Below, one piece after another: positions 1 through 64,000 of a DNA stretch of 64,000 nt. A program made the position numbers and the translations under genes. Source of the stretch: an uncultured Bacteroidota bacterium. Its GTDB lineage: Bacteria > Bacteroidota > Bacteroidia > Flavobacteriales > Flavobacteriaceae. The notes under the pieces were generated by a model. The model was not told the DNA's origin. It did no database searches and worked only from the letters and a program-made list of their open reading frames with translations. Every line of letters begins with the position of its first letter. The stretch's first letter is position 1. Where the stretch lies: contig CACCYT010000001.1 in NCBI GenBank assembly GCA_902550325.1, positions 1 to 64,000 on the forward strand, written 5' to 3'.

Positions 1-1293
1 GATAGTATTTACTACTATGAGGAACTTTTCTCAAAAATTTATAATGATTTAAAACAAAAAAACTTAATTGATCTTATTGAAGAAATTGAAAACCCACTAT
101 CATATGTTTTGATGAAGATGGAGTTTGAGGGAATCAAGCTAGACTCCGATCTAATAAAGGAAACAAAGAAAATCTTTGAATTTGAAATTAACAAACTCGA
201 AACTAAAATATATAATATTAGTGAAACAGAATTCAATATTGCATCACCAAAACAACTTGGAGAAGTTCTTTTTGAAAAACTAGTTTTAGAATCCAATCCA
301 AAAAAAACAAAAACAGGACAATATTCAACATCAGAGGATACACTATCTAAACTTGCTAAAAAACATGAAATTATAAGGCTAATTCTAGAGTGGAGGTCTT
401 TGCAAAAACTATTAACCACTTATGTGTACAGTTTACCTAAGCAAATCCATCCTAAATCAAATAAAATTCATACAGAGTTTAATCAGACGCTTACAACAAC
501 TGGCAGACTTAGCAGTACTAACCCTAACTTACAAAACATTCCAGTAAGAACAGATAGGGGAAAACTAATTAGAAAATCTTTTATACCAAAAGATAAAAAC
601 CACACTCTATTGTGTGCAGATTATTCTCAAGTTGAATTAAGAATTATTGCTTTTTTGAGTGGAGATTCGAATATGAAAAATGCATTCATTAATAATGAAG
701 ATATTCATAGAAGTACTGCTGCTCGTGTTTTTGATGTGAATATTGATGATGTTAGTGAAGAACAAAGAAGAAATGCTAAAATTGTAAATTTTGGAATAAT
801 ATATGGCGTCTCAGCATTTGGTTTAAGTAATCAAACTGATTTGACTCGAAGCGAATCCAAAGAAATTATCAATAACTATTTTAAATCCTATCCAAAGCTC
901 AAAGAATATATGAGTGATCAGATATCTTTTGCGAGAGATAATGGTTATGTAGAAACTATTTTGAAGAGGAAAAGGTATCTGCCAGAAATTAATTCTAGGA
1001 ATGCAATATTAAGATCATCAGCAGAAAGAAATGCAATTAATACACCCGTACAAGGGAGTGCTGCTGACATAATAAAACTTTCAATGATTAAAATTGACCA
1101 TGAATTTGAAAAGAGATCTTTAAGTTCTAAATTGTTGCTACAAGTACATGATGAACTTGTATTTGATGTTCACTTATCCGAGATAGATATTGTAAAAAAA
1201 ATTATTATTGATAATATGGAGAATGTGATTCAAATGGATGTGCCACTTAAGGTAGATATTGGTTTCGGTGATAACTGGTTGGTAGCCCACTAG
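1..1293 (+). CDS. polA: DNA polymerase I, C-terminal polymerase domain (partial, open at left edge)
   Basis: Frame is open from base 1 through the listed ORF. Family A polymerase motifs: TTGRLSSTNPNLQNIPVRT, DYSQVELRIIAFLSGD, RRNAKIVNFGIIYGVSAFGL, QVHDELVFDV. Confidence 0.97.
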   Translation, partial: DSIYYYEELFSKIYNDLKQKNLIDLIEEIENPLSYVLMKMEFEGIKLDSDLIKETKKIFEFEINKLETKIYNISETEFNIASPKQLGEVLFEKLVLESNPKKTKTGQYSTSEDTLSKLAKKHEIIRLILEWRSLQKLLTTYVYSLPKQIHPKSNKIHTEFNQTLTTTGRLSSTNPNLQNIPVRTDRGKLIRKSFIPKDKNHTLLCADYSQVELRIIAFLSGDSNMKNAFINNEDIHRSTAARVFDVNIDDVSEEQRRNAKIVNFGIIYGVSAFGLSNQTDLTRSESKEIINNYFKSYPKLKEYMSDQISFARDNGYVETILKRKRYLPEINSRNAILRSSAERNAINTPVQGSAADIIKLSMIKIDHEFEKRSLSSKLLLQVHDELVFDVHLSEIDIVKKIIIDNMENVIQMDVPLKVDIGFGDNWLVAH

Positions 1294-1320
1294 AAATTTG
1301 ATTTATATTTTTTCAAATCA

Positions 1321-1351
1321 TTTGCTGTTTTGATTAAAAATTGTAGTTTTG
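1321..1351 (+). promoter_or_regulatory. Bacteroidota-type promoter of rplM-rpsI (TTTG - 19 nt - TAGTTTTG)
   Basis: TTTG at 1321-1324 and TAGTTTTG at 1344-1351 with a 19-nt spacer, matching the known TTTG/TAnnTTTG consensus. The ORF-track start (TTG at 1349) lies inside the -7 box and is therefore unlikely to be the true start. Confidence 0.55.
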
Positions 1352-1369
1352 TCGCCCAAAATACATGTT

Positions 1370-1822
1370 TTGAGTTCAAAAATTTTTAAAACAAAATCTC
1401 TAAAAAAAGAGAATGTGAGTAAAGAATGGCTATTAGTTGATGCAAGTAATGAAGTGCTAGGTAGATTTTCATCAAAAGTAGCCAAGATATTAAGAGGAAA
1501 ACATAAACCTTCATTTACCCCACACGTTGATTGTGGTGATTACGTTGTTGTAATTAATGCAGAAAAAATTAAGCTCAGTGGAAAAAAGTTTGAAGCTAAA
1601 GAGTATGTTTCTCACTCTGGTTATCCTGGTGGCCAAAAAATAAAGACTGCTAAGCAGATATTTGATAAAAATCCTTCGATACTAATTGAAAAAGCAGTTA
1701 AGGGAATGTTACCAAAAAATAAGCTTGGCTCATCTATATTTTCCAACCTCAAAGTTTATACAGGGGATATACACAAGCATGCAGCTCAAAATCCAAAATT
1801 AATCAATCTAAAAGAATTTTAA
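1370..1822 (+). CDS. rplM: 50S ribosomal protein L13
   Basis: KEWLLVDASNEVLGRFSSKVAKILRGKHKPSFTPHVDCGDYVVVINAEKI and AVKGMLPKNKLG are L13 signatures. Start trimmed to TTG 1370 because the track start at 1349 overlaps the -7 box; exact start uncertain. Confidence 0.95.
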   Translation: MSSKIFKTKSLKKENVSKEWLLVDASNEVLGRFSSKVAKILRGKHKPSFTPHVDCGDYVVVINAEKIKLSGKKFEAKEYVSHSGYPGGQKIKTAKQIFDKNPSILIEKAVKGMLPKNKLGSSIFSNLKVYTGDIHKHAAQNPKLINLKEF

Positions 1823-1825
1823 ATA

Positions 1826-2212
1826 TTGGAAACGATACACACAATAGGAAGAAGAAAAACATCAGTGGCTAGAATATATCTCTCTAGTGGTAAAGATATC
1901 TTTACCGTAAACAATAAAGATTACAAAGAATACTTTCCAACAAAATCTCAACAATATAAAATTTTACAACCATTTAAATTAACCGAAAATTTAGGAAAAT
2001 TTAATCTCTCTGTAAGTGTTTATGGTGGGGGTACAACTGGTCAAGTTGAAGCTATAAGGCTTGGTATTTGCAGAGCTTTATGTAAAATATCTGATGGTAA
2101 CAAAGGTGTTTTAAAAGCTGAAGGATTGCTAACACGTGATCCTAGAATGGTTGAAAGAAAAAAGTTTGGTCAGAAAAAAGCAAGAAAAAAGTTTCAATTC
2201 TCTAAAAGATAA
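1826..2212 (+). CDS. rpsI: 30S ribosomal protein S9
   Basis: IGRRKTSVARIYL...GGGTTGQVEAIRLGICRAL...LTRDPRMVERKKFGQKKARKKFQFSKR. TTG start. Confidence 0.97.
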   Translation: METIHTIGRRKTSVARIYLSSGKDIFTVNNKDYKEYFPTKSQQYKILQPFKLTENLGKFNLSVSVYGGGTTGQVEAIRLGICRALCKISDGNKGVLKAEGLLTRDPRMVERKKFGQKKARKKFQFSKR

Positions 2213-2255
2213 TATGTTATTAGTTCTAAAAGAGGTTTTGAATTTTTTCACAGTC

Positions 2256-2331
2256 AAATTTCGTTTTACGAAATTTAGTTTAGCATCTAAACAGTTTTTA
2301 AACTGTTGCTAATTGAGAAAGTAAACTAAAT
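2256..2331 (+). promoter_or_regulatory. Candidate structured 5' leader of rpsB with mutually exclusive stems
   Basis: Inverted repeats: AAATTTCG(2256-2263)/CGAAATTT(2269-2276); AACAGTT(2290-2296)/AACTGTT(2301-2307) enclosed by TTAGC(2280-2284)/GCTAA(2308-2312); and a 10-bp perfect outer pair ATTTAGTTTA(2273-2282)/TAAACTAAAT(2322-2331) ending 13 nt before the rpsB ATG. Confidence 0.5.
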
Positions 2332-2344
2332 ATATTATGACAAT

Positions 2345-3082
2345 ATGGAAATAAAAGAATTAGTAAAAGCAGGGGTTCACTTTGGACATCTTACAAGAAA
2401 ATGGAACCCTAATATGTCCCCTTACATATATTCCGAAAAAAACGGTATACATATAATTAATCTTTACAAAACAATTCAAAAGCTTGAAGAATCATGTTCA
2501 GCGTTGGAAAAAATTGCTTCTTCAGGTCGCAAAATATTATTTGTTGCAACCAAAAAACAAGCAAAAGACATCGTTTCCAAATACGCAGAAGAAGTTAAAA
2601 TGCCTTACATTACAGAGCGCTGGCCAGGCGGTATGTTAACAAATTTTGTTACAATTCGAAAGGCTGTTAAAAAAATGTCAGCGATTGACAGGTCTAAGCA
2701 AGACGGTACTTTTGAATCTTTATCAAAAAAAGAAAAATTAAGTGTTAATAGAACAAGAGCTAAACTTGAAAAAAACCTTGGCTCAATTAATTCCATGACT
2801 AGACTTCCTGGAGCAATTTTTGTTGTAGATATAAGAAGAGAACACATAGCTGTAAGAGAAGCGATTAAGTTGAATATTCCCATATTTGCTATGATAGATA
2901 CAAACACCGATCCTAGATTAGTTGATTTTGGGATCCCTGCAAATGATGATGCTTCCAAATCAATTGAAATTATTCTCAACAAAGTGACTAGCTCAATAAA
3001 GTCAGGACTTGACCAAAGAAACAAAGAAAAAGAAGAAGAGCAAGCTAAAATTGAGAAAGAGAATAGCCAGGAAAAAAATTAA
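2345..3082 (+). CDS. rpsB: 30S ribosomal protein S2
   Basis: LVKAGVHFGHLTRKWNPNMSPYIY..., ERWPGGMLTNFVTIRKAVKKM, IPIFAMIDTNTDPRLVDFGIPANDDASKSI. Confidence 0.98.
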   Translation: MEIKELVKAGVHFGHLTRKWNPNMSPYIYSEKNGIHIINLYKTIQKLEESCSALEKIASSGRKILFVATKKQAKDIVSKYAEEVKMPYITERWPGGMLTNFVTIRKAVKKMSAIDRSKQDGTFESLSKKEKLSVNRTRAKLEKNLGSINSMTRLPGAIFVVDIRREHIAVREAIKLNIPIFAMIDTNTDPRLVDFGIPANDDASKSIEIILNKVTSSIKSGLDQRNKEKEEEQAKIEKENSQEKN

Positions 3083-3085
3083 ATT

Positions 3086-3913
3086 ATGGGAAATATTTCT
3101 GCTAGTGAAGTCAATAAATTGAGAAAAGCAACTGGTGCTGGCATAATGGATTGTAAAAATGCTTTGGTTGAATCGAATGGTAATTTTGATCTTGCTATTG
3201 AAAATCTTAGAAAAAAAGGCCAAAAAGTTGCAGCAAAAAGAGCTGACAGAGAATCCAGTGAAGGTGCAGTTATAGCTACCGTCAATAATGAAAATAATTC
3301 TGGTGTTATTATTTCATTAAATTGTGAGACTGATTTTGTAGCTAAAAATGAATCTTTTGTAAATCTTGCCAAACAAATTTCTGAGATTGCACTAAGTTGT
3401 AATACAATTGATGATCTTTTTAACTCAAGGTTTGATAGTGAAACGTCTGTAAAAGAAAAGCTCACAGAACAAACAGGAGTTATTGGCGAAAAAATTGAAA
3501 TTGGTAGTTTTGAAAAACTTAAATCAAAATTTGTAGGTTATTATATACATGCTGGAAATAAAATAGCCACACTTGTAGGTTTGACAGAAAATTTTGGGGG
3601 ATGCGATGATGTTGCAAAAAATATTGCGATGCAAGCCGCGGCAATGAATCCAATTGCTTTGGATGAAAGCGGTGTATCAAAAGAAGTTATTGAAAAGGAG
3701 ATTGAAATAGCTAAGGAACAACTAAGATCAGAAGGTAAACCTGAAAATATGCTTGAGAATATTGCTAAGGGAAAACTGAAAAAGTTTTTTAAAGAAAATA
3801 CACTAGTCAATCAAGCCTATATCAAGGATAGTAAAATTAGTGTTGTTAATTACCTCCAATCTGTAAATCAAAATTGCTCTATTTCTGATTTTAAAAGGGT
3901 ATCACTAGTCTGA
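3086..3913 (+). CDS. tsf: Translation elongation factor Ts
   Basis: VNKLRKATGAGIMDCKNALVESNGNFDLAIENLRKKG...LNCETDFVAKNE; located directly after rpsB. Confidence 0.98.
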   Translation: MGNISASEVNKLRKATGAGIMDCKNALVESNGNFDLAIENLRKKGQKVAAKRADRESSEGAVIATVNNENNSGVIISLNCETDFVAKNESFVNLAKQISEIALSCNTIDDLFNSRFDSETSVKEKLTEQTGVIGEKIEIGSFEKLKSKFVGYYIHAGNKIATLVGLTENFGGCDDVAKNIAMQAAAMNPIALDESGVSKEVIEKEIEIAKEQLRSEGKPENMLENIAKGKLKKFFKENTLVNQAYIKDSKISVVNYLQSVNQNCSISDFKRVSLV

Positions 3914-3976
3914 CTTATTTCATATAAATCCAAATTTATTTATTTATTATCTATGCCTATATTTACATAGACATAG

Positions 3977-4681
3977 ATGATTTACAACAGAATTTTGCTA
4001 AAACTAAGTGGAGAAGCTCTTTTAGGAGATAGGAGTCACGGCATTGATCCAAACACTATTAATAAATACAGTAGAGAGATTAAATCAATAGTAGATTTGG
4101 GTGTTGAGGTTTCTATTGTAATTGGTGGCGGTAATATTTTCAGAGGTTTATCTGGCGCAAATAATGGAATTGATCGTGTTCAAGGTGACTACATGGGTAT
4201 GTTAGCCACTGTAATAAATGGTCTTGCCCTACAAAGTAGTCTGGAAAAAATTGGATTACAAACTAGATTACAAACGGCAATTAATATGGAAGCTATTGCT
4301 GAACCATATATTAAAAGAAAAGCAGTTCGTCATCTTGAAAAGAAAAGAATAGTGATTTTTGGTGCCGGTACGGGAAATCCATTTTTTACTACCGATTCAG
4401 CTGCTGTTCTGAGAGCTATTGAAATTGAAGCTGATGTGATTTTAAAGGGTACTCGTGTTGATGGTATTTATAATGATGATCCTGAAATAAATAAGAACGC
4501 CATAAAATTTAATGAACTTGAATATGATGAGGCAATTTCTAAAAATCTTAAGATAATGGATTCTACTGCATTCACCCTTAGTAAAGAAAATAAATTACCC
4601 ATTATTGTTTTTGATATTAACAAAACTGGTAACTTAAAGAAAATAATTGAAGGTAAAATTATAGGAACAAAAGTTAAATAA
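3977..4681 (+). CDS. pyrH: UMP kinase
   Basis: [57 protein letters not shown]. Confidence 0.98.
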
Positions 4682-4683
4682 AA

Positions 4684-5235
4684 ATGGAAGAGTTGGATTT
4701 TATAATTGAGACTACAAAGGAGCTAATGGATGAATCAATAAAATATTTAGAAAAAGAGTTGCTAAATATTAGAGCTGGTAAAGCTAATCCCAATATGATT
4801 TCAAGTCTGAAGGTTGAATACTATGGTTCACTTACACCTTTAAGCCAAATTTCGAATATAGGCACTCCAGATTCTCAAACAATTTCGATTCAACCATGGG
4901 AAAAAGATAAATTGCAAGACATTGAAAAAGCTATAGTAGACAGTAATTTAGGTTTTAACCCGATGAATAATGGGGAGTCAATTTTAATTAATATTCCACC
5001 ATTAACTCAAGAAAGAAGAATGGAGTTAGTTAAACTTGCAAAAAGTGGATCTGAAAATGCAAAGGTAAGTGTAAGAAATTCTAGAAAAGATGCCAATAAT
5101 GAAATTCGTAAGTCAGAATTTTCTGAAGACGTTAAAGGAAATTATGAAATAGATATTCAGGAGATTACAGATAATTATATTAAAAAAATTGATAGTATTT
5201 TTTCATCAAAAGAAGCAGAAATTTTAAAAGTATAG
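4684..5235 (+). CDS. frr: Ribosome recycling factor
   Basis: LLNIRAGKANPNMISSLKVEYYGSLTPLSQISNI...NIPPLTQERRMELVKLAK. Confidence 0.97.
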   Translation: MEELDFIIETTKELMDESIKYLEKELLNIRAGKANPNMISSLKVEYYGSLTPLSQISNIGTPDSQTISIQPWEKDKLQDIEKAIVDSNLGFNPMNNGESILINIPPLTQERRMELVKLAKSGSENAKVSVRNSRKDANNEIRKSEFSEDVKGNYEIDIQEITDNYIKKIDSIFSSKEAEILKV

Positions 5236-5236
5236 G

Positions 5237-6670
5237 ATGTTAAGATCTATTCCGATTAAAGATTTAGATAACAATAAACTACTAAATCAGTCTGTTAAAG
5301 TAAATGGTTGGGTAAAAACATTTAGATCAAATAGATTTATTGCATTAAATGATGGGTCAACAATTAATGACATTCAATGTGTTATTGATTTGGATAAGAA
5401 TAAAAATGATATAAGTCTAATTACAACGGGCTCATCAATTGAGGTCTTTGGAAAGCTAGTTAAAAGCTTAGGAAAGGGACAAAAATTTGAAATCTTAGTT
5501 GACAAATTAAGTGTATTAGGACCATCCGATTCCGAAAATTATCCAATTCAACCAAAAAAACACTCCTTTGAATTTCTTCGTGAGAATGCTCATTTAAGAG
5601 TTAGAACAAAAACAATCAGCTCTGTCATTAGAATCAGATCTGAAATTTCTTATGCGATACATAAATTTTTTAATGATAATGGGTTTTTTTACATTCATAC
5701 ACCAATAATAACTGGATCTGATGCTGAGGGTGCTGGAGAAATGTTTAGCGTAAGTACACTAGATAAAAGTCATATTCCTCAGAGTCCTGATGGATCAATA
5801 GATTTTTCAAAAGATTTTTTTGGTAAAGAAACACATTTGACTGTTTCAGGTCAGCTTGAAGCTGAAGCCATGGCATCAGGACTCAGCAAAGTGTATACTT
5901 TTGGTCCAACCTTTAGGGCTGAAAATTCAAATACATCGAGACATCTTGCCGAATTTTGGATGATTGAGCCTGAAATGGCTTTTTTTGATTTAGAGGATAA
6001 TATTAATCTTGCCGAACAGTTCATAAAATATATCCTAAAACATACTTATGAAAAGTGTAACGATGATGTTGAATTTTTAAATGAGAGATTGGCCAAAGAG
6101 GAAATGTCTCTACCAAAAGATAAAAGGAGTGAATTATCACTCAAAGAAAAAATAGAATTTGTTATAAATAATGATTTTGTCAAGTTACCATATTCTGATG
6201 CATTTGAAATTCTCAAAAATTGTAAGCCAAATAAAAAAAATAAGTTTAGATATAAAATTGAAAATTGGGGTTGTGATCTACAAAGCGAACACGAAAGGTT
6301 TTTAGTTGAAAAGCATTTCAAATGTCCTGTGGTGGTATTTGACTATCCAGCAAAAATCAAGGCATTTTATATGAGAATGAATGAAGACGCCAAGACTGTC
6401 AGAGCAATGGATATTCTTTTCCCTGGGATTGGGGAGATTGTTGGTGGGTCGCAAAGAGAAGAAAGATTAGATGTTCTTGAGAAAAGAATTAAAGAGTTAA
6501 ATATTGATAGTAAAGAATTATGGTGGTATTTAGACTTGAGAAAATATGGGTCGGTTAAACATAGTGGTTTTGGACTAGGTTTGGAGAGATTAATTCTTTT
6601 TATTACGGGAATGAATAATATTAGGGATGTGATACCTTTTCCACGAACACCAAAGAATGCTGATTTCTAA
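5237..6670 (+). CDS. asnS: Asparaginyl-tRNA synthetase
   Basis: N-terminal OB fold plus class II core: THLTVSGQLEAEAMASGLSKVYTFGPTFRAENSNTSRHLAEFWMIEPEMAF, and GFGLGLERLILFITGMNNIRDVIPFPRTPKNADF. Confidence 0.97.
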   Translation: MLRSIPIKDLDNNKLLNQSVKVNGWVKTFRSNRFIALNDGSTINDIQCVIDLDKNKNDISLITTGSSIEVFGKLVKSLGKGQKFEILVDKLSVLGPSDSENYPIQPKKHSFEFLRENAHLRVRTKTISSVIRIRSEISYAIHKFFNDNGFFYIHTPIITGSDAEGAGEMFSVSTLDKSHIPQSPDGSIDFSKDFFGKETHLTVSGQLEAEAMASGLSKVYTFGPTFRAENSNTSRHLAEFWMIEPEMAFFDLEDNINLAEQFIKYILKHTYEKCNDDVEFLNERLAKEEMSLPKDKRSELSLKEKIEFVINNDFVKLPYSDAFEILKNCKPNKKNKFRYKIENWGCDLQSEHERFLVEKHFKCPVVVFDYPAKIKAFYMRMNEDAKTVRAMDILFPGIGEIVGGSQREERLDVLEKRIKELNIDSKELWWYLDLRKYGSVKHSGFGLGLERLILFITGMNNIRDVIPFPRTPKNADF

Positions 6671-6702
6671 ATTTAAATCGATATTTTGTAATTTTGATTA
6701 TA

Positions 6703-8145
6703 ATGCTTAATCAAAAACTACAATTAAAACTTTCTCAAAAACTATCTCCACAGCAAATTCAGTTGATGAAGTTAATTCAGTTATCAACTCAAGAGTTTGA
6801 ACAAAGACTTTCTAGAGAAGTTGAAGAAAACCCAGCATTAGACACATCCCAAGATGAAATTGAAGGAAATACTGAATTTGAGAATGAATCACCTAACTCC
6901 GATGAATCTGATTACGACGAAATTGATGTAAATGACTATCTGTCCGATGATGATATCCCTGATTACAAGCTTAAAACAAATAATTACAACGAAGACAATG
7001 AAAAGGATATACCGTTCACATCTGGTGAATCTTTCAACCAATATCTCAAAACACAACTACACTCATTTTCATTACGAGGTGAAGATTTACTTGTTGCAGA
7101 ATTTATAATTGGAAGTTTGGACCCTTTTGGATACTTGAGGAGAGATATTATTGATATTTCTGATGACTTAATTTTTACACTTGGAATAAATTTTTCGGAG
7201 GAGCAAATACAAAAAATACTTGATAAAATTTATTTGTTAGATCCAGCGGGTGTTGGTGCAAAAAATTTGCAACAATGTTTGGAATTACAATTAATTAGAA
7301 AACCTAAAAATCAAGTAGTTGATTTAGCATTAAATATTATTACAAATCATTTTGATCAATTTTCAAAAAAACACTTTGAGAAAATTAAGACGAAATTGAA
7401 CATTGATGAAGATCTTTTAAAAAGATGTATAAAAGAAATTGAGAAACTAAATCCCAGGCCAGGAGGTTCACACAATGAAAATAATAAATTGAATTCTTCA
7501 ATTGTACCTGATTTTACAATCAAAATTATTGATGGAGAACTAAAATTAGAGTTAAATTCAAGAAATGCACCCGAATTATTTGTTTCAAGTGAATATAAAA
7601 ATATGCTCAAAGGATATAGTGAAAGTAAAACAAAAAATAAAAATCAAAAAGATGCAGTGATTTTTATAAAACAAAAGCTAGACTCTGCAAAGTGGTTTAT
7701 AGATGCTATTAAGCAAAGAAATCAAACTTTAATTTATACAATGACGGCAATACTTAATTTTCAAAAAAAATATTTTTTGAGTGGTGACGAAAGTAAAATC
7801 AAACCAATGATTTTAAAAGATATTGCTGAAACAATAAATATGGATATATCAACAATATCAAGAGTAGCAAATTCAAAATATGTTGACACTCCATATGGCA
7901 TTAAACTAATAAAATCATTTTTTTCAGAGGGAATAAAAAACTCTAAAGGTGAAGAAATTTCCACAATTGAAGTCAAAAAATCCCTAGAGGAAATAATTTT
8001 TAATGAAGATAAAAAATCTCCTTACACTGATGACCAATTAACTAAACTACTAAATGGCAAAGGTTATCCAATTGCAAGAAGAACAGTTGCAAAATACAGA
8101 GAGATGATAGGCGCACCTGTAGCTCGGTTAAGAAAAAAGCTTTAA
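6703..8145 (+). CDS. rpoN: RNA polymerase sigma-54 factor
   Basis: N-terminal LKLSQKLSPQQIQLMKLIQLSTQEFEQRLSREVEENPAL; core DPAGVGAKNLQQCL; C-terminal RPN-box-like RRTVAKYREMIGAPVARLRKKL. Start set to ATG 6703; track start is TTG 6694. Confidence 0.97.
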   Translation: MLNQKLQLKLSQKLSPQQIQLMKLIQLSTQEFEQRLSREVEENPALDTSQDEIEGNTEFENESPNSDESDYDEIDVNDYLSDDDIPDYKLKTNNYNEDNEKDIPFTSGESFNQYLKTQLHSFSLRGEDLLVAEFIIGSLDPFGYLRRDIIDISDDLIFTLGINFSEEQIQKILDKIYLLDPAGVGAKNLQQCLELQLIRKPKNQVVDLALNIITNHFDQFSKKHFEKIKTKLNIDEDLLKRCIKEIEKLNPRPGGSHNENNKLNSSIVPDFTIKIIDGELKLELNSRNAPELFVSSEYKNMLKGYSESKTKNKNQKDAVIFIKQKLDSAKWFIDAIKQRNQTLIYTMTAILNFQKKYFLSGDESKIKPMILKDIAETINMDISTISRVANSKYVDTPYGIKLIKSFFSEGIKNSKGEEISTIEVKKSLEEIIFNEDKKSPYTDDQLTKLLNGKGYPIARRTVAKYREMIGAPVARLRKKL

Positions 8146-9035
8146 TGCCTGAACTATCCATTATCATTGTTAATTACAAATCATGGTCAGTACTTGAAAA
8201 ATGTATTGAGAGTATCTCATCACAAAATATAAGTAATAATGAAATTATAATTGTTGATAATAATTCTGATGACAGTCTTGTAAAAGAATACAAAATAAAA
8301 TATAATAAATGTAAATGGATCATAAATGATAAAAACTTAGGTTTTTCTAAAGCATGCAATATAGGAGCTAAAGCTGCAAAATATGAACACTTTGTTTTTT
8401 TAAACCCTGATACTGAACTTGGAACAAACTGTTTAATTCAACTAAAGTCACACATTATTAATCATCCAAACTCCATTATTTCAATTAGTCAATTAGATTC
8501 ATATGGCAATAAAACTTTCCCATATGGAAAATTTTTAAGTATTAAAACATTTAACGGGATCATAAGGTTCTTATTTAGATTTTTAAAATTTGAAAGCAGA
8601 TTAGAGGATCATACAAAACCTTTGCTTAAACCTGATTGGGTTTCAGGCTCATTTTTTTCCATCGATAAGAAAAATTTTAATAAACTTGGTGGATGGGATG
8701 AAGATTATTGGATGTACTATGAGGATATGGATTTATGTAAAAGAGCTAAAAATATTGGAATGGAAATTATTTTAATTAATTCAATTTCATGTACTCATCA
8801 TCATGGTAAATCATCAAGGATAAACCAAAAAATAACTCTTAAAACTAAGACTCAACTATTAAAATCTGGAATTATTTTTATTGATAAACACTATGATGGT
8901 TTTTCCAAAAAAATATTAAAATTTTTATTTATAAGCTCAAGAATTATTGAATATGTATTATTGAGTCCTTTTTCAAAACTAAAAAGACTTTTACTATATA
9001 ATCTAATTTTTAATTTCAGAGTAAAAGAGTTCTAG
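8145..9035 (+). CDS. Glycosyltransferase family 2
   Basis: PELSIIIVNYKSWSVLEKCIESI...IIIVDNNSDD...DEDYWMYYEDMDLCKRAKNIG. Confidence 0.93.
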   Translation: MPELSIIIVNYKSWSVLEKCIESISSQNISNNEIIIVDNNSDDSLVKEYKIKYNKCKWIINDKNLGFSKACNIGAKAAKYEHFVFLNPDTELGTNCLIQLKSHIINHPNSIISISQLDSYGNKTFPYGKFLSIKTFNGIIRFLFRFLKFESRLEDHTKPLLKPDWVSGSFFSIDKKNFNKLGGWDEDYWMYYEDMDLCKRAKNIGMEIILINSISCTHHHGKSSRINQKITLKTKTQLLKSGIIFIDKHYDGFSKKILKFLFISSRIIEYVLLSPFSKLKRLLLYNLIFNFRVKEF

Positions 9036-10808
9036 CTTTAATCTTTTCTCATAATTAGATTGATCTGGCTCTGGGCCATGTAATACCACACCGAGCGGGT
9101 TTACAACTGAAGATTGTGGAACAGATTCTAATCCAGAACCTTCTTTAAGTTCAGTAGACAAAATATTTGTAATGTCCGAGGATAAAACAAGGCCAAGTCT
9201 TTTATTTATGGAATCCTTCCTAACAATATTTTTAACGTGTTCTGATATTCTGATTTTATATTTAATTCCACGTTGGTCAGAGTCAACCTCAATTATTCCA
9301 CCATGATTAATTTTCTTTTCAGAACTTCTAGGGCCCTGCGTATCGTCAATGTAATAATCAACTAATGGTAAATTTGAGTCTAAATCGTATAGATATATTC
9401 TAAAAGGCTCTATTAAACCACCATTTAAATCAATAGTTTCACGATCTACATAAAATGTTAAATTAGCCTCATTAATTAACCATGGTCTTGATTTAATCTC
9501 TTCTAACAAATCATTGCCTTCGCTATCTTTAAACAAATCTATTTCTGCCATTAAACCTTCACCACCCTTTAAATAAATTTTAGAGAGATTATTTATTGAA
9601 TTTATATTGGTAATGATTTCAGATGAAAATAGATCTTTTTTAATCAGATTAATTTTATTACCAAAGAAAGTAATTATAAAATCCTCTGACTCTCTATCAA
9701 TAGTATCATCAGTCAAATCTTCCTCGGTGTTGTTTTTATTATATTTATCATATTCATAATTAATTACAATCTCTGATGAATCAAAATCTAAAATCATCAT
9801 TAGAGGGTCGGAAAAATCATAGGCATTTATAAATATTCCTTTGAAATACAAGTTAAAATTATCACTATTAGTTAAATCAACTGAGCCCTCTTTATCAATA
9901 AGTTTTGACTGAAAAAAATCAGAATTTAGTGGAACTCTAATTCTTGGAGATAATCTTTCTTTAACTTCTTCTGATTCATCAATATCAGTCGTTTCTGGGT
10001 CATCTTCTCTATAAATTACCAATTCATTTTTATCTATTTGGACCTCACCGTCAAAAAGAACTTGTCCAGCAAAGTTTTCCAGTATGTTGTTATCGTTGTA
10101 ATATCTTTGTCGAGTTTCAAAATTATTTGTTGGATCATATTCACGTAAATAATAGTCCATCTCTTGAATTTTAAGTTTGAATGCATCATCAAAATTCCCT
10201 AATAATGAATCCACATCATAAATTATAGCACCAGGATTTGGATTAACAGTATCATCGTCTTGTCCATCTGGAATTCCATCGCCATCTGTATCAGGATTTA
10301 AAGGATCTGTTCCATTAGCTCTTTCAACAGCATCGGATACACCATCACCATCACTATCACTGTTAACATCGTTGTCATCAACATCATAAGCGTCAATTAC
10401 ACCATCACCATCTCTATCATTTCTGTTCGTAAAGAAAGGTATGTCAAGATAAACACTATTTACCGACTCATTTTCTTGAATAACAGTAATATTTGCTGGA
10501 TCTCCAGAATTTTCTTTTTCTTGAGAAGCAATACCAAAAGCAGGATTGTATTGCGAAAGCTGTAATTGAGTAATAAAGGAAGATGTTGTAGCTCCAAAAA
10601 TATTATCTCTAATTTCACCAATTTGATATATAGGCAGGTTTGTAGTGTTGAAGGGGCTTATGGTTTTTTGAGATGCATAAACACCAATATTTTCTACTTT
10701 TGTTTCAAAGGAATCATCTTTTAGAATTTCTGTTCCAATAGAATTAAATTCTTTAGTACACGAAAACAAAAAAAATAATAAAGAAACTATTAAGAGTTTT
10801 TTATTCAT
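9003..10808 (-). CDS. DUF4270-like lipoprotein with thrombospondin type-3-like Ca-binding repeats
   Basis: Lipoprotein signal FFLFSCTKEF; DRDGDGVIDAYDVDDNDVNSDSDGDGVSDAVERANGTDPLNPDTDGDGIPDGQDDD repeat block; position beside the glycogen synthase-like gene and panC as in other Flavobacteriia. Confidence 0.8.
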   Translation of the reverse strand: MNKKLLIVSLLFFLFSCTKEFNSIGTEILKDDSFETKVENIGVYASQKTISPFNTTNLPIYQIGEIRDNIFGATTSSFITQLQLSQYNPAFGIASQEKENSGDPANITVIQENESVNSVYLDIPFFTNRNDRDGDGVIDAYDVDDNDVNSDSDGDGVSDAVERANGTDPLNPDTDGDGIPDGQDDDTVNPNPGAIIYDVDSLLGNFDDAFKLKIQEMDYYLREYDPTNNFETRQRYYNDNNILENFAGQVLFDGEVQIDKNELVIYREDDPETTDIDESEEVKERLSPRIRVPLNSDFFQSKLIDKEGSVDLTNSDNFNLYFKGIFINAYDFSDPLMMILDFDSSEIVINYEYDKYNKNNTEEDLTDDTIDRESEDFIITFFGNKINLIKKDLFSSEIITNINSINNLSKIYLKGGEGLMAEIDLFKDSEGNDLLEEIKSRPWLINEANLTFYVDRETIDLNGGLIEPFRIYLYDLDSNLPLVDYYIDDTQGPRSSEKKINHGGIIEVDSDQRGIKYKIRISEHVKNIVRKDSINKRLGLVLSSDITNILSTELKEGSGLESVPQSSVVNPLGVVLHGPEPDQSNYEKRLKLELFYSEIKN

Positions 10809-11622
10809 CTAACATGGAATTATAAAATTCTAAATATTTGTTTTCATAGTCATCGTCACTACTAGTACACTCCAAAGTTGGTATATCCTTTTTAATAAGT
10901 CCCTTAAATTCTTCTTTTACAGAATTAGATGTAAACACAACACCATCTGATTGAGTTAAGGATAATTTAAATAATTCCTCATAAGTTGGTGTTTTAAGTA
11001 AACTCAAGTTTTCATCTATAATCTCATCAAACTGAATTTTTTTGAGAAAATTTTTATCAAATTTTCCTGAAAGTCTATCCTCATAGATTGAAACAATTGT
11101 CTTTGTATTACTAAAAATAGGGTCATCTTTATAATAATGTTTAATATATAGAGGCACTAATGAAGAAATCCATCCATGAACATGAACTAAATTTGGAGCC
11201 CAATTTAATTTCTTAATAGTTTCAATGATACCCTTGGCATAGAAAATAGCTCTTTCATCATTATCTTTATAAAGATTCCCTTTATCATTAAAAAAAACAT
11301 TTCTCCCTTTGAAATAGTCCTCGCTATCAATAAAATATACTTGCATTCTTTCCTTAGGTATTGAAGCTACTTTAATTATCAAAGGCATATCCATATCATC
11401 GATAATTAAATTGATTCCTGAAAGCCTTATTACTTCATGTAACTGATGTCTCCTTTCGTTAATTACACCATATTTTGGAATAAATATTCTTGTCTGACCT
11501 TGATTATCATTTACAAGTTTAGGGAGTTTATATGTCATTGAGGAAAGCTCGGTTTGAGGCATATAGGGAATAACCTCTGAAGAAATAAATAAAATTTTCT
11601 TTCCTTTCATAAATCCTAACAT
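10801..11622 (-). CDS. Glycogen/starch synthase-like protein, N-terminal (GT5) domain only
   Basis: KKILFISSEVIPYMPQTELSSMTYKLPKLVNDNQGQTRIFIPKYG, NLVHVHGWISSLVPLYIKHYY. The track ORF to 11883 overruns into the divergent panC; start set at ATG 11622 (or 11610). Confidence 0.85.
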   Translation of the reverse strand: MLGFMKGKKILFISSEVIPYMPQTELSSMTYKLPKLVNDNQGQTRIFIPKYGVINERRHQLHEVIRLSGINLIIDDMDMPLIIKVASIPKERMQVYFIDSEDYFKGRNVFFNDKGNLYKDNDERAIFYAKGIIETIKKLNWAPNLVHVHGWISSLVPLYIKHYYKDDPIFSNTKTIVSIYEDRLSGKFDKNFLKKIQFDEIIDENLSLLKTPTYEELFKLSLTQSDGVVFTSNSVKEEFKGLIKKDIPTLECTSSDDDYENKYLEFYNSMLDE

Positions 11623-11698
11623 TAATAGGTTGTCAAAATTACAAAATTTATATAAGATTGACACCAAAGTATTAAGTTTGCATTCGAATTTGTATTTG

Positions 11699-12553
11699 AT
11701 GACTACAATCAGAAAACTTAAAGATTTAGAGGTTATATTAAATAAATCAAGTGAGAAAAAAGTTTTAGGCTTGGTTCCAACGATGGGTTCTTTGCACGAG
11801 GGACATATTTCACTTGTTAAAAGCGCAGTTAAATTATGTGACGAGGTTTGGGTTTCTATATTTGTAAACCCAACCCAATTCAATGATATTAATGATTATA
11901 AAAGATACCCCACTGACTTAAAAAAAGATATTGATAAAATTAAATCTACAGACCAAAATGTAAATATATTCATACCAAATATTGATGATATTTATGGATT
12001 AAAAATTTTCAAAGATAAATTTGATTTTCAAGATATTGGTAAGGTTTTAGAGGGTATTAAAAGACCTGGACACTTTGATGGAGTCGGCACAATTGTGAAA
12101 AAACTCTTTGAAATTTTTAAGCCTAGTCTTGTTTTTTTTGGAGAAAAAGATTTTCAACAAACTGTTATAGTACAAAAAATAATAGAAAATTATTTTGAAA
12201 ATATTAAAATGATTGTTTGTCCCACAGTTAGGTCTAAGGATGGTTTAGCATTAAGTTCCAGAAACTCTTTATTATCAAAACATGCAAAAAAGAATGTTTC
12301 AGTTATTTATGATTCATTGTTGTTTACAAAACAAAATTTTTATAAATTTTCAAGCGGAGAATTAAAGAACATAATCAAAAATAAAATTGAAAAAAATGAG
12401 GGATTTGTACTCGAATATTTTGAATTAAGATGTTCCAAAACCTTAAAGGTTTGTAGTAGAAAAAACATTAAAAATTGCTGTTGTAGAGCATTTATTTGTG
12501 TTGTGGTAGAAGATGTACGATTAATAGATAATTTAGTAATAAATGAAGATTGA
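11699..12553 (+). CDS. panC: Pantoate--beta-alanine ligase
   Basis: GLVPTMGSLHEGHISLVKSA, VSIFVNPTQFN, RPGHFDGVGTIVKKLFEI, FFGEKDFQQ. ATG at 11699 fits the family N-terminus better than the track start. Confidence 0.96.
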   Translation: MTTIRKLKDLEVILNKSSEKKVLGLVPTMGSLHEGHISLVKSAVKLCDEVWVSIFVNPTQFNDINDYKRYPTDLKKDIDKIKSTDQNVNIFIPNIDDIYGLKIFKDKFDFQDIGKVLEGIKRPGHFDGVGTIVKKLFEIFKPSLVFFGEKDFQQTVIVQKIIENYFENIKMIVCPTVRSKDGLALSSRNSLLSKHAKKNVSVIYDSLLFTKQNFYKFSSGELKNIIKNKIEKNEGFVLEYFELRCSKTLKVCSRKNIKNCCCRAFICVVVEDVRLIDNLVINED

Positions 12554-12887
12554 AGTTTTAAAATCAAAAATTCACAGAGTTAAAATTACTGGTGCTGAAA
12601 TTAATTATATTGGTAGTATTTCAATTGATGAGGCTTTAATGGATGCTTCAAACATTGTTGCTGGGGAAAAAGTTCAGGTATTAAGTTTAACTAACGGTGA
12701 AAGGTTGGAAACCTATGTAATAAAAGGTAAAAAAGGTTCCGGTGATATTTTTATTAATGGTCCAGCAGCAAAGAAAATTAATAAAGATGATGAGGTGATT
12801 ATAGTGAGCTATGCATTAATAGATTTTAATAATGCTAAAAGCTTTAATCCAACTATTATTTTTCCAAAAAAAGGAAATTCGATTTAA
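12543..12887 (+). CDS. panD: Aspartate 1-decarboxylase
   Basis: LKSKIHRVKITGAEINYIGSISIDEALMDA with the Gly-Ser self-cleavage site; immediately after panC. Confidence 0.97.
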   Translation: MKIEVLKSKIHRVKITGAEINYIGSISIDEALMDASNIVAGEKVQVLSLTNGERLETYVIKGKKGSGDIFINGPAAKKINKDDEVIIVSYALIDFNNAKSFNPTIIFPKKGNSI

Positions 12888-14240
12888 ATGATACCAACAC
12901 AAAAAATTTATAGTTGTAAAATTTGTGGTGCAAAATATCCAAAATGGTTAGGTCAATGCATTAAGTGCGGATCCTGGAACTCAATCGAGGAAGAATTTGT
13001 TAAGAAGAATCCTAAAAAGGATTTGATCAAATCTGATGGGGTTGTAAAAAAAATAACTGAAATTGAGAGTTTAGAAAATAAGAGGATAAGATTTAATGAC
13101 AATGAATTTAACAGAGTTTTAGGGAGCGGATTAGTTCGTGGCTCTGTGGTATTAATTTCTGGTGAACCAGGAATAGGTAAATCAACTATCTTATTGCAGA
13201 ATTCCATTAATTCACCAGAGAATGTCCTTTATGTTTCTGGTGAAGAAAGTGCTGAACAATTAAAACTTCGAGCAGAAAGAATTTCAGAAAACCCAAAAAA
13301 TTGCTACGTATTAACAGAAACTAATCTTGAAATAATATTAAAAAACATTAATAAAATTAAGCCTAGTATTGTTGTATTGGACTCAATACAAACAGTTCAA
13401 ACTGATTTATTTGATAACAGCCCAGGAAGTACAACCCAAATAAAAGAATGCGCAAGTATTTTAATTAAACTTGCTAAGAGTACTGGTATTCCTGTTTTAA
13501 TTGTAGGTCATATAACTAAAGATGGAAATATAGCTGGACCAAAAATGTTAGAGCACATGGTGGATACTGTTTTACATTTTGAAGGAGATAAACAACATCA
13601 ATTTAGGATTTTGCGTTCTAAAAAAAATAGGTTTGGATCAACTAATGAAATTGGAATTTATCAAATGAATGAAAAAGGTTTACAAATAGTAACAAATCCT
13701 AGTGAATTATTTGTTTCAAAAAAAGAAAACTCTGAGTCTGGTTCTGCGATTGCTGTTACTCTTGATGGTGATAGATCAATTATGATCGAGATACAAGCAT
13801 TGGTTAGTAGTGCTGTTTATGGAACTCCGCAAAGAATTTCAAATGGATTTAATTCCAAAAGATTGAATATGCTTTTAGCAATACTTGAAAAAAAAGCAGG
13901 ATTTAAAATTGGAGTAAAAGATGTTTTCATTAATATCACAGGTGGAATAAAAATAGAAGACACAGCCATTGATTTAGCAGTTGTGGCGGCAATACTGTCT
14001 TCAAACATTAATATTGCTATTAACAACGATACTTGTTTTTGTGCAGAAGTAGATCTTTCTGGAGAATTAAGAAGTGTAAGTAATATTGATAAACGTATTT
14101 CTGAAGCTGAAAGATTGGGTTATAAAAAAATTATTATATCCAATAATTCTAAAATTGGATATATTACTGACTCGATACAAACCCATAGATTGAAGAATCT
14201 TTCTCAAGTTGCTAAAGAAGTTTTTAGGGAGAAGGATTAG
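12888..14240 (+). CDS. radA: DNA repair protein RadA
   Basis: Zinc finger CKICGAKYPKWLGQCIKCGSWNS, Walker A SGEPGIGKST, KNRFGSTNEIG motif, Lon-like C-terminus. Confidence 0.97.
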   Translation: MIPTQKIYSCKICGAKYPKWLGQCIKCGSWNSIEEEFVKKNPKKDLIKSDGVVKKITEIESLENKRIRFNDNEFNRVLGSGLVRGSVVLISGEPGIGKSTILLQNSINSPENVLYVSGEESAEQLKLRAERISENPKNCYVLTETNLEIILKNINKIKPSIVVLDSIQTVQTDLFDNSPGSTTQIKECASILIKLAKSTGIPVLIVGHITKDGNIAGPKMLEHMVDTVLHFEGDKQHQFRILRSKKNRFGSTNEIGIYQMNEKGLQIVTNPSELFVSKKENSESGSAIAVTLDGDRSIMIEIQALVSSAVYGTPQRISNGFNSKRLNMLLAILEKKAGFKIGVKDVFINITGGIKIEDTAIDLAVVAAILSSNINIAINNDTCFCAEVDLSGELRSVSNIDKRISEAERLGYKKIIISNNSKIGYITDSIQTHRLKNLSQVAKEVFREKD

Positions 14241-15255
14241 GGATTTTATTATTTACTTGATTAATTTCGGAAATAATGTCATCTGAAAGTTTAACATCAG
14301 TACTATCAATATTTTCCTTTAATTGATCAATGGTTGTTGCACCAATAATATTACTTATTACAAATGGACGATCATTAACAAAAGCTAGTGATAGTTGAGT
14401 CAATGATAGATTGTTTTTTTGAGCAATTTCATTGTATAGTTTTGCAGCTTTAAAGGAATTTTCACTATTGTATCTTTTTAATCTAGGGAAAAGTTCCATT
14501 CTACTATTCTTTGGAATGTTTCCATCAAAATACTTTCCTGTTAGAACTCCAAAAGCTAAAGGTGAATAAGCCAAAAGACCAATAGATTCTCTTTTACATA
14601 TCTCAGAGCTTCCAATTTCGAATAATCTATTTAATAAAGAATAGGGATTTTGAACGGTAATCATTTTTGGGAGATCTCTTTTTGAGTATTCTAAAAACTT
14701 CATAATTCCCCAAGGGTTTTCATTAGATAAGCCTATGTATCTAATTTTTCCAACATCAATTAGACTCTTAAATTTTTCTAATATAATTTCAAAATTATCT
14801 TCCCATGAGTCATTAAAGTATTGGAAATTTCTATTTCCAAATGTATTTGTAATTCTCTCAGGCCAATGCAATTGATACAAGTCAATATAATCTGTTTTTA
14901 GGCGTTTTAAACTACCGTTTACAGCATCCTCAATTGAGGATCCTTTAAAGCCAGATTTTCTTATGTGTGCTGTGTAGTCACCTGGCCCTGCAATTTTCGT
15001 AGCTAAAATTACCTTGTCTCTTTTTTTAGACTTGTGAAACCAATTTCCAATTATTTCTTCAGTTATTGCGTATTTATCTGGACTTGCTGGAACTGGATAT
15101 AACTCTGCAGTATCAAAAAAATTAACTCCCCTGTCAATAGAATAATTCATCTGATCAAAAGCCTCATCTTGATTATTTTGTCTTCCCCAAGTCATTGTAC
15201 CCAAACAAATTTTACTAACCTTAATTTTAGTATTTGGTAAATAATTATAATCCAT
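14224..15255 (-). CDS. Aldo/keto reductase
   Basis: KICLGTMTWGRQNNQDEAFDQMNYSIDRGVNFFDTAELYP, YIDLYQLHWP, GLSNENPWG, IIGATTIDQLKENI. Confidence 0.95.
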   Translation of the reverse strand: MDYNYLPNTKIKVSKICLGTMTWGRQNNQDEAFDQMNYSIDRGVNFFDTAELYPVPASPDKYAITEEIIGNWFHKSKKRDKVILATKIAGPGDYTAHIRKSGFKGSSIEDAVNGSLKRLKTDYIDLYQLHWPERITNTFGNRNFQYFNDSWEDNFEIILEKFKSLIDVGKIRYIGLSNENPWGIMKFLEYSKRDLPKMITVQNPYSLLNRLFEIGSSEICKRESIGLLAYSPLAFGVLTGKYFDGNIPKNSRMELFPRLKRYNSENSFKAAKLYNEIAQKNNLSLTQLSLAFVNDRPFVISNIIGATTIDQLKENIDSTDVKLSDDIISEINQVNNKIPNPSP

Positions 15256-16019
15256 TATATTTTAATTTTTAATCCAACAGGACAATGATCGGAGTGATAT
15301 ACATCAGACAATATAAATGATTCCATTAAATTATTTTGCAATTCAAGTGAAGCTAATAAATAATCGATTCTCCAACCCTTATTATTCGATCTTGAGTTTG
15401 CTCTATAACTCCACCACGAATATTTGTGGGGAGAGGGATTAAAATATCTAAACGTGTCAATAAAACCATTATTAATAAACTTATCTAACCACTCTCTTTC
15501 CTCAGGTAAAAATCCTGATACTTTGGCGTTTCTAACGGGGTCATGAATGTCAATGGCATTATGGCAGATATTGTAGTCTCCTCCAATTATTAGATTTGGT
15601 ATCGATGCTTTTAAAGAGTTAATGTAGGAGGCAAAATCATCCATATATTTAAATTTGAATCCTAACCTGTCTATATTAGTTCCTGAGGGCAGATATAAAC
15701 TCATAACAGAAAATTTATCAAAATCAACCCTCAAATTCCTTCCCTCAAAATCCATGTAATCAATTCCTACACCATAGGCTATATTTTTTGGTTTGATCTT
15801 GGATATTATTCCAACTCCACTATAACCTTTTTTCTTTGCTGGGTACCAATAGCTATAATATCCTAATTCTTCGAAAATTGACGAATCGAATTGATCTTCA
15901 TTTGCCTTAATCTCTTGAAAACAAACTATATCTGGATTATAGTTTTTTAGCCAAGAAAATAGATCTTTTCTGATAGCTGCCCGAATTCCGTTAATGTTGT
16001 ATGAAATAATATTAATCAC
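15255..16019 (-). CDS. xth: Exodeoxyribonuclease III
   Basis: IISYNINGIRAAIRKDLFSWLKNYNPDIVCFQEIKA, GGDYNICHNAIDIHDP, GWRIDYLLAS, SDHCPVGLKI. Confidence 0.95.
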   Translation of the reverse strand: MINIISYNINGIRAAIRKDLFSWLKNYNPDIVCFQEIKANEDQFDSSIFEELGYYSYWYPAKKKGYSGVGIISKIKPKNIAYGVGIDYMDFEGRNLRVDFDKFSVMSLYLPSGTNIDRLGFKFKYMDDFASYINSLKASIPNLIIGGDYNICHNAIDIHDPVRNAKVSGFLPEEREWLDKFINNGFIDTFRYFNPSPHKYSWWSYRANSRSNNKGWRIDYLLASLELQNNLMESFILSDVYHSDHCPVGLKIKI

Positions 16020-17550
16020 CTCTTAGTAACCAATTGTTGATGTCAAGTGAATTATTTAAAAATTGCTCTAAGGTTTCAATATTGATTCTTTCCTGTTTCA
16101 TACTATCACGATCCCTTACCGTAATAGTATTGTCCTCCAAAGTTTGATGATCAATTGTTATACAATAAGGAGTTCCTATTGCGTCTTGCCTTCTATATCT
16201 TCTTCCGATGGCATCTTTATCATCATAAGTTGTACTGAACTTAAGTTTTAATTTTTCTTTAATTTCTTTTGTAATTTCAGGCAAGCCATCTTTTTTAAGT
16301 AATGGGAGAAAAGCACATTTATAGGGCGCTATAATTTTAGGTATTTTTAAAACTACTCTTTCCGAATCAGAATCAATTTTTTCAGAAACTAATGACGAGG
16401 AAAATACAGCTAAAAACATTCTATCAACGCCTATTGAGGTCTCTAAAACATATGGTGTATATTTTTTATTATCTATAGGATCAAAATATTTTATTTGCTT
16501 ATTTGAAAATTTTTCATGATTAGATAAATCAAAGTCAGTTCTAGAATGAATACCCTCCAATTCTTTAAATCCAAAAGGGAAATTAAATTCAATATCACAG
16601 GCTGCATCAGCATAATGTGCAAGTTTTTCATGATCATGAAATCTAAAAAGACTCTTATCAATTCCTAATGAAAGGTGCCAATCTAACCTTGTTTGTTTCC
16701 AGTACTCGTACCAATCTTTTTGTGAACCTGGTTTAATAAAGAATTGCATTTCCATTTGTTCAAATTCTCTCATTCTAAAAATAAATTGCCTAGCTATAAT
16801 TTCATTTCTAAAAGCTTTACCAATTTGAGCAATGCCAAAAGGTATTTTCAATCTGCCAGTTTTTTGGACGTTTAAATAATTTAAAAATATTCCCTGAGCT
16901 GTTTCTGGTCTTAAAAAAAGATCACTTGAGTTAGAGTCTGTGGCACCAATCTGAGTTTTAAACATTAGGTTAAATTGTTTTACATCAGTCCAATTTTTTG
17001 TACCTGATACAGGACAGACTATCTCACAATCCACTATGATTTTCTTGAGTTCTTCTAAATCATCATTTTTTAGAGCATCACTAAATCTTAATAATATTTG
17101 ATTTATATTATCTCTGATTTTTAAAACCTTTGGATTGGTTTTTAAAAATGTTTCTTTATTGAAGGTGTCACCAAATCTTTTTTCTTGCTTTTTTTGTTCT
17201 TTTAAAATTTTAGATTCACATTTAGTAATGTAATCTTCAATTAAATTATCTGCTCTATACCTTTTTTTTGAATCTTTATTGTCAATAAGTGGGTCATTAA
17301 AAGCATCAATATGGCCACTAGCCTTCCAAGTTGTAGGATGTGAGAAAATTGAAGAGTCAACACCAACAATATTGTCATTTAATTGAACCATTGATTTCCA
17401 CCAATAATCTTTAATATTATTTTTAAGTAGTACACCGTTTTGGGCATAATCGTATACGGCACTTAAGCCATCATAAATTTCACTTGACTGAAAAATAAAT
17501 CCATATTCTTTTGAATGAGAAATTATTTTTTTAAAATGATCAGATGACAT
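16012..17550 (-). CDS. glyS: Glycyl-tRNA synthetase (single chain)
   Basis: GFIFQSSEIYDGLSAVYDYAQNGVLLKNNIKDYWWK, LRPETAQGIFLNYLNVQKTGRLKIPFGIAQIGKAFRNEI. Confidence 0.97.
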   Translation of the reverse strand: MSSDHFKKIISHSKEYGFIFQSSEIYDGLSAVYDYAQNGVLLKNNIKDYWWKSMVQLNDNIVGVDSSIFSHPTTWKASGHIDAFNDPLIDNKDSKKRYRADNLIEDYITKCESKILKEQKKQEKRFGDTFNKETFLKTNPKVLKIRDNINQILLRFSDALKNDDLEELKKIIVDCEIVCPVSGTKNWTDVKQFNLMFKTQIGATDSNSSDLFLRPETAQGIFLNYLNVQKTGRLKIPFGIAQIGKAFRNEIIARQFIFRMREFEQMEMQFFIKPGSQKDWYEYWKQTRLDWHLSLGIDKSLFRFHDHEKLAHYADAACDIEFNFPFGFKELEGIHSRTDFDLSNHEKFSNKQIKYFDPIDNKKYTPYVLETSIGVDRMFLAVFSSSLVSEKIDSDSERVVLKIPKIIAPYKCAFLPLLKKDGLPEITKEIKEKLKLKFSTTYDDKDAIGRRYRRQDAIGTPYCITIDHQTLEDNTITVRDRDSMKQERINIETLEQFLNNSLDINNWLLRGD

Positions 17551-17624
17551 AAAGCAAAAATACTATATCTAAATAAAAGATAAGATAGTATTTTTCAAAA
17601 TAAACTTTTTAATTTGTATAATAT

Positions 17625-19202
17625 ATGATTAAGAAAGTTTTTCTGATTTCAATCATTTTTTTTGTCATTGGGTGTGCGAAACGAGGAACACCAGATGGTG
17701 GACCAAAAGATGAGGACCCACCTGTTTTACTAAGAGCTCAACCTGCCAATAATTCTTCAAATTTTGATTCAGAAAAAATCAGGATTTATTTTGATGAATA
17801 TGTAAAGCTTGAAAAAATAAATTCTCAATTAATTGTCTCTCCACCGATTGAAAAATCTGGATACTCCATCTTCCCACAGGGTGGTGCTTCAAAATTTATT
17901 GATATTGAGCTAAAAGATAGCCTAATGAAAAACTCTACTTACTCATTTAATTTTGGTCAAGCATTAGTTGACAATAATGAGGGCAACCCATTACCATTTT
18001 TCAAATATGTTTTTTCAACAGGCAGTTATGTGGACTCTCTCGAAATTTCGGGCAATGTAAATGATAGCTATAATATAGATACTGATGAATTTATTACCAT
18101 GATGTTATATCCAATTGACAGTCTGTACAATGATTCAATAATTTATAACGGTAAGCCACTTTATGTCTCAAACACATTAGACAGCACCAACTTTAAATTT
18201 ACTAACCTCAAAATGGGCACTTATAATTTGATAGCAATTAAAGACTACAATAATAATTACAGATATGATCCACTAACAGAAAAAATAGCATTTAATGAAA
18301 CTTTTATTTCCATTCCAAATGATTCTCTCTTCAACTTAAATGTCTTTAAGGAGACCCCAGAGTTTAAAATTTTTAAACCATTTCAAGAAAATGAGAATAG
18401 AATAAACTTTGGTTTTCAGGGTGAAGTTGAGAACTTAGATATACAAATTAAATCTTTAAATAATTTAAATAATGTCGTGACGTTTGATAAGGAAAAGGAT
18501 ACATTATATTTTTGGCTTGAGAATTCCAATTATGATTCTTTGAATTTTGAAATTAAAAATAAAACCTATAAAAAAGATTTTGTTTTTAAATTTCAAAAAA
18601 AGGAACTAGGTAAAGATTCTTTACAGTTAAAACAACAATCAAAAATTCTAGAACTATCCGATAAATTAATATTAGAGTCCACTACACCAGTGACTAAGAT
18701 TGATAACAACAAAATACAGGTTTTTAATAGAGATTCATTGCCGGTATTATTCAAAACTAAAGTAGATAATTATACAAAAATTATTATAGATTTTGAGGTT
18801 CTACCAAACGACAGCTACTACATTAATATAACACCTAATGCTATTGTTGATCTGTTTCAAAAAACAACCGATAGCCTAAAATTTACTTTTAAAACAAAAA
18901 AAATTTCTGAATATGGAAAAATTTTTTTCAATCCAATTCAGAAAAATTATCCTTTAATAATTGATTTAATTAATATGAAGGGAGAAGTAATTGATACGCA
19001 ATATCTAGCATTTGCATCTGAAAATTGTGTTTTTGAAAATATAGTTCCTGGAGAATACAATATTAGGGTAGTTGAAGATAAGAATGAGAACAAAAAAAGG
19101 GATACTGGAAATTTCCTAGAAAAAATTCAACCTGAAAAAGTTTACTTCAATAATGAAATTATAAAGGTTAGAGCAAATTGGGTAATTAGAGAAAGTTTTT
19201 AA
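17625..19202 (+). CDS. Lipoprotein with N-terminal Ig-like (SbsA-type) domain
   Basis: Lipobox VIGCAKRGTPDGGPKDEDPPVLLRAQPANNSSNFDSEKIRIYFDEYVKL, typical of the Bacteroidota Ig-like domain family. Confidence 0.8.
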   Translation: MIKKVFLISIIFFVIGCAKRGTPDGGPKDEDPPVLLRAQPANNSSNFDSEKIRIYFDEYVKLEKINSQLIVSPPIEKSGYSIFPQGGASKFIDIELKDSLMKNSTYSFNFGQALVDNNEGNPLPFFKYVFSTGSYVDSLEISGNVNDSYNIDTDEFITMMLYPIDSLYNDSIIYNGKPLYVSNTLDSTNFKFTNLKMGTYNLIAIKDYNNNYRYDPLTEKIAFNETFISIPNDSLFNLNVFKETPEFKIFKPFQENENRINFGFQGEVENLDIQIKSLNNLNNVVTFDKEKDTLYFWLENSNYDSLNFEIKNKTYKKDFVFKFQKKELGKDSLQLKQQSKILELSDKLILESTTPVTKIDNNKIQVFNRDSLPVLFKTKVDNYTKIIIDFEVLPNDSYYINITPNAIVDLFQKTTDSLKFTFKTKKISEYGKIFFNPIQKNYPLIIDLINMKGEVIDTQYLAFASENCVFENIVPGEYNIRVVEDKNENKKRDTGNFLEKIQPEKVYFNNEIIKVRANWVIRESF

Positions 19203-19949
19203 TTATTTCTTCAAACTTGCTTTAGCATATTCGTTATTTAATTTTGCTATATAATCAAGAGAGATTCCCTTGGGACATTCAACATGACATGCACCAGTAT
19301 TTGTACAATTACCAAAACCCTCTAAATCCATTTGTTTAACCATATTTAAAACCCTGTCAGTTGCTTCAACTTTTCCTTGTGGAAGTAAAGAAAACTGAGA
19401 AACTTTAGCTGAAACAAATAGCATGGCTGATGAATTTTTACAGGTTGCAACACAAGCACCACATCCTATACATGTTGCTGCATCAAATGCTTTATCAGCA
19501 TTTTCTTTTTCAATAGGAATTGTATTTGCATCGAGGGTATTTCCAGATGTATTAATTGAAATATATCCACCCGCTTGTTGAATTCTGTCAAATGCTGTTC
19601 TGTCAACAACAAGATCCTTAATGATTGGAAAAGCTCTAGACCTAAAAGGTTCTATATATATTGTATCACCGTCTTTAAATTTACGCATATGCAATTGACA
19701 TGTGGTTACACCGCGATCTGGCCCATGTGGTTCACCGTTTATAAACATTGAGCATGACCCACAAATTCCTTCCCTACAATCATGATCAAAAGCAACAGGA
19801 TCTCCTCCCTCAAGCACTATTTTTTCATTAAGTACATCCATCATTTCTAGAAATGACATGTCCTCGCTTATTTTGTCAATTTCATAATTAACGATTTTTC
19901 CCTTTTCTTTAGAGTCTTTCTGTCTCCATATTTTCAAAAATAATTTCAT
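19203..19949 (-). CDS. sdhB: Succinate dehydrogenase/fumarate reductase iron-sulfur subunit
   Basis: [63 protein letters not shown]. Confidence 0.97.
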
Positions 19950-19950
19950 T

Positions 19951-22248
19951 CTACTTATAAGATCTATTTTTTAATTCTACATTATCAAATAGTAATTTTT
20001 CCTTGTGAAGTGTCGAGTTTTCAATTACTTTATTATACTCCCAAGCAGAAACAAAAGTAAATTCTTCGTCATTTCTCATTGCCTCACCTTCTTTGGTTTG
20101 GAATTCTTCTCTAAAATGACCTCCACAAGATTCATTTCTTTTTAAAGCATCTAATGCGAATAATTCACCAAGCTCCATAAAATCAGCAACCCTTAAAGCT
20201 TTTGCAAGCGGTTCATTAAATGAAAATTGATCGCCAGGAATTAATAAATCAGAATAGAATTGTTTTTTTAACTTTTGAATTTCTTTTATTGCTGATTTTA
20301 AATCAACTGAATTTCTAGACATCCCACAATTGTTCCAAATTATTTTACCTAATTTTTTATGAAAATAATCAACTGTTTTAGTTCCGTTTATATTCATTAA
20401 TTTTTCTATACTATCTTCTACAGATTTTTTTGCTTGAATAAATTCTGGTAATTCATTATCAATTGGACCTGTTTTTATATCATCTGCAAGAAAATCATTA
20501 ATGGTATTTGGTAACACAAAATACCCATCAGCTAATCCTTGCATTAAAGCTGAAGCCCCTAGCCTGTTCGCTCCATGATCTGAAAAATTAGCTTCACCAA
20601 TAGCATAGCAACCAGGGATTGTAGTCATTAAATTATAATCAACCCACAAACCTCCCATTGTATAATGAACAGCAGGGTAAATCATCATTGGAGTTTTGTA
20701 GGGGTCTTGATCAACAATCTTCTCATACATTTGGAATAAGTTACCATACTTAGCCTTTATTACATCTTCACCCAATGACTTAATCAAATTTAAATCATTA
20801 ACATCAAGACCTTTAACTAAGGCTTTTTCTTTTCCATATCTAATTATTGAGGAAGAGAAATCCAAGAAAACTGCTTCACCAGTTTTATTCACCCCATAAC
20901 CTGAATCACATCTTTCTTTGGCTGCTCTAGAAGCCACATCACGAGGAACTAAGTTACCAAAAGCAGGATATCTTCTTTCCAAATAATAATCTCTGTCATC
21001 TTCGGGTACATCAGTTGGTTTCAATATGTTATTTCTAATTTTTTTAGCATCTTCCAATTTTTTTGGAACCCAAATTCTACCATCATTTCTTAATGACTCT
21101 GACATCAGAGTTAATTTTGACTGGTAATCACCAGAAACAGGAATGCAAGTAGGATGAATTTGAGTAAAAGATGGGTTAGCAAAAAAAGCTCCTTTTTTAT
21201 GAACTTTCCAGGCAGCTGAAACATTACTTCCCATAGCATTTGTTGATAAATAAAATAGATTACCATAACCTCCAGATGCAAGTACAACAGCATGTGCAGA
21301 ATGACTCTCAATTTCTCCAGTTACTAAATTTCTAGTTATAATTCCTTTTGCCTTTCCATTAATAATTACGATGTCCATCATCTCATGTCTGCTGTACATT
21401 TTTATTTTACCTCTAGCTATTTGCCTATTCATTGCAGAATAAGCGCCTAAAAGTAATTGTTGTCCAGTTTGTCCCTTTGCATAAAATGTTCTAGAAACCA
21501 AAACCCCACCAAATGATCTATTATCTAATAATCCACCATATTCTCTAGCAAAGGGGACGCCTTGAGCTACACATTGGTCAATAATACTTGTAGAAACCTC
21601 TGCTAGCCTGTAAACATTAGCTTCTCGAGACCTGTAATCACCGCCCTTTATTGTATCATAAAAAAGTCTGTATACAGAATCTCCATCACCTTGGTAATTT
21701 TTTGCCGCGTTTATTCCACCCTGAGCTGCAATTGAGTGGGCTCTTCGAGATGAGTCTTGAAAGCAGAATGCTTTAACATTATAGCCCTGTTCAGCAAGAG
21801 TAGCAGATGCTGAGCCCCCAGCTAAACCAGTACCCACAACAATAACATCAATGTTTCTCTTGTTAGCAGGACTAACTAAGCGAACATTGTTTTTATGATT
21901 TGTCCATTTCATATCCAAAGAACCTTCAGGTATTTTTGAGTTCAAAACACCATTGGAAACTTTAATCTTCTTAGCATGGGAATGTAATTCGACTGACAAA
22001 TTTTTCAGAAGCGTATTCTTTTCTAGATAATCTGGGTCGGAGGATTTTATAGGGTGGCGATTATTGGATTTGTGCCAATCTGTATCCCAATCTTCAAGTT
22101 TACATTTAATGCCGGTACTTTTTTTAGTGACTTTATACTTACCGTTTCCTATTGAATGATAGTATCTTAGACAAACAACCAACTCATCACGATTAGAGTA
22201 TTGATTTTTAGGTTTTCGATAATTAAGGGAATAAGTAATTTTTTTCAT
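19951..22248 (-). CDS. sdhA: Succinate dehydrogenase flavoprotein subunit with a 100-aa in-frame N-terminal extension resembling an integrase arm DNA-binding domain
   Basis: Core from about codon 101: [89 protein letters not shown]. Extension [58 protein letters not shown]... is not typical of SdhA. Confidence 0.95.
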
Positions 22249-22261
22249 TCAGGCTGAAAAT

Positions 22262-22309
22262 ATTATAACACACCATTTTACCTGTCAAAGATAGATAAAT
22301 TATAACACA
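22262..22309. repeat. 11-bp direct repeat ATTATAACACA (22262-22272 and 22299-22309) flanking the -7 box upstream of the extended sdhA
   Basis: Exact 11-mer read twice in the sdhC-sdhA intergenic region, offset 37 bp. Confidence 0.85.
22286..22293 (-). promoter_or_regulatory. -7 box TATCTTTG between sdhC and sdhA
   Basis: + strand CAAAGATA is TATCTTTG on the minus strand, matching TAnnTTTG. No good -33 element seen. Confidence 0.45.
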
Positions 22310-22331
22310 TTAAAAATAATTTTATTTTTTT

Positions 22332-22994
22332 TTAATGAGATAAAAAATGATAGATGGCGATGAAACAAAAACCGAGTGGAATGAAAATCCCAAATGAATA
22401 ACTAATTTTTTTGATTAGCGATGAGTATCGATTACTTGTCCCTAAAGATTGTGTGGAAGAAGCTAGTCCGTGGACTAAATGCAAAGCCAAAAAAACAAAC
22501 GAAATACAGTAGAAAACTACTTTTATGGGGTCTTGAAATTTTTCAACTAACTCATGATGATATCTATTTGGATCGTCGGGTTTGAATTCTATATACTTGT
22601 ATTCCATTTCAGGAATCCAAAAGTCATAGAAATGTAAACCCAAAAATGATAAAATAACTATACCCGAGAGAATCATATATCTTGAAACCATCAATGAATT
22701 TTTAGAGCTACTAAAAACAGCATAATTCACTGGTCTAGCTTTTCTGTTTTGATAATCTAGAATAAACCCCATGACAAAATGAAAAAGTACACCAGCAATC
22801 AATATTGGCTGAAGAACAAACTGGACTAGTGGGTTTGTACCCATAAAATGAGAAAGCCAATTAAACAAGCTGTCGCTAAAAACTGAAGTTATATTAATTA
22901 AAAAGTGTTGTGTTAAAAAAACAATTAAAAAAATACCAGACAAAGCCATTGCAATTTTACGGCCTATGGAAGAATTAAATAACTTTTTTAACAT
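22332..22994 (-). CDS. sdhC: Succinate dehydrogenase cytochrome b subunit
   Basis: SSIGRKIAMALSGIFLIVFLTQHFLINITSVF..., five predicted TM helices, HLVHGLASSTQSLG; adjacent to sdhA/B. Confidence 0.95.
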   Translation of the reverse strand: MLKKLFNSSIGRKIAMALSGIFLIVFLTQHFLINITSVFSDSLFNWLSHFMGTNPLVQFVLQPILIAGVLFHFVMGFILDYQNRKARPVNYAVFSSSKNSLMVSRYMILSGIVILSFLGLHFYDFWIPEMEYKYIEFKPDDPNRYHHELVEKFQDPIKVVFYCISFVFLALHLVHGLASSTQSLGTSNRYSSLIKKISYSFGIFIPLGFCFIAIYHFLSH

Positions 22995-23001
22995 GATTTG
23001 A

Positions 23002-23029
23002 CAAAATTACTTTACACAAGCATTACAAA
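23002..23029 (-). promoter_or_regulatory. Promoter of sdhC (TTTG ... TAATTTTG)
   Basis: Minus-strand TAATTTTG at 23002-23009, only 7 nt before the sdhC ATG. TTTG copies lie 16 nt (23026-23029) and 20 nt (23030-23033) upstream. Confidence 0.55.
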
Positions 23030-23042
23030 CAAATAATATGCC

Positions 23043-25871
23043 TTATTTAACTGAGAACTTTAGCTCTTGATTATCCACTTTTAAAATATACTCCCCTTTG
23101 CTTAAATATCTATTTCCGTCATCTGAAATTTTAGCGTTAAATCCTATTTTTTTTAGGTATTTACCACTTAGTTTCTTATCTATTTTTATAGGAATTTTAA
23201 TTTTATTAAATCCGTAATCAGTATTAAAGTTACCTTGATTTAAGGTTTTATTGTTTTCATTTAAAATTTCAAACTCAAAATTCTTATTTTTTGAGCTGAA
23301 CAGATCAATTGTAAAATTTATATCATAGGTTTCAGAGGAATACATTATTTTATTTCCCCATGAATTAGAAAACTTTATTTCATTAAAATTTAAAAAAGAA
23401 ATAGTATTTTGATTAACTGATGCCTCCAAATATTTATAGAATAAATCTAATTCTATTTTATAAATTGATCTACCATGGGTTCCAATAACTAACTCATTTG
23501 TCCCCTCATGTATAACTAAATCGTGAATTGCTACCCTTGGTAAATTTGATGAAAAAGGATGCCAATTTGAACCTAAATCAAATGAAACAAAAAGTCCGTT
23601 ATCCGTACCAACATATAGTATTTTTTCATCTTTAATGTCTTCTCTTATTACATTTATAGGTGAAAGTGGAAGGTTAGTAGAAATTTCTTTCCAAGAGACT
23701 CCATTATCATCGCTTAAATATAAATAAGGTTTGAAATCATTTTTTCTGTATCCGTTAAGCGATAAGTAAATTCTACTTTGATTGTGTTTAGAGAAAATTA
23801 CCCTGCTAACCCACAAGTTTGGAGGCAGATTATTAGAAATATTTTTCCAAAATTCACCAGAGTTTTGTGTTAAATATACATTTCCATCATCACTGCCGAC
23901 AACGATTTTACCAAAGTTAAAAACAGATTCATCAATACAAGTTAGTGTCCCGTATGGCACGTTTCCTTTTTTACCACCCTTAGTTAAGTCGTTAGAGATA
24001 TCATTCCAACTGTCACCTTTATCAAAGGATCTGTGTAGCTTGTTGCTACCAAAATAAATTATATCCTGATTGTGCGGCGATATCAATATTGGGGTTTGCC
24101 AATTAAATCTTAAAGGAGATTGACCAAGTTGATGTCTTGGTTTTATCACCTTTCTTGTTCCTTGGCTAATATTTAATCTATAATAATTACCAAATTGTAA
24201 ACCTGTATACACAATATTATTATCACGATTATCAATTTGTATTTGCATACCATCACCTCCCATAATTTTTGTCCAATTATTATGTCCGGACTCATGCCAA
24301 TAAGGAGACTCAAAAGAGTTATTCTTTGCCATCCAAACACCATTGTCTTGCAAACCTCCATAAACATTGTATGGATCTGCGTTGTCAACATTAATGGAGT
24401 AAAACTGTCCAACTGACGGTTGATTTAGCTTCATCCAATTTGCACCTTGATCATACGAAATATTGACACCCCCATCATTACCTAAAACTAAATGATCTGT
24501 ATTTTTTGGATTAATCCATAGGTCATGGTGATCAACATGCACATTGCTTGCTCCAATTCTTGAGTAGGTTTTACCAGAATCATTTGACTTTAAAATAGGT
24601 ACACCATATATATATATTTGTTCAGAATTAATGGGTGATACATGTATCCTTCCAAAATAATATCCATAACTATTATAAACAGCATCCAGATATTCTTCAT
24701 TTTGCTTATTCCATGTTGTACCTCCATCGACTGATTTATAAACCTCTGCTCCTATAACTGGAGCATCAAATAACTCGGCATTTGCATCAGTTAAAAATTT
24801 ATAAATATCGTTTGGTTTTAACTCACCAGAGTTTATCTTGGATTTTAATAGCTCGGAGTTTAATTCATTTTCAAATCCATTTCTGTTTATGAATAAATTT
24901 AATTCTTCGTTATCTAAACTCATAAAACCTTGCTTGGTCATATCTTTAAAATCTAACCTTTGAATTCCTTGTGATTTTTTCTCTTTTTTTCTTCTGAATT
25001 GATTGTCTAATACAGCATATATAATATTTGAATCATAAATTGCAAGACCAATCCTACCAACACCATTTCCAGTTGGAAATCCAGAGTTTTGTGTTGTAAT
25101 TTTTTTCCAAATTTTTCCACCATCAACTGTTTTGTAAATAGCAGAGCTTTCTCCACTTCCAATAAAGTTCCATTCAGTTCGACTTCTTTCCCAGAATGCA
25201 GCATACTGAATTTCAAAATTATCTGGATCATAAACTATATCAATAGCACCAGTATTGTCATTTATATATAGTGATTGTGACCACGTTTTTCCTCCATCGT
25301 AAGAGTTAAATACACCTCTTTGCAAATTATTTGAATATAGGTGTCCAATTGCAGCAACAACAATATGTTGATTATCATCTGGGTTAATGATTATTCGGCT
25401 AATATGATGAGAATCTCTCAAACCAATATTTTCCCAAGTTTTTCCATTATCATGAGATTTTAAAATACCAATTCCTGGATATGAGGATCTTGATGAATTG
25501 CTTTCACCTGTTCCAACATAAATTGCTCCAGATTCCCAATCAACTGCAAAATCACCAATATTCTGTGTCATACTATTATCCATAATGGGGTTAAAGGTTG
25601 TACCGTTATTAGTGGTGTGCCATAACCCACCTGATGCATAAGCAACAAAGAATTCCGTTGGATTCTCAGGGTTAACTTCTAAATCTGTTACCCTTCCACT
25701 CATTACACTTGGACCAATATTGGTAATCTCTATATTTTTTACAATTGAGTTATTTATACTGGTTTTGTATTCAATTTCAGATTTTTCAATTAGGTCAGCG
25801 GAGGTATAATTAACTTGAGAAAAAGAGAAAAAAGAAAAAAATATTATTAAAAAGGTAAAATTTTTCATCAT
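23043..25871 (-). CDS. Secreted VPS10/sortilin-like BNR-repeat beta-propeller protein
   Basis: Signal peptide; repeated S.DxGxTW motifs (KSHDNGKTWENIG, NSYDGGKTWSQS, KTVDGGKIWKKI, KSVDGGTTWNKQ, SYDQGANWMKL, LSDDNGVSWKEI). Confidence 0.88.
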   Translation of the reverse strand: MMKNFTFLIIFFSFFSFSQVNYTSADLIEKSEIEYKTSINNSIVKNIEITNIGPSVMSGRVTDLEVNPENPTEFFVAYASGGLWHTTNNGTTFNPIMDNSMTQNIGDFAVDWESGAIYVGTGESNSSRSSYPGIGILKSHDNGKTWENIGLRDSHHISRIIINPDDNQHIVVAAIGHLYSNNLQRGVFNSYDGGKTWSQSLYINDNTGAIDIVYDPDNFEIQYAAFWERSRTEWNFIGSGESSAIYKTVDGGKIWKKITTQNSGFPTGNGVGRIGLAIYDSNIIYAVLDNQFRRKKEKKSQGIQRLDFKDMTKQGFMSLDNEELNLFINRNGFENELNSELLKSKINSGELKPNDIYKFLTDANAELFDAPVIGAEVYKSVDGGTTWNKQNEEYLDAVYNSYGYYFGRIHVSPINSEQIYIYGVPILKSNDSGKTYSRIGASNVHVDHHDLWINPKNTDHLVLGNDGGVNISYDQGANWMKLNQPSVGQFYSINVDNADPYNVYGGLQDNGVWMAKNNSFESPYWHESGHNNWTKIMGGDGMQIQIDNRDNNIVYTGLQFGNYYRLNISQGTRKVIKPRHQLGQSPLRFNWQTPILISPHNQDIIYFGSNKLHRSFDKGDSWNDISNDLTKGGKKGNVPYGTLTCIDESVFNFGKIVVGSDDGNVYLTQNSGEFWKNISNNLPPNLWVSRVIFSKHNQSRIYLSLNGYRKNDFKPYLYLSDDNGVSWKEISTNLPLSPINVIREDIKDEKILYVGTDNGLFVSFDLGSNWHPFSSNLPRVAIHDLVIHEGTNELVIGTHGRSIYKIELDLFYKYLEASVNQNTISFLNFNEIKFSNSWGNKIMYSSETYDINFTIDLFSSKNKNFEFEILNENNKTLNQGNFNTDYGFNKIKIPIKIDKKLSGKYLKKIGFNAKISDDGNRYLSKGEYILKVDNQELKFSVK

Positions 25872-25904
25872 TTTAATTTTTAAATTTGAGATATATCAAA
25901 ATAA

Positions 25905-27197
25905 ATGAAATACAAAAAGATTGATACTAAATTATTTGTTAAAAATCGCAAAAATTTTGTTAATAAACTAAAACAAAAGAGTATCGCGTTTTTCAACTCA
26001 AATGACATCTATCCAATTAGTGCAGATTCAACTCTTCCATTTGACCAACACAGGGATATTTTTTATTTAAGTGGTATTGATCAAGAGGAGAGCATATTAG
26101 TCTTATTTCCTGATTCAAAAAATATGAGTTATAGAGAAATGTTGTTTATAAGAGAAACAAATGAGCATATTACACACTGGGAAGGAGAAAAGCTAACAAA
26201 GGAACAGGCTAAAAAAATCTCAGGAATTAATAATGTTTATTGGCTAGGTGAATTTGATGATATTTTAAGAGATATATTAAAAAAAGTTGATTTTGTTTAT
26301 ATAAACACAAATGAACATTACAGGCAAAATGTTCAGACCCAGACGAGAGAAGACAGGTTTATTAAAAAATTAAAAAAAATCGGTGGACTTAATTTTAAGA
26401 AAAGTAATCCTATACTTCAAAAACAAAGATCTATTAAAGATAATATTGAGATACAACTAATTAAAACTGCATGTGAAATAACTAAAATGGGTTTTGAAAG
26501 AGTTTTAAACTTTATCAAACCTGGTGTATGGGAATATGAAATTGAAGCTGAATTCTCACATGAATTTTTAAAAAATCGATCTAGAAAATTTGCATACACA
26601 CCCATTATTGCATCTGGTAGAAATTCAAATTTTTTGCATTATATATACAATAACAAGCAATGTTTAGATGGCGAAATAGTATTAATGGATGTAGCAGCTG
26701 AATATGCAAACTACTCCTCCGACATGACAAGAACTGTCCCAGTTAATGGTAAGTTCAGTAAGAGGCAAAAAACTATTTATAATGCTGTTCTGAATGTGAA
26801 AAATGAAGCAACAAAATTGCTCAGACCTGGAATTCTATGGCACGAATATCATGTTGAAGTTGGTAAAATTATGACTTCTGAACTGTTAAAAATTAAATTG
26901 TTAGACAAGTCTGATGTTCAACGCGAAACAAAAAAAACACCTGCGTACAAAAAATACTTTAGCCATGGAACATCCCATCATTTGGGTTTAGATACTCACG
27001 ACTATTGTGATCTGAAAATACCTATGGAAAAAAATATGGTTTTAACAGTTGAACCTGGAATATACATAAAGGAGGAGGGTTTTGGTATTAGATTAGAGGA
27101 TGATGTCGTAATAAATGATAATGGTGGCCCAACTAATCTAATGAGCAATATCCCTATAGAAATTGATCATATCGAGGAAATAATGAACTCAAAATGA
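25905..27197 (+). CDS. pepP: Xaa-Pro aminopeptidase (M24 family)
   Basis: DQHRDIFYLSGIDQEESILVLFPD; VLMDVAAEYANYSSDMTRTVPVNGKFS; HGTSHHLGLDTHD; LTVEPGIYI; GIRLEDDVVI. Confidence 0.93.
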   Translation: MKYKKIDTKLFVKNRKNFVNKLKQKSIAFFNSNDIYPISADSTLPFDQHRDIFYLSGIDQEESILVLFPDSKNMSYREMLFIRETNEHITHWEGEKLTKEQAKKISGINNVYWLGEFDDILRDILKKVDFVYINTNEHYRQNVQTQTREDRFIKKLKKIGGLNFKKSNPILQKQRSIKDNIEIQLIKTACEITKMGFERVLNFIKPGVWEYEIEAEFSHEFLKNRSRKFAYTPIIASGRNSNFLHYIYNNKQCLDGEIVLMDVAAEYANYSSDMTRTVPVNGKFSKRQKTIYNAVLNVKNEATKLLRPGILWHEYHVEVGKIMTSELLKIKLLDKSDVQRETKKTPAYKKYFSHGTSHHLGLDTHDYCDLKIPMEKNMVLTVEPGIYIKEEGFGIRLEDDVVINDNGGPTNLMSNIPIEIDHIEEIMNSK

Positions 27198-28247
27198 TTT
27201 CCATCCCAAAGACTTGATTTCGGATTTAGAACCGTTGCCTAAATCTAAATATGTTTTTTTATCATTTGTGATATGACCAATGACATGTAAATCAAAATCA
27301 CAATTTTCAATTTTTTCATAATCACTTGAATTTATAGTAAACAAAATTTCATAATCCTCTCCTCCTGACATGATAACTGAAATTGGATCTAAATTAAATT
27401 CATTACATACTTTTAGTAAGGACTGATCTTTATAAATTTTATCAGAATATAACACACAACCTTTTTCTGAACTATTACACAAATGAATAATCTCAGATGA
27501 TAAACCATCACTTATATCAATCATTGATGTTGGAGTGATTGAATTTTTATCTAGAAAATTAATCAAGTCTGTTCTTGCTTCGGGTTTAAGTTGGCGCTCA
27601 ACCAATTCTTTGTAAGGTTCTAAATCTGGCTTACTGTTTGGATTGACAAGAAATACTTGTTTTTCTCTTTCTAAAATTTGTAACCCAAGGTAAGCCAATC
27701 CTAACTTACCAGAACAAACAACTAAATCATTATTGTTAGCTCCTGATCTTTTACAGATCTTTTTTTGATCTACAACACCAATTGATGTAACAGATATAAT
27801 TAACCCTTTTTGAGACGAAGTAGTATCTCCCCCGACCAAATCAACTTGATACCTTTTACATGCTAAATTAATCCCCTCATAAAGCTCATCTAAAGATTCC
27901 AGTTTGAATCTATTTGACACTGCAACTGAAACCGTAATTTGCTTACATGCTCCATTCATCGCGCATATATCAGAAATATTACAAACAACAGCTTTATAGC
28001 CCAAATGTTTTAAGGGGAAATAGGTTAAATCAAAATGTACACCTTCAACTAACATATCAGTAGAAATTAAGGAATAAGAGTTTGGAACTTTTAATACTGC
28101 AGCGTCATCTCCAATACCAACAATAGTTGAGTTATTATAATTCTTGACATTCTTTTTTACATGTTCAATAAAACCAAATTCACCCAATGAAGAAAGATCA
28201 GTTAGATTCTGATTTTTATTATTTGATTTTTCTTTGCTATGGTCCAT
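27189..28247 (-). CDS. thiL: Thiamine-monophosphate kinase
   Basis: GIGDDAAVLKVPNSYSLISTDMLVEGVHFDLTYFPLKHLGYKAVVCNISDICAMNG; VGGDTTSSQKG; IDISDGLSSEI. Confidence 0.95.
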   Translation of the reverse strand: MDHSKEKSNNKNQNLTDLSSLGEFGFIEHVKKNVKNYNNSTIVGIGDDAAVLKVPNSYSLISTDMLVEGVHFDLTYFPLKHLGYKAVVCNISDICAMNGACKQITVSVAVSNRFKLESLDELYEGINLACKRYQVDLVGGDTTSSQKGLIISVTSIGVVDQKKICKRSGANNNDLVVCSGKLGLAYLGLQILEREKQVFLVNPNSKPDLEPYKELVERQLKPEARTDLINFLDKNSITPTSMIDISDGLSSEIIHLCNSSEKGCVLYSDKIYKDQSLLKVCNEFNLDPISVIMSGGEDYEILFTINSSDYEKIENCDFDLHVIGHITNDKKTYLDLGNGSKSEIKSLGWKSF

Positions 28248-28300
28248 ATTTTGTATAAAGAATACTTCAAATTTAGATTAATAAATATTTTTTAAAGGAT

Positions 28301-28308
28301 TATATTTG
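28301..28308 (+). promoter_or_regulatory. -7 box TATATTTG of the SUF operon
   Basis: TAnnTTTG match followed by 6 nt and then ATG at 28315. Confidence 0.45.
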
Positions 28309-28314
28309 CAAAAT

Positions 28315-28644
28315 ATGATTGAGGTAGACCAGACAGCAAAAGAAGAAGTTAGTAAGCTAATGGAATCAGACGGTTATAATCCATCAAAAGACTTCATTCG
28401 CGTTGGTGTCAAGAGTGGTGGTTGCTCTGGCTTATCATATGAACTGAAATTTGATAAATCTACCAACGATAATGATAAGGTTTTTGAAAATAATGGTATA
28501 AAAATTGCCGTAGATAAAAAAAGTTTTTTGTATTTGATTGGAACAACATTAGAGTATCAAGGAGGATTAAATGGGAAGGGTTTTGTTTTTAGAAATCCAA
28601 ATGCAAATAGAACCTGTGGTTGTGGAGAAAGCTTTTCTTTATAA
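28315..28644 (+). CDS. sufA: HesB/IscA-type iron-sulfur assembly accessory protein (SufA-like)
   Basis: VGVKSGGCSGLSYELKFD and NPNANRTCGCGESFSL; first gene of the suf cluster. Start moved from TTG 28306, which lies in the -7 box. Confidence 0.93.
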   Translation: MIEVDQTAKEEVSKLMESDGYNPSKDFIRVGVKSGGCSGLSYELKFDKSTNDNDKVFENNGIKIAVDKKSFLYLIGTTLEYQGGLNGKGFVFRNPNANRTCGCGESFSL

Positions 28645-28656
28645 ATTATTATTATT

Positions 28657-30102
28657 ATGGCCTATACTGAGGAAGAATTAAAAAAAGAATTAGAAAATCA
28701 AGAATATCAATATGGTTTTACAACTGATATTGAGTCAGAAACATTTCCTGTTGGATTAAATGAAGATATAGTAAGATCAATTTCTGAAAAGAAAAATGAA
28801 CCTGAATGGATGACTGAATGGCGGCTAGAAGCTTATGCAGCATGGAAAAATATGGAAGAGCCAAATTGGCATAATGTAAATTATAAAAAACCTGATTTTC
28901 AAAGTATTTCATATTACTCAGCTCCTAAAACAAAAAATAATCTTAAAAGTCTTGACGAGGTTGATCCTGAACTAATTAAGACTTTCAATAAACTAGGGAT
29001 TTCAACTGAAGAACAAAAAAAGCTCTCTGGTGTAGCCGTTGATATTGTAATGGATTCAGTGTCTGTAGCTACAACTTTCAGAGAAACATTGGCAGAAAAA
29101 GGAATAATATTTTGTTCTATTTCTGAAGCTATAAAAGATTATCCAGAGCTTGTAAAAAAATATATTGGTAAGGTTATTCCAAGAAAAGATAATTATTATG
29201 CAGCTCTAAATTCAGCTGTTTTTTCCGATGGATCTTTCTGTTATATACCCAAAGGGGTCAGGTGTCCAATGGAATTATCAACTTATTTTAGAATTAACCA
29301 GGCAGGCACTGGTCAATTTGAAAGAACTTTAGTTATTGCAGATGAAGGAAGTTATGTCAGTTACTTGGAAGGCTGTACTGCACCTAGCAGAGATGAAAAC
29401 CAATTGCATGCAGCTGTAGTAGAATTAATTGCAATGGATAATGCTGAAATAAAATATTCCACAGTTCAAAACTGGTATCCAGGGAATAAACAAGGGAAAG
29501 GCGGCGTTTTTAATTTTGTAACAAAAAGAGGTTTATGTAATAGAAATGCAAAAATATCTTGGACTCAAGTAGAAACTGGTTCGGCTGTTACATGGAAATA
29601 CCCATCATGCATTTTAAGAGGTGACAATAGTGTTGGAGAATTTTATTCAATTGCTGTAACTAACAATTATCAACAAGCAGATACAGGCACTAAGATGATC
29701 CACATAGGGAAAAACACAAAAAGCACTATAATTTCTAAAGGGATTTCTGCTGGAAAATCCCAAAATAGCTATCGTGGTCTAGTGCAAGTTGGGAAAAGAG
29801 CATCAAATGCTAGAAATTTTTCACAATGTGATTCTTTATTAATGGGTAACAAATGTGGTGCACATACATTTCCATATATAGAAGTCAAGAATAAATCAGC
29901 TCAAATTGAACATGAAGCAACTACTAGTAAAATTGGGGAGGATCAACTTTTTTATTGCAATCAAAGAGGAATTGACACTGAAAAAGCTATTGCATTAATT
30001 GTAAATGGCTTTAGCAAAGAGGTCTTAAACAAACTTCCTATGGAATTTGCAGTTGAGGCTCAAAAATTACTTGAAATTTCATTGGAGGGATCAGTCGGTT
30101 AA
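28657..30102 (+). CDS. sufB: Fe-S cluster assembly protein SufB
   Basis: [87 protein letters not shown]. Confidence 0.98.
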
Positions 30103-30111
30103 AAATTTATT

Positions 30112-30846
30112 ATGTTAAAAATTGAAAATTTACATGTTAGTATTGATGGCAAAGAAATTTTAAAAGGTTTGTCATTGGATGTCAAGCCTGGTGAAATTCA
30201 TGCTATTATGGGTCCAAATGGTTCAGGTAAGAGTACTCTATCATCTGTTATTGCAGGTAATGAGGACTATGAAGTTGTAAAAGGAAATATTTTTTATAAT
30301 GGTGAAAATATTGAGGATCTTTCAGCAGATGAAAGAGCAAATAGAGGTATTTTTATGTCATTCCAGTATCCAGTTGCAATTCCAGGGATTACCGTTACCA
30401 ATTTCATTAAGACAGCTATAAATTCAAATCTTAAAGCAAGAGGTGAAAAGGAAATGCCTGCTGGAGAGATGCTCAAAAAGATAAGAGAAAAATCAAAATT
30501 ATTGGAGATTGATTCAAAATTTCTATCTAGATCCCTAAATGAAGGATTCTCAGGTGGAGAAAAGAAAAGAAATGAGATATTTCAGATGGCAATGTTAGAA
30601 CCCAATCTTGCAATACTCGACGAAACCGACTCAGGACTAGATATCGATGCATTAAAGGTTGTTGCAAATGGTGTAAATAAATTGAAAAATAATGATAATG
30701 CTATTGTCATAATCACACATTATCAAAGACTGCTGGACTATATAACACCAGATTTTGTTCATGTTCTTCAGGAAGGAAAGATTTCCAAATCAGGAGACAA
30801 ATCTTTGGCCCTTGAATTAGAGGAAAAAGGATATGATTGGATTTAA
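30112..30846 (+). CDS. sufC: Fe-S cluster assembly ATPase SufC
   Basis: MGPNGSGKSTLSSVIAG, FMSFQYPVAIPG, GFSGGEKKRNEIFQMAMLEPNLAILDETDSGLDIDAL. Confidence 0.98.
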   Translation: MLKIENLHVSIDGKEILKGLSLDVKPGEIHAIMGPNGSGKSTLSSVIAGNEDYEVVKGNIFYNGENIEDLSADERANRGIFMSFQYPVAIPGITVTNFIKTAINSNLKARGEKEMPAGEMLKKIREKSKLLEIDSKFLSRSLNEGFSGGEKKRNEIFQMAMLEPNLAILDETDSGLDIDALKVVANGVNKLKNNDNAIVIITHYQRLLDYITPDFVHVLQEGKISKSGDKSLALELEEKGYDWI

Positions 30847-30856
30847 TTTTTAAAAT

Positions 30857-32209
30857 ATGTCCCTCAAAGAAAAACTAGTTTCTTCATTTCTGGCATTTGA
30901 ACTTGATACAGATACCAACTCAAAAGTTCATGAAATTAGATCAAAATCAATCAAAGATTTTGAAAAAATTGGATTTCCACATTCAAAAGATGAATACTGG
31001 AAATACACTCCCATAAGAAAAGTTTTGAATGAGGAGCTAACAATATTTAAGAAAAAAAGACATCTTCTTGAATTTGATAAAGTAAAAGACTTTTTTTTAG
31101 GTGGAATTGAATCTTATAAAATTGTTTTCATCGACGGAATGTATGATCCACTATGGTCAAGTACAACTCACGAGGGTGCTGACATTTGTATATTATCATC
31201 CGTTTTGGAGAATAAAAAATATGGTAATGTTATATCTAAGTACTACAACAAATTGATTAATGAGAAGGAGTCATTTAGTTTGCTAAACAGTTCATTTACA
31301 AAAGAAGGAGCCTTTATTCATGTCCCAAAAAATGTAGAACTTGAAAAGCCCGTTGAAATTGTTCATATAAACTCTGGCGGTGAATCATCATTAATGCTTC
31401 AACCAAGAAGTTTGGTTATTCTTGAAAAAAACTCAAAAGCTCAAATTATTGAAAGTCACTACTCTTTAAATGTTAATGAAAAAATTCACTCTGACAAACA
31501 TTCAACATATGTTGATCCCCTAACGAATACTGTAACTGAAATTCATGTTAATGAAAATGCAAAATTGGACTATTATAAAATCCAAAATGATCTTGAAACG
31601 ACATCAATAATTGACAGCACATACATTGATCAAAAAAGTAATAGTGAAGCAAGTTGTCATACGTTTTCTTTTGGGGGAAATCTTGTTCGTAACAATTTAA
31701 ATTTCTTTCAAAATGGAAAGAATATTAATTCCATTTTAAAAGGAATTACAATAATTGGATCTGATCAGCATATAGATCACCATACTTTGGTTCATCACGC
31801 AAATCCCAACTGTGAAAGCCATCAAGATTATAAAGGTATTTATAATGACAAATCTACTGGTGTCTTCAATGGCCGAGTTCTTGTTGAAAAAGTTGCTCAA
31901 AAGATAAACGCATTTCAACAGAACAATAATTTGATAATTGGGGATAATGCAACTGTAAATTCCAAGCCGCAACTTGAAATATTTGCCGATGATGTAAAGT
32001 GTTCACATGGTTGTACTATTGGACAAATTGATGAAAATGCACTTTTTTATCTAAAAACCAGGGGAATTAATGATAATGACGCTAAAGGAATCCTAACATA
32101 TGCTTTCGCAAATAATGTGTTGGAGAATGTCGGTATGCAAGTTTTAAAAACCAAAATCAAAAAGATTATTGCAAGAAAAATTGGTATTAATATTGGCCTT
32201 GAATTATGA
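30857..32209 (+). CDS. sufD: Fe-S cluster assembly protein SufD
   Basis: FNGRVLVEKVAQKINAFQQNNNLIIGDNATVNSKPQLEIFADDVKCSHGCTIGQIDENALFYLKTRGI. Confidence 0.97.
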   Translation: MSLKEKLVSSFLAFELDTDTNSKVHEIRSKSIKDFEKIGFPHSKDEYWKYTPIRKVLNEELTIFKKKRHLLEFDKVKDFFLGGIESYKIVFIDGMYDPLWSSTTHEGADICILSSVLENKKYGNVISKYYNKLINEKESFSLLNSSFTKEGAFIHVPKNVELEKPVEIVHINSGGESSLMLQPRSLVILEKNSKAQIIESHYSLNVNEKIHSDKHSTYVDPLTNTVTEIHVNENAKLDYYKIQNDLETTSIIDSTYIDQKSNSEASCHTFSFGGNLVRNNLNFFQNGKNINSILKGITIIGSDQHIDHHTLVHHANPNCESHQDYKGIYNDKSTGVFNGRVLVEKVAQKINAFQQNNNLIIGDNATVNSKPQLEIFADDVKCSHGCTIGQIDENALFYLKTRGINDNDAKGILTYAFANNVLENVGMQVLKTKIKKIIARKIGINIGLEL

Positions 32210-33429
32210 ATCTAAGTTTTGACGTTGATAGTATAAGACAAGATTTTCCAATTTTGTCAAAAAAGATACATGATAAACCATTAGTGTATTTTGATAATGC
32301 TGCAACATCACAAACTCCAGTTTGTGTAATTGATTGTATTAAGGATTATTATGAAAAATATAATTCAAATATTCACAGGGGGGTACATTCACTTAGTGAT
32401 GAAGCAACCAATGCGTATGAAAATGCTAGAAATAAGATAAAAGATCATTTTAATATAAATGAGAGTAAGGAGGTTATTTTTACCTCAGGTACAACTCACT
32501 CAATTAATATAGTATCAAATGGTTTTAGTAAAATATTAAAAAAAGGAGATGAAATCATTGTATCGGGACTTGAACATCATTCAAATATTGTCCCTTGGCA
32601 AATGATGATAAAAAATAACGGTGCTAAATTAAGAGTAATTCCTTTGAAAGATAATGGAGAGTTGGATATGGATGAATTCAAAAATATTTTATCCAATAAA
32701 ACAAAAATTGTTTTCTTAAATCATGTTTCAAATGCTTTAGGAATAATCAATCCGATTGAGGAAATTATTGATATTTCACATAAAAATGGTGCTATCGTTT
32801 TAATTGATGGTGCTCAAAGTGCCGCCCATTTTAAAATCGATTTACGAAAACTAAATGTTGATTTTTTTACAGCTTCTGCTCACAAACTATGTGGACCAAC
32901 TGGTGTTGGTTTTCTTTATGGAAAAGAAAAACTCTTATCCAAGCTAGATCCTCTAATGGGGGGTGGTGAAATGATTTCTGACGTAACTTTTTCAAAGACA
33001 ACTTATGCAGATCTTCCACACAAATTTGAGGCAGGAACACCTAATATTTCTGGAGTAATTGCTTTTGGTGAAGCAATAGATTATTTGAATAAAATAGGTT
33101 TAGATAACATAGAGCAATATGAAAAAAGTCTGCTTGATTATGCAAATTCTAAATTAAAAGAAATTGATGGCTTGAAAATTTACGGTGACTCAAAAAATAA
33201 AACATCCGTAATTTCATTTAATATCGATGGAATTCATTCCTATGATATAGGATCTATTTTGGATAAATTTGGTATTGCGGTAAGAACAGGTCAACACTGT
33301 GCCCAACCTATAATGGATCATTTTGGGATTGATGGGACCGTGAGAGCATCTTTTTCGTTTATAAATACAGTTGAAGAAATAGATCATTTCTACGATTCTT
33401 TGATTAAAGCCAAATCCATGTTGAGTTAA
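32206..33429 (+). CDS. sufS: Cysteine desulfurase SufS
   Basis: LVYFDNAATSQTP, NIHRGVHSLSDEATNAYE, FFTASAHKLCGPTGVGFLYGK, RTGQHCAQPIMDHF. Confidence 0.98.
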   Translation: MNLSFDVDSIRQDFPILSKKIHDKPLVYFDNAATSQTPVCVIDCIKDYYEKYNSNIHRGVHSLSDEATNAYENARNKIKDHFNINESKEVIFTSGTTHSINIVSNGFSKILKKGDEIIVSGLEHHSNIVPWQMMIKNNGAKLRVIPLKDNGELDMDEFKNILSNKTKIVFLNHVSNALGIINPIEEIIDISHKNGAIVLIDGAQSAAHFKIDLRKLNVDFFTASAHKLCGPTGVGFLYGKEKLLSKLDPLMGGGEMISDVTFSKTTYADLPHKFEAGTPNISGVIAFGEAIDYLNKIGLDNIEQYEKSLLDYANSKLKEIDGLKIYGDSKNKTSVISFNIDGIHSYDIGSILDKFGIAVRTGQHCAQPIMDHFGIDGTVRASFSFINTVEEIDHFYDSLIKAKSMLS

Positions 33430-33445
33430 TTTATAACTTTATAAA

Positions 33446-33862
33446 ATGACGATTGAAAATGCACAAAAAGATATAATTGATAACTTTTTATTTTTTGATG
33501 ATTGGACTCAAAAATATGAGTACATTATTGAGCTTTCAAAAGATCTTGAATCTATGAGCAAAGAACTAAAAAATGAGGATAATTTGATAAAGGGTTGTCA
33601 GAGTAAAGTATGGCTTCATGCTGAACTAAATGATGGTAAAATTAATTTTTTAGCTGATAGTGAAGCAATTATTACAAAAGGTATAATTTCTATACTTTTG
33701 AATATTTTTAACAAAAGAACACCCGATGAAATACTTAGTTCTAATATGGACTTTATTGAAAAAATTGGATTAAAAGAGCATTTATCTCCAAATAGAGCTA
33801 ATGGTCTTTCTTCAATGTATAAGCAAATAAAATTTTATGCTATTGCTTTTAGTAAAACTTAA
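33446..33862 (+). CDS. sufE: SufE family sulfur acceptor
   Basis: NLIKGCQSKVWLHAELNDGKINFLADSEAIITKGIISILL. Confidence 0.95.
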   Translation: MTIENAQKDIIDNFLFFDDWTQKYEYIIELSKDLESMSKELKNEDNLIKGCQSKVWLHAELNDGKINFLADSEAIITKGIISILLNIFNKRTPDEILSSNMDFIEKIGLKEHLSPNRANGLSSMYKQIKFYAIAFSKT

Positions 33863-33865
33863 ATT

Positions 33866-34189
33866 ATGACTAAAAAAATTGATCCAAAAAAATTAGGTGA
33901 CCTAGTTGTTAAAGTTTTAAAAACTGTTTATGATCCTGAAATCCCTGTTGATATATATGAACTAGGATTGATATACGATGTGTTTCTTAATGAAAGTAAT
34001 GATGTTAAAGTTTTAATGACATTAACAACACCAAATTGCCCAGTTGCTGACTCCCTACCTGAAGAAGTAAAAAATAAGATAAAAGAAATCCCCGAAGTTA
34101 ATGAAGTTGAAATCGAAATGACCTTTGACCCACCTTGGTCAAAAGACTTGATGAGTGAAGAGGCTAAACTAGAGCTTGGATTTTTGTAA
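33866..34189 (+). CDS. SUF-associated DUF59 (MIP18/SufT-like) protein
   Basis: VLKTVYDPEIPVDIYELGLIYDV...MTLTTPNCPVADSLPEEVKNKI...FDPPWSKDLMSEEAKLELGFL. Confidence 0.92.
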   Translation: MTKKIDPKKLGDLVVKVLKTVYDPEIPVDIYELGLIYDVFLNESNDVKVLMTLTTPNCPVADSLPEEVKNKIKEIPEVNEVEIEMTFDPPWSKDLMSEEAKLELGFL

Positions 34190-34693
34190 ATGAAATATGA
34201 AATAAAAAATAGAGTTTCAGAAAGTAAGCTTGTTACTATTGATTTTAATGATTTCTTAACAGGTGTTTACATTGAAGAGTTTGATATTAAACCTTGGCTA
34301 AAGGATGATTTAATTCTAATTGAAAAGGAATTCAGAAAAAATGTAAGAAATTTTAATTGGTCTTTACTTAAAGGAAAAAACATTTCAATTATCTGTTCAA
34401 ATTCTGCAATAATTCCTGATTGGGCATTTATGTTGGTTAGTTCTGAATTAACAAAATCTGGAATAGAAAATTTTATAGGAAATATAAAATCTTATAAAGA
34501 GTATTTAATAAATCTTAAGATTAATGACCTTGACTTAAGTTCAGTTAAAAACAAACCTGTCATAATAAAAGGATGCTCAGATGATGAATTCAGTAGGTTC
34601 ATTTATTCTCAATTAATTCAAAAGGTACAGGGTGTTGTTTCAAGCATAATGTTTGGAGAGGCGTGCTCAGCAGTTCCAATTTTTAAAAAATAA
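34190..34693 (+). CDS. DUF2480 family protein
   Basis: Family content (VSESKLVTIDFNDF..., FNWSLLKGKNISIICSNSAIIPDWAFMLV) and conserved position after the suf genes in Flavobacteriia. Confidence 0.75.
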   Translation: MKYEIKNRVSESKLVTIDFNDFLTGVYIEEFDIKPWLKDDLILIEKEFRKNVRNFNWSLLKGKNISIICSNSAIIPDWAFMLVSSELTKSGIENFIGNIKSYKEYLINLKINDLDLSSVKNKPVIIKGCSDDEFSRFIYSQLIQKVQGVVSSIMFGEACSAVPIFKK

Positions 34694-35586
34694 TGAGAAA
34701 CATTTTTTTAGTATTAATAATCTTCTTAATATCTAAATCCTTCTCTCAAGACAAACTTTCTGACTCTATTAATTATAATTGGGAAAAGACTGGAAAATTT
34801 ACATTTCTTGGTAATCAATCAAGCTATAGTTATTGGACCGCTGGAGGCCAATCAAGTATTTCAGGCACCATAAAAATTGATTATGATTTGAATTATGAAA
34901 AAAGTGGATGGAATTGGGATACAAAGATTATTGCTGCATACGGCCTTAACAGTAGTGCTGGTAGTAAGTTTTTAAAAAAAACTGATGATAAATTAGAGAT
35001 CAACTCATTAATTAGTAAAAAATTTTCGTCTTCAAATATTGGTGATTTAAGCTACTCTAGCTTTATAAATTTTAAAACACAGTGGACAAAAGGATATAGA
35101 TTTAAAAAAGACTCTAATGGAGAAGAAGAAAGAACTGAAAGAACAAGGTTTCTCTCACCTGGATATCTCCAAATTGGAGTAGGACTTTACTGGGAAAAAA
35201 ATAAAGATTTTTGGATCAACTTTGCGCCTGTGACAGGTAGACTAATTATAGTCAATAAATTTTTTACTGCTGGATTGAATGATAATCAAGAATACTTTGG
35301 TGTAAAAAAGGGTGCAACTAGTAGATTTGAACTAGGGGCATCTGTTAGATCTTTTTATAAATTCGAATTTGTTGAAAATGTATTTGTAACCAATCGTATC
35401 AGCTTATATTCCGATTACCTTGAAAATCCTGAAAATATAGATTTAGATTATACAATAAATACATCTCTTAAAGTGAATAGATATTTGACAACCGACCTAA
35501 TTTTCCAGTTTATTTATGATAATAATGCAGTCAAAAGACTCCAAGTTAGAGAGGTGATGGGAATTGGTTTGAGTTTAGACTTTTAG
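34693..35586 (+). CDS. DUF3078-like outer-membrane protein
   Basis: Signal peptide; NWEKTGKFTFLGNQSSYSYWTAGGQSSISG, beta-rich, C-terminal aromatic LSLDF. Confidence 0.8.
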   Translation: MRNIFLVLIIFLISKSFSQDKLSDSINYNWEKTGKFTFLGNQSSYSYWTAGGQSSISGTIKIDYDLNYEKSGWNWDTKIIAAYGLNSSAGSKFLKKTDDKLEINSLISKKFSSSNIGDLSYSSFINFKTQWTKGYRFKKDSNGEEERTERTRFLSPGYLQIGVGLYWEKNKDFWINFAPVTGRLIIVNKFFTAGLNDNQEYFGVKKGATSRFELGASVRSFYKFEFVENVFVTNRISLYSDYLENPENIDLDYTINTSLKVNRYLTTDLIFQFIYDNNAVKRLQVREVMGIGLSLDF

Positions 35587-36713
35587 ACTTTGGGTTTTGG
35601 AAATAAGTAATTGTTATATGGAAATCTGTTTTCATGTATTTTACTTATATTTTTATATAATGTATCTTTTAAAAATTTGAAATTCAACTTTTCCAAAGCA
35701 GAAATGTAAATTTTATGATTAGTATTTTTTAATCTTCTACCTTTTAATTTATCAACCTTATTAAAAATAATTATGGTTTTTTTATCACCACAGTTTATTT
35801 CATTTAGAATTAGTTGAACTGAATCAATGTGATCCTGATAATTTGGGTGTGAAACATCAACTATGTGTAATAAGATATCAGACTCTTGGATCTCCAACAA
35901 TGTACTTTTGAATGATTCAATCAATTGGGTAGGAAGCTTTCGTATAAAACCAACAGTATCAGAAAGTAAAAAAGGTAAGTTTTCAATAACTACTTTTCTA
36001 ACTGTAGTGTCTAAGGTTGCAAATAATTTATCTTCAGCAAAAACCTTTGATTTAGAAATTTGATTCATAATTGTGGATTTACCAACATTGGTATATCCAA
36101 CCAAGGCAACTCTTACAAGCTTTCCTCTATTTCCTCTTTGAATTGACATTTGTTTATCAATACTGAAAAGTTTTTTTTTAAGTAATGACACCTTGTCGCG
36201 AACAATTCGTCTGTCTGTTTCAATTTCTGTTTCACCAGGACCTCTCATACCAATACCTCCTTTTTGTCTTTCCAAGTGTGTCCAAAGTCCTTTGAGTCTC
36301 GGCATTAAGTATTCATATTGAGCCAACTGAACTTGAGTTTTAGCATAACTAGTTTTAGCCCTTTGAGCAAATATGTCTAAAATTAATCCTGTCCTGTCTA
36401 TTATTTTTGTTCTTAGCGTCTTTTCTAGGTTTAACTGCTGACTAGGTGTCAATTCATCATCAAATATCACTGAACTTATATCATAATTTTTAATAAAAAG
36501 CTGTATTTCTTGAATTTTTCCAGAACCTATAAAGGTTTTGGGGTTTGGTTTATCTATCTTTTGGATAAATCTTTTTAAAACTTTTCCTCCAGCTGTTTCT
36601 GCTAAGAAACACAGCTCATCTAAAAACTCTTGAACCACGGCTTCCGAGCTGTTACTAATTATAGCGCCAACTACTACTGAGTTTTCATAAAAAATGTTTT
36701 TATTTTCAATCAA
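35583..36713 (-). CDS. hflX: GTPase HflX
   Basis: NPKTFIGSGKIQEI, IIDRTGLILDIFAQRAKTSYAKTQVQLAQYEYLMPRL, GGIGMRGPGETEIETDRR, VGYTNVGKST. Confidence 0.97.
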   Translation of the reverse strand: MIENKNIFYENSVVVGAIISNSSEAVVQEFLDELCFLAETAGGKVLKRFIQKIDKPNPKTFIGSGKIQEIQLFIKNYDISSVIFDDELTPSQQLNLEKTLRTKIIDRTGLILDIFAQRAKTSYAKTQVQLAQYEYLMPRLKGLWTHLERQKGGIGMRGPGETEIETDRRIVRDKVSLLKKKLFSIDKQMSIQRGNRGKLVRVALVGYTNVGKSTIMNQISKSKVFAEDKLFATLDTTVRKVVIENLPFLLSDTVGFIRKLPTQLIESFKSTLLEIQESDILLHIVDVSHPNYQDHIDSVQLILNEINCGDKKTIIIFNKVDKLKGRRLKNTNHKIYISALEKLNFKFLKDTLYKNISKIHENRFPYNNYLFPKPKV

Positions 36714-37480
36714 ATTTCAGGCTTGAAAAACTTTAAAGTTAATTCTGAGTTACTAAAGTCCAAATATGAATAATGGTTGAACCAATCACCACAATTATAA
36801 TATAATGAATTGTTGCCAAGATTAATTTTTAATGGAATATGTCTATGGCCAAAAACAAAATAATGATAATGATCAGACTTTAATATTTTTCTACAGAAAT
36901 TATAAAGTAATTCTTTTTCGTTACTTTCAAACTTAATCTCTTTTCCTGATATAACACTATTTTTTCTGGATAAAAACTCTCCTATTCTTATGGAAATATC
37001 TGGATGAATACAAGAATATAAAAATTTAAAAAAAGAGTTTCTAAAAATAAGCTTTAAAAACTTATACCCATAGTCACCTGGTCCTAAACCGTCACCATGA
37101 CCAATAAAAAATTTTTTAGAATTAATTTGAAGCTTTTTTGGCTTAAAAAATATATCAATACCTAGCTCATCTTTAAAATAACTCATCATCCATGAATCAT
37201 GATTACCAACAAAAAAATAAATTTTAATTCCAGAGTCAGTTAACTCAGCTAATTTTCCAAATAATCTGGTGTAACCTTTGGGTACAACTTTTTTAAATTC
37301 AAACCAGAAATCAAATAAGTCTCCCAATAAAAAAATTACCTGTGCATCATCTTTTATGGAATCAAGCCATTTTATAAATATTTTTTCTCTTTTTAGAGAA
37401 TTAACTTTACCCGGTAGTCCCAAATGATTATCAGATGAGAAGTAAGCTTTTTTATTTTCTTCTAAATTAATTATCTCCAT
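36710..37480 (-). CDS. UDP-2,3-diacylglucosamine diphosphatase-like metallophosphatase
   Basis: YFSSDNHLG, FLLGDLFDFWFEF, FFVGNHDSWM, FIGHGDGLGPGD, VFGHRHIPL. Confidence 0.88.
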   Translation of the reverse strand: MEIINLEENKKAYFSSDNHLGLPGKVNSLKREKIFIKWLDSIKDDAQVIFLLGDLFDFWFEFKKVVPKGYTRLFGKLAELTDSGIKIYFFVGNHDSWMMSYFKDELGIDIFFKPKKLQINSKKFFIGHGDGLGPGDYGYKFLKLIFRNSFFKFLYSCIHPDISIRIGEFLSRKNSVISGKEIKFESNEKELLYNFCRKILKSDHYHYFVFGHRHIPLKINLGNNSLYYNCGDWFNHYSYLDFSNSELTLKFFKPEI

Positions 37481-37507
37481 TTATAAAATACAAAAGTAAA
37501 CAATCAA

Positions 37508-38014
37508 TTATAACAGTTTTTCATAACAATTAAAAGGCATATCACTTTGATCTCTAAAATAAATTTTTCCTAATTTTTTATAACCAAGTTTTGAGTATAG
37601 ATGATTGTTTTTTTTATTCTGGCTAAAGGTGTCAAGTCTAACCGAAAGACAACCAGATTCTTTGGCAAAATTTTCAATAAATTTCATAATATATTTTGCA
37701 AAACCTTGACCTTGATGATCTGGATGAATTGCAAGTCTGTGTAAATAAATATTTTTTTTTGATGAAGTATTCCAAGTAATTTGTTTATAAAAATCATCCA
37801 TTTCAAATGATGCACAAACACAACCTATGATTTTATCCTCATGTTTTAAAACAAATAGATCTTCATTATTTATGTCATCAATGAATGATTGTTTGGTTGG
37901 ATATTTATCATTCCACTGAAAAATGCCATTTTTGATCATATGATTTGTACAGGCCTTAATAATTTTCATAATTAAGTCAATTTGATCAATTGAAGCAAGT
38001 TCAATGTTTTTCAT
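37508..38014 (-). CDS. GNAT-family N-acetyltransferase
   Basis: IYLHRLAIHPDHQGQGFAKYIMKFIENFAKESGCLSVRLDTFSQNKKNNHLYSKLGYKKLG. Confidence 0.92.
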   Translation of the reverse strand: MKNIELASIDQIDLIMKIIKACTNHMIKNGIFQWNDKYPTKQSFIDDINNEDLFVLKHEDKIIGCVCASFEMDDFYKQITWNTSSKKNIYLHRLAIHPDHQGQGFAKYIMKFIENFAKESGCLSVRLDTFSQNKKNNHLYSKLGYKKLGKIYFRDQSDMPFNCYEKLL

Positions 38015-38027
38015 GATGTTAATATAC

Positions 38028-39650
38028 TTATTTGATTGCAGAAATTATTGGACTCCCTGTCGATAGTGCGGTAAAACTGATTCCTAAAATTGTTGACAAG
38101 GTTGGGGCTATGTCTTTAACGTAAATTTTTTTTGAAGTCGATCCATTTTTAATTCCTTTTCCAAAGAAAACTAATGGAACATGTGTATCATAGGTCCTGC
38201 CAGTACCATGATTGGAAGCACTAGAAGACCTTTTATGCCAAAGAGGTTTTAAAAAGAATGCCAAATCACCTCTTAAATCTGGATGGCTATTATAATATAC
38301 CATATTGATCCCGTAATCCTCAGAGTAAGAAATAGCTTTATCTAGCTTTTCAAAATCAAATACGTCATAAACCCATGGTTCTTTTTTTAATTCAGATGAA
38401 ATTAAGGTCTTAATATCGTCAAGAGAGTACTCTGATTGTATAATTTCATCTTTGTTTAAGTATATATTATAATTTGATACATCTTTAACATATTTTTTTA
38501 ATTTATCATTAAAAATATTCATAGAATACAATTGGTTGAAGGGTACTTTATTTTCTGATAAATAAGATGGTACGTGAGTAATGCCGTGATCAGATGTTAA
38601 GTAAACTAGGTAGTTATTTTCTCCAATTTCTTTATCCAAATAACTTAGAATCTCTTCAATATTCTTATCAAGTCTTATGTACATATCCAATACTTCAACA
38701 GAATTAGACCCAAATCTATGCCCAAGATGATCTGTTGATGAGAATCCAATATGTAAAAAGTCTGTTATTTCATCACTACCTAAGTTTTCAAACTTGATTG
38801 CATTTAATGCAAAATCCTTGACGATGTCATTACCAAATGGAGAATACTTAATAACATCATAATCAATTTTACCATTCTTTTTTTTTGAAATTTTTTCTAA
38901 ATCGTGTGGAAAGGTTGAATTCTCTTTACCTAAATACTTTATTTCATGTTTATTTAAATCAGGTCCGCTTTCTGTATATAATTTAATATTGTAAAAAGTA
39001 TCCCATTTCGAAATGTATTTGGATATATTAGATCTGTCATTAAAACTTTCAACCCAATCCGGAAGTTTATCCATGTAGTATGAACTTGTAATAAATCTAC
39101 CCTCATTTTTTGCATTAAACCAGTAAGTCATATCTGATGTATGTCCAGCTGATAATACTGCAGATCTGTCTTTCAATGCAACGCTAAAGGTTTTAGCCTT
39201 AAAGTTTGTTGATATTCTATTTTCATCAGAGATTGTGGTTGTTTGTAGATTTTTTGGTGATTTTTTACCCTCATCAGTAGATGTACCAACTGACTTTTTA
39301 AAAAAATCATCTACGCAGTACACTTCTTTACCCAAAGATGGGTTAAACCAATCGTTACCAATAATTCCATGATAATTTGGTGTTGTTCCTGTAACTACAG
39401 TTGCATGACCTGGAGCAGTTGATGTAACAGCATAGCTGTAATGTGCATTTTTTGCATTAAAACCACCTTTTACAAGTCTTTTGAATCCTTTAGATCCATA
39501 TTTATTCCAAAACTTTGGTATGTATTCATATTTCATTTGATCTACAACAATACCAACAACAAGTTTTGGCTTTTGATTAAATTCATCGTTCGATTGTGCG
39601 AAGATGGAGAGAGAAAAAATAAAAACTACAAATTTTAGGTAAAACTTCAA
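38028..39650 (-). CDS. Secreted PafA-like alkaline phosphatase / phosphodiesterase
   Basis: PKLVVGIVVDQMKYEYIPKFWNKYGSKGFKRLVKGGFNAKNAHYSYAVTSTAPGHATVVTGTTPNYHGIIGNDWF; YLTSDHGITHVP. TTG start. Confidence 0.9.
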   Translation of the reverse strand: MKFYLKFVVFIFSLSIFAQSNDEFNQKPKLVVGIVVDQMKYEYIPKFWNKYGSKGFKRLVKGGFNAKNAHYSYAVTSTAPGHATVVTGTTPNYHGIIGNDWFNPSLGKEVYCVDDFFKKSVGTSTDEGKKSPKNLQTTTISDENRISTNFKAKTFSVALKDRSAVLSAGHTSDMTYWFNAKNEGRFITSSYYMDKLPDWVESFNDRSNISKYISKWDTFYNIKLYTESGPDLNKHEIKYLGKENSTFPHDLEKISKKKNGKIDYDVIKYSPFGNDIVKDFALNAIKFENLGSDEITDFLHIGFSSTDHLGHRFGSNSVEVLDMYIRLDKNIEEILSYLDKEIGENNYLVYLTSDHGITHVPSYLSENKVPFNQLYSMNIFNDKLKKYVKDVSNYNIYLNKDEIIQSEYSLDDIKTLISSELKKEPWVYDVFDFEKLDKAISYSEDYGINMVYYNSHPDLRGDLAFFLKPLWHKRSSSASNHGTGRTYDTHVPLVFFGKGIKNGSTSKKIYVKDIAPTLSTILGISFTALSTGSPIISAIK

Positions 39651-39721
39651 AATTGTTTTTTTGCATATATAGGAAAAAAATGCAAGGGAAAGTACTTTTT
39701 TGGGTTATAAAAAGTTTAAAA

Positions 39722-40480
39722 TTAATCTCGGGAGTTGATCTTTGCTAAAAGTCTTAGGATCTCTAAATACAACCAAACTAGTGTCACCATAAGACCAAAG
39801 GCTGCGTACCATTCCATATACTTTGGCGCTCCATTTTCTGAAGCTTCTTCAATAAAATCAAAATCGAGAACTAAATTAAGACTGGCAATTAAGATAACGA
39901 CTAAAGAAAAGATTATACTAAACATAGAACCATTAGTTGGATTTAAAATTGATAAATCCATTCCAAAGAAACTTCCTATAAACGATACTAAGTATACTAA
40001 AAGTATTCCACCTGTTGCGGCTACAACACCTAGTTTAAAATTCTCAGAAGGTTTAATTAGACCTGAACGGTAGGCCATAAGTAATGATAGCAATATCAAC
40101 GCTGTTAAACTAACGGCATTTAGTACAATTCCCTCATACTGTTGAGCATACATAAATGAAATGCCACCCAGAGCTAAACCTTCAAAAATTGCATATAGAG
40201 GAGCTGTTATCGGAGCAACTTTTTTATTAAAAATTGTAATAATAGCAGTAATAAAGCCTGCTAAAGCCCCACCAATCAAAAGTATTGGTGAATTTATACT
40301 GTATGAGTAATATCCAGCAGCTATTAATAAAAGAAGAGAAATAGCTGTCTTATCAACTGTTCCTTTAATTGTCATGGATTGGTCAGCAACTAATGGGTTA
40401 GAGCTTGTTCTACTTAAGTTCTTAAATGTATTTTTGTTTAGTGCTGGGTTTCCTGATCTATATGATAATCGTGTACGCAT
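39722..40480 (-). CDS. Bax inhibitor-1/YccA family membrane protein
   Basis: Seven-TM pattern; ALNKNTFKNLSRTSSNPLVADQSMTIKGTVDKTAISLLLLIAAGYYSY; C-terminal DFDFIEEASENGAPKYMEWYAAFGLMVTLVWLYLEILRLL. Confidence 0.92.
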   Translation of the reverse strand: MRTRLSYRSGNPALNKNTFKNLSRTSSNPLVADQSMTIKGTVDKTAISLLLLIAAGYYSYSINSPILLIGGALAGFITAIITIFNKKVAPITAPLYAIFEGLALGGISFMYAQQYEGIVLNAVSLTALILLSLLMAYRSGLIKPSENFKLGVVAATGGILLVYLVSFIGSFFGMDLSILNPTNGSMFSIIFSLVVILIASLNLVLDFDFIEEASENGAPKYMEWYAAFGLMVTLVWLYLEILRLLAKINSRD

Positions 40481-40525
40481 TTTAAAATTTTAGTAGTTAC
40501 TTTGTATCTTATAATTTTGTAAGCA

Positions 40526-41320
40526 ATGAAAAAATTTATATTTATATTTTTCCTAGTAATAATCAACAACTATGCCCAAAATTCTGATGAATTAATCGAA
40601 ACCTACCCTATATTTCCTGTTTGTGAATTGCTTCCATATAAATTTCAAAAAAATTGCTTTAATGAAACAATTGACGATCATATTCAAAAAAACTTTATTT
40701 ATCCCAAACAAGCCTGGGAGAATGACCTTGAGGCAATTGTTAAAGTAAAATTTGATATTGATCAAAATGGAAGTGTTTCAAATATAATATCAAATTCAAG
40801 TGTAGTTGGTGTTAGCTTTTTCGAACGGGAATCTTTGAATCTAGCTAAAAAACTGTTTAATGATGCTGCGTCTAAACTAATTCAAACTCTTCCAGATGCA
40901 ATTCCTGCAAAGAAAAATAATATTGCATTTAAAAAAACTTTTTTAGTTTCGGTAAAATACCAAATTCCTAGAAAACTAGGCTTTGATGAAATTGAAACAC
41001 CCCCTTTGTTTGATGATTGTACTGGGTCAGAAAATGAAAAACTTTGCTTTATAAAATTTATTGACGATCACATTTCAAAAAATTTCAAATATCCAAAGCG
41101 CGCAATAAAAAAAGGAGAAGAAGGAAATGTATTTATACAATTTGATATGACTTCTGATGGATTATACACAAACTTTACTACAATTGGTGAAAGTAGGATT
41201 TTAGAAGATGAAGCCTACAGAATTATGATTAAACTACCTTCATTTGAGCCTGCCAAGTACCAAGAAAAGTATGTTACAACAACATATGGTACAACCATTT
41301 CATTTAAACTAGATCAATGA
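40526..41320 (+). CDS. Secreted protein with two TonB C-terminal-like domains
   Basis: Signal peptide, then an internal duplication: IDDHIQKNFIYPKQAWENDLEAIVKVKFDIDQNGSV and IDDHISKNFKYPKRAIKKGEEGNVFIQFDMTSDGL. Confidence 0.75.
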   Translation: MKKFIFIFFLVIINNYAQNSDELIETYPIFPVCELLPYKFQKNCFNETIDDHIQKNFIYPKQAWENDLEAIVKVKFDIDQNGSVSNIISNSSVVGVSFFERESLNLAKKLFNDAASKLIQTLPDAIPAKKNNIAFKKTFLVSVKYQIPRKLGFDEIETPPLFDDCTGSENEKLCFIKFIDDHISKNFKYPKRAIKKGEEGNVFIQFDMTSDGLYTNFTTIGESRILEDEAYRIMIKLPSFEPAKYQEKYVTTTYGTTISFKLDQ

Positions 41321-41613
41321 AAAAAATAACTAAAAATGAAGTTAATGATAAGTTTAGACTATTATCAAAAAACTGGAGCATTAATAATAATATACTTTTT
41401 GCAAAATTTACTTTTAAATCTTTTGACGAAGCTTTCGACTTTATGAAAACTGTTTCAGAAAAATGTAAAGACTTAAATCATCACCCCAAATGGACCAATG
41501 TTTATAACCAAATCGATGTTGAATTATTTACACACGATATTGGAGGTTTATCTCCTCTTGATTTTGAGTTGGCAAACTTTATGGATTTAAGTTTTTTACC
41601 TTATTCTCAATAA
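41317..41613 (+). CDS. 4a-hydroxytetrahydrobiopterin dehydratase (PCD/DCoH family)
   Basis: LFAKFTFKSFDEAFDFMKTVSEKCKDLNHHPKWTNVYNQIDVELFTHDIGGLSPLDFELANFMD. Confidence 0.93.
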   Translation: MKKITKNEVNDKFRLLSKNWSINNNILFAKFTFKSFDEAFDFMKTVSEKCKDLNHHPKWTNVYNQIDVELFTHDIGGLSPLDFELANFMDLSFLPYSQ

Positions 41614-42735
41614 TTGTCTATTTTTGTTTACCAAATGGATGATATAGGTTTTCTAAATATTGAATTTTTCGGAAATACAGTACAGAACTATCTTATATCA
41701 ATTTCTATTGTTGTATTGGGTCTCATTTTTAAAGGATTCATAAGCTCTATTCTTAGGAAATTTTTATTCAAAATTGTTGGTGACAGAAATAACAAAAAGG
41801 GTAAGTCTGAATTTGATAACCTTCTAAAAAAACCAATTACCTATTTTCTTTTCTTGCTTATAATTTACTTGGCGTCTAACATATTAAGCATTCCGGATTC
41901 GTTAAATCTAGTAAGCTCTGATGAACTTGGATTGAGAATGTTTTTTGAAAAAGGGTTTTTACTTCTACTTGTTTCAAGTATAATTTATATCGTATTACAA
42001 TCAGTAGAATATGTCGGATTAAGGCTGGCTCAGAAAGCAGCTAAAACTGAAAGCAAAGTTGATGATCAGTTGATACCGTTCGCAATAGAGATCGCTAAAG
42101 TTTTGGTTGTAATTTTTGGTGTTTTAATTATTCTGGGAAATATTTTTGGAATTGATATAACTGCACTCGCTGCTGGTCTTGGTATTGGTGGTGTTGCTGT
42201 AGCATTAGCATCTAAAGAAAGTCTTGAAAACTTACTTGGATCTTTTACAATATTCTTTGATAAACCGTTTACAGTTGGAGATATTATTACTATTGGTGGA
42301 ATTACTGGTGTAGTAGAAAAGGTTGGATTTAGAAGTACAAGAATTAGAACTTTTGATAAGAGTTTAGTAACTGTTCCAAATAAGAATTTGATCAATACGG
42401 AATTGGATAATTTAAGCTTAAAACCTGTTAGAAAAGTAAAAATTGATATTGGTTTAACTTACGACACGAGTGTAGATCAAATAAAAAATATTGTAGCTGA
42501 TATTCAAAATTTAATTGATGATCACCCAAATACCAACAAAGATGGAGTTGTTCGGTTTTTAGAGTTTGGCGCAAGTTCCTTAGACGTTATGGTTCTATAT
42601 TTTGTGAACAGTCCAGATTGGAAGTTGTTGATTGATACCAAGCAAGATATCAATTACAAAATCATTGAAATAGTCAAAAAACACAAGAGTGATTTTGCTT
42701 ATCCATCTACTTCAGTATACTTAGAGAAACAGTAA
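41614..42735 (+). CDS. MscS-family mechanosensitive ion channel
   Basis: ALAAGLGIGGVAVALASKESLENLLGSFTIFFDKPFTVGDIITIGGITGVVEKVGFRSTRIRTFDKSLVTVPNKNL. Start TTG 41614 or ATG 41635. Confidence 0.95.
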   Translation: MSIFVYQMDDIGFLNIEFFGNTVQNYLISISIVVLGLIFKGFISSILRKFLFKIVGDRNNKKGKSEFDNLLKKPITYFLFLLIIYLASNILSIPDSLNLVSSDELGLRMFFEKGFLLLLVSSIIYIVLQSVEYVGLRLAQKAAKTESKVDDQLIPFAIEIAKVLVVIFGVLIILGNIFGIDITALAAGLGIGGVAVALASKESLENLLGSFTIFFDKPFTVGDIITIGGITGVVEKVGFRSTRIRTFDKSLVTVPNKNLINTELDNLSLKPVRKVKIDIGLTYDTSVDQIKNIVADIQNLIDDHPNTNKDGVVRFLEFGASSLDVMVLYFVNSPDWKLLIDTKQDINYKIIEIVKKHKSDFAYPSTSVYLEKQ

Positions 42736-42737
42736 CA

Positions 42738-43061
42738 CTAAGCCTTACTCACTTTAAATTTTTTATAATTATCATATAAGAATACTGGCATAGCTAGTGA
42801 AAATCCAACTAGAAACATACAGGCGGTATATTTCAAAAGTTTTAATGGCTGATTCTTAAATGCATAAATAATAAAAATAAAAAAAGTCATTGCTGCGACA
42901 CCTAAATCAGCTGAGAGCATTGATGATGCAAAATTTACATTAGCGTCGGCAAAAAATTCAGACAGTGACCATTCCCAATTTTTGAATTCTAGGAATTTAA
43001 ATAAAAAATAGTAAGGGGCTGCAATCCCCAAAAAACACATTAGCAAAAAAATTTTCTTCAT
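42738..43061 (-). CDS. Small membrane protein, DUF2834-like
   Basis: Three TM helices; FLGIAAPYYFLFKFLEFKNWEWSLSEFFADANVNFASSMLSADLGVAAMTFFIFI. Confidence 0.7.
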   Translation of the reverse strand: MKKIFLLMCFLGIAAPYYFLFKFLEFKNWEWSLSEFFADANVNFASSMLSADLGVAAMTFFIFIIYAFKNQPLKLLKYTACMFLVGFSLAMPVFLYDNYKKFKVSKA

Positions 43062-43074
43062 GATATTAAATTAA

Positions 43075-43100
43075 AAAATCCTGGTAAATACCAGGATTTT
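43075..43100 (-). terminator. Rho-independent terminator downstream of the 43124-43636 gene
   Basis: Perfect inverted repeat AAAATCCTGGTA / TACCAGGATTTT; on the minus strand it is followed by a T-rich tail (TTTTTTAATTTAAT). Confidence 0.8.
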
Positions 43101-43123
43101 AATAAGACTATTTTGGATTTATT

Positions 43124-43636
43124 TTAATTAGCAGGTGTCATTTCAGATGGGAAAATTGCAATTGTTGAAATTTTACCATCAGTATTTACCCAGAATCTTT
43201 CAAAAACTCTTCTGCGATTTACTTCTCCATCTTTAAAACGTCTTTCTCTGAATACTACATCAACTATGTTAATTGCACCCTCTCCAAATGTTAATGGGAC
43301 AGCACTAACAACGAACCTTTTTATTGAATCGTAGGGCTCTTGAAAAGAAGCCAGAGTTTCAGTTGTTGTCATGTCCAATTTTTGATATCCTTCAGGTGAA
43401 TAAAAATTAACTGAATCTGCCATGCTTTCAATTATACTTTCATTTTTGTCCATATCTGCAAAATCACGAATAACTTTGACAACCATTTCAGCAGCCTCAT
43501 CTGAACCAATCTTGAATTTTTGACCTGAAAGCTGAGGAGGATTTTCTTGATACCATTTTCCTGCTGATTTTTCTGTTATTTGTGGTTGACAGCTAATTAA
43601 AACTGTACTTATTAATAGTAGTAATAGTTTTTTCAT
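43124..43636 (-). CDS. Small lipoprotein, SnoaL/NTF2-like paralog A
   Basis: Lipobox STVLISCQPQ; similar layout to the neighbour (SAGKWYQE...GQKFKI...DSIKR...FRERRFKDGEVNRRRVFERFWVN). Confidence 0.65.
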   Translation of the reverse strand: MKKLLLLLISTVLISCQPQITEKSAGKWYQENPPQLSGQKFKIGSDEAAEMVVKVIRDFADMDKNESIIESMADSVNFYSPEGYQKLDMTTTETLASFQEPYDSIKRFVVSAVPLTFGEGAINIVDVVFRERRFKDGEVNRRRVFERFWVNTDGKISTIAIFPSEMTPAN

Positions 43637-43646
43637 AATTTAAAGT

Positions 43647-44153
43647 TTATTCTACAGGTCTCATCCATTGAACAACTCTGTTTATTTTATCATCTGCATT
43701 AAATATCAACCTCTCAAATAAAAGAACTGATTCTGTTTCGCCAGTTTTTAAATATCTGTCTTCTCTGAAATGAGTTTCAATAATAGTTGAGCTAGTTTCT
43801 TCAAGTTTAATTGGCAATAGAAAAGTATAATTTCTATTTATTGAGTCAATTGGAGCTTGTCTTGCAACAATGAAGTCAGTATTAGTCATATCAACATCAA
43901 AAATGCCAGCTACATCAGCAGGATGAAACTTAACAGTATCCGTTGTCATTTCAACCATAGTTGCGGGATCCATATTTTCATAAGCATCCATAAACTTTTT
44001 TGCCAAGTCGACATATTTGTCATCAGATAACTGGAATTTTTTTCCTTTCCATCCACCTCGGTACCACTCTCCAGCAGTTTTTTCTATTTCAATTGTGTTA
44101 GTTTCACAACTTAAAAAAGGTATAATTAAAATTAATATTAGTAGTTTTTTCAT
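43647..44153 (-). CDS. Small lipoprotein, SnoaL/NTF2-like paralog B
   Basis: Lipobox IPFLSCETN; TAGEWYRGGWKGKKFQL...DSINR...FREDRYLKTGETESVLLFERLIFN aligns by eye with the 43124 gene. Confidence 0.65.
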   Translation of the reverse strand: MKKLLILILIIPFLSCETNTIEIEKTAGEWYRGGWKGKKFQLSDDKYVDLAKKFMDAYENMDPATMVEMTTDTVKFHPADVAGIFDVDMTNTDFIVARQAPIDSINRNYTFLLPIKLEETSSTIIETHFREDRYLKTGETESVLLFERLIFNADDKINRVVQWMRPVE

Positions 44154-44171
44154 AGTTATATATTTATTGAA

Positions 44172-44945
44172 TTAATCTTCTTTTTTTTCGGTTCTAGCAT
44201 CAAATAAAAGACCAGTCATTACTCTATGTCTAATTTCTCTCAAATCCGAACCGTGCTTTTCGTTATGTTTTTTCATTACATTTCTAGGAATTTCTGACCA
44301 CCAATTTTGATTTGCTTTTTCCCAAGTATCAAATAAATCAATTGTAACCATATCCCATGCACTCTCAGAATTTACAACCATTCCTTTTCTTTTCATTACA
44401 TGCCACCCCTCAATTCCTTTTGCATGCTTTTCAAAAATGTCTTTAGCGTCTTTTTCTTGATCAATATATGCATTATATTTTTTTGCTTTAATCAAATTGA
44501 AGATGGCAATATTAGGGATTGTCGCGGGATCTCTTAAAAACCCGGCGATATATTCACAATTAGCATTGTAAACTGTTGAGTATAATTCTTCACCTTTTCC
44601 ATAAATCCACGACCTAGCATCTTCAGATAAGTTTGGGTAAGCTTTTTCCCAAACTTGTGTCCAAGAAGGCTCAGGATTGGTGGCTACCCAAATAGCAATA
44701 TGAGAAAATCCTGCATTATATCTTGCATTTTTTGCAACTCTTCTTAAAAGCCAATTTTCCATTTTTCCCTCCGAAACTGCTGCTTTAGCTGCTGGTCCAA
44801 CATATTCAATCATGTAAGACTCAAATTCTTCAACTTTATCTTCTTCGACTTTTATAAACTGTAATCTTACTGTGTTGCCCTCCTCGACCTGTGAATTCAA
44901 AAATGTAAAAGAAAAACACAGTATTAAATAAATTATATTTTTCAT
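44172..44945 (-). CDS. Secreted hypothetical protein
   Basis: Signal peptide MKNIIYLILCFSFTFLNSQ; clear ORF. Start moved to ATG 44945 from the track start at 44993. Confidence 0.7.
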   Translation of the reverse strand: MKNIIYLILCFSFTFLNSQVEEGNTVRLQFIKVEEDKVEEFESYMIEYVGPAAKAAVSEGKMENWLLRRVAKNARYNAGFSHIAIWVATNPEPSWTQVWEKAYPNLSEDARSWIYGKGEELYSTVYNANCEYIAGFLRDPATIPNIAIFNLIKAKKYNAYIDQEKDAKDIFEKHAKGIEGWHVMKRKGMVVNSESAWDMVTIDLFDTWEKANQNWWSEIPRNVMKKHNEKHGSDLREIRHRVMTGLLFDARTEKKED

Positions 44946-45074
44946 AGTGTTATGTATTGTTTTTTGCAAGTTAAATATTTTGATGACTAACAAGCATGCA
45001 TTTTAAAATCAATGATGATATTTAACATATTCATAATATTGATATTATTATAAATGATAATTTTTTAAAAAATC

Positions 45075-45533
45075 ATGTTAAAATTTGCTGAATTTTCAAA
45101 AGATAAAAAGCACAGGTATTCTTTATCCCGGAAATGGTCAGAAAAAGAACAAGTACTATTTATTTTATTAAATCCATCTAAGGGTGATGACATAGAGAAT
45201 GATCCTACCATTAGAAGATTAATTTCTATTTCCAAAAATTTAGGTTATGGGGGCTTTGAAGTCGTTAATCTTTACACGATAATTAATCCAAAAAGAAATA
45301 AGTTATATGAGAAAAAAAGAAGATTTTCTCAAAAGAATAAAGATCTAATCATCAACTTGGTTGCACAATACAAAACAATTATATATGGGTGGGGAGCAAC
45401 TGAAAATGAACCAATATGGCTAAAGAATAAAATTAAAGACCCTATGTGCTTTCATATAAATAATAATGGCACACCTAAGCACCCGTTATACATAAAAAAA
45501 TCCTCCACTTTAAAAAAATATAAGAGGGTGTGA
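45075..45533 (+). CDS. DUF1643 family protein
   Basis: RYSLSRKWSEKEQVLFILLNPSKGDDIENDPTIRRLISISKNLGYGGFEVVNLYTI; YGWGA; HPLYI. Confidence 0.85.
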   Translation: MLKFAEFSKDKKHRYSLSRKWSEKEQVLFILLNPSKGDDIENDPTIRRLISISKNLGYGGFEVVNLYTIINPKRNKLYEKKRRFSQKNKDLIINLVAQYKTIIYGWGATENEPIWLKNKIKDPMCFHINNNGTPKHPLYIKKSSTLKKYKRV

Positions 45534-45558
45534 GAAAAATACGATAGATATTTTTAAG

Positions 45559-45942
45559 CTAACTTTCTTGAGTTTTTTTGTCAAGAGCAATTATAGTCGC
45601 ACATGAAAGCAGCATTATGGCTGAGGGTAATGTTGGAACCAGAGGATCACTAATACTTATGTGAAAGTAGACAGCAGCTATCATGAATAAACCCATAATA
45701 AATGCAGCAGGGGTTACAAATCTTCTAACCTTTAAACCAATCAAGAGTATAATTGCACATGTAACTTTAAATATTCCAACTACAACCATTGTTGTTTGGT
45801 TAAGACCATAAGCCTGAAACTCCTCAATCATATTTAAAGCATCTCCTCCTCTGTATAATGAGGGCATATTTAATCTCCAAGTCCATGCACTTAAAACAGC
45901 TAGAGAAACAACCAAGATTAATATTTTGAAAATCGTTTTCAT
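45559..45942 (-). CDS. DoxX-like membrane protein
   Basis: Four TM helices; DoxX-like pattern including VGIFKVTCAIILLIGLKVRRFVTPAAFIMGLFMIAAVYFHISISDP. Confidence 0.75.
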   Translation of the reverse strand: MKTIFKILILVVSLAVLSAWTWRLNMPSLYRGGDALNMIEEFQAYGLNQTTMVVVGIFKVTCAIILLIGLKVRRFVTPAAFIMGLFMIAAVYFHISISDPLVPTLPSAIMLLSCATIIALDKKTQES

Positions 45943-45993
45943 AATTATCTATTCTAACCTATATTTAATTAAGTTAATTTAAAAAATTTATTT

Positions 45994-46485
45994 ATGAAAA
46001 AAATATTTTTATTGTTGATTTTAGTTCTAGTCTCTTGTGAAACTACAAATAAGCAAGAGCCTCAAACTCAACTAGATTTCCCATTTGAACCTAGCTATCA
46101 AAAAGATTGGAAAATGGGTAATCAGGAAAACGTACTGCTAATTCAAAATTTACACAAAACACTTCTTGATGGTGAATTTGACAGAGTAACAGAATTCATT
46201 TCTGATACAATTGTAATGTCCATGGGTGATGGTTCAAGGGTGAGTGGAATTGATAACTTTAAAGAACTTCTTGAGGTTTATAAAGATGCTAATTTAAGAG
46301 ATTACAATTTGGGTGTAAATTTCCCTATTATCTCTGAAGATGGTCATGAATGGGTGATAAATTGGGATGCCGTTACTTACGATACAGCTGATGGGCCAGT
46401 AAGGATGAGATATCAAGAAGCCTACAGAATTTCTGGAGGTAAAATTGTTTTTGTTAATCAATTTACCAAACCAGTTTTAGATTAA
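45994..46485 (+). CDS. SnoaL/NTF2-like lipoprotein
   Basis: Lipobox LVLVSCETTN; NLHKTLLDGEFDRVTEFISDTIVMSMGDGSRVSGIDNFKELLEVYKD. Confidence 0.75.
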   Translation: MKKIFLLLILVLVSCETTNKQEPQTQLDFPFEPSYQKDWKMGNQENVLLIQNLHKTLLDGEFDRVTEFISDTIVMSMGDGSRVSGIDNFKELLEVYKDANLRDYNLGVNFPIISEDGHEWVINWDAVTYDTADGPVRMRYQEAYRISGGKIVFVNQFTKPVLD

Positions 46486-46503
46486 TGAATTAAAATATTT
46501 AGA

Positions 46504-46944
46504 ATGAACTTCAGAACTTTTCTGAGTCTCTTTTTTATTTTATCATTAATCTCAGTTTACTCTCAAGATGATCAAACTAAATTCTATGGTGAAAAATTTA
46601 ATTTTAAAAATGTTGATAATTCATTAGAGCTATCATCCACTAAAGTTAAAGTAAAAGGAGAAATTATATCAACCTGTCCCATGAAAGGCTGCTGGATGAA
46701 TATGCTGGTTTCAAATGATACGGTTCTTGTTAGGTTTAAGGATTATGGATTTTTTGTCCCAAAACAAGGCGTAGAGGGTAGTTCAGCTATCGTTAATGGA
46801 TTTCTTTCAATTGATACTTTAAGTGTTGCTCAATTAAGACATTATGCCGAAGATTCGGGTAAAAAGAACGAAGAAATTATGAAAATCAAAAAGCCAAAAA
46901 TCACATTATCTTTTTTGGCTGATGGAGTGGCTATTCAAGAATGA
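46504..46944 (+). CDS. DUF4920-like secreted protein
   Basis: KVKVKGEIISTCPMKGCWMNMLVSNDTVLVRFKDYGFFVPKQG. Confidence 0.8.
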   Translation: MNFRTFLSLFFILSLISVYSQDDQTKFYGEKFNFKNVDNSLELSSTKVKVKGEIISTCPMKGCWMNMLVSNDTVLVRFKDYGFFVPKQGVEGSSAIVNGFLSIDTLSVAQLRHYAEDSGKKNEEIMKIKKPKITLSFLADGVAIQE

Positions 46945-48917
46945 TTATGAAAAATATTTTATACATATCCGTATTGTTTTTTTCAAACCTTGTACTTACT
47001 CAAAATTATCATGTAGCAAAAAACGGTGATGATTTTAACCCTGGCACTAAGGAAGAGCCTTTTTTAACGATATCAAAAGCTGCAAAAATTGCATTGCCAG
47101 GTTCAGTTATAACTGTGCACAAAGGTATATACCGAGAAAGGATTGACCCACACTATGGCGGTGCAAGTAATACTAAAAGAATAGTATACCAAGCAGCAGA
47201 AAATGAAGAAGTTTGGATTAAAGGCTCTGAAATAATAAAGGGCTGGAAAAAATATGAGGGAAATATTTGGACGGTTGAACTAGACAATCAAATGTTTGGA
47301 GACTTTAACCCGTATCAAGAAATTATAGAAGGTGATTGGTTAATAAATGACTATGGAAGGGATCATCATCTGGGTGAAGTATACTTGAACGGAAATGCGT
47401 TATATGAAAATGATTCAGTGCAAAAACTTATGGAAGAAAAACCAATGAAGAGGGCAAAAGATCAAGAGGCTTCCAAATACCAATGGTATTGTAAAAGTGA
47501 TAAGAAAAAAACCATTATCTACGCAAACTTCAAGGGTCTAGATCCAAATGTTGAGACCGTTGAAATAAATGTAAGACCAGCAGTTTTTTTACCAAAAAAA
47601 ACCGGAATCAATTATATAACCGTACGTGGATTTAAAATGTCTCATGCAGCTACTCAATGGTCGCCTCCTACTGCAGAACAAGTTGGATTAATCGGTCCAT
47701 ACTGGAGTAAGGGTTGGATTATTGAAAACAACTTCATCACAGATTCTAAATGTACTGGCATCAGTGTTGGTAAAGAACGAGCTAGCGGGCACAATGAGTG
47801 GACAAATCTAAAAGTTAAACACGGTACCCAAAGGGAAAGAGATGTTATCTTTAAAGCTTTGGAACTCGGCTGGTCCATGGAAACGATTGGATCACATATT
47901 ATAAGAAATAATACGATTACAAACTGTGAACAAACAGGAATTAGTGGCCATTTAGGTGGAATTGCTACAAAGATTTATAACAACCATATTTATAATATTC
48001 ATGTAAAGAAGCAATTTTTTGGATATGAAACAGGTGGTATAAAACTGCATGCTCCAATTGATGCACTAATAAAAAATAATCTAATTCATGATAATTATAG
48101 AGGAATATGGCTGGATTGGCAATCTCAAGGAACTCGTGTTTCTGGAAATATTTTTTATAACAACGAGCAAGAGGACTTTTTCAATGAGGTCAACCATGGA
48201 CCAATGATCGTAGACAATAATATTATGTTATCAGAAACTTCAATATTAAATGCATCTCAGGGTACCGCTCATATGCATAATTTGATAACAGGAAAAATTA
48301 TACTTAGACCTGTTCCAAATAGATTTACCCCCTACCACTTTGCTCATTCAACAAGTGTCAAGGGACTAATGACTATACTAACAGGCGACGATAGATATTT
48401 TAATAATATTCTAACTTTCAATCATAATCTAAAACCATACAGGGGTCCATCATATGATAAAGTTCATACGGGGCTCGATGCATATAATGAACATCCTTTA
48501 TCAACAGACTATTGGTATAAAGGTAACAGACCTGATGATTACGCAAGTCACAAGCTTCCAGTTTATATTCGTTCAAATTTATATTATAACAAGGCTCTCC
48601 CGTTTAATAGGGAAAGGTTTAGTTTAGAAAACAGAACTTATTCTCCTAAAATCTCAATTGAAAGAGAAGGTGAAGCATTGTACATAAACCTTGAAATTGA
48701 TAATAGTTATAAAGAAATGAATACTGAACTTATAACAACTGATGTAATGGGTACAGCATTTCAATCTGAAGAAGCGTTTGAAAACAATGACTCTTCTCCA
48801 GTATCCATAGATGTTGACATTAATGGTCAAAAGAGAAATAATAGCCCAACTGTTGGACCCTTCGAAATGTTGAAAAAAGGTAAAAATCGAAAAAGAATTT
48901 TCACATTTAATCACTAA
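46941..48917 (+). CDS. Secreted right-handed parallel beta-helix protein (carbohydrate-active, possibly GH141-like)
   Basis: Signal peptide; YHVAKNGDDFNPGTKEEPFLTISKAAKIALPGSVITVHKGIYRERI; ENNFITDSKCTGISVG, RNNTITNCEQTGISGHLGG, KNNLIHDNYRGIWLDWQSQGTRVSGNIFYNN coils. Confidence 0.85.
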   Translation: MIMKNILYISVLFFSNLVLTQNYHVAKNGDDFNPGTKEEPFLTISKAAKIALPGSVITVHKGIYRERIDPHYGGASNTKRIVYQAAENEEVWIKGSEIIKGWKKYEGNIWTVELDNQMFGDFNPYQEIIEGDWLINDYGRDHHLGEVYLNGNALYENDSVQKLMEEKPMKRAKDQEASKYQWYCKSDKKKTIIYANFKGLDPNVETVEINVRPAVFLPKKTGINYITVRGFKMSHAATQWSPPTAEQVGLIGPYWSKGWIIENNFITDSKCTGISVGKERASGHNEWTNLKVKHGTQRERDVIFKALELGWSMETIGSHIIRNNTITNCEQTGISGHLGGIATKIYNNHIYNIHVKKQFFGYETGGIKLHAPIDALIKNNLIHDNYRGIWLDWQSQGTRVSGNIFYNNEQEDFFNEVNHGPMIVDNNIMLSETSILNASQGTAHMHNLITGKIILRPVPNRFTPYHFAHSTSVKGLMTILTGDDRYFNNILTFNHNLKPYRGPSYDKVHTGLDAYNEHPLSTDYWYKGNRPDDYASHKLPVYIRSNLYYNKALPFNRERFSLENRTYSPKISIEREGEALYINLEIDNSYKEMNTELITTDVMGTAFQSEEAFENNDSSPVSIDVDINGQKRNNSPTVGPFEMLKKGKNRKRIFTFNH

Positions 48918-48920
48918 AAA

Positions 48921-50966
48921 ATGAAAAAACTGACCTTATTAATACTTATTCCAATACTTTCTTTTGGGCAAATAATTAAGGAAGGATCCAGACAAATACA
49001 TCTGGATTTTCACACATCGGGTTTGATTGAAAATATTGGTGAAAAATTTTCAAAAGAACAGTTTAAGAAAGCTTTGAAAGTTGGTAATGTGAATTCAATT
49101 AATATTTTTGGCAAAGGTCATCATGGCTACTCATACTACAACACCAAGATAGGAACCAGACATCCAAATCTAAGGTTTGATTTACTTAAAGAACAAATTG
49201 AAGCTTGTCATGAAATGGGTGTAACAGCGCAAGTGTATTTTACTGTTGGATGGTCCCAAAAAGATGCGGATGATCATCCTGAATGGATATTAAAAGATAA
49301 AAATGGTACAACAAATAAATTAGAAATTTTAAAAAAACTGGGGCCAAATGATAGGCTTCCCAATTTCACATGGCGACTATTAGCACCTAGCAATGGTTAT
49401 GATGAATTTATATTGAGACAAGTTGAGGAAATTTGTGTGAATTATGATATTGATGGCTTTTGGTTTGACATATTACAAGCATTTCCAAACTACAGCGAGG
49501 CAAATAAAAAGTTAATGATTGAAGATGGGATTGATATCAATAATGATAAGGCAGTTTTAAATTATTCTATCAATCAAATGAAATCATTTATGGAAAGATG
49601 TAATAAACTTATTCATAGTCACAAGCCTAATATTCCAATTTATTATAACGGGATTACTAAAATTACTGGAAGTCCTTATGCAATGAATAATTTGAAATAT
49701 AATTTATTTGATTACAACACGAAACAAGATTTAGAAGACCTGCCCACCACATGGGACGGTTATGATATTTTCCCTTTCAGGTCAAAGTTTTTTGCTTCAG
49801 ATGGCAAACAAATAGTTGCAATGAGTGGAAAATTTCATTCAGCTTGGGGGGAGTTTGGCGGGTTTAAACACAGAGATGCTCTATTGTATGAAGCTGCATC
49901 AATGGTTGCTTTTGGAGCTAGTGTTAATATTGGGGATCAACTACATCCATCTGGACTAATGGATATGGATACTTACAAAAATATTGGTTATGCTTTTGAT
50001 TATGTCAAGAAAATTGAAGATTATGGTATTGGAGGAAAGCACGTTTCTAGGGTTGGCTACTACAGCCCTCTAAATGCAAGAAGTGGAGAAGGAACTGCTA
50101 GAATGCTGCTGGAAAATCAAATAAATTTTAATGTGATTAATAGAATGGATGATTGGTCAAAACTAGAAACAATTATAATTCCATCAGCGACTCAATTAAA
50201 TCAAAAAATTGTTAATCGATTAAATTCATTTACTGATCGTGGAGGAAAGCTTTTAATTATGGGGAAATCCATTCTTAAAACCAATAAAGATTTATGGTTT
50301 GACATTGGTGCTGATTATTTGGGACAACCTAATTTTGACATAGATTACACTGTAATAAGTAAAAAGCTTGAAAATGAAAATTTGGTTGAAAGCCCTTTCT
50401 TAAATTACAATGCAGCTCTACGCTTCAAAGCCAATGGTGCAGAAATTTTAGCGTCGATTAAAGAACCTTATTTTAGTAGGACTCCGTCAAGCTTTTCTTC
50501 TCATCAAAATACTCCAAACAAATTAGAAAATTCTGAGCATGCTGCTATTTTTCAGAAAAACAATATTACATATGTAGCACATAATTTAGATATTATGTAT
50601 TTCAGTTCTGGTGCGAGAATTCATAGAGATTTATTCAAAAGTGTACTAGACTTGATACATACAAATCCAATGGTAAGTACCAATTTACAAAGCTCTGGAA
50701 GGATAAATTTATTACATCAACCTGAGCATAACCGATATGTGGCTCACTTATTATATGCAACTCCTATTCAAAGAGGAAGAGCACAAGTCATAGAAGACTT
50801 AGTGCCAATATATAATACAACTGTTGAACTGAATATAGAAGAGAATATAAAAAAAGTATACTCAGTTCCTGGCTACAAAAAACTAAGGGTTAAGAAAATT
50901 AATGGGAAAAATTTTGTAAGCATCCCCGAATTTAAAGCTCATATAGCGGTAGTTATAGAGTATTAA
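48921..50966 (+). CDS. Putative glycoside hydrolase (GHL6-like TIM barrel with beta-galactosidase trimerisation-like domain)
   Basis: RQIHLDFHTSGLIENIGEKFSKEQFKKALKVGNVNSINIFGKGHHGYSYYNTKIGTRHPNLRFDLLKEQIEACHEMGVTAQVYFTVGW; DIDGFWFDI; a GATase-like middle segment. Confidence 0.75.
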   Translation: MKKLTLLILIPILSFGQIIKEGSRQIHLDFHTSGLIENIGEKFSKEQFKKALKVGNVNSINIFGKGHHGYSYYNTKIGTRHPNLRFDLLKEQIEACHEMGVTAQVYFTVGWSQKDADDHPEWILKDKNGTTNKLEILKKLGPNDRLPNFTWRLLAPSNGYDEFILRQVEEICVNYDIDGFWFDILQAFPNYSEANKKLMIEDGIDINNDKAVLNYSINQMKSFMERCNKLIHSHKPNIPIYYNGITKITGSPYAMNNLKYNLFDYNTKQDLEDLPTTWDGYDIFPFRSKFFASDGKQIVAMSGKFHSAWGEFGGFKHRDALLYEAASMVAFGASVNIGDQLHPSGLMDMDTYKNIGYAFDYVKKIEDYGIGGKHVSRVGYYSPLNARSGEGTARMLLENQINFNVINRMDDWSKLETIIIPSATQLNQKIVNRLNSFTDRGGKLLIMGKSILKTNKDLWFDIGADYLGQPNFDIDYTVISKKLENENLVESPFLNYNAALRFKANGAEILASIKEPYFSRTPSSFSSHQNTPNKLENSEHAAIFQKNNITYVAHNLDIMYFSSGARIHRDLFKSVLDLIHTNPMVSTNLQSSGRINLLHQPEHNRYVAHLLYATPIQRGRAQVIEDLVPIYNTTVELNIEENIKKVYSVPGYKKLRVKKINGKNFVSIPEFKAHIAVVIEY

Positions 50967-50968
50967 TA

Positions 50969-52483
50969 ATGAAAGTTATATTAGGAATATTAAACCTTTT
51001 TATTTGCTTTTTAGTTTTCTGTCAAACTGAAAAAAGACCTAATATTTTATTTATAATTTCTGATGATCAGGATGCTGAAACCCTTGACTTTTATGGGGAT
51101 AAATCATGTAATACACCAGTAATTGACCGTTTATCAAAAGATGGAATCTCTCTAACTTCAGCTTATCACATGGGTTCATACAGAGCAGCTGTCTGTACTC
51201 CATCCAGAATTATGCTTATGACAGGAAGAAACCTTTGGGAGACTGAAGGTTTCAATGTTAATTACCCGCCTTTAAATTATGTACACGATGTTGAAAAAAA
51301 TTATAAAAAAATTGATTTATTAGACCCATCGTACCACAGTTTGCCCTCTGTTTTTAAAAGGAGTGGGTATTATACATTTAGAACCTCGAAAAGAGGGAAC
51401 AGCTACGAAGGAGCAAACTTATTATTTGACGAGAGATATGACAAGACCAATCGTGAAAACAATGACCTAGATGGAAACAAATGGCATGCCGATAAGGTTA
51501 TCGAATATTTTGAAAAACGAAAAACAGAATTAAATAAAAAACCGTTCATGGTTTTTTTAGGATTTTCCCACCCACATGATCCTAGGCGAGGGAAAAAAAA
51601 TCTTTTAGTAAAATATGGGGCAACTGATCCTAATCCGCCAAAAAAAATCAACCCCAAATCTCCATCAGTTCCTGTAAATTATTTACCTACTCACCCATTT
51701 CCATATGGAGATCCAGATATTAGAGATGAAAACTCTGTAGAGGGCGTATACTTAAGTCGGTCGGAATTAACCATACGAAATGAAAAGGGAAAAGATTATG
51801 CTTGTATTGAAGATATGGACTTTCAAATTGGAAGAGTACTGGAAGCTCTGAAAAAAACTGGGGAATATGAAAACACTTATATATTTTTTACCTCAGATCA
51901 CGGTATTGCAATTGGTAAACATGGTTTAATGGGAAAGCAAAATCTATATGAACACAGCTGGAAGATACCCTTTATTGTTTCAGGTCCGAAGATTAAAAAA
52001 AACAGTCAAGCAAAAGGAAATATTTATTTACTCGATGTTTTACCAACTTTATGCGAAATTGCAGGTATCAATATTCCAGAGACTGTTGATGGTATAAGTT
52101 TCAATAGTGTTTTAGATGGGAAAAAAGATAAAGTTAGGAATGTCTTATACGGGGCGTATTCAGGTGGTTTTAAACCTGGTATTAGATCAATTAAAAAAGG
52201 GAATTGGAAACTCATAAAATACGATGTTATGGATGGAGCCTTTACCATGCCAAGAAAAGTACAGGTAAACCAACTTTTTAATTTAAAGCAAAACCCAAAT
52301 GAGCTTTTATTGGAACATCAAAGTGAGGATGTGATTACTATCACTAAAAATACACCGAAAAAATATCAAATTAACTTAGCAAGTGACCCACGATATAAAT
52401 CCAGATTACAAAAAATGGAAAAATTACTTTTCTTAGAAATGGAAAAAGTTGGAGATCCATTTAAGTTTTGGAATCAAAAGTGA
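50969..52483 (+). CDS. Sulfatase (S1 type)
   Basis: RPNILFIISDDQDAETLDFYG; formylglycine motif CTPSR in AAVCTPSRIMLMTGR; FFTSDHGIAIGKHGLMGKQNLYEHSWKIPFIV. Confidence 0.94.
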   Translation: MKVILGILNLFICFLVFCQTEKRPNILFIISDDQDAETLDFYGDKSCNTPVIDRLSKDGISLTSAYHMGSYRAAVCTPSRIMLMTGRNLWETEGFNVNYPPLNYVHDVEKNYKKIDLLDPSYHSLPSVFKRSGYYTFRTSKRGNSYEGANLLFDERYDKTNRENNDLDGNKWHADKVIEYFEKRKTELNKKPFMVFLGFSHPHDPRRGKKNLLVKYGATDPNPPKKINPKSPSVPVNYLPTHPFPYGDPDIRDENSVEGVYLSRSELTIRNEKGKDYACIEDMDFQIGRVLEALKKTGEYENTYIFFTSDHGIAIGKHGLMGKQNLYEHSWKIPFIVSGPKIKKNSQAKGNIYLLDVLPTLCEIAGINIPETVDGISFNSVLDGKKDKVRNVLYGAYSGGFKPGIRSIKKGNWKLIKYDVMDGAFTMPRKVQVNQLFNLKQNPNELLLEHQSEDVITITKNTPKKYQINLASDPRYKSRLQKMEKLLFLEMEKVGDPFKFWNQK

Positions 52484-52510
52484 AAAGATTTTTAATACTT
52501 TAGTTTTTAT

Positions 52511-54310
52511 ATGAAAAAATACGCTTGGACTATTGTTTGTACAACCCTTACGGTTTTATTATTTGTAGTAATAATTTCTTTTTCAAAATCTATTAATCAG
52601 ACTCCTAACATTATTATTGTCATGACTGATGATCAGGGTTACGGGGATCTTGGTTATAATGGAAATCCGATTATTAAAACAAAAAATCTTGATCAATTTG
52701 CATCAGAATCAATCAACTTCACAAACTATCATGTAGGCACAACATGTTCACCAACTAGAGCTGGTTTTATTACAGGTAGAAATTGTTTAAGAAATGGTGT
52801 GTGGCATACCAATGCAGGGTGTTCTTTACTCAATCAAGATGAAGTTACAATAGCTGACTTATTCTCAGAATCTGGATACGAAACCGGTATGTTTGGAAAA
52901 TGGCATTTAGGAGATAATTACTCTTTTTTACCGGAGCAAAGAGGCTTTAAAGAAACCTTTTACCATAAGGGCGGAGGTGTTGGCCAGACACCTGATTATT
53001 GGAATAATAATTATCAAGATGATGTTTATTTTAGAAACGGAGAGCCTGAAAAAACTAACGGATATTGTACTGATGTTTTTTTTGATGAGGCCATTTCATT
53101 TATTAATAAAAATAAGGACAAGCCTTTTTTATGCTTTTTAAGTCTAAATGCTCCACACAGCCCATTTAATGTTCCAAAGGAATATTATGATATATATGAA
53201 AATGAAAATGATTTGTTAGAAAGCCAGAAGAGATTTTACGGTATGATTACAAATATTGATGACAACTTTGGGAGACTACATCAACAAGTAGAAAATTTAG
53301 GAATTCTGGATAATACAATAATAATATTTACAACTGATAATGGCACCTCCAACGGCTACAAATATTCAAGAAAAGAAAAGAAATGGCTTGGATTTAATGC
53401 GGGAATGAGGGGGACTAAAACAAGTGAGTATGATGGAGGCCATCGGGTTCCATTCATTATTAAATGGAAAAATGGAAAGCTTATTGGTGGACAAAATTAC
53501 TCTGGTTTGTCGGCACACGTAGATATGCTGCCATCGTTATTGAGTCTTGCGAAAATCCCTTTTAACTCTAGAAAAAAAATTGATGGAACTGATCTGAGTA
53601 AATATATACTCAACCAAAAAGAAGCAGATAGGATGTTGGTGACTGATACTCAAAGAAATTTATGGCCTGAAAAGGGAAAGCAAAGCTGCGTGATGTATGG
53701 AAATTGGAGGTTGGTTAATGGTAACGAACTTTATAATATTGAGGATGATCCTGGTCAAAAAAATAATATTATAAACGATAATCAGGATTTATCAAAGAAA
53801 ATGCAAAGGTTTTATGATGATTGGTGGGAAGACGCATCTAAAGAGTTTCAATATTCTTATATAGATATAATGCCAAATATTTCTAATACAGTAACTGCTC
53901 ATGATGTTCAAGTAAGTTCAATTACGGCATGGGATCAATCTGTTATAAGAAGAGGTGATCCATATGAGCTGGGGAAGTTTTATGTTGATTTCAAAAAATC
54001 AGGTGAATACAAATTAACCTTAAGGCGGTGGCCAAAAGAAAGTGGTTTAAACTTAAAAGACAGCATTAACGACTACGTTCCTGCAACGAAGAACTGGGAT
54101 CAGCAATTAAATGGTAAGAGTATGAAAATTTCATCTGCATTTATAAAAATAGGTGATGAAGAATACAAATTGAAAATTTCTGATGATCTAGATAATGCTT
54201 CAATAAATATCAATATTAACGCTGGAAAAACAACAATTGAACCTGGTTTTATTTTAGAAAGTGGACAAACCTCCGTTGCATTCTATACAGACATAGATTT
54301 TCTATTTTAA
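52511..54310 (+). CDS. Arylsulfatase (S1 type) with C-terminal beta-sandwich extension
   Basis: TPNIIIVMTDDQGYGDLGYNGNP; CSPTR in GTTCSPTRAGFITGR; GMFGKWHLGDN; FTTDNGTSNGY. Confidence 0.95.
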   Translation: MKKYAWTIVCTTLTVLLFVVIISFSKSINQTPNIIIVMTDDQGYGDLGYNGNPIIKTKNLDQFASESINFTNYHVGTTCSPTRAGFITGRNCLRNGVWHTNAGCSLLNQDEVTIADLFSESGYETGMFGKWHLGDNYSFLPEQRGFKETFYHKGGGVGQTPDYWNNNYQDDVYFRNGEPEKTNGYCTDVFFDEAISFINKNKDKPFLCFLSLNAPHSPFNVPKEYYDIYENENDLLESQKRFYGMITNIDDNFGRLHQQVENLGILDNTIIIFTTDNGTSNGYKYSRKEKKWLGFNAGMRGTKTSEYDGGHRVPFIIKWKNGKLIGGQNYSGLSAHVDMLPSLLSLAKIPFNSRKKIDGTDLSKYILNQKEADRMLVTDTQRNLWPEKGKQSCVMYGNWRLVNGNELYNIEDDPGQKNNIINDNQDLSKKMQRFYDDWWEDASKEFQYSYIDIMPNISNTVTAHDVQVSSITAWDQSVIRRGDPYELGKFYVDFKKSGEYKLTLRRWPKESGLNLKDSINDYVPATKNWDQQLNGKSMKISSAFIKIGDEEYKLKISDDLDNASINININAGKTTIEPGFILESGQTSVAFYTDIDFLF

Positions 54311-54361
54311 TTATACTGATTTAATAAAAAATTATTACCTTGAAATTTCCACTTAATTTTT

Positions 54362-54508
54362 ATGAGACTAAGTAAAAGAGATAAAGCACTAACTAAAATT
54401 GAAATCCCAGTGGTTCACTCAATATACTTTCGTGGTAAAAGATATAACTATAAAGATTACTTAAAAATTAAAGGCGAAGTAAAAAAAAACGAACTTCTTA
54501 CTCTATAG
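54362..54508 (+). CDS. Short 48-aa basic hypothetical protein (not in the ORF track)
   Basis: Read directly: MRLSKRDKALTKIEIPVVHSIYFRGKRYNYKDYLKIKGEVKKNELLTL*. Fills an otherwise empty gap. Confidence 0.35.
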   Translation: MRLSKRDKALTKIEIPVVHSIYFRGKRYNYKDYLKIKGEVKKNELLTL

Positions 54509-54516
54509 GAAATCTT

Positions 54517-54699
54517 CTATTTACTACTTATTATCAAAACTAATCCAGAGTTAATTAGTATTAAGGAAATGGTACCAATAAAAAACCAATCCTTTGATTC
54601 GTATTTGTATATTACAGCTTCACCAAAAATACATAAGCCTGAGCTAAATAACATAATTCCTAAAAATGCTAAAAGATTTTTTTTATGTTTTGGTTTCAT
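54517..54699 (-). CDS. Small two-TM membrane protein
   Basis: MKPKHKKNLLAFLGIMLFSSGLCIFGEAVIYKYESKDWFFIGTISLILINSGLVLIISSK: positively charged N-terminus and two hydrophobic segments. Confidence 0.55.
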   Translation of the reverse strand: MKPKHKKNLLAFLGIMLFSSGLCIFGEAVIYKYESKDWFFIGTISLILINSGLVLIISSK

Positions 54700-54738
54700 A
54701 AATAAATGGTCTTAATCACTTAAATTTACTTTAAATCT

Positions 54739-55392
54739 ATGAACAAATCCGTTACTTTATTTGGTTCCACTGGACTTATCGGTAGTGAAGTTTTAAAGCT
54801 ATTAATAAATGATAATTATTTTGAAAATATAAATATAATATCAAGAAAAAAAATAAGTGTAGATTCAAAAAAAATAAAAAACTATACAATTGATTTTTCA
54901 AATTTAAGGGACTACAAAAAAATTATAAAAAAGAATGACGTCGTCATTGCATCAATAGGTACAACTCAATCAAAAGTGAATTTTGATAAAACTGAATATC
55001 GAAAGGTTGATTACGATATTCTTTTAAATATCGCTATAGCTTGCAAATCTAACGAAGTATCTTCTTTTAGTTTTATTTCAACTGCTGGTGCTAATGCAAA
55101 GAGCAAAAACTTTTATTTAAAACTTAAAGGTGAAATTGAAAACTCAATTATAGAGCTTGGTTTAAAGTCTTGCTTGATATTTAGGCCATCACTTCTATTA
55201 GGGAAAAGAAATGAGTTTAGATTTGGAGAAATTATAGCTCAAAAATTTATGCCATTAATATCATTTTTAATGAAATCTAATTATAAGCCGATTAAAGCAA
55301 CTGATGTCGCCAAGTCAATATTGAATGAAACTAGAAAAAAAATGAAGGGATATAAAATTTATCATTATAATGATATCCTAAGTGTATTATAG
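54739..55392 (+). CDS. NAD(P)-binding Rossmann protein (HTATIP2/epimerase-like)
   Basis: KSVTLFGSTGLIGSEVLKLLI; SFSFISTAGANAKSKNFYLKLKGEIENSIIELGLKSCLIFRPSLLLGKR. Confidence 0.85.
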   Translation: MNKSVTLFGSTGLIGSEVLKLLINDNYFENINIISRKKISVDSKKIKNYTIDFSNLRDYKKIIKKNDVVIASIGTTQSKVNFDKTEYRKVDYDILLNIAIACKSNEVSSFSFISTAGANAKSKNFYLKLKGEIENSIIELGLKSCLIFRPSLLLGKRNEFRFGEIIAQKFMPLISFLMKSNYKPIKATDVAKSILNETRKKMKGYKIYHYNDILSVL

Positions 55393-55446
55393 TTTTTTAT
55401 TTGTCAGATATTTATTCTTCTGAAATGAAGATTAAGGTTAGATTTA

Positions 55447-56958
55447 TCAGTTACTATCAATCACAATCTGAATCCTACGGTTTTTTGGATTAACATTTGA
55501 ACCATCCTTATATTCAAAAGCAGGCATTGATGAACCATATCCTTTTGTTTTGACCCGAGATTGATCAATACCTTTTGTAAGCAGATATGCTTTTACAGAT
55601 TCTGCCCTATTTTTTGAAAGTTTTAAATTCGAATTTTCGTCACCAAGCCTATCGGAGTGGCCCTCGATTATAATTTTTATGTCTTTGTTAAAACTTAATA
55701 GTTGAGCAAGGGAGTTTAATTTAACGAAATTATTTGTATTTATTCTAGAACTATTTAAGTCAAATTCAATCGATAAATCTATTGTATATCCTTTTCTAAG
55801 TGGTGTACGAAATACTGTGGTTCCTACGTAGGAAAGATCATCAGAGAACAACTCCATCTCTAGTTCAATATTTTCTCCAAAAAAACAAGGGACAAATTCT
55901 ATATCGTAACTTAATATAACATCTGTAAAGATATTATTAAACAAATTTTCAAATTCTTCAGGGCTGTAAATGTGATATAAATCTCCTCCTGAATATGTTG
56001 CTATATCTTTTAAGTAATTAATATTTAAATAACTTCCAAACGCAACTGAAACTATATTTATATTGTTTTCATTTGCCGATTTTACAACGTTTGACATAGG
56101 GATTGTTTGAATATCACTATTTGAATCACCATCTGTAAAAAGGATTATTGCCTTAAAGTCTTTATCCGCAATTAAATTGAGATCGGTTATAGTTTTTATT
56201 AGTGCATCTTTAACTGCTGTCCCACCACCAAAACCCTTCAAACCAGTAGTTGGAATTAAGGCTGATTTTACCGAGTTGATTGTTTTTCCCCCGCCTATTA
56301 GTCTAGAGCGCTCTGAAAACTTATAAATTGAGTAGGATGCATTTGGATCGTTCTGGATGTTATTTTTAATTGCATTGAATAAGGATTCTTGTAAAATTGA
56401 AGCCCTTTTCTTACCCATTGAGCCACTATGATCCAAAAGAAAAGTAAAATGTCTTTTAGCACTTTCTCTTTTAATTAATTCAAACTTATCAATTATACAC
56501 TCCTCACCAGTTTCAGAAATCAATTTTATATAGTTTATATTGTCAATATCAAAATCATCAAAATATTTGAAGTATTCATAATCTCCCAACTGAAATGAAA
56601 AGTAACCTTTAGAGGGTGTAATTCTAGGATATATCAGTTTTAATTCAGGTTTTAAGTTTGATTCATTAATATGATAGTCAATTGAGTCTTTACTGTAAGT
56701 TTCAATAGGCTCTATTGTAATATAATTTTTTGGGATTTTATGCTTAACTGCAAATAGCTCTTTAATTTTTGTTAAAACTTTTTTACCCACTATTCCAACG
56801 TCCCTAATAACCTTACCAGATCTGGTCTGTGGAACTATTGTATCATTAATTACATGAAATTTCTTAATACTATAGTTTGTTATATCGACATGATTAACTA
56901 CAGATGAATAAGAGTTAGAAAAAAATATTAGTAGTATTATTGTTAGAAACGATTTCAA
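55447..56958 (-). CDS. Secreted vWA - OmpA domain protein
   Basis: MIDAS FLLDHSGSMGKKRASILQESL...LFTDGDSNSD; C-terminal IIIEGHSDRLGDENSNLKLSKNRAESVKAYLLTKGIDQSRVKTKGYGSSMP...NRRIQIVI. Confidence 0.92.
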   Translation of the reverse strand: MKSFLTIILLIFFSNSYSSVVNHVDITNYSIKKFHVINDTIVPQTRSGKVIRDVGIVGKKVLTKIKELFAVKHKIPKNYITIEPIETYSKDSIDYHINESNLKPELKLIYPRITPSKGYFSFQLGDYEYFKYFDDFDIDNINYIKLISETGEECIIDKFELIKRESAKRHFTFLLDHSGSMGKKRASILQESLFNAIKNNIQNDPNASYSIYKFSERSRLIGGGKTINSVKSALIPTTGLKGFGGGTAVKDALIKTITDLNLIADKDFKAIILFTDGDSNSDIQTIPMSNVVKSANENNINIVSVAFGSYLNINYLKDIATYSGGDLYHIYSPEEFENLFNNIFTDVILSYDIEFVPCFFGENIELEMELFSDDLSYVGTTVFRTPLRKGYTIDLSIEFDLNSSRINTNNFVKLNSLAQLLSFNKDIKIIIEGHSDRLGDENSNLKLSKNRAESVKAYLLTKGIDQSRVKTKGYGSSMPAFEYKDGSNVNPKNRRIQIVIDSN

Positions 56959-57012
56959 TTTTGTTGACTATTACATTAAATATACAATAGTCTGTAAAGT
57001 AATTCAAATTAG

Positions 57013-57086
57013 TGGAGAAGATGGGACTCGAACCCACGACCTCTTGACTGCCAGTCAAGCGCTCTAGCCAGCTGAGCTACATCCCC
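57013..57086 (-). tRNA. tRNA-Ala (anticodon GGC)
   Basis: Cloverleaf read by eye: GGGGATG TA GCTC AGCTGGCTA GAGC G CTTGA CTGGCAG TCAAG AGGTC GTGGG TTCGAGT CCCAT CTTCTCC A. Contains the G3:U70 alanine identity pair and A73. Confidence 0.93.
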
Positions 57087-57096
57087 ATTAAATCAA

Positions 57097-57780
57097 TTAA
57101 TTAAAAAAAGTAATTAGTTGTTTTAAATCTTCTTCTTTTTTAAGATTAATTTTATTTTCTTTCCTAAATTTTGTGTAATCTTTTTCATTAAATAAGTTTA
57201 ATCCAATCATTTTTTTATGGTTTTTAGGAACTTCATAGTATGCGTTCTTATAATAAATAATATAGGCTGATTGATCAACCCATTCAGGATTGGCAGTTTT
57301 TCCATACCCAGAATTAGCTGCGCTCCCAGTTACTTCAATCGGTTTTTTCAGGTCTTTATTGAAAAACTCAAATAAACTAATATTTTCAAGTTTCAAACAC
57401 TCTCTAAGTATTATAAAGTTATTTGTATCCACTAAATCCAATTCATGAAAGCTATACTTTTTTCCACTAATAATTAATTCAAATGTATTATCAATACTTA
57501 TTTCAAATATTTTTCCATCGTTATTTTTGGTTTGGATTTTATGAACATGTAAATCCATCCTAAAATCTCCAACAATATTTTTTCCGGATTCAAATACTAT
57601 TTGTCCAGTAACAAAATCTTCATAAATAAAAGGGCTGCCTTTAATATTTATATCATAGAACGAAAGTTTCTGAATTAATTGGAAATTTCCAGAGTTATGA
57701 ACGGAAATTAAATCTTGAGATTGGTTACTGAGTGTAAACAAAAAAAAGAACAGAATAATTCGATTACTTAAATACCTCAC
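57097..57780 (-). CDS. Secreted hypothetical protein
   Basis: Clear ORF with hydrophobic N-terminal signal (RIILFFFLFTLSNQSQ); no family recognised. Confidence 0.6.
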   Translation of the reverse strand: MRYLSNRIILFFFLFTLSNQSQDLISVHNSGNFQLIQKLSFYDINIKGSPFIYEDFVTGQIVFESGKNIVGDFRMDLHVHKIQTKNNDGKIFEISIDNTFELIISGKKYSFHELDLVDTNNFIILRECLKLENISLFEFFNKDLKKPIEVTGSAANSGYGKTANPEWVDQSAYIIYYKNAYYEVPKNHKKMIGLNLFNEKDYTKFRKENKINLKKEEDLKQLITFFN

Positions 57781-57796
57781 GATTGATTAAATATAT

Positions 57797-58786
57797 TTAT
57801 TTTTTCCATGATAATAACCACTCTATTTTTTCTTTATCTCTATATATAAGATGCCATCCGCTGTGATTCCAATTTTTAATATCAAAAACAATATTTTCAT
57901 TTGTTCCTGAAAGTTTATCATACATTTTTTGTGCTAGTGAAAATGAAGAAGTAGCATCATTGGTACTATGATGCATAAATGTTGGGATATGATCAACTTT
58001 ACCAGCAAGTGGTAAATAAGAATATGGCCTATGATGAGGGCTTAAAGGCATTATGGCAGCGAAAAGATTTGGCAATTTAGAAGCGACTATGAATGTCCCT
58101 CTCCCACCCATGCTTAATCCAGTTAAATAAATTCGATTAATGTCAATTTTTATGTTTCTTTTGATGTCTTCGACTAAATCTTGAATTTTTTTTGGGCTCC
58201 AATCAATACCAAGTTTGGTAGGGCCTGCAATTATATATTCATCACTTTCAGACATGTAAAAATTATTTAAGCTCCATGCTCTACCTGTTAAAGAACTTGC
58301 AGACTCCTGAACACTGCCGTGTAAATAAACTACCAATGGATACCTTTTGTTTATATCGAAATTTTTAGGCAATCTCAAAGTGTAAGAATATCCACATTTC
58401 CATCTTAATTCGTCGTTCACACAATCTTTAAAATTATTATCTGGTACTTTGTAATTATTTTTCCAGTCAGTTGTCAATGACCACGGGTCAGAGTTCTTAT
58501 TTGTCCACCAATCAGTATTATATATATTCGATATTTTCCAGAGAGGCCAATATATATCCTCATCATCATAATAAATATTAGTTAAGCTATTTATTCTGGT
58601 TATCTCACCCTTTTTTAGTTCAGGCCATTTACTTTTTGACTTTGTTATTTCTAAACTCGTGTTGGCGATAATTTCACAAGGAGGGCACTCTTTCTGAGCA
58701 AAAGAGTAATTGAAGATTATTATTAATAAAATAAATTTTTTGAAAAAAGTATTCACATTGTGTAATTTGAATTTGTAATTTAACAA
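57797..58786 (-). CDS. Secreted alpha/beta-hydrolase (esterase, PHB-depolymerase/prolyl oligopeptidase-like)
   Basis: YPLVVYLHGSVQESASS; nucleophile elbow LTGLSMGGRGTF; HHSTNDATSSFSLAQKMYDKL; WNHSGWHLIY. Confidence 0.88.
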   Translation of the reverse strand: MLNYKFKLHNVNTFFKKFILLIIIFNYSFAQKECPPCEIIANTSLEITKSKSKWPELKKGEITRINSLTNIYYDDEDIYWPLWKISNIYNTDWWTNKNSDPWSLTTDWKNNYKVPDNNFKDCVNDELRWKCGYSYTLRLPKNFDINKRYPLVVYLHGSVQESASSLTGRAWSLNNFYMSESDEYIIAGPTKLGIDWSPKKIQDLVEDIKRNIKIDINRIYLTGLSMGGRGTFIVASKLPNLFAAIMPLSPHHRPYSYLPLAGKVDHIPTFMHHSTNDATSSFSLAQKMYDKLSGTNENIVFDIKNWNHSGWHLIYRDKEKIEWLLSWKK

Positions 58787-58791
58787 AAGAA

Positions 58792-58968
58792 GTGAATTTT
58801 TTTGACAAATATTTTTTTGGATATCTACCTAAAAAAATTGGAAATACAATTCGAATTATATGTGGAATTATTCTTATAATTCTAATCATTGAAATCACAA
58901 TAACTTTTTTTATTACCATTTTATTAATTGGTTTGATTTCGAGATTATTGATGATTTTTTTTAAATAG
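58792..58968 (+). CDS. Possible 58-aa single-TM membrane peptide (not in ORF track; GTG start)
   Basis: Read directly: VNFFDKYFFGYLPKKIGNTIRIICGIILIILIIEITITFFITILLIGLISRLLMIFFK*. Fills the gap between two minus-strand genes. Confidence 0.35.
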   Translation: MNFFDKYFFGYLPKKIGNTIRIICGIILIILIIEITITFFITILLIGLISRLLMIFFK

Positions 58969-59740
58969 ATTTATTTCTTGCTGCTGAAATTAAGAATTCA
59001 GTTTCTTTTTCAAGTTTAGGTATTTGAAGGTGGAAAAAAGTATGAAAGTAGGGGTGCAAAATTAGAAGATTCATGGAGCTGATTTTTTTTCCATAATTGT
59101 TTTCGATAACGTATTTATATAGATTTAGTTGAAGTGAGTATCTGTTATAGCTATTATCAGCTATGTGTGATAATTCATCAAAACCATAATCATAATCACT
59201 TTCAATTAAATGGCCAGCACCATTAACAATCTTTGTACTTCTTTTCCAATCAAATAAAAAAAGATCTCCATTATCTTTTTCATATACCATGTCAATAGAT
59301 CCAGCTAGCGAAAGACTATCATCAAATATTCTCCATTCAGTTTTGTAGGGTTTTAGTTTGGGGTATTTTTTGATAAAATTCTTAAAATAAGTAAACTCTG
59401 GTGCATCAATACTGTCCTCAATATTGTTATAAAAATTTTCTATTTTTTCGTGAAGAAGAGTACCTTTATTCGCAGCATCCTTTCTATTATCTTCCCATTC
59501 CATTAAAATATCCTTTTTAGCATTAGAAATATTTTCATTGGTAAGCTTTCCACCTTCAATTTTGATCTGTTCTATTGCTTTTTTACTGGACCAATAGTCT
59601 GAATCAAATTTTGGAAAAAAACTTTCTATAAGTCGCGTAACTGAATACTTAATTTTCTTGCCATCCACAAAATACTCATGGTTATCAGAGTCAAAAACTA
59701 ATCGAGAATCGTTTGCATGTTTGTTTTTTAAATTGAGCAA
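58961..59740 (-). CDS. Stand-alone PD-(D/E)XK nuclease-like protein (RecB/Cas4-like fold)
   Basis: SVTRLIESFFPKFD N-terminus; GTLLHEKIENF; LAGSIDMVYEKDNGDLFLFDWKRS (D...DxK); YSLQLNLYKYVIE (QxxxY). Confidence 0.75.
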   Translation of the reverse strand: MLNLKNKHANDSRLVFDSDNHEYFVDGKKIKYSVTRLIESFFPKFDSDYWSSKKAIEQIKIEGGKLTNENISNAKKDILMEWEDNRKDAANKGTLLHEKIENFYNNIEDSIDAPEFTYFKNFIKKYPKLKPYKTEWRIFDDSLSLAGSIDMVYEKDNGDLFLFDWKRSTKIVNGAGHLIESDYDYGFDELSHIADNSYNRYSLQLNLYKYVIENNYGKKISSMNLLILHPYFHTFFHLQIPKLEKETEFLISAARNKSI

Positions 59741-59776
59741 AAGAAATATTTATTCATAAATTTACTCAAAGATTTT

Positions 59777-60022
59777 ATGAAAAAAATTTTACTTCCTTTT
59801 TTATTTTTGTTGTTTTTATCTTGTAATGACATAGATGAATGTGGTGATATTACTCAAAAGTATGTACAAGATGGGAAATACTATTTTGTTATAATAGTTG
59901 ATTCTGGAAGTAGTGGTGGTGTTGATGAAAACCCTGGCGGAGGAGTTGGTTACGCTGATGCAGAAGTCAACTTAGAAACTTACAACTCTTTTAATGTTGG
60001 AGATGAATTTTGCAGAAATTAA
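59777..60022 (+). CDS. Small Gly-rich lipoprotein
   Basis: Lipobox FLLFLSCND; short ORF followed closely by the 60029 gene. Confidence 0.6.
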   Translation: MKKILLPFLFLLFLSCNDIDECGDITQKYVQDGKYYFVIIVDSGSSGGVDENPGGGVGYADAEVNLETYNSFNVGDEFCRN

Positions 60023-60028
60023 ATTATT

Positions 60029-60676
60029 ATGAAAAAACTTACACTATTTTTTTTTCTGTGCTATTTCAATATTTATGGCCAGAATACCATTGAAGAGGTC
60101 AGAGTAATTAAAGATGATAAACAAATAGATGACCTATTTGATGAAATTGGTTCTAATGAATTAAAATTAGACATATTAGATATATTGAGTCAACCTGCAT
60201 TGCAAATAACTTATGAAAAAATCAACGACCCATATTCATCATTCGGTGCTGATATTTTCTTAAATTTTAATGATACTAATGCGTCCGGAAGCTGGTCCGA
60301 CAAATTAGCCTTAACACCATTTTACAGGTTTTATTTTTTTGATAAAAGAGATTTTGGAGGAAGTGGATTTTTTGCTGAAGTATTTTCAAAGTTTAGTTTC
60401 GGTGAAAGCGATGTGGAGTACTATTATGGTTTAAACAATCCGAATATTGAGCCTTACACAGAAATTAAAGAGGAGGATTTTTTTGATGTAGCATTAGGAG
60501 CTGCAATCGGTCAAAAATGGGTAAATAAGAAAGGTTGGACTTTTGAACTTTCTTTGGGTTTTGGAAGATACCTCTTTATTAAGGATCCTGAACAATTATT
60601 AGGTGGACCTGAAATTACATCCTTCAGAAGCAGGGGCACTGGAAGGGGTGGATTTTCAATTGGTAAAAGGTTCTAG
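60029..60676 (+). CDS. Secreted hypothetical, outer-membrane beta-barrel-like protein
   Basis: Signal peptide LTLFFFLCYFNIYGQ; LQITYEKINDPYSSFGADIFLNF; FELSLGFGRYLF; C-terminal GFSIGKRF. Confidence 0.65.
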   Translation: MKKLTLFFFLCYFNIYGQNTIEEVRVIKDDKQIDDLFDEIGSNELKLDILDILSQPALQITYEKINDPYSSFGADIFLNFNDTNASGSWSDKLALTPFYRFYFFDKRDFGGSGFFAEVFSKFSFGESDVEYYYGLNNPNIEPYTEIKEEDFFDVALGAAIGQKWVNKKGWTFELSLGFGRYLFIKDPEQLLGGPEITSFRSRGTGRGGFSIGKRF

Positions 60677-61032
60677 TAAAGCAAATACTTTTTTGATTTG
60701 TCCTGCCAACCAGCCTGAGATTTATAATCTACAAAGAAAATTGTTAAATCACTGTTTGATTTATACTCTGTGAAATAAATTTTTTTGTCAGCTTGCGATT
60801 TATAATCTTCAAAGTACCAGAGACCTTCATTTCCTTTTGCTTGAGATTTATAATCAACTTTATAAACGCATAAGTCTGCTTGCGATTTGTATTCAACAAC
60901 AAAGATTTTTACATCTGCTTGTGATTTGTATTGAACTGAAAAAATTTTTTGTGAAAAACTTAGGTGAAGAGAAAATAAAAAAAATATGTACAAGAGTTTT
61001 CTCATAATTACTAAATTAGAAAAATAACTCAT
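60673..61032 (-). CDS. Secreted YKSQAD-repeat protein (DUF6150-like)
   Basis: Six copies of a ~13-aa repeat: YKSQADVKIFVVE, YKSQADLCVYKVD, YKSQAKGNEGLWYFED, YKSQADKKIYFTE, YKSNSDLTIFFVD, YKSQAGWQDK. Real start probably internal (MRKLLYIFFLFSLHLSFSQ). Confidence 0.75.
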   Translation of the reverse strand: MSYFSNLVIMRKLLYIFFLFSLHLSFSQKIFSVQYKSQADVKIFVVEYKSQADLCVYKVDYKSQAKGNEGLWYFEDYKSQADKKIYFTEYKSNSDLTIFFVDYKSQAGWQDKSKKYLLY

Positions 61033-61058
61033 AGGTTATTAACTATAAAATTTAATAT

Positions 61059-61478
61059 ATGAAAAGAGAAGTAATTGCAATTTGGAAAGGTGATGGTGCT
61101 GATGGTAATGGGGTTTTATCAGCTCAAAGTGGTGCATTTAATAAAATGCCATATAGTTTTAAAACAAGATTTGAAAACGATAGTGGAAAACTTGGAACAA
61201 ATCCAGAAGAACTTATAGCTGGCGCACTTTCAGGATGTTTCAATATGAAGTTAGCTTTTGTTCTAAACGAATCAAATTTTAATCCTGATGAATTAAATAC
61301 TGTGGCCATACTAACTTTTGAAGACGGAAAAATTATTTCAATTGACTTAAATTTAAAAGCAAAAGTAGCTGGTATTGATAAAGAGAAGTTTGACCTACTT
61401 GCTATAGAAGCAAAAAATAATTGCCCAATATCTGGTGCCTTAAAGTGTGAAATTAACTTAAATGCATCTTTAGTCTAG
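61059..61478 (+). CDS. OsmC family protein
   Basis: MPYSFKTRFENDSGKLGTNPEELIAGALSGCFNMKLAFVLNE...NCPISGALKCEINLNASLV. Confidence 0.94.
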   Translation: MKREVIAIWKGDGADGNGVLSAQSGAFNKMPYSFKTRFENDSGKLGTNPEELIAGALSGCFNMKLAFVLNESNFNPDELNTVAILTFEDGKIISIDLNLKAKVAGIDKEKFDLLAIEAKNNCPISGALKCEINLNASLV

Positions 61479-62395
61479 AGATCGAATTTCATACCCTCTC
61501 TAGCAACATTGTAGCCCTTTTCCCTAACAAATTTATATTGGTCACTTTCATTATCAAGCAAAGGGTTTGTATGATTGAGGTGTATAAAAAATATTTTGCT
61601 TTTTTCTTCATATTTTATTGAATTGAAGAGCTCCATGCTTTCAATAACAAATGGATGAGGAATTTCAGATAGGTCTCTATAATTAACCTCACTAGAATCA
61701 TAAAAAGTTGCGTCAATTAGAGCATAATCAACCTGCTTAACCTCATCAATAATTGATTTTTCCCACAAATACCATTTATCAATATCAGGGATAAAAAGAA
61801 GCGTTTTGTTTGGTCCATAAATTTTATATCCAACAGTTTCAGAGAACTCAGCTCTGTGAGGAACTTCAATTGGTTGGATAACAACACTTGAATCGATCTC
61901 AATCATTGAATTATTACTTAATTCCTTAATTGAAATATTTTGTAAAGAAACCAATTGACTCCATGGTCCATTTTGCTCAAGAAATTTTTTCATTCTTGGC
62001 ATTGCATAAACGTTCATTAATTTGGAATTTAAAGCTTCTCTACCAAAATACATTAAACCGGTATAATGTCCAATGTGAGCATGAGTTAAAAAAATACCTT
62101 TTAAATTCTTCTTAATTCCTTTACCCATAAAATTCAATTGCTTATTAATGTCTGGTGAAGCATCAAAAAGATATGATTCGTTAGTTTCGTTATTAATTAA
62201 CATAACCGATGTAACATATCTATTTTGCTCAAAATCTTCACAACAAATCCTATCAGATCCTAAATGTGGCAATCCACCGTCCTGAACAACTCCCAATATT
62301 TTTAAAGTATAACTTGAATTAACTTGGTTAAATGCAATTAATGGTATAAAAAAAAGAAATAATATTAAATAGGTTCTGCTATTCAAATCAATCAA
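61475..62395 (-). CDS. Exported PqqB-like MBL-fold metallo-hydrolase
   Basis: LKILGVVQDGGLPHLGSDRICC; FLTHAHIGHYTGLMYFGREAL; LLFIPDIDKW; ALIDATFY; FIHLNHTNPLL; N-terminal signal peptide. Confidence 0.88.
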   Translation of the reverse strand: MIDLNSRTYLILFLFFIPLIAFNQVNSSYTLKILGVVQDGGLPHLGSDRICCEDFEQNRYVTSVMLINNETNESYLFDASPDINKQLNFMGKGIKKNLKGIFLTHAHIGHYTGLMYFGREALNSKLMNVYAMPRMKKFLEQNGPWSQLVSLQNISIKELSNNSMIEIDSSVVIQPIEVPHRAEFSETVGYKIYGPNKTLLFIPDIDKWYLWEKSIIDEVKQVDYALIDATFYDSSEVNYRDLSEIPHPFVIESMELFNSIKYEEKSKIFFIHLNHTNPLLDNESDQYKFVREKGYNVAREGMKFDL

Positions 62396-62897
62396 AAATT
62401 GCTTTTAACTCTGAAGCTTCATTGGCTTTCATTTTTCCAGCTAAAACAAGACTTAATTGTCTCCGCCTCAAAGCAGAATCAAATCTTTTTTTCTCTAAAT
62501 CAGTCTCTGGTTTTAGCTCAGGAACTCTGATGGGTCTTCCTCTTTTATTTACCGCAACAAAAGTGTAAATAGCTTCATTAACTTTTAACTTTTTTCTGTT
62601 CTTTTTATTTTGAATCCAAACATCAATAAAAACTTCCATAGAAGTTGAAAAAGCTCTAGATACTTTGGCTTCAATTGTCAAGATGCTTCCTAGAGGGACA
62701 GGCTCACCAAATGAAACATTATTAATGGATGCCGTAACAACAATATTTTCGGAATGCTTAACAGCAGAAATACTGGCAGCTCTATCCATACGAGCCAATA
62801 ACTCTCCACCAAAAAGATGATTCAATGCATTTGTGTCACTAGGTAACACCAAATCAGTCATTACAGTTTTCGATTGTTCAGGAATTTTAAAGCTCAT
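62388..62897 (-). CDS. Acyl-CoA thioesterase (hotdog fold, YciA-like)
   Basis: VLPSDTNALNHLFGGELLARMDRAASISAVKHSENIVVTASINNVSFGEPVPLGSILTIEAKVSRAFSTSMEVFIDVW. Confidence 0.93.
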   Translation of the reverse strand: MSFKIPEQSKTVMTDLVLPSDTNALNHLFGGELLARMDRAASISAVKHSENIVVTASINNVSFGEPVPLGSILTIEAKVSRAFSTSMEVFIDVWIQNKKNRKKLKVNEAIYTFVAVNKRGRPIRVPELKPETDLEKKRFDSALRRRQLSLVLAGKMKANEASELKAIFD

Positions 62898-62909
62898 TTA
62901 ATGAAGAAT

Positions 62910-63842
62910 TTATTGATTGGTTTTTGTCAAAATCCAAGCATACTTATTTTCACTGTCCCTAATTGATCTAAGGGCTATTACAGCATCTTCTTTTGTATTG
63001 AATGAACCAAATGAAACTCTAATTAAACCCTCACTATTCTTTGGAAATTTTGTTGATTTATAGCCTTTTTTTACTAGACCTGAAACTAGTCTATCAGCAT
63101 TGATGGCTGAACTAAAGGCTCCGGCAATTATATGAAATTTTTGCTCTAGTTTAGGTTCAATATTTATTGTTAAAGCTGGTAACTCCCCTAAATTAAAAAT
63201 AGCTTTTTCAAGGCTAGCAATTGAGTTTTCTCTATCGATTTTATTTTGTAGAATTTCATTTTTAAAAACGAACTCTTGATAATTTGTATTGATGAAGTAT
63301 GCGCCAGCCAAAAGAAGTGTAAAGATTGCTGCATTTCTTAATGGAGCAGGAAAGCTTAAAGATTTTTTCTTAATGGTTAAGGAGTTGTATTTTTCTAAAG
63401 TTTTTTTACTATAAGTCAATACACCTTTTTCAAGCATTTGAACTTTAATCGGTCTTAACCCAAAGCTTTCTTTTAAAAAGTTTAGATTTTTATCCACTGT
63501 GAAAATAATATTTTCAGAGTCATTTAATATGAATTCTCCAATGCCCTGAACATAGAGGTTTTCTTGACTCAATATTTTTTTCCATTTCACAACTCTAGAA
63601 TGTATCTTTTTTAAAGATTCTTCATAAGAAATAGATCTTTTTCTTGAAATATAATTTGCTAGTAAACCATCGTTAGACTTAATTAATGGATTGAAGGAAA
63701 CATATTTTCCAGGTGGATAAAACTTATTTTCTTTATCTATAAACTTTGCAGATGACTCATTAATGATGAAACTTCCAAAACCAGGGATTGTAACACAATC
63801 ATGATCATAGAGTAAATTAGTTATTGCTTTTGAAAGTTGCAC
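62910..63842 (-). CDS. HU/CCDC81-like + transmembrane + SPOR domain protein
   Basis: ITNLLYDHDCVTIPGFGSFIINESSAKFID...YPPGKYVSFNPLIKSNDGLLANYISR; TM FTLLLAGAYFI; SPOR FHIIAGAFSSAINADRLVSGLVKKGYKS...RVSFGSFNTKEDAV. Confidence 0.9.
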   Translation of the reverse strand: MQLSKAITNLLYDHDCVTIPGFGSFIINESSAKFIDKENKFYPPGKYVSFNPLIKSNDGLLANYISRKRSISYEESLKKIHSRVVKWKKILSQENLYVQGIGEFILNDSENIIFTVDKNLNFLKESFGLRPIKVQMLEKGVLTYSKKTLEKYNSLTIKKKSLSFPAPLRNAAIFTLLLAGAYFINTNYQEFVFKNEILQNKIDRENSIASLEKAIFNLGELPALTINIEPKLEQKFHIIAGAFSSAINADRLVSGLVKKGYKSTKFPKNSEGLIRVSFGSFNTKEDAVIALRSIRDSENKYAWILTKTNQ

Positions 63843-63877
63843 CTTTAAATTTAAAGTTTTTTTAGATAAATGACCAC

Positions 63878-64000
63878 TTAAATTCCAAGTTTTGATTTAA
63901 CTCTTTTAATTACTTGATCAGCAATTTTTTTTGCCCTTATTGAACCCTCTTTTAAAATTTGGTCAATTTCACTTCTATTATCCATTAGGTAATTGTAAGT
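63878..64000 (-). CDS. trpS: Tryptophanyl-tRNA synthetase, C-terminal end (partial, open at right edge)
   Basis: Translated by hand: TYNYLMDNRSEIDQILKEGSIRAKKIADQVIKRVKSKLGI*, matching the TrpRS C-terminal tail pattern. Confidence 0.75.
   Translation of the reverse strand, partial: TYNYLMDNRSEIDQILKEGSIRAKKIADQVIKRVKSKLGI

Follow-up and report, generated by a model that had tools for sequence, protein, structure and literature searches.

A conserved pseudoknotted leader of rpsB in Flavobacteriales, a probable site of autocontrol by ribosomal protein S2

The rpsB gene of an uncultured member of the Flavobacteriaceae is preceded by a conserved RNA element, in which a basal helix (P1) is predicted to be capped by two hairpins (P2 and P3), and the junction UUAGUUUA between them to make a pseudoknot with UAAACUAA, the strand just 3' of P1. 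We consider this element to be, probably, a Bacteroidia form of the S2 autoregulatory leader, in which occlusion by the pseudoknot would repress initiation and S2 is the presumed ligand. The features of the element in the window, that is, the whole 64,000-nucleotide stretch of DNA analyzed, are given in Table 1.

Table 1. Features of the rpsB leader and its surroundings, in positions of the window.
Feature	Position	Strand	Remarks
rpsI-rpsB intergenic leader, 132 nt	2213..2344	+	rpsI stop ends at 2212; rpsB ATG at 2345
P1, candidate 5' strand (UUUUUUCA)	2243..2250	+	pairs with 2314-2321 (UGAGAAAG), two G-U pairs
P2 (hairpin 1)	2256..2276	+	core 2259-2264/2268-2273, optional AAA:UUU extension
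K5, pseudoknot 5' strand (UUAGUUUA)	2275..2282	+	long stem adds 2273-2274
J, conserved junction (GCAUCUAAA)	2283..2291	+	its GCA pairs with UGC 2307-2309
P3, apical hairpin CAGUU/AACUG	2292..2305	+	strongest covariation of the element
UUGC, closing J	2306..2309	+	conserved in family leaders and class
GAAAG, an instance of conserved GAA(C/A/U/G)G	2317..2321	+	ahead of the pseudoknot strand; family and class leaders
K3, pseudoknot 3' strand (UAAACUAAAU)	2322..2331	+	3' end 13 nt before the rpsB ATG
rpsB (ribosomal protein S2), presumed target	2345..3082	+	followed by tsf, 3086-3913

The first-pass annotation had reported three inverted repeats in this leader, and all of them lie where it had placed them: hairpin 1 (arms 2256-2264 and 2268-2276), the outer stem of hairpin 2 (UUAGC, 2280-2284, with GCUAA, 2308-2312) and a long stem of 10 bp (AUUUAGUUUA, 2273-2282, with UAAACUAAAU, 2322-2331). 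The leader has a GC content of 23%, and a perfect stem of at least 10 bp with a span of at least 40 arose in 67 of 2000 dinucleotide shuffles of it (around 3%); by itself, the 10-bp long-range stem is weak evidence. Thermodynamic folding alone was uninformative both for the whole leader, whose minimum free energy (MFE) was barely better than that of shuffles (z -0.86), and for 2256-2344 (z -2.1). The folding energies are unremarkable, and the element cannot be judged from the window alone. A covariance model whose alignment contained the window site scored this site at 53.9 bits (E 1.2e-8) and nothing else in the 64 kb above 14.3 bits, and a second model, with an alignment that has no more than the family in common with the window, found no rival site in the window genome. 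The gene order rpsI-leader-rpsB is also kept in relatives. In the list of open reading frames, rplM (1349-1822) and rpsI (1826-2212) open with TTG rather than ATG.

We located rpsB in 19 of the 23 genomes of the genus and in 147 of the 151 of the family, and added 80 further named Flavobacteriaceae loci from a genome scan; 188 Flavobacteriaceae loci gave 187 leaders, 181 of them distinct. Every one of the 181 carried the element with both strands of the long stem conserved, in the order UUAGUUUA-GCAUCUAAA-hairpin-UUGC-loop-GAACG-UAAACUA-AUG, and the core GUUUAGCAUCUAAA ... GAACGUAAACUA showed very few substitutions in any of them. The hairpin segment between the core blocks was freely variable in sequence and ranged from 13 to 79 nt, and a second hairpin lay 5' of the core blocks in most family leaders. 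Junction J was near-invariant in these 181 leaders and reads GC/GU-A-UC-AA in most of the class; the GUUUA core of K5 was present in nearly all distinct leaders, and the UAAAC of K3 was near-invariant. Because the element is conserved and covaries across relatives, it is not a product of chance: although the shuffles that match the 10-bp stem and the unexceptional MFE of the whole leader would suit inverted repeats that arose by chance in an AT-rich sequence, that reading is already refuted by hundreds of genomes in which the element is conserved and covaries, and we assign it practically no weight. Two further observations concern the flanks of the element. The sequence AAGUUCAU recurs in a number of leaders, about 40-120 nt upstream of the core, where in some it could pair with the GAAC of GAACG, and several relatives have a strong hairpin, sometimes terminator-like, just after the rpsI stop, which might separate the rplM-rpsI from the rpsB-tsf mRNA.

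The covariation for which the first-pass annotation had looked to related rpsB leaders was found, and is strong in P2 and P3. We used two alignments, one of 20 family sequences hand-picked as clean examples (A1) and one of 24 class-wide sequences (A2). P1, P2 and P3 together were paired in 89% of cells in A1 compared with 27-45% at slid registers, and in 89.5% in A2 compared with 30-45%, P2 percentages being partly by construction since its candidates were chosen for three outer pairs. The corresponding covariation scores were 0.350 in A1 (0.05-0.14 when slid) and 0.525 in A2 (0.07-0.14). The P2 helix is kept with unrelated sequences, and in A1 each of its four pairs showed changes in both partners, although the outer pairs had guided the choice of segment there. 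P1 and P3 segments were not selected by pairing in the position-anchored alignment. All seven P3 pairs changed on both sides class-wide (A2), and P3 supplied top pairs in a tree-based test. In relatives, P3 is interrupted asymmetrically by a conserved 5' G-R-C facing 3' G-C-Y-A-C (GGC/GCCAC or GAC/GCUAC), which is likely to be a protein contact; this interruption is absent from the window genus, whose P3 is short.

The 5' strand of P1 lies directly 5' of P2 in relatives and pairs with the nucleotides directly 5' of GAACG, in covarying forms such as UUGUUG:CAACAG, UCGUUG:CAACGG, CUGUUA:UGACAG and UCGUA:UACGG. In the position-anchored alignment, P1 was 72.6% paired at the right register and 20-62% when slid. 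An unconstrained search for P1 over long upstream regions was noisy, only 21% of sequences reaching p <=0.05; the case for P1 is based on the position-anchored alignment. In the window, which comes from an AT-rich genus, P1 pairing is weak (A-U and G-U) and ambiguous, with 2251-2254:2312-2315 as an alternative, and some relatives have neither P1 nor P2.

The long stem has its 5' strand in the P2-P3 junction and its 3' strand just outside P1; it thus crosses P1 and is a pseudoknot. Among the Flavobacteriaceae it hardly varies, and its covariation there cannot be scored. Outside the family, leaders drawn one per family across the class, together with leaders from model matches, supplied compensated forms (AGUUUA:UAAACU, UGUUUA:UAAACA and CGUUUA:UAAACG), and a GC-rich genus has GGGUUCA:UGAACCC. 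The stem was 86.5% paired in A2, where its outer pair was AU in 7 sequences, UA in 6, CG in 2, GC in 1 and GU in 1. In a set of 107 distinct leaders, nominally from outside the family but including some Flavobacteriaceae (the later model matches include the family), the second inner pair was TA in 98 and CG in 8, and the outer pair TA in 36, AT in 25, GC in 8 and CG in 7. Under a tree-aware null that we built ourselves after the model of R-scape, the outer pseudoknot pair ranked second of 1176 column pairs with an approximate E of 0.075, which just misses 0.05; P3 pairs had values of 0.025-0.15. An earlier tree-aware test on only 24 sequences, a sample too small to score the pseudoknot, gave no significance for it. 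The GUUUA:UAAAC core is too invariant for the alignments to prove pairing at every position, and it is the compensatory changes across the class that bear out the earlier claim of a real long-range stem. Separately, the middle base of the junction GCA/GUA (2283-2285) co-varies with the variable base of GAANG (2317-2321; A2 columns 15 and 104), C occurring with C or A and U with U or A. This column pair ranked seventh of all, with an E of about 3.3, and may hint at a tertiary contact or merely at shared ancestry.

The first-pass annotation had cast these repeats as an autogenous switch, with hairpin 1 and the outer stem of hairpin 2 each forming to the exclusion of the long stem. Their arms do overlap in the window, and UUAGC:GCUAA is 92% paired in the 20 family sequences. 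However, hairpin 1 of relatives stops a single nucleotide short of the long stem (UUAGUUUA), the two adjoining without overlap, and in the window the overlap is confined to 2-3 optional A-U basal pairs, so that P2 and the long stem can both form. UUAGC:GCUAA, for its part, showed no double change in A1 or A2 and thus no covariation; its outer pairs do not hold outside the family, the two pairs next to the GC being kept in 17 and 11 of the 24 sequences, and only the inner GC pair, which is compatible with the long stem, is conserved. We regard a switch between exclusive hairpins as very unlikely. The choice between on and off is thus more likely to lie between an open leader and a formed, S2-bound pseudoknot than in a swap of alternative hairpins.

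We then mapped the distribution of the element with a covariance model, R2, which matched 182 of 248 genomes of the order Flavobacteriales (71 of 83 genera), 55 of 295 genomes of the class Bacteroidia and, in a phylum-wide draw, 23 of 198 genomes, all within the class; nearly every matching genome had a single match. Where rpsB was independently placed, in 19 genomes across the class, the element lay immediately upstream of it in all 19. Families without the element often have an rpsI-rpsB gap of <40 nt, though it is missing from some longer gaps as well. In most leaders UAAAC is separated from the first ATG by 0-13 nt, mostly by 7-13 nt. In 16 distinct relatives, which read UAAACAUG, the 3' strand of the pseudoknot either adjoins the AUG or pairs with it; several of these have AUGUUUA opposite UAAACAU, such that the start codon itself can pair.

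The -7 promoter motif of Bacteroidota is TAnnTTTG. It was not enriched in the leaders (5 of 156, with 13 expected), which fits co-transcription from upstream and hence a leader that is part of the mRNA; the element most likely belongs to an rplM-rpsI-rpsB-tsf transcript. A promoter just upstream of rpsB was considered and rejected, the motif being under-represented in the leaders and the sole -7 motif in 1301-2345 being at 1344, before rplM. A transcription attenuator or intrinsic terminator was likewise set aside, as the leaders inspected have no U run after the stem and K3 is followed by an A-rich spacer and the AUG.

As the first-pass annotation had stated for other bacteria, S2 regulates its own operon: in E. 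coli it is established that S2 represses the translation of rpsB-tsf (PMC10931766). The known rpsB motif, listed for Proteobacteria, Cyanobacteria and some Firmicutes with no Bacteroidetes among them, consists of a P1 capped by P2 and P3, both optional, with J2-3 forming a pseudoknot with sequence 3' of P1 (Meyer et al., 2009, PMC2704228). The element shares this topology, P1, P2, P3 and pseudoknot being supported in relatives, as well as the position upstream of rpsB-tsf, and GGGGU:ACCCC, read from the E. coli leader sequence, corresponds in place to its GUUUA:UAAAC. The conserved letters differ, those of the element being GCAUCYAAA, a bulged P3 (G-R-C/G-C-Y-A-C) and GAANG. In the element, mostly 0-13 nt separate the pseudoknot strand from the AUG, compared with about 25 nt in E. 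coli, where the rpsB ribosome-binding site is outside the operator (PMC10931766). The shared topology could reflect either very deep descent or convergence. The E. coli form, t44 (Rfam RF00127), matched none of 61 Bacteroidota genomes and nothing in the window, its E. coli control being positive, and R2 in turn gave no match above 2 bits in the E. coli leader. Rfam searches at gathering and relaxed thresholds returned no credible match to the element. A conserved, covarying element with no Rfam match agrees with the earlier proposal of a distinct Bacteroidota rpsB leader.

Other ribosomal-protein leaders are known from the same lineage. In Eckert and Weinberg (2020, PMC7247131), the L13 leader of Bacteroidia is listed for operons beginning with rplM; it shares the operon (rplM, rpsI and sometimes rpsB) and the lineage with the element, but by its description lies upstream of rplM rather than between rpsI and rpsB. 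According to the same paper, S4, S15 and S16 leaders, the S4 type described as a hairpin, occur in Flavobacteria and are lineage-specific like the element but belong to other genes, and no S2 leader appears there among the 20 motifs. Our search of the main texts of openly accessible literature found no description of an S2 leader in Bacteroidota.

Gene context and topology suggest that the leader very probably mediates autocontrol by S2, the part of the first-pass reading that holds, its mechanism of exclusive stems having fallen. Free S2 in excess over 30S subunits would most likely bind the conserved core, putatively the GCAUCYAAA junction, the bulged P3 and GAANG, and stabilise the pseudoknot. 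This would occupy the few nucleotides before the start codon, or include the codon itself, and so block 30S loading on rpsB, and coupling would lower tsf too. The same leader might instead respond to EF-Ts, whose gene tsf directly follows rpsB in the window, to another ribosomal protein or to a small molecule; yet the element precedes rpsB wherever checked, its topology matches that of S2 leaders and S2 is the repressor in E. coli (PMC10931766), which makes another ligand unlikely. We see slightly less room still for an element of processing, stability or ribosome loading that acts without feedback, for example by fixing the rate of rpsB translation after rplM-rpsI. The leader does sit mid-operon with A-rich sequence near the AUG, and Bacteroidota initiation regions tend to be A-rich. 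On the other hand, a near-invariant junction and bulged helix across the whole order resemble protein recognition, and the start codon of some relatives is a possible partner of the pseudoknot strand. Mimicry of 16S rRNA was rejected, short word matches to the flavobacterial 16S region being no more than chance; the leader word CGUAAAC is shared with 16S, where it immediately precedes the h25/h26 region close to the S2 site, but chance alone is expected to give word matches of this length.

On balance, we lean towards an undescribed S2 leader family that spans most of the Flavobacteriales and reaches several further families of the class; here S2 would act by locking a pseudoknot onto the start-codon region. 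Feedback by S2 has been documented in Proteobacteria. In Bacteroidota the ribosomes conceal their anti-Shine-Dalgarno (PMC10931766), which raises the question of how Bacteroidota leaders block initiation; the element offers a compact, genetically testable case. Leaders of the S2 topology are listed in several phyla, Bacteroidota not among them, and the element would fill this gap; kept in 71 of the 83 sampled genera of the order, it could join Rfam. That distant phyla share the architecture but not the sequence is relevant to the question of an ancient or a convergent origin of S2 leaders. If our reading is correct, these bacteria would possess a form of initiation feedback that fits a lineage in which Shine-Dalgarno pairing is not used.
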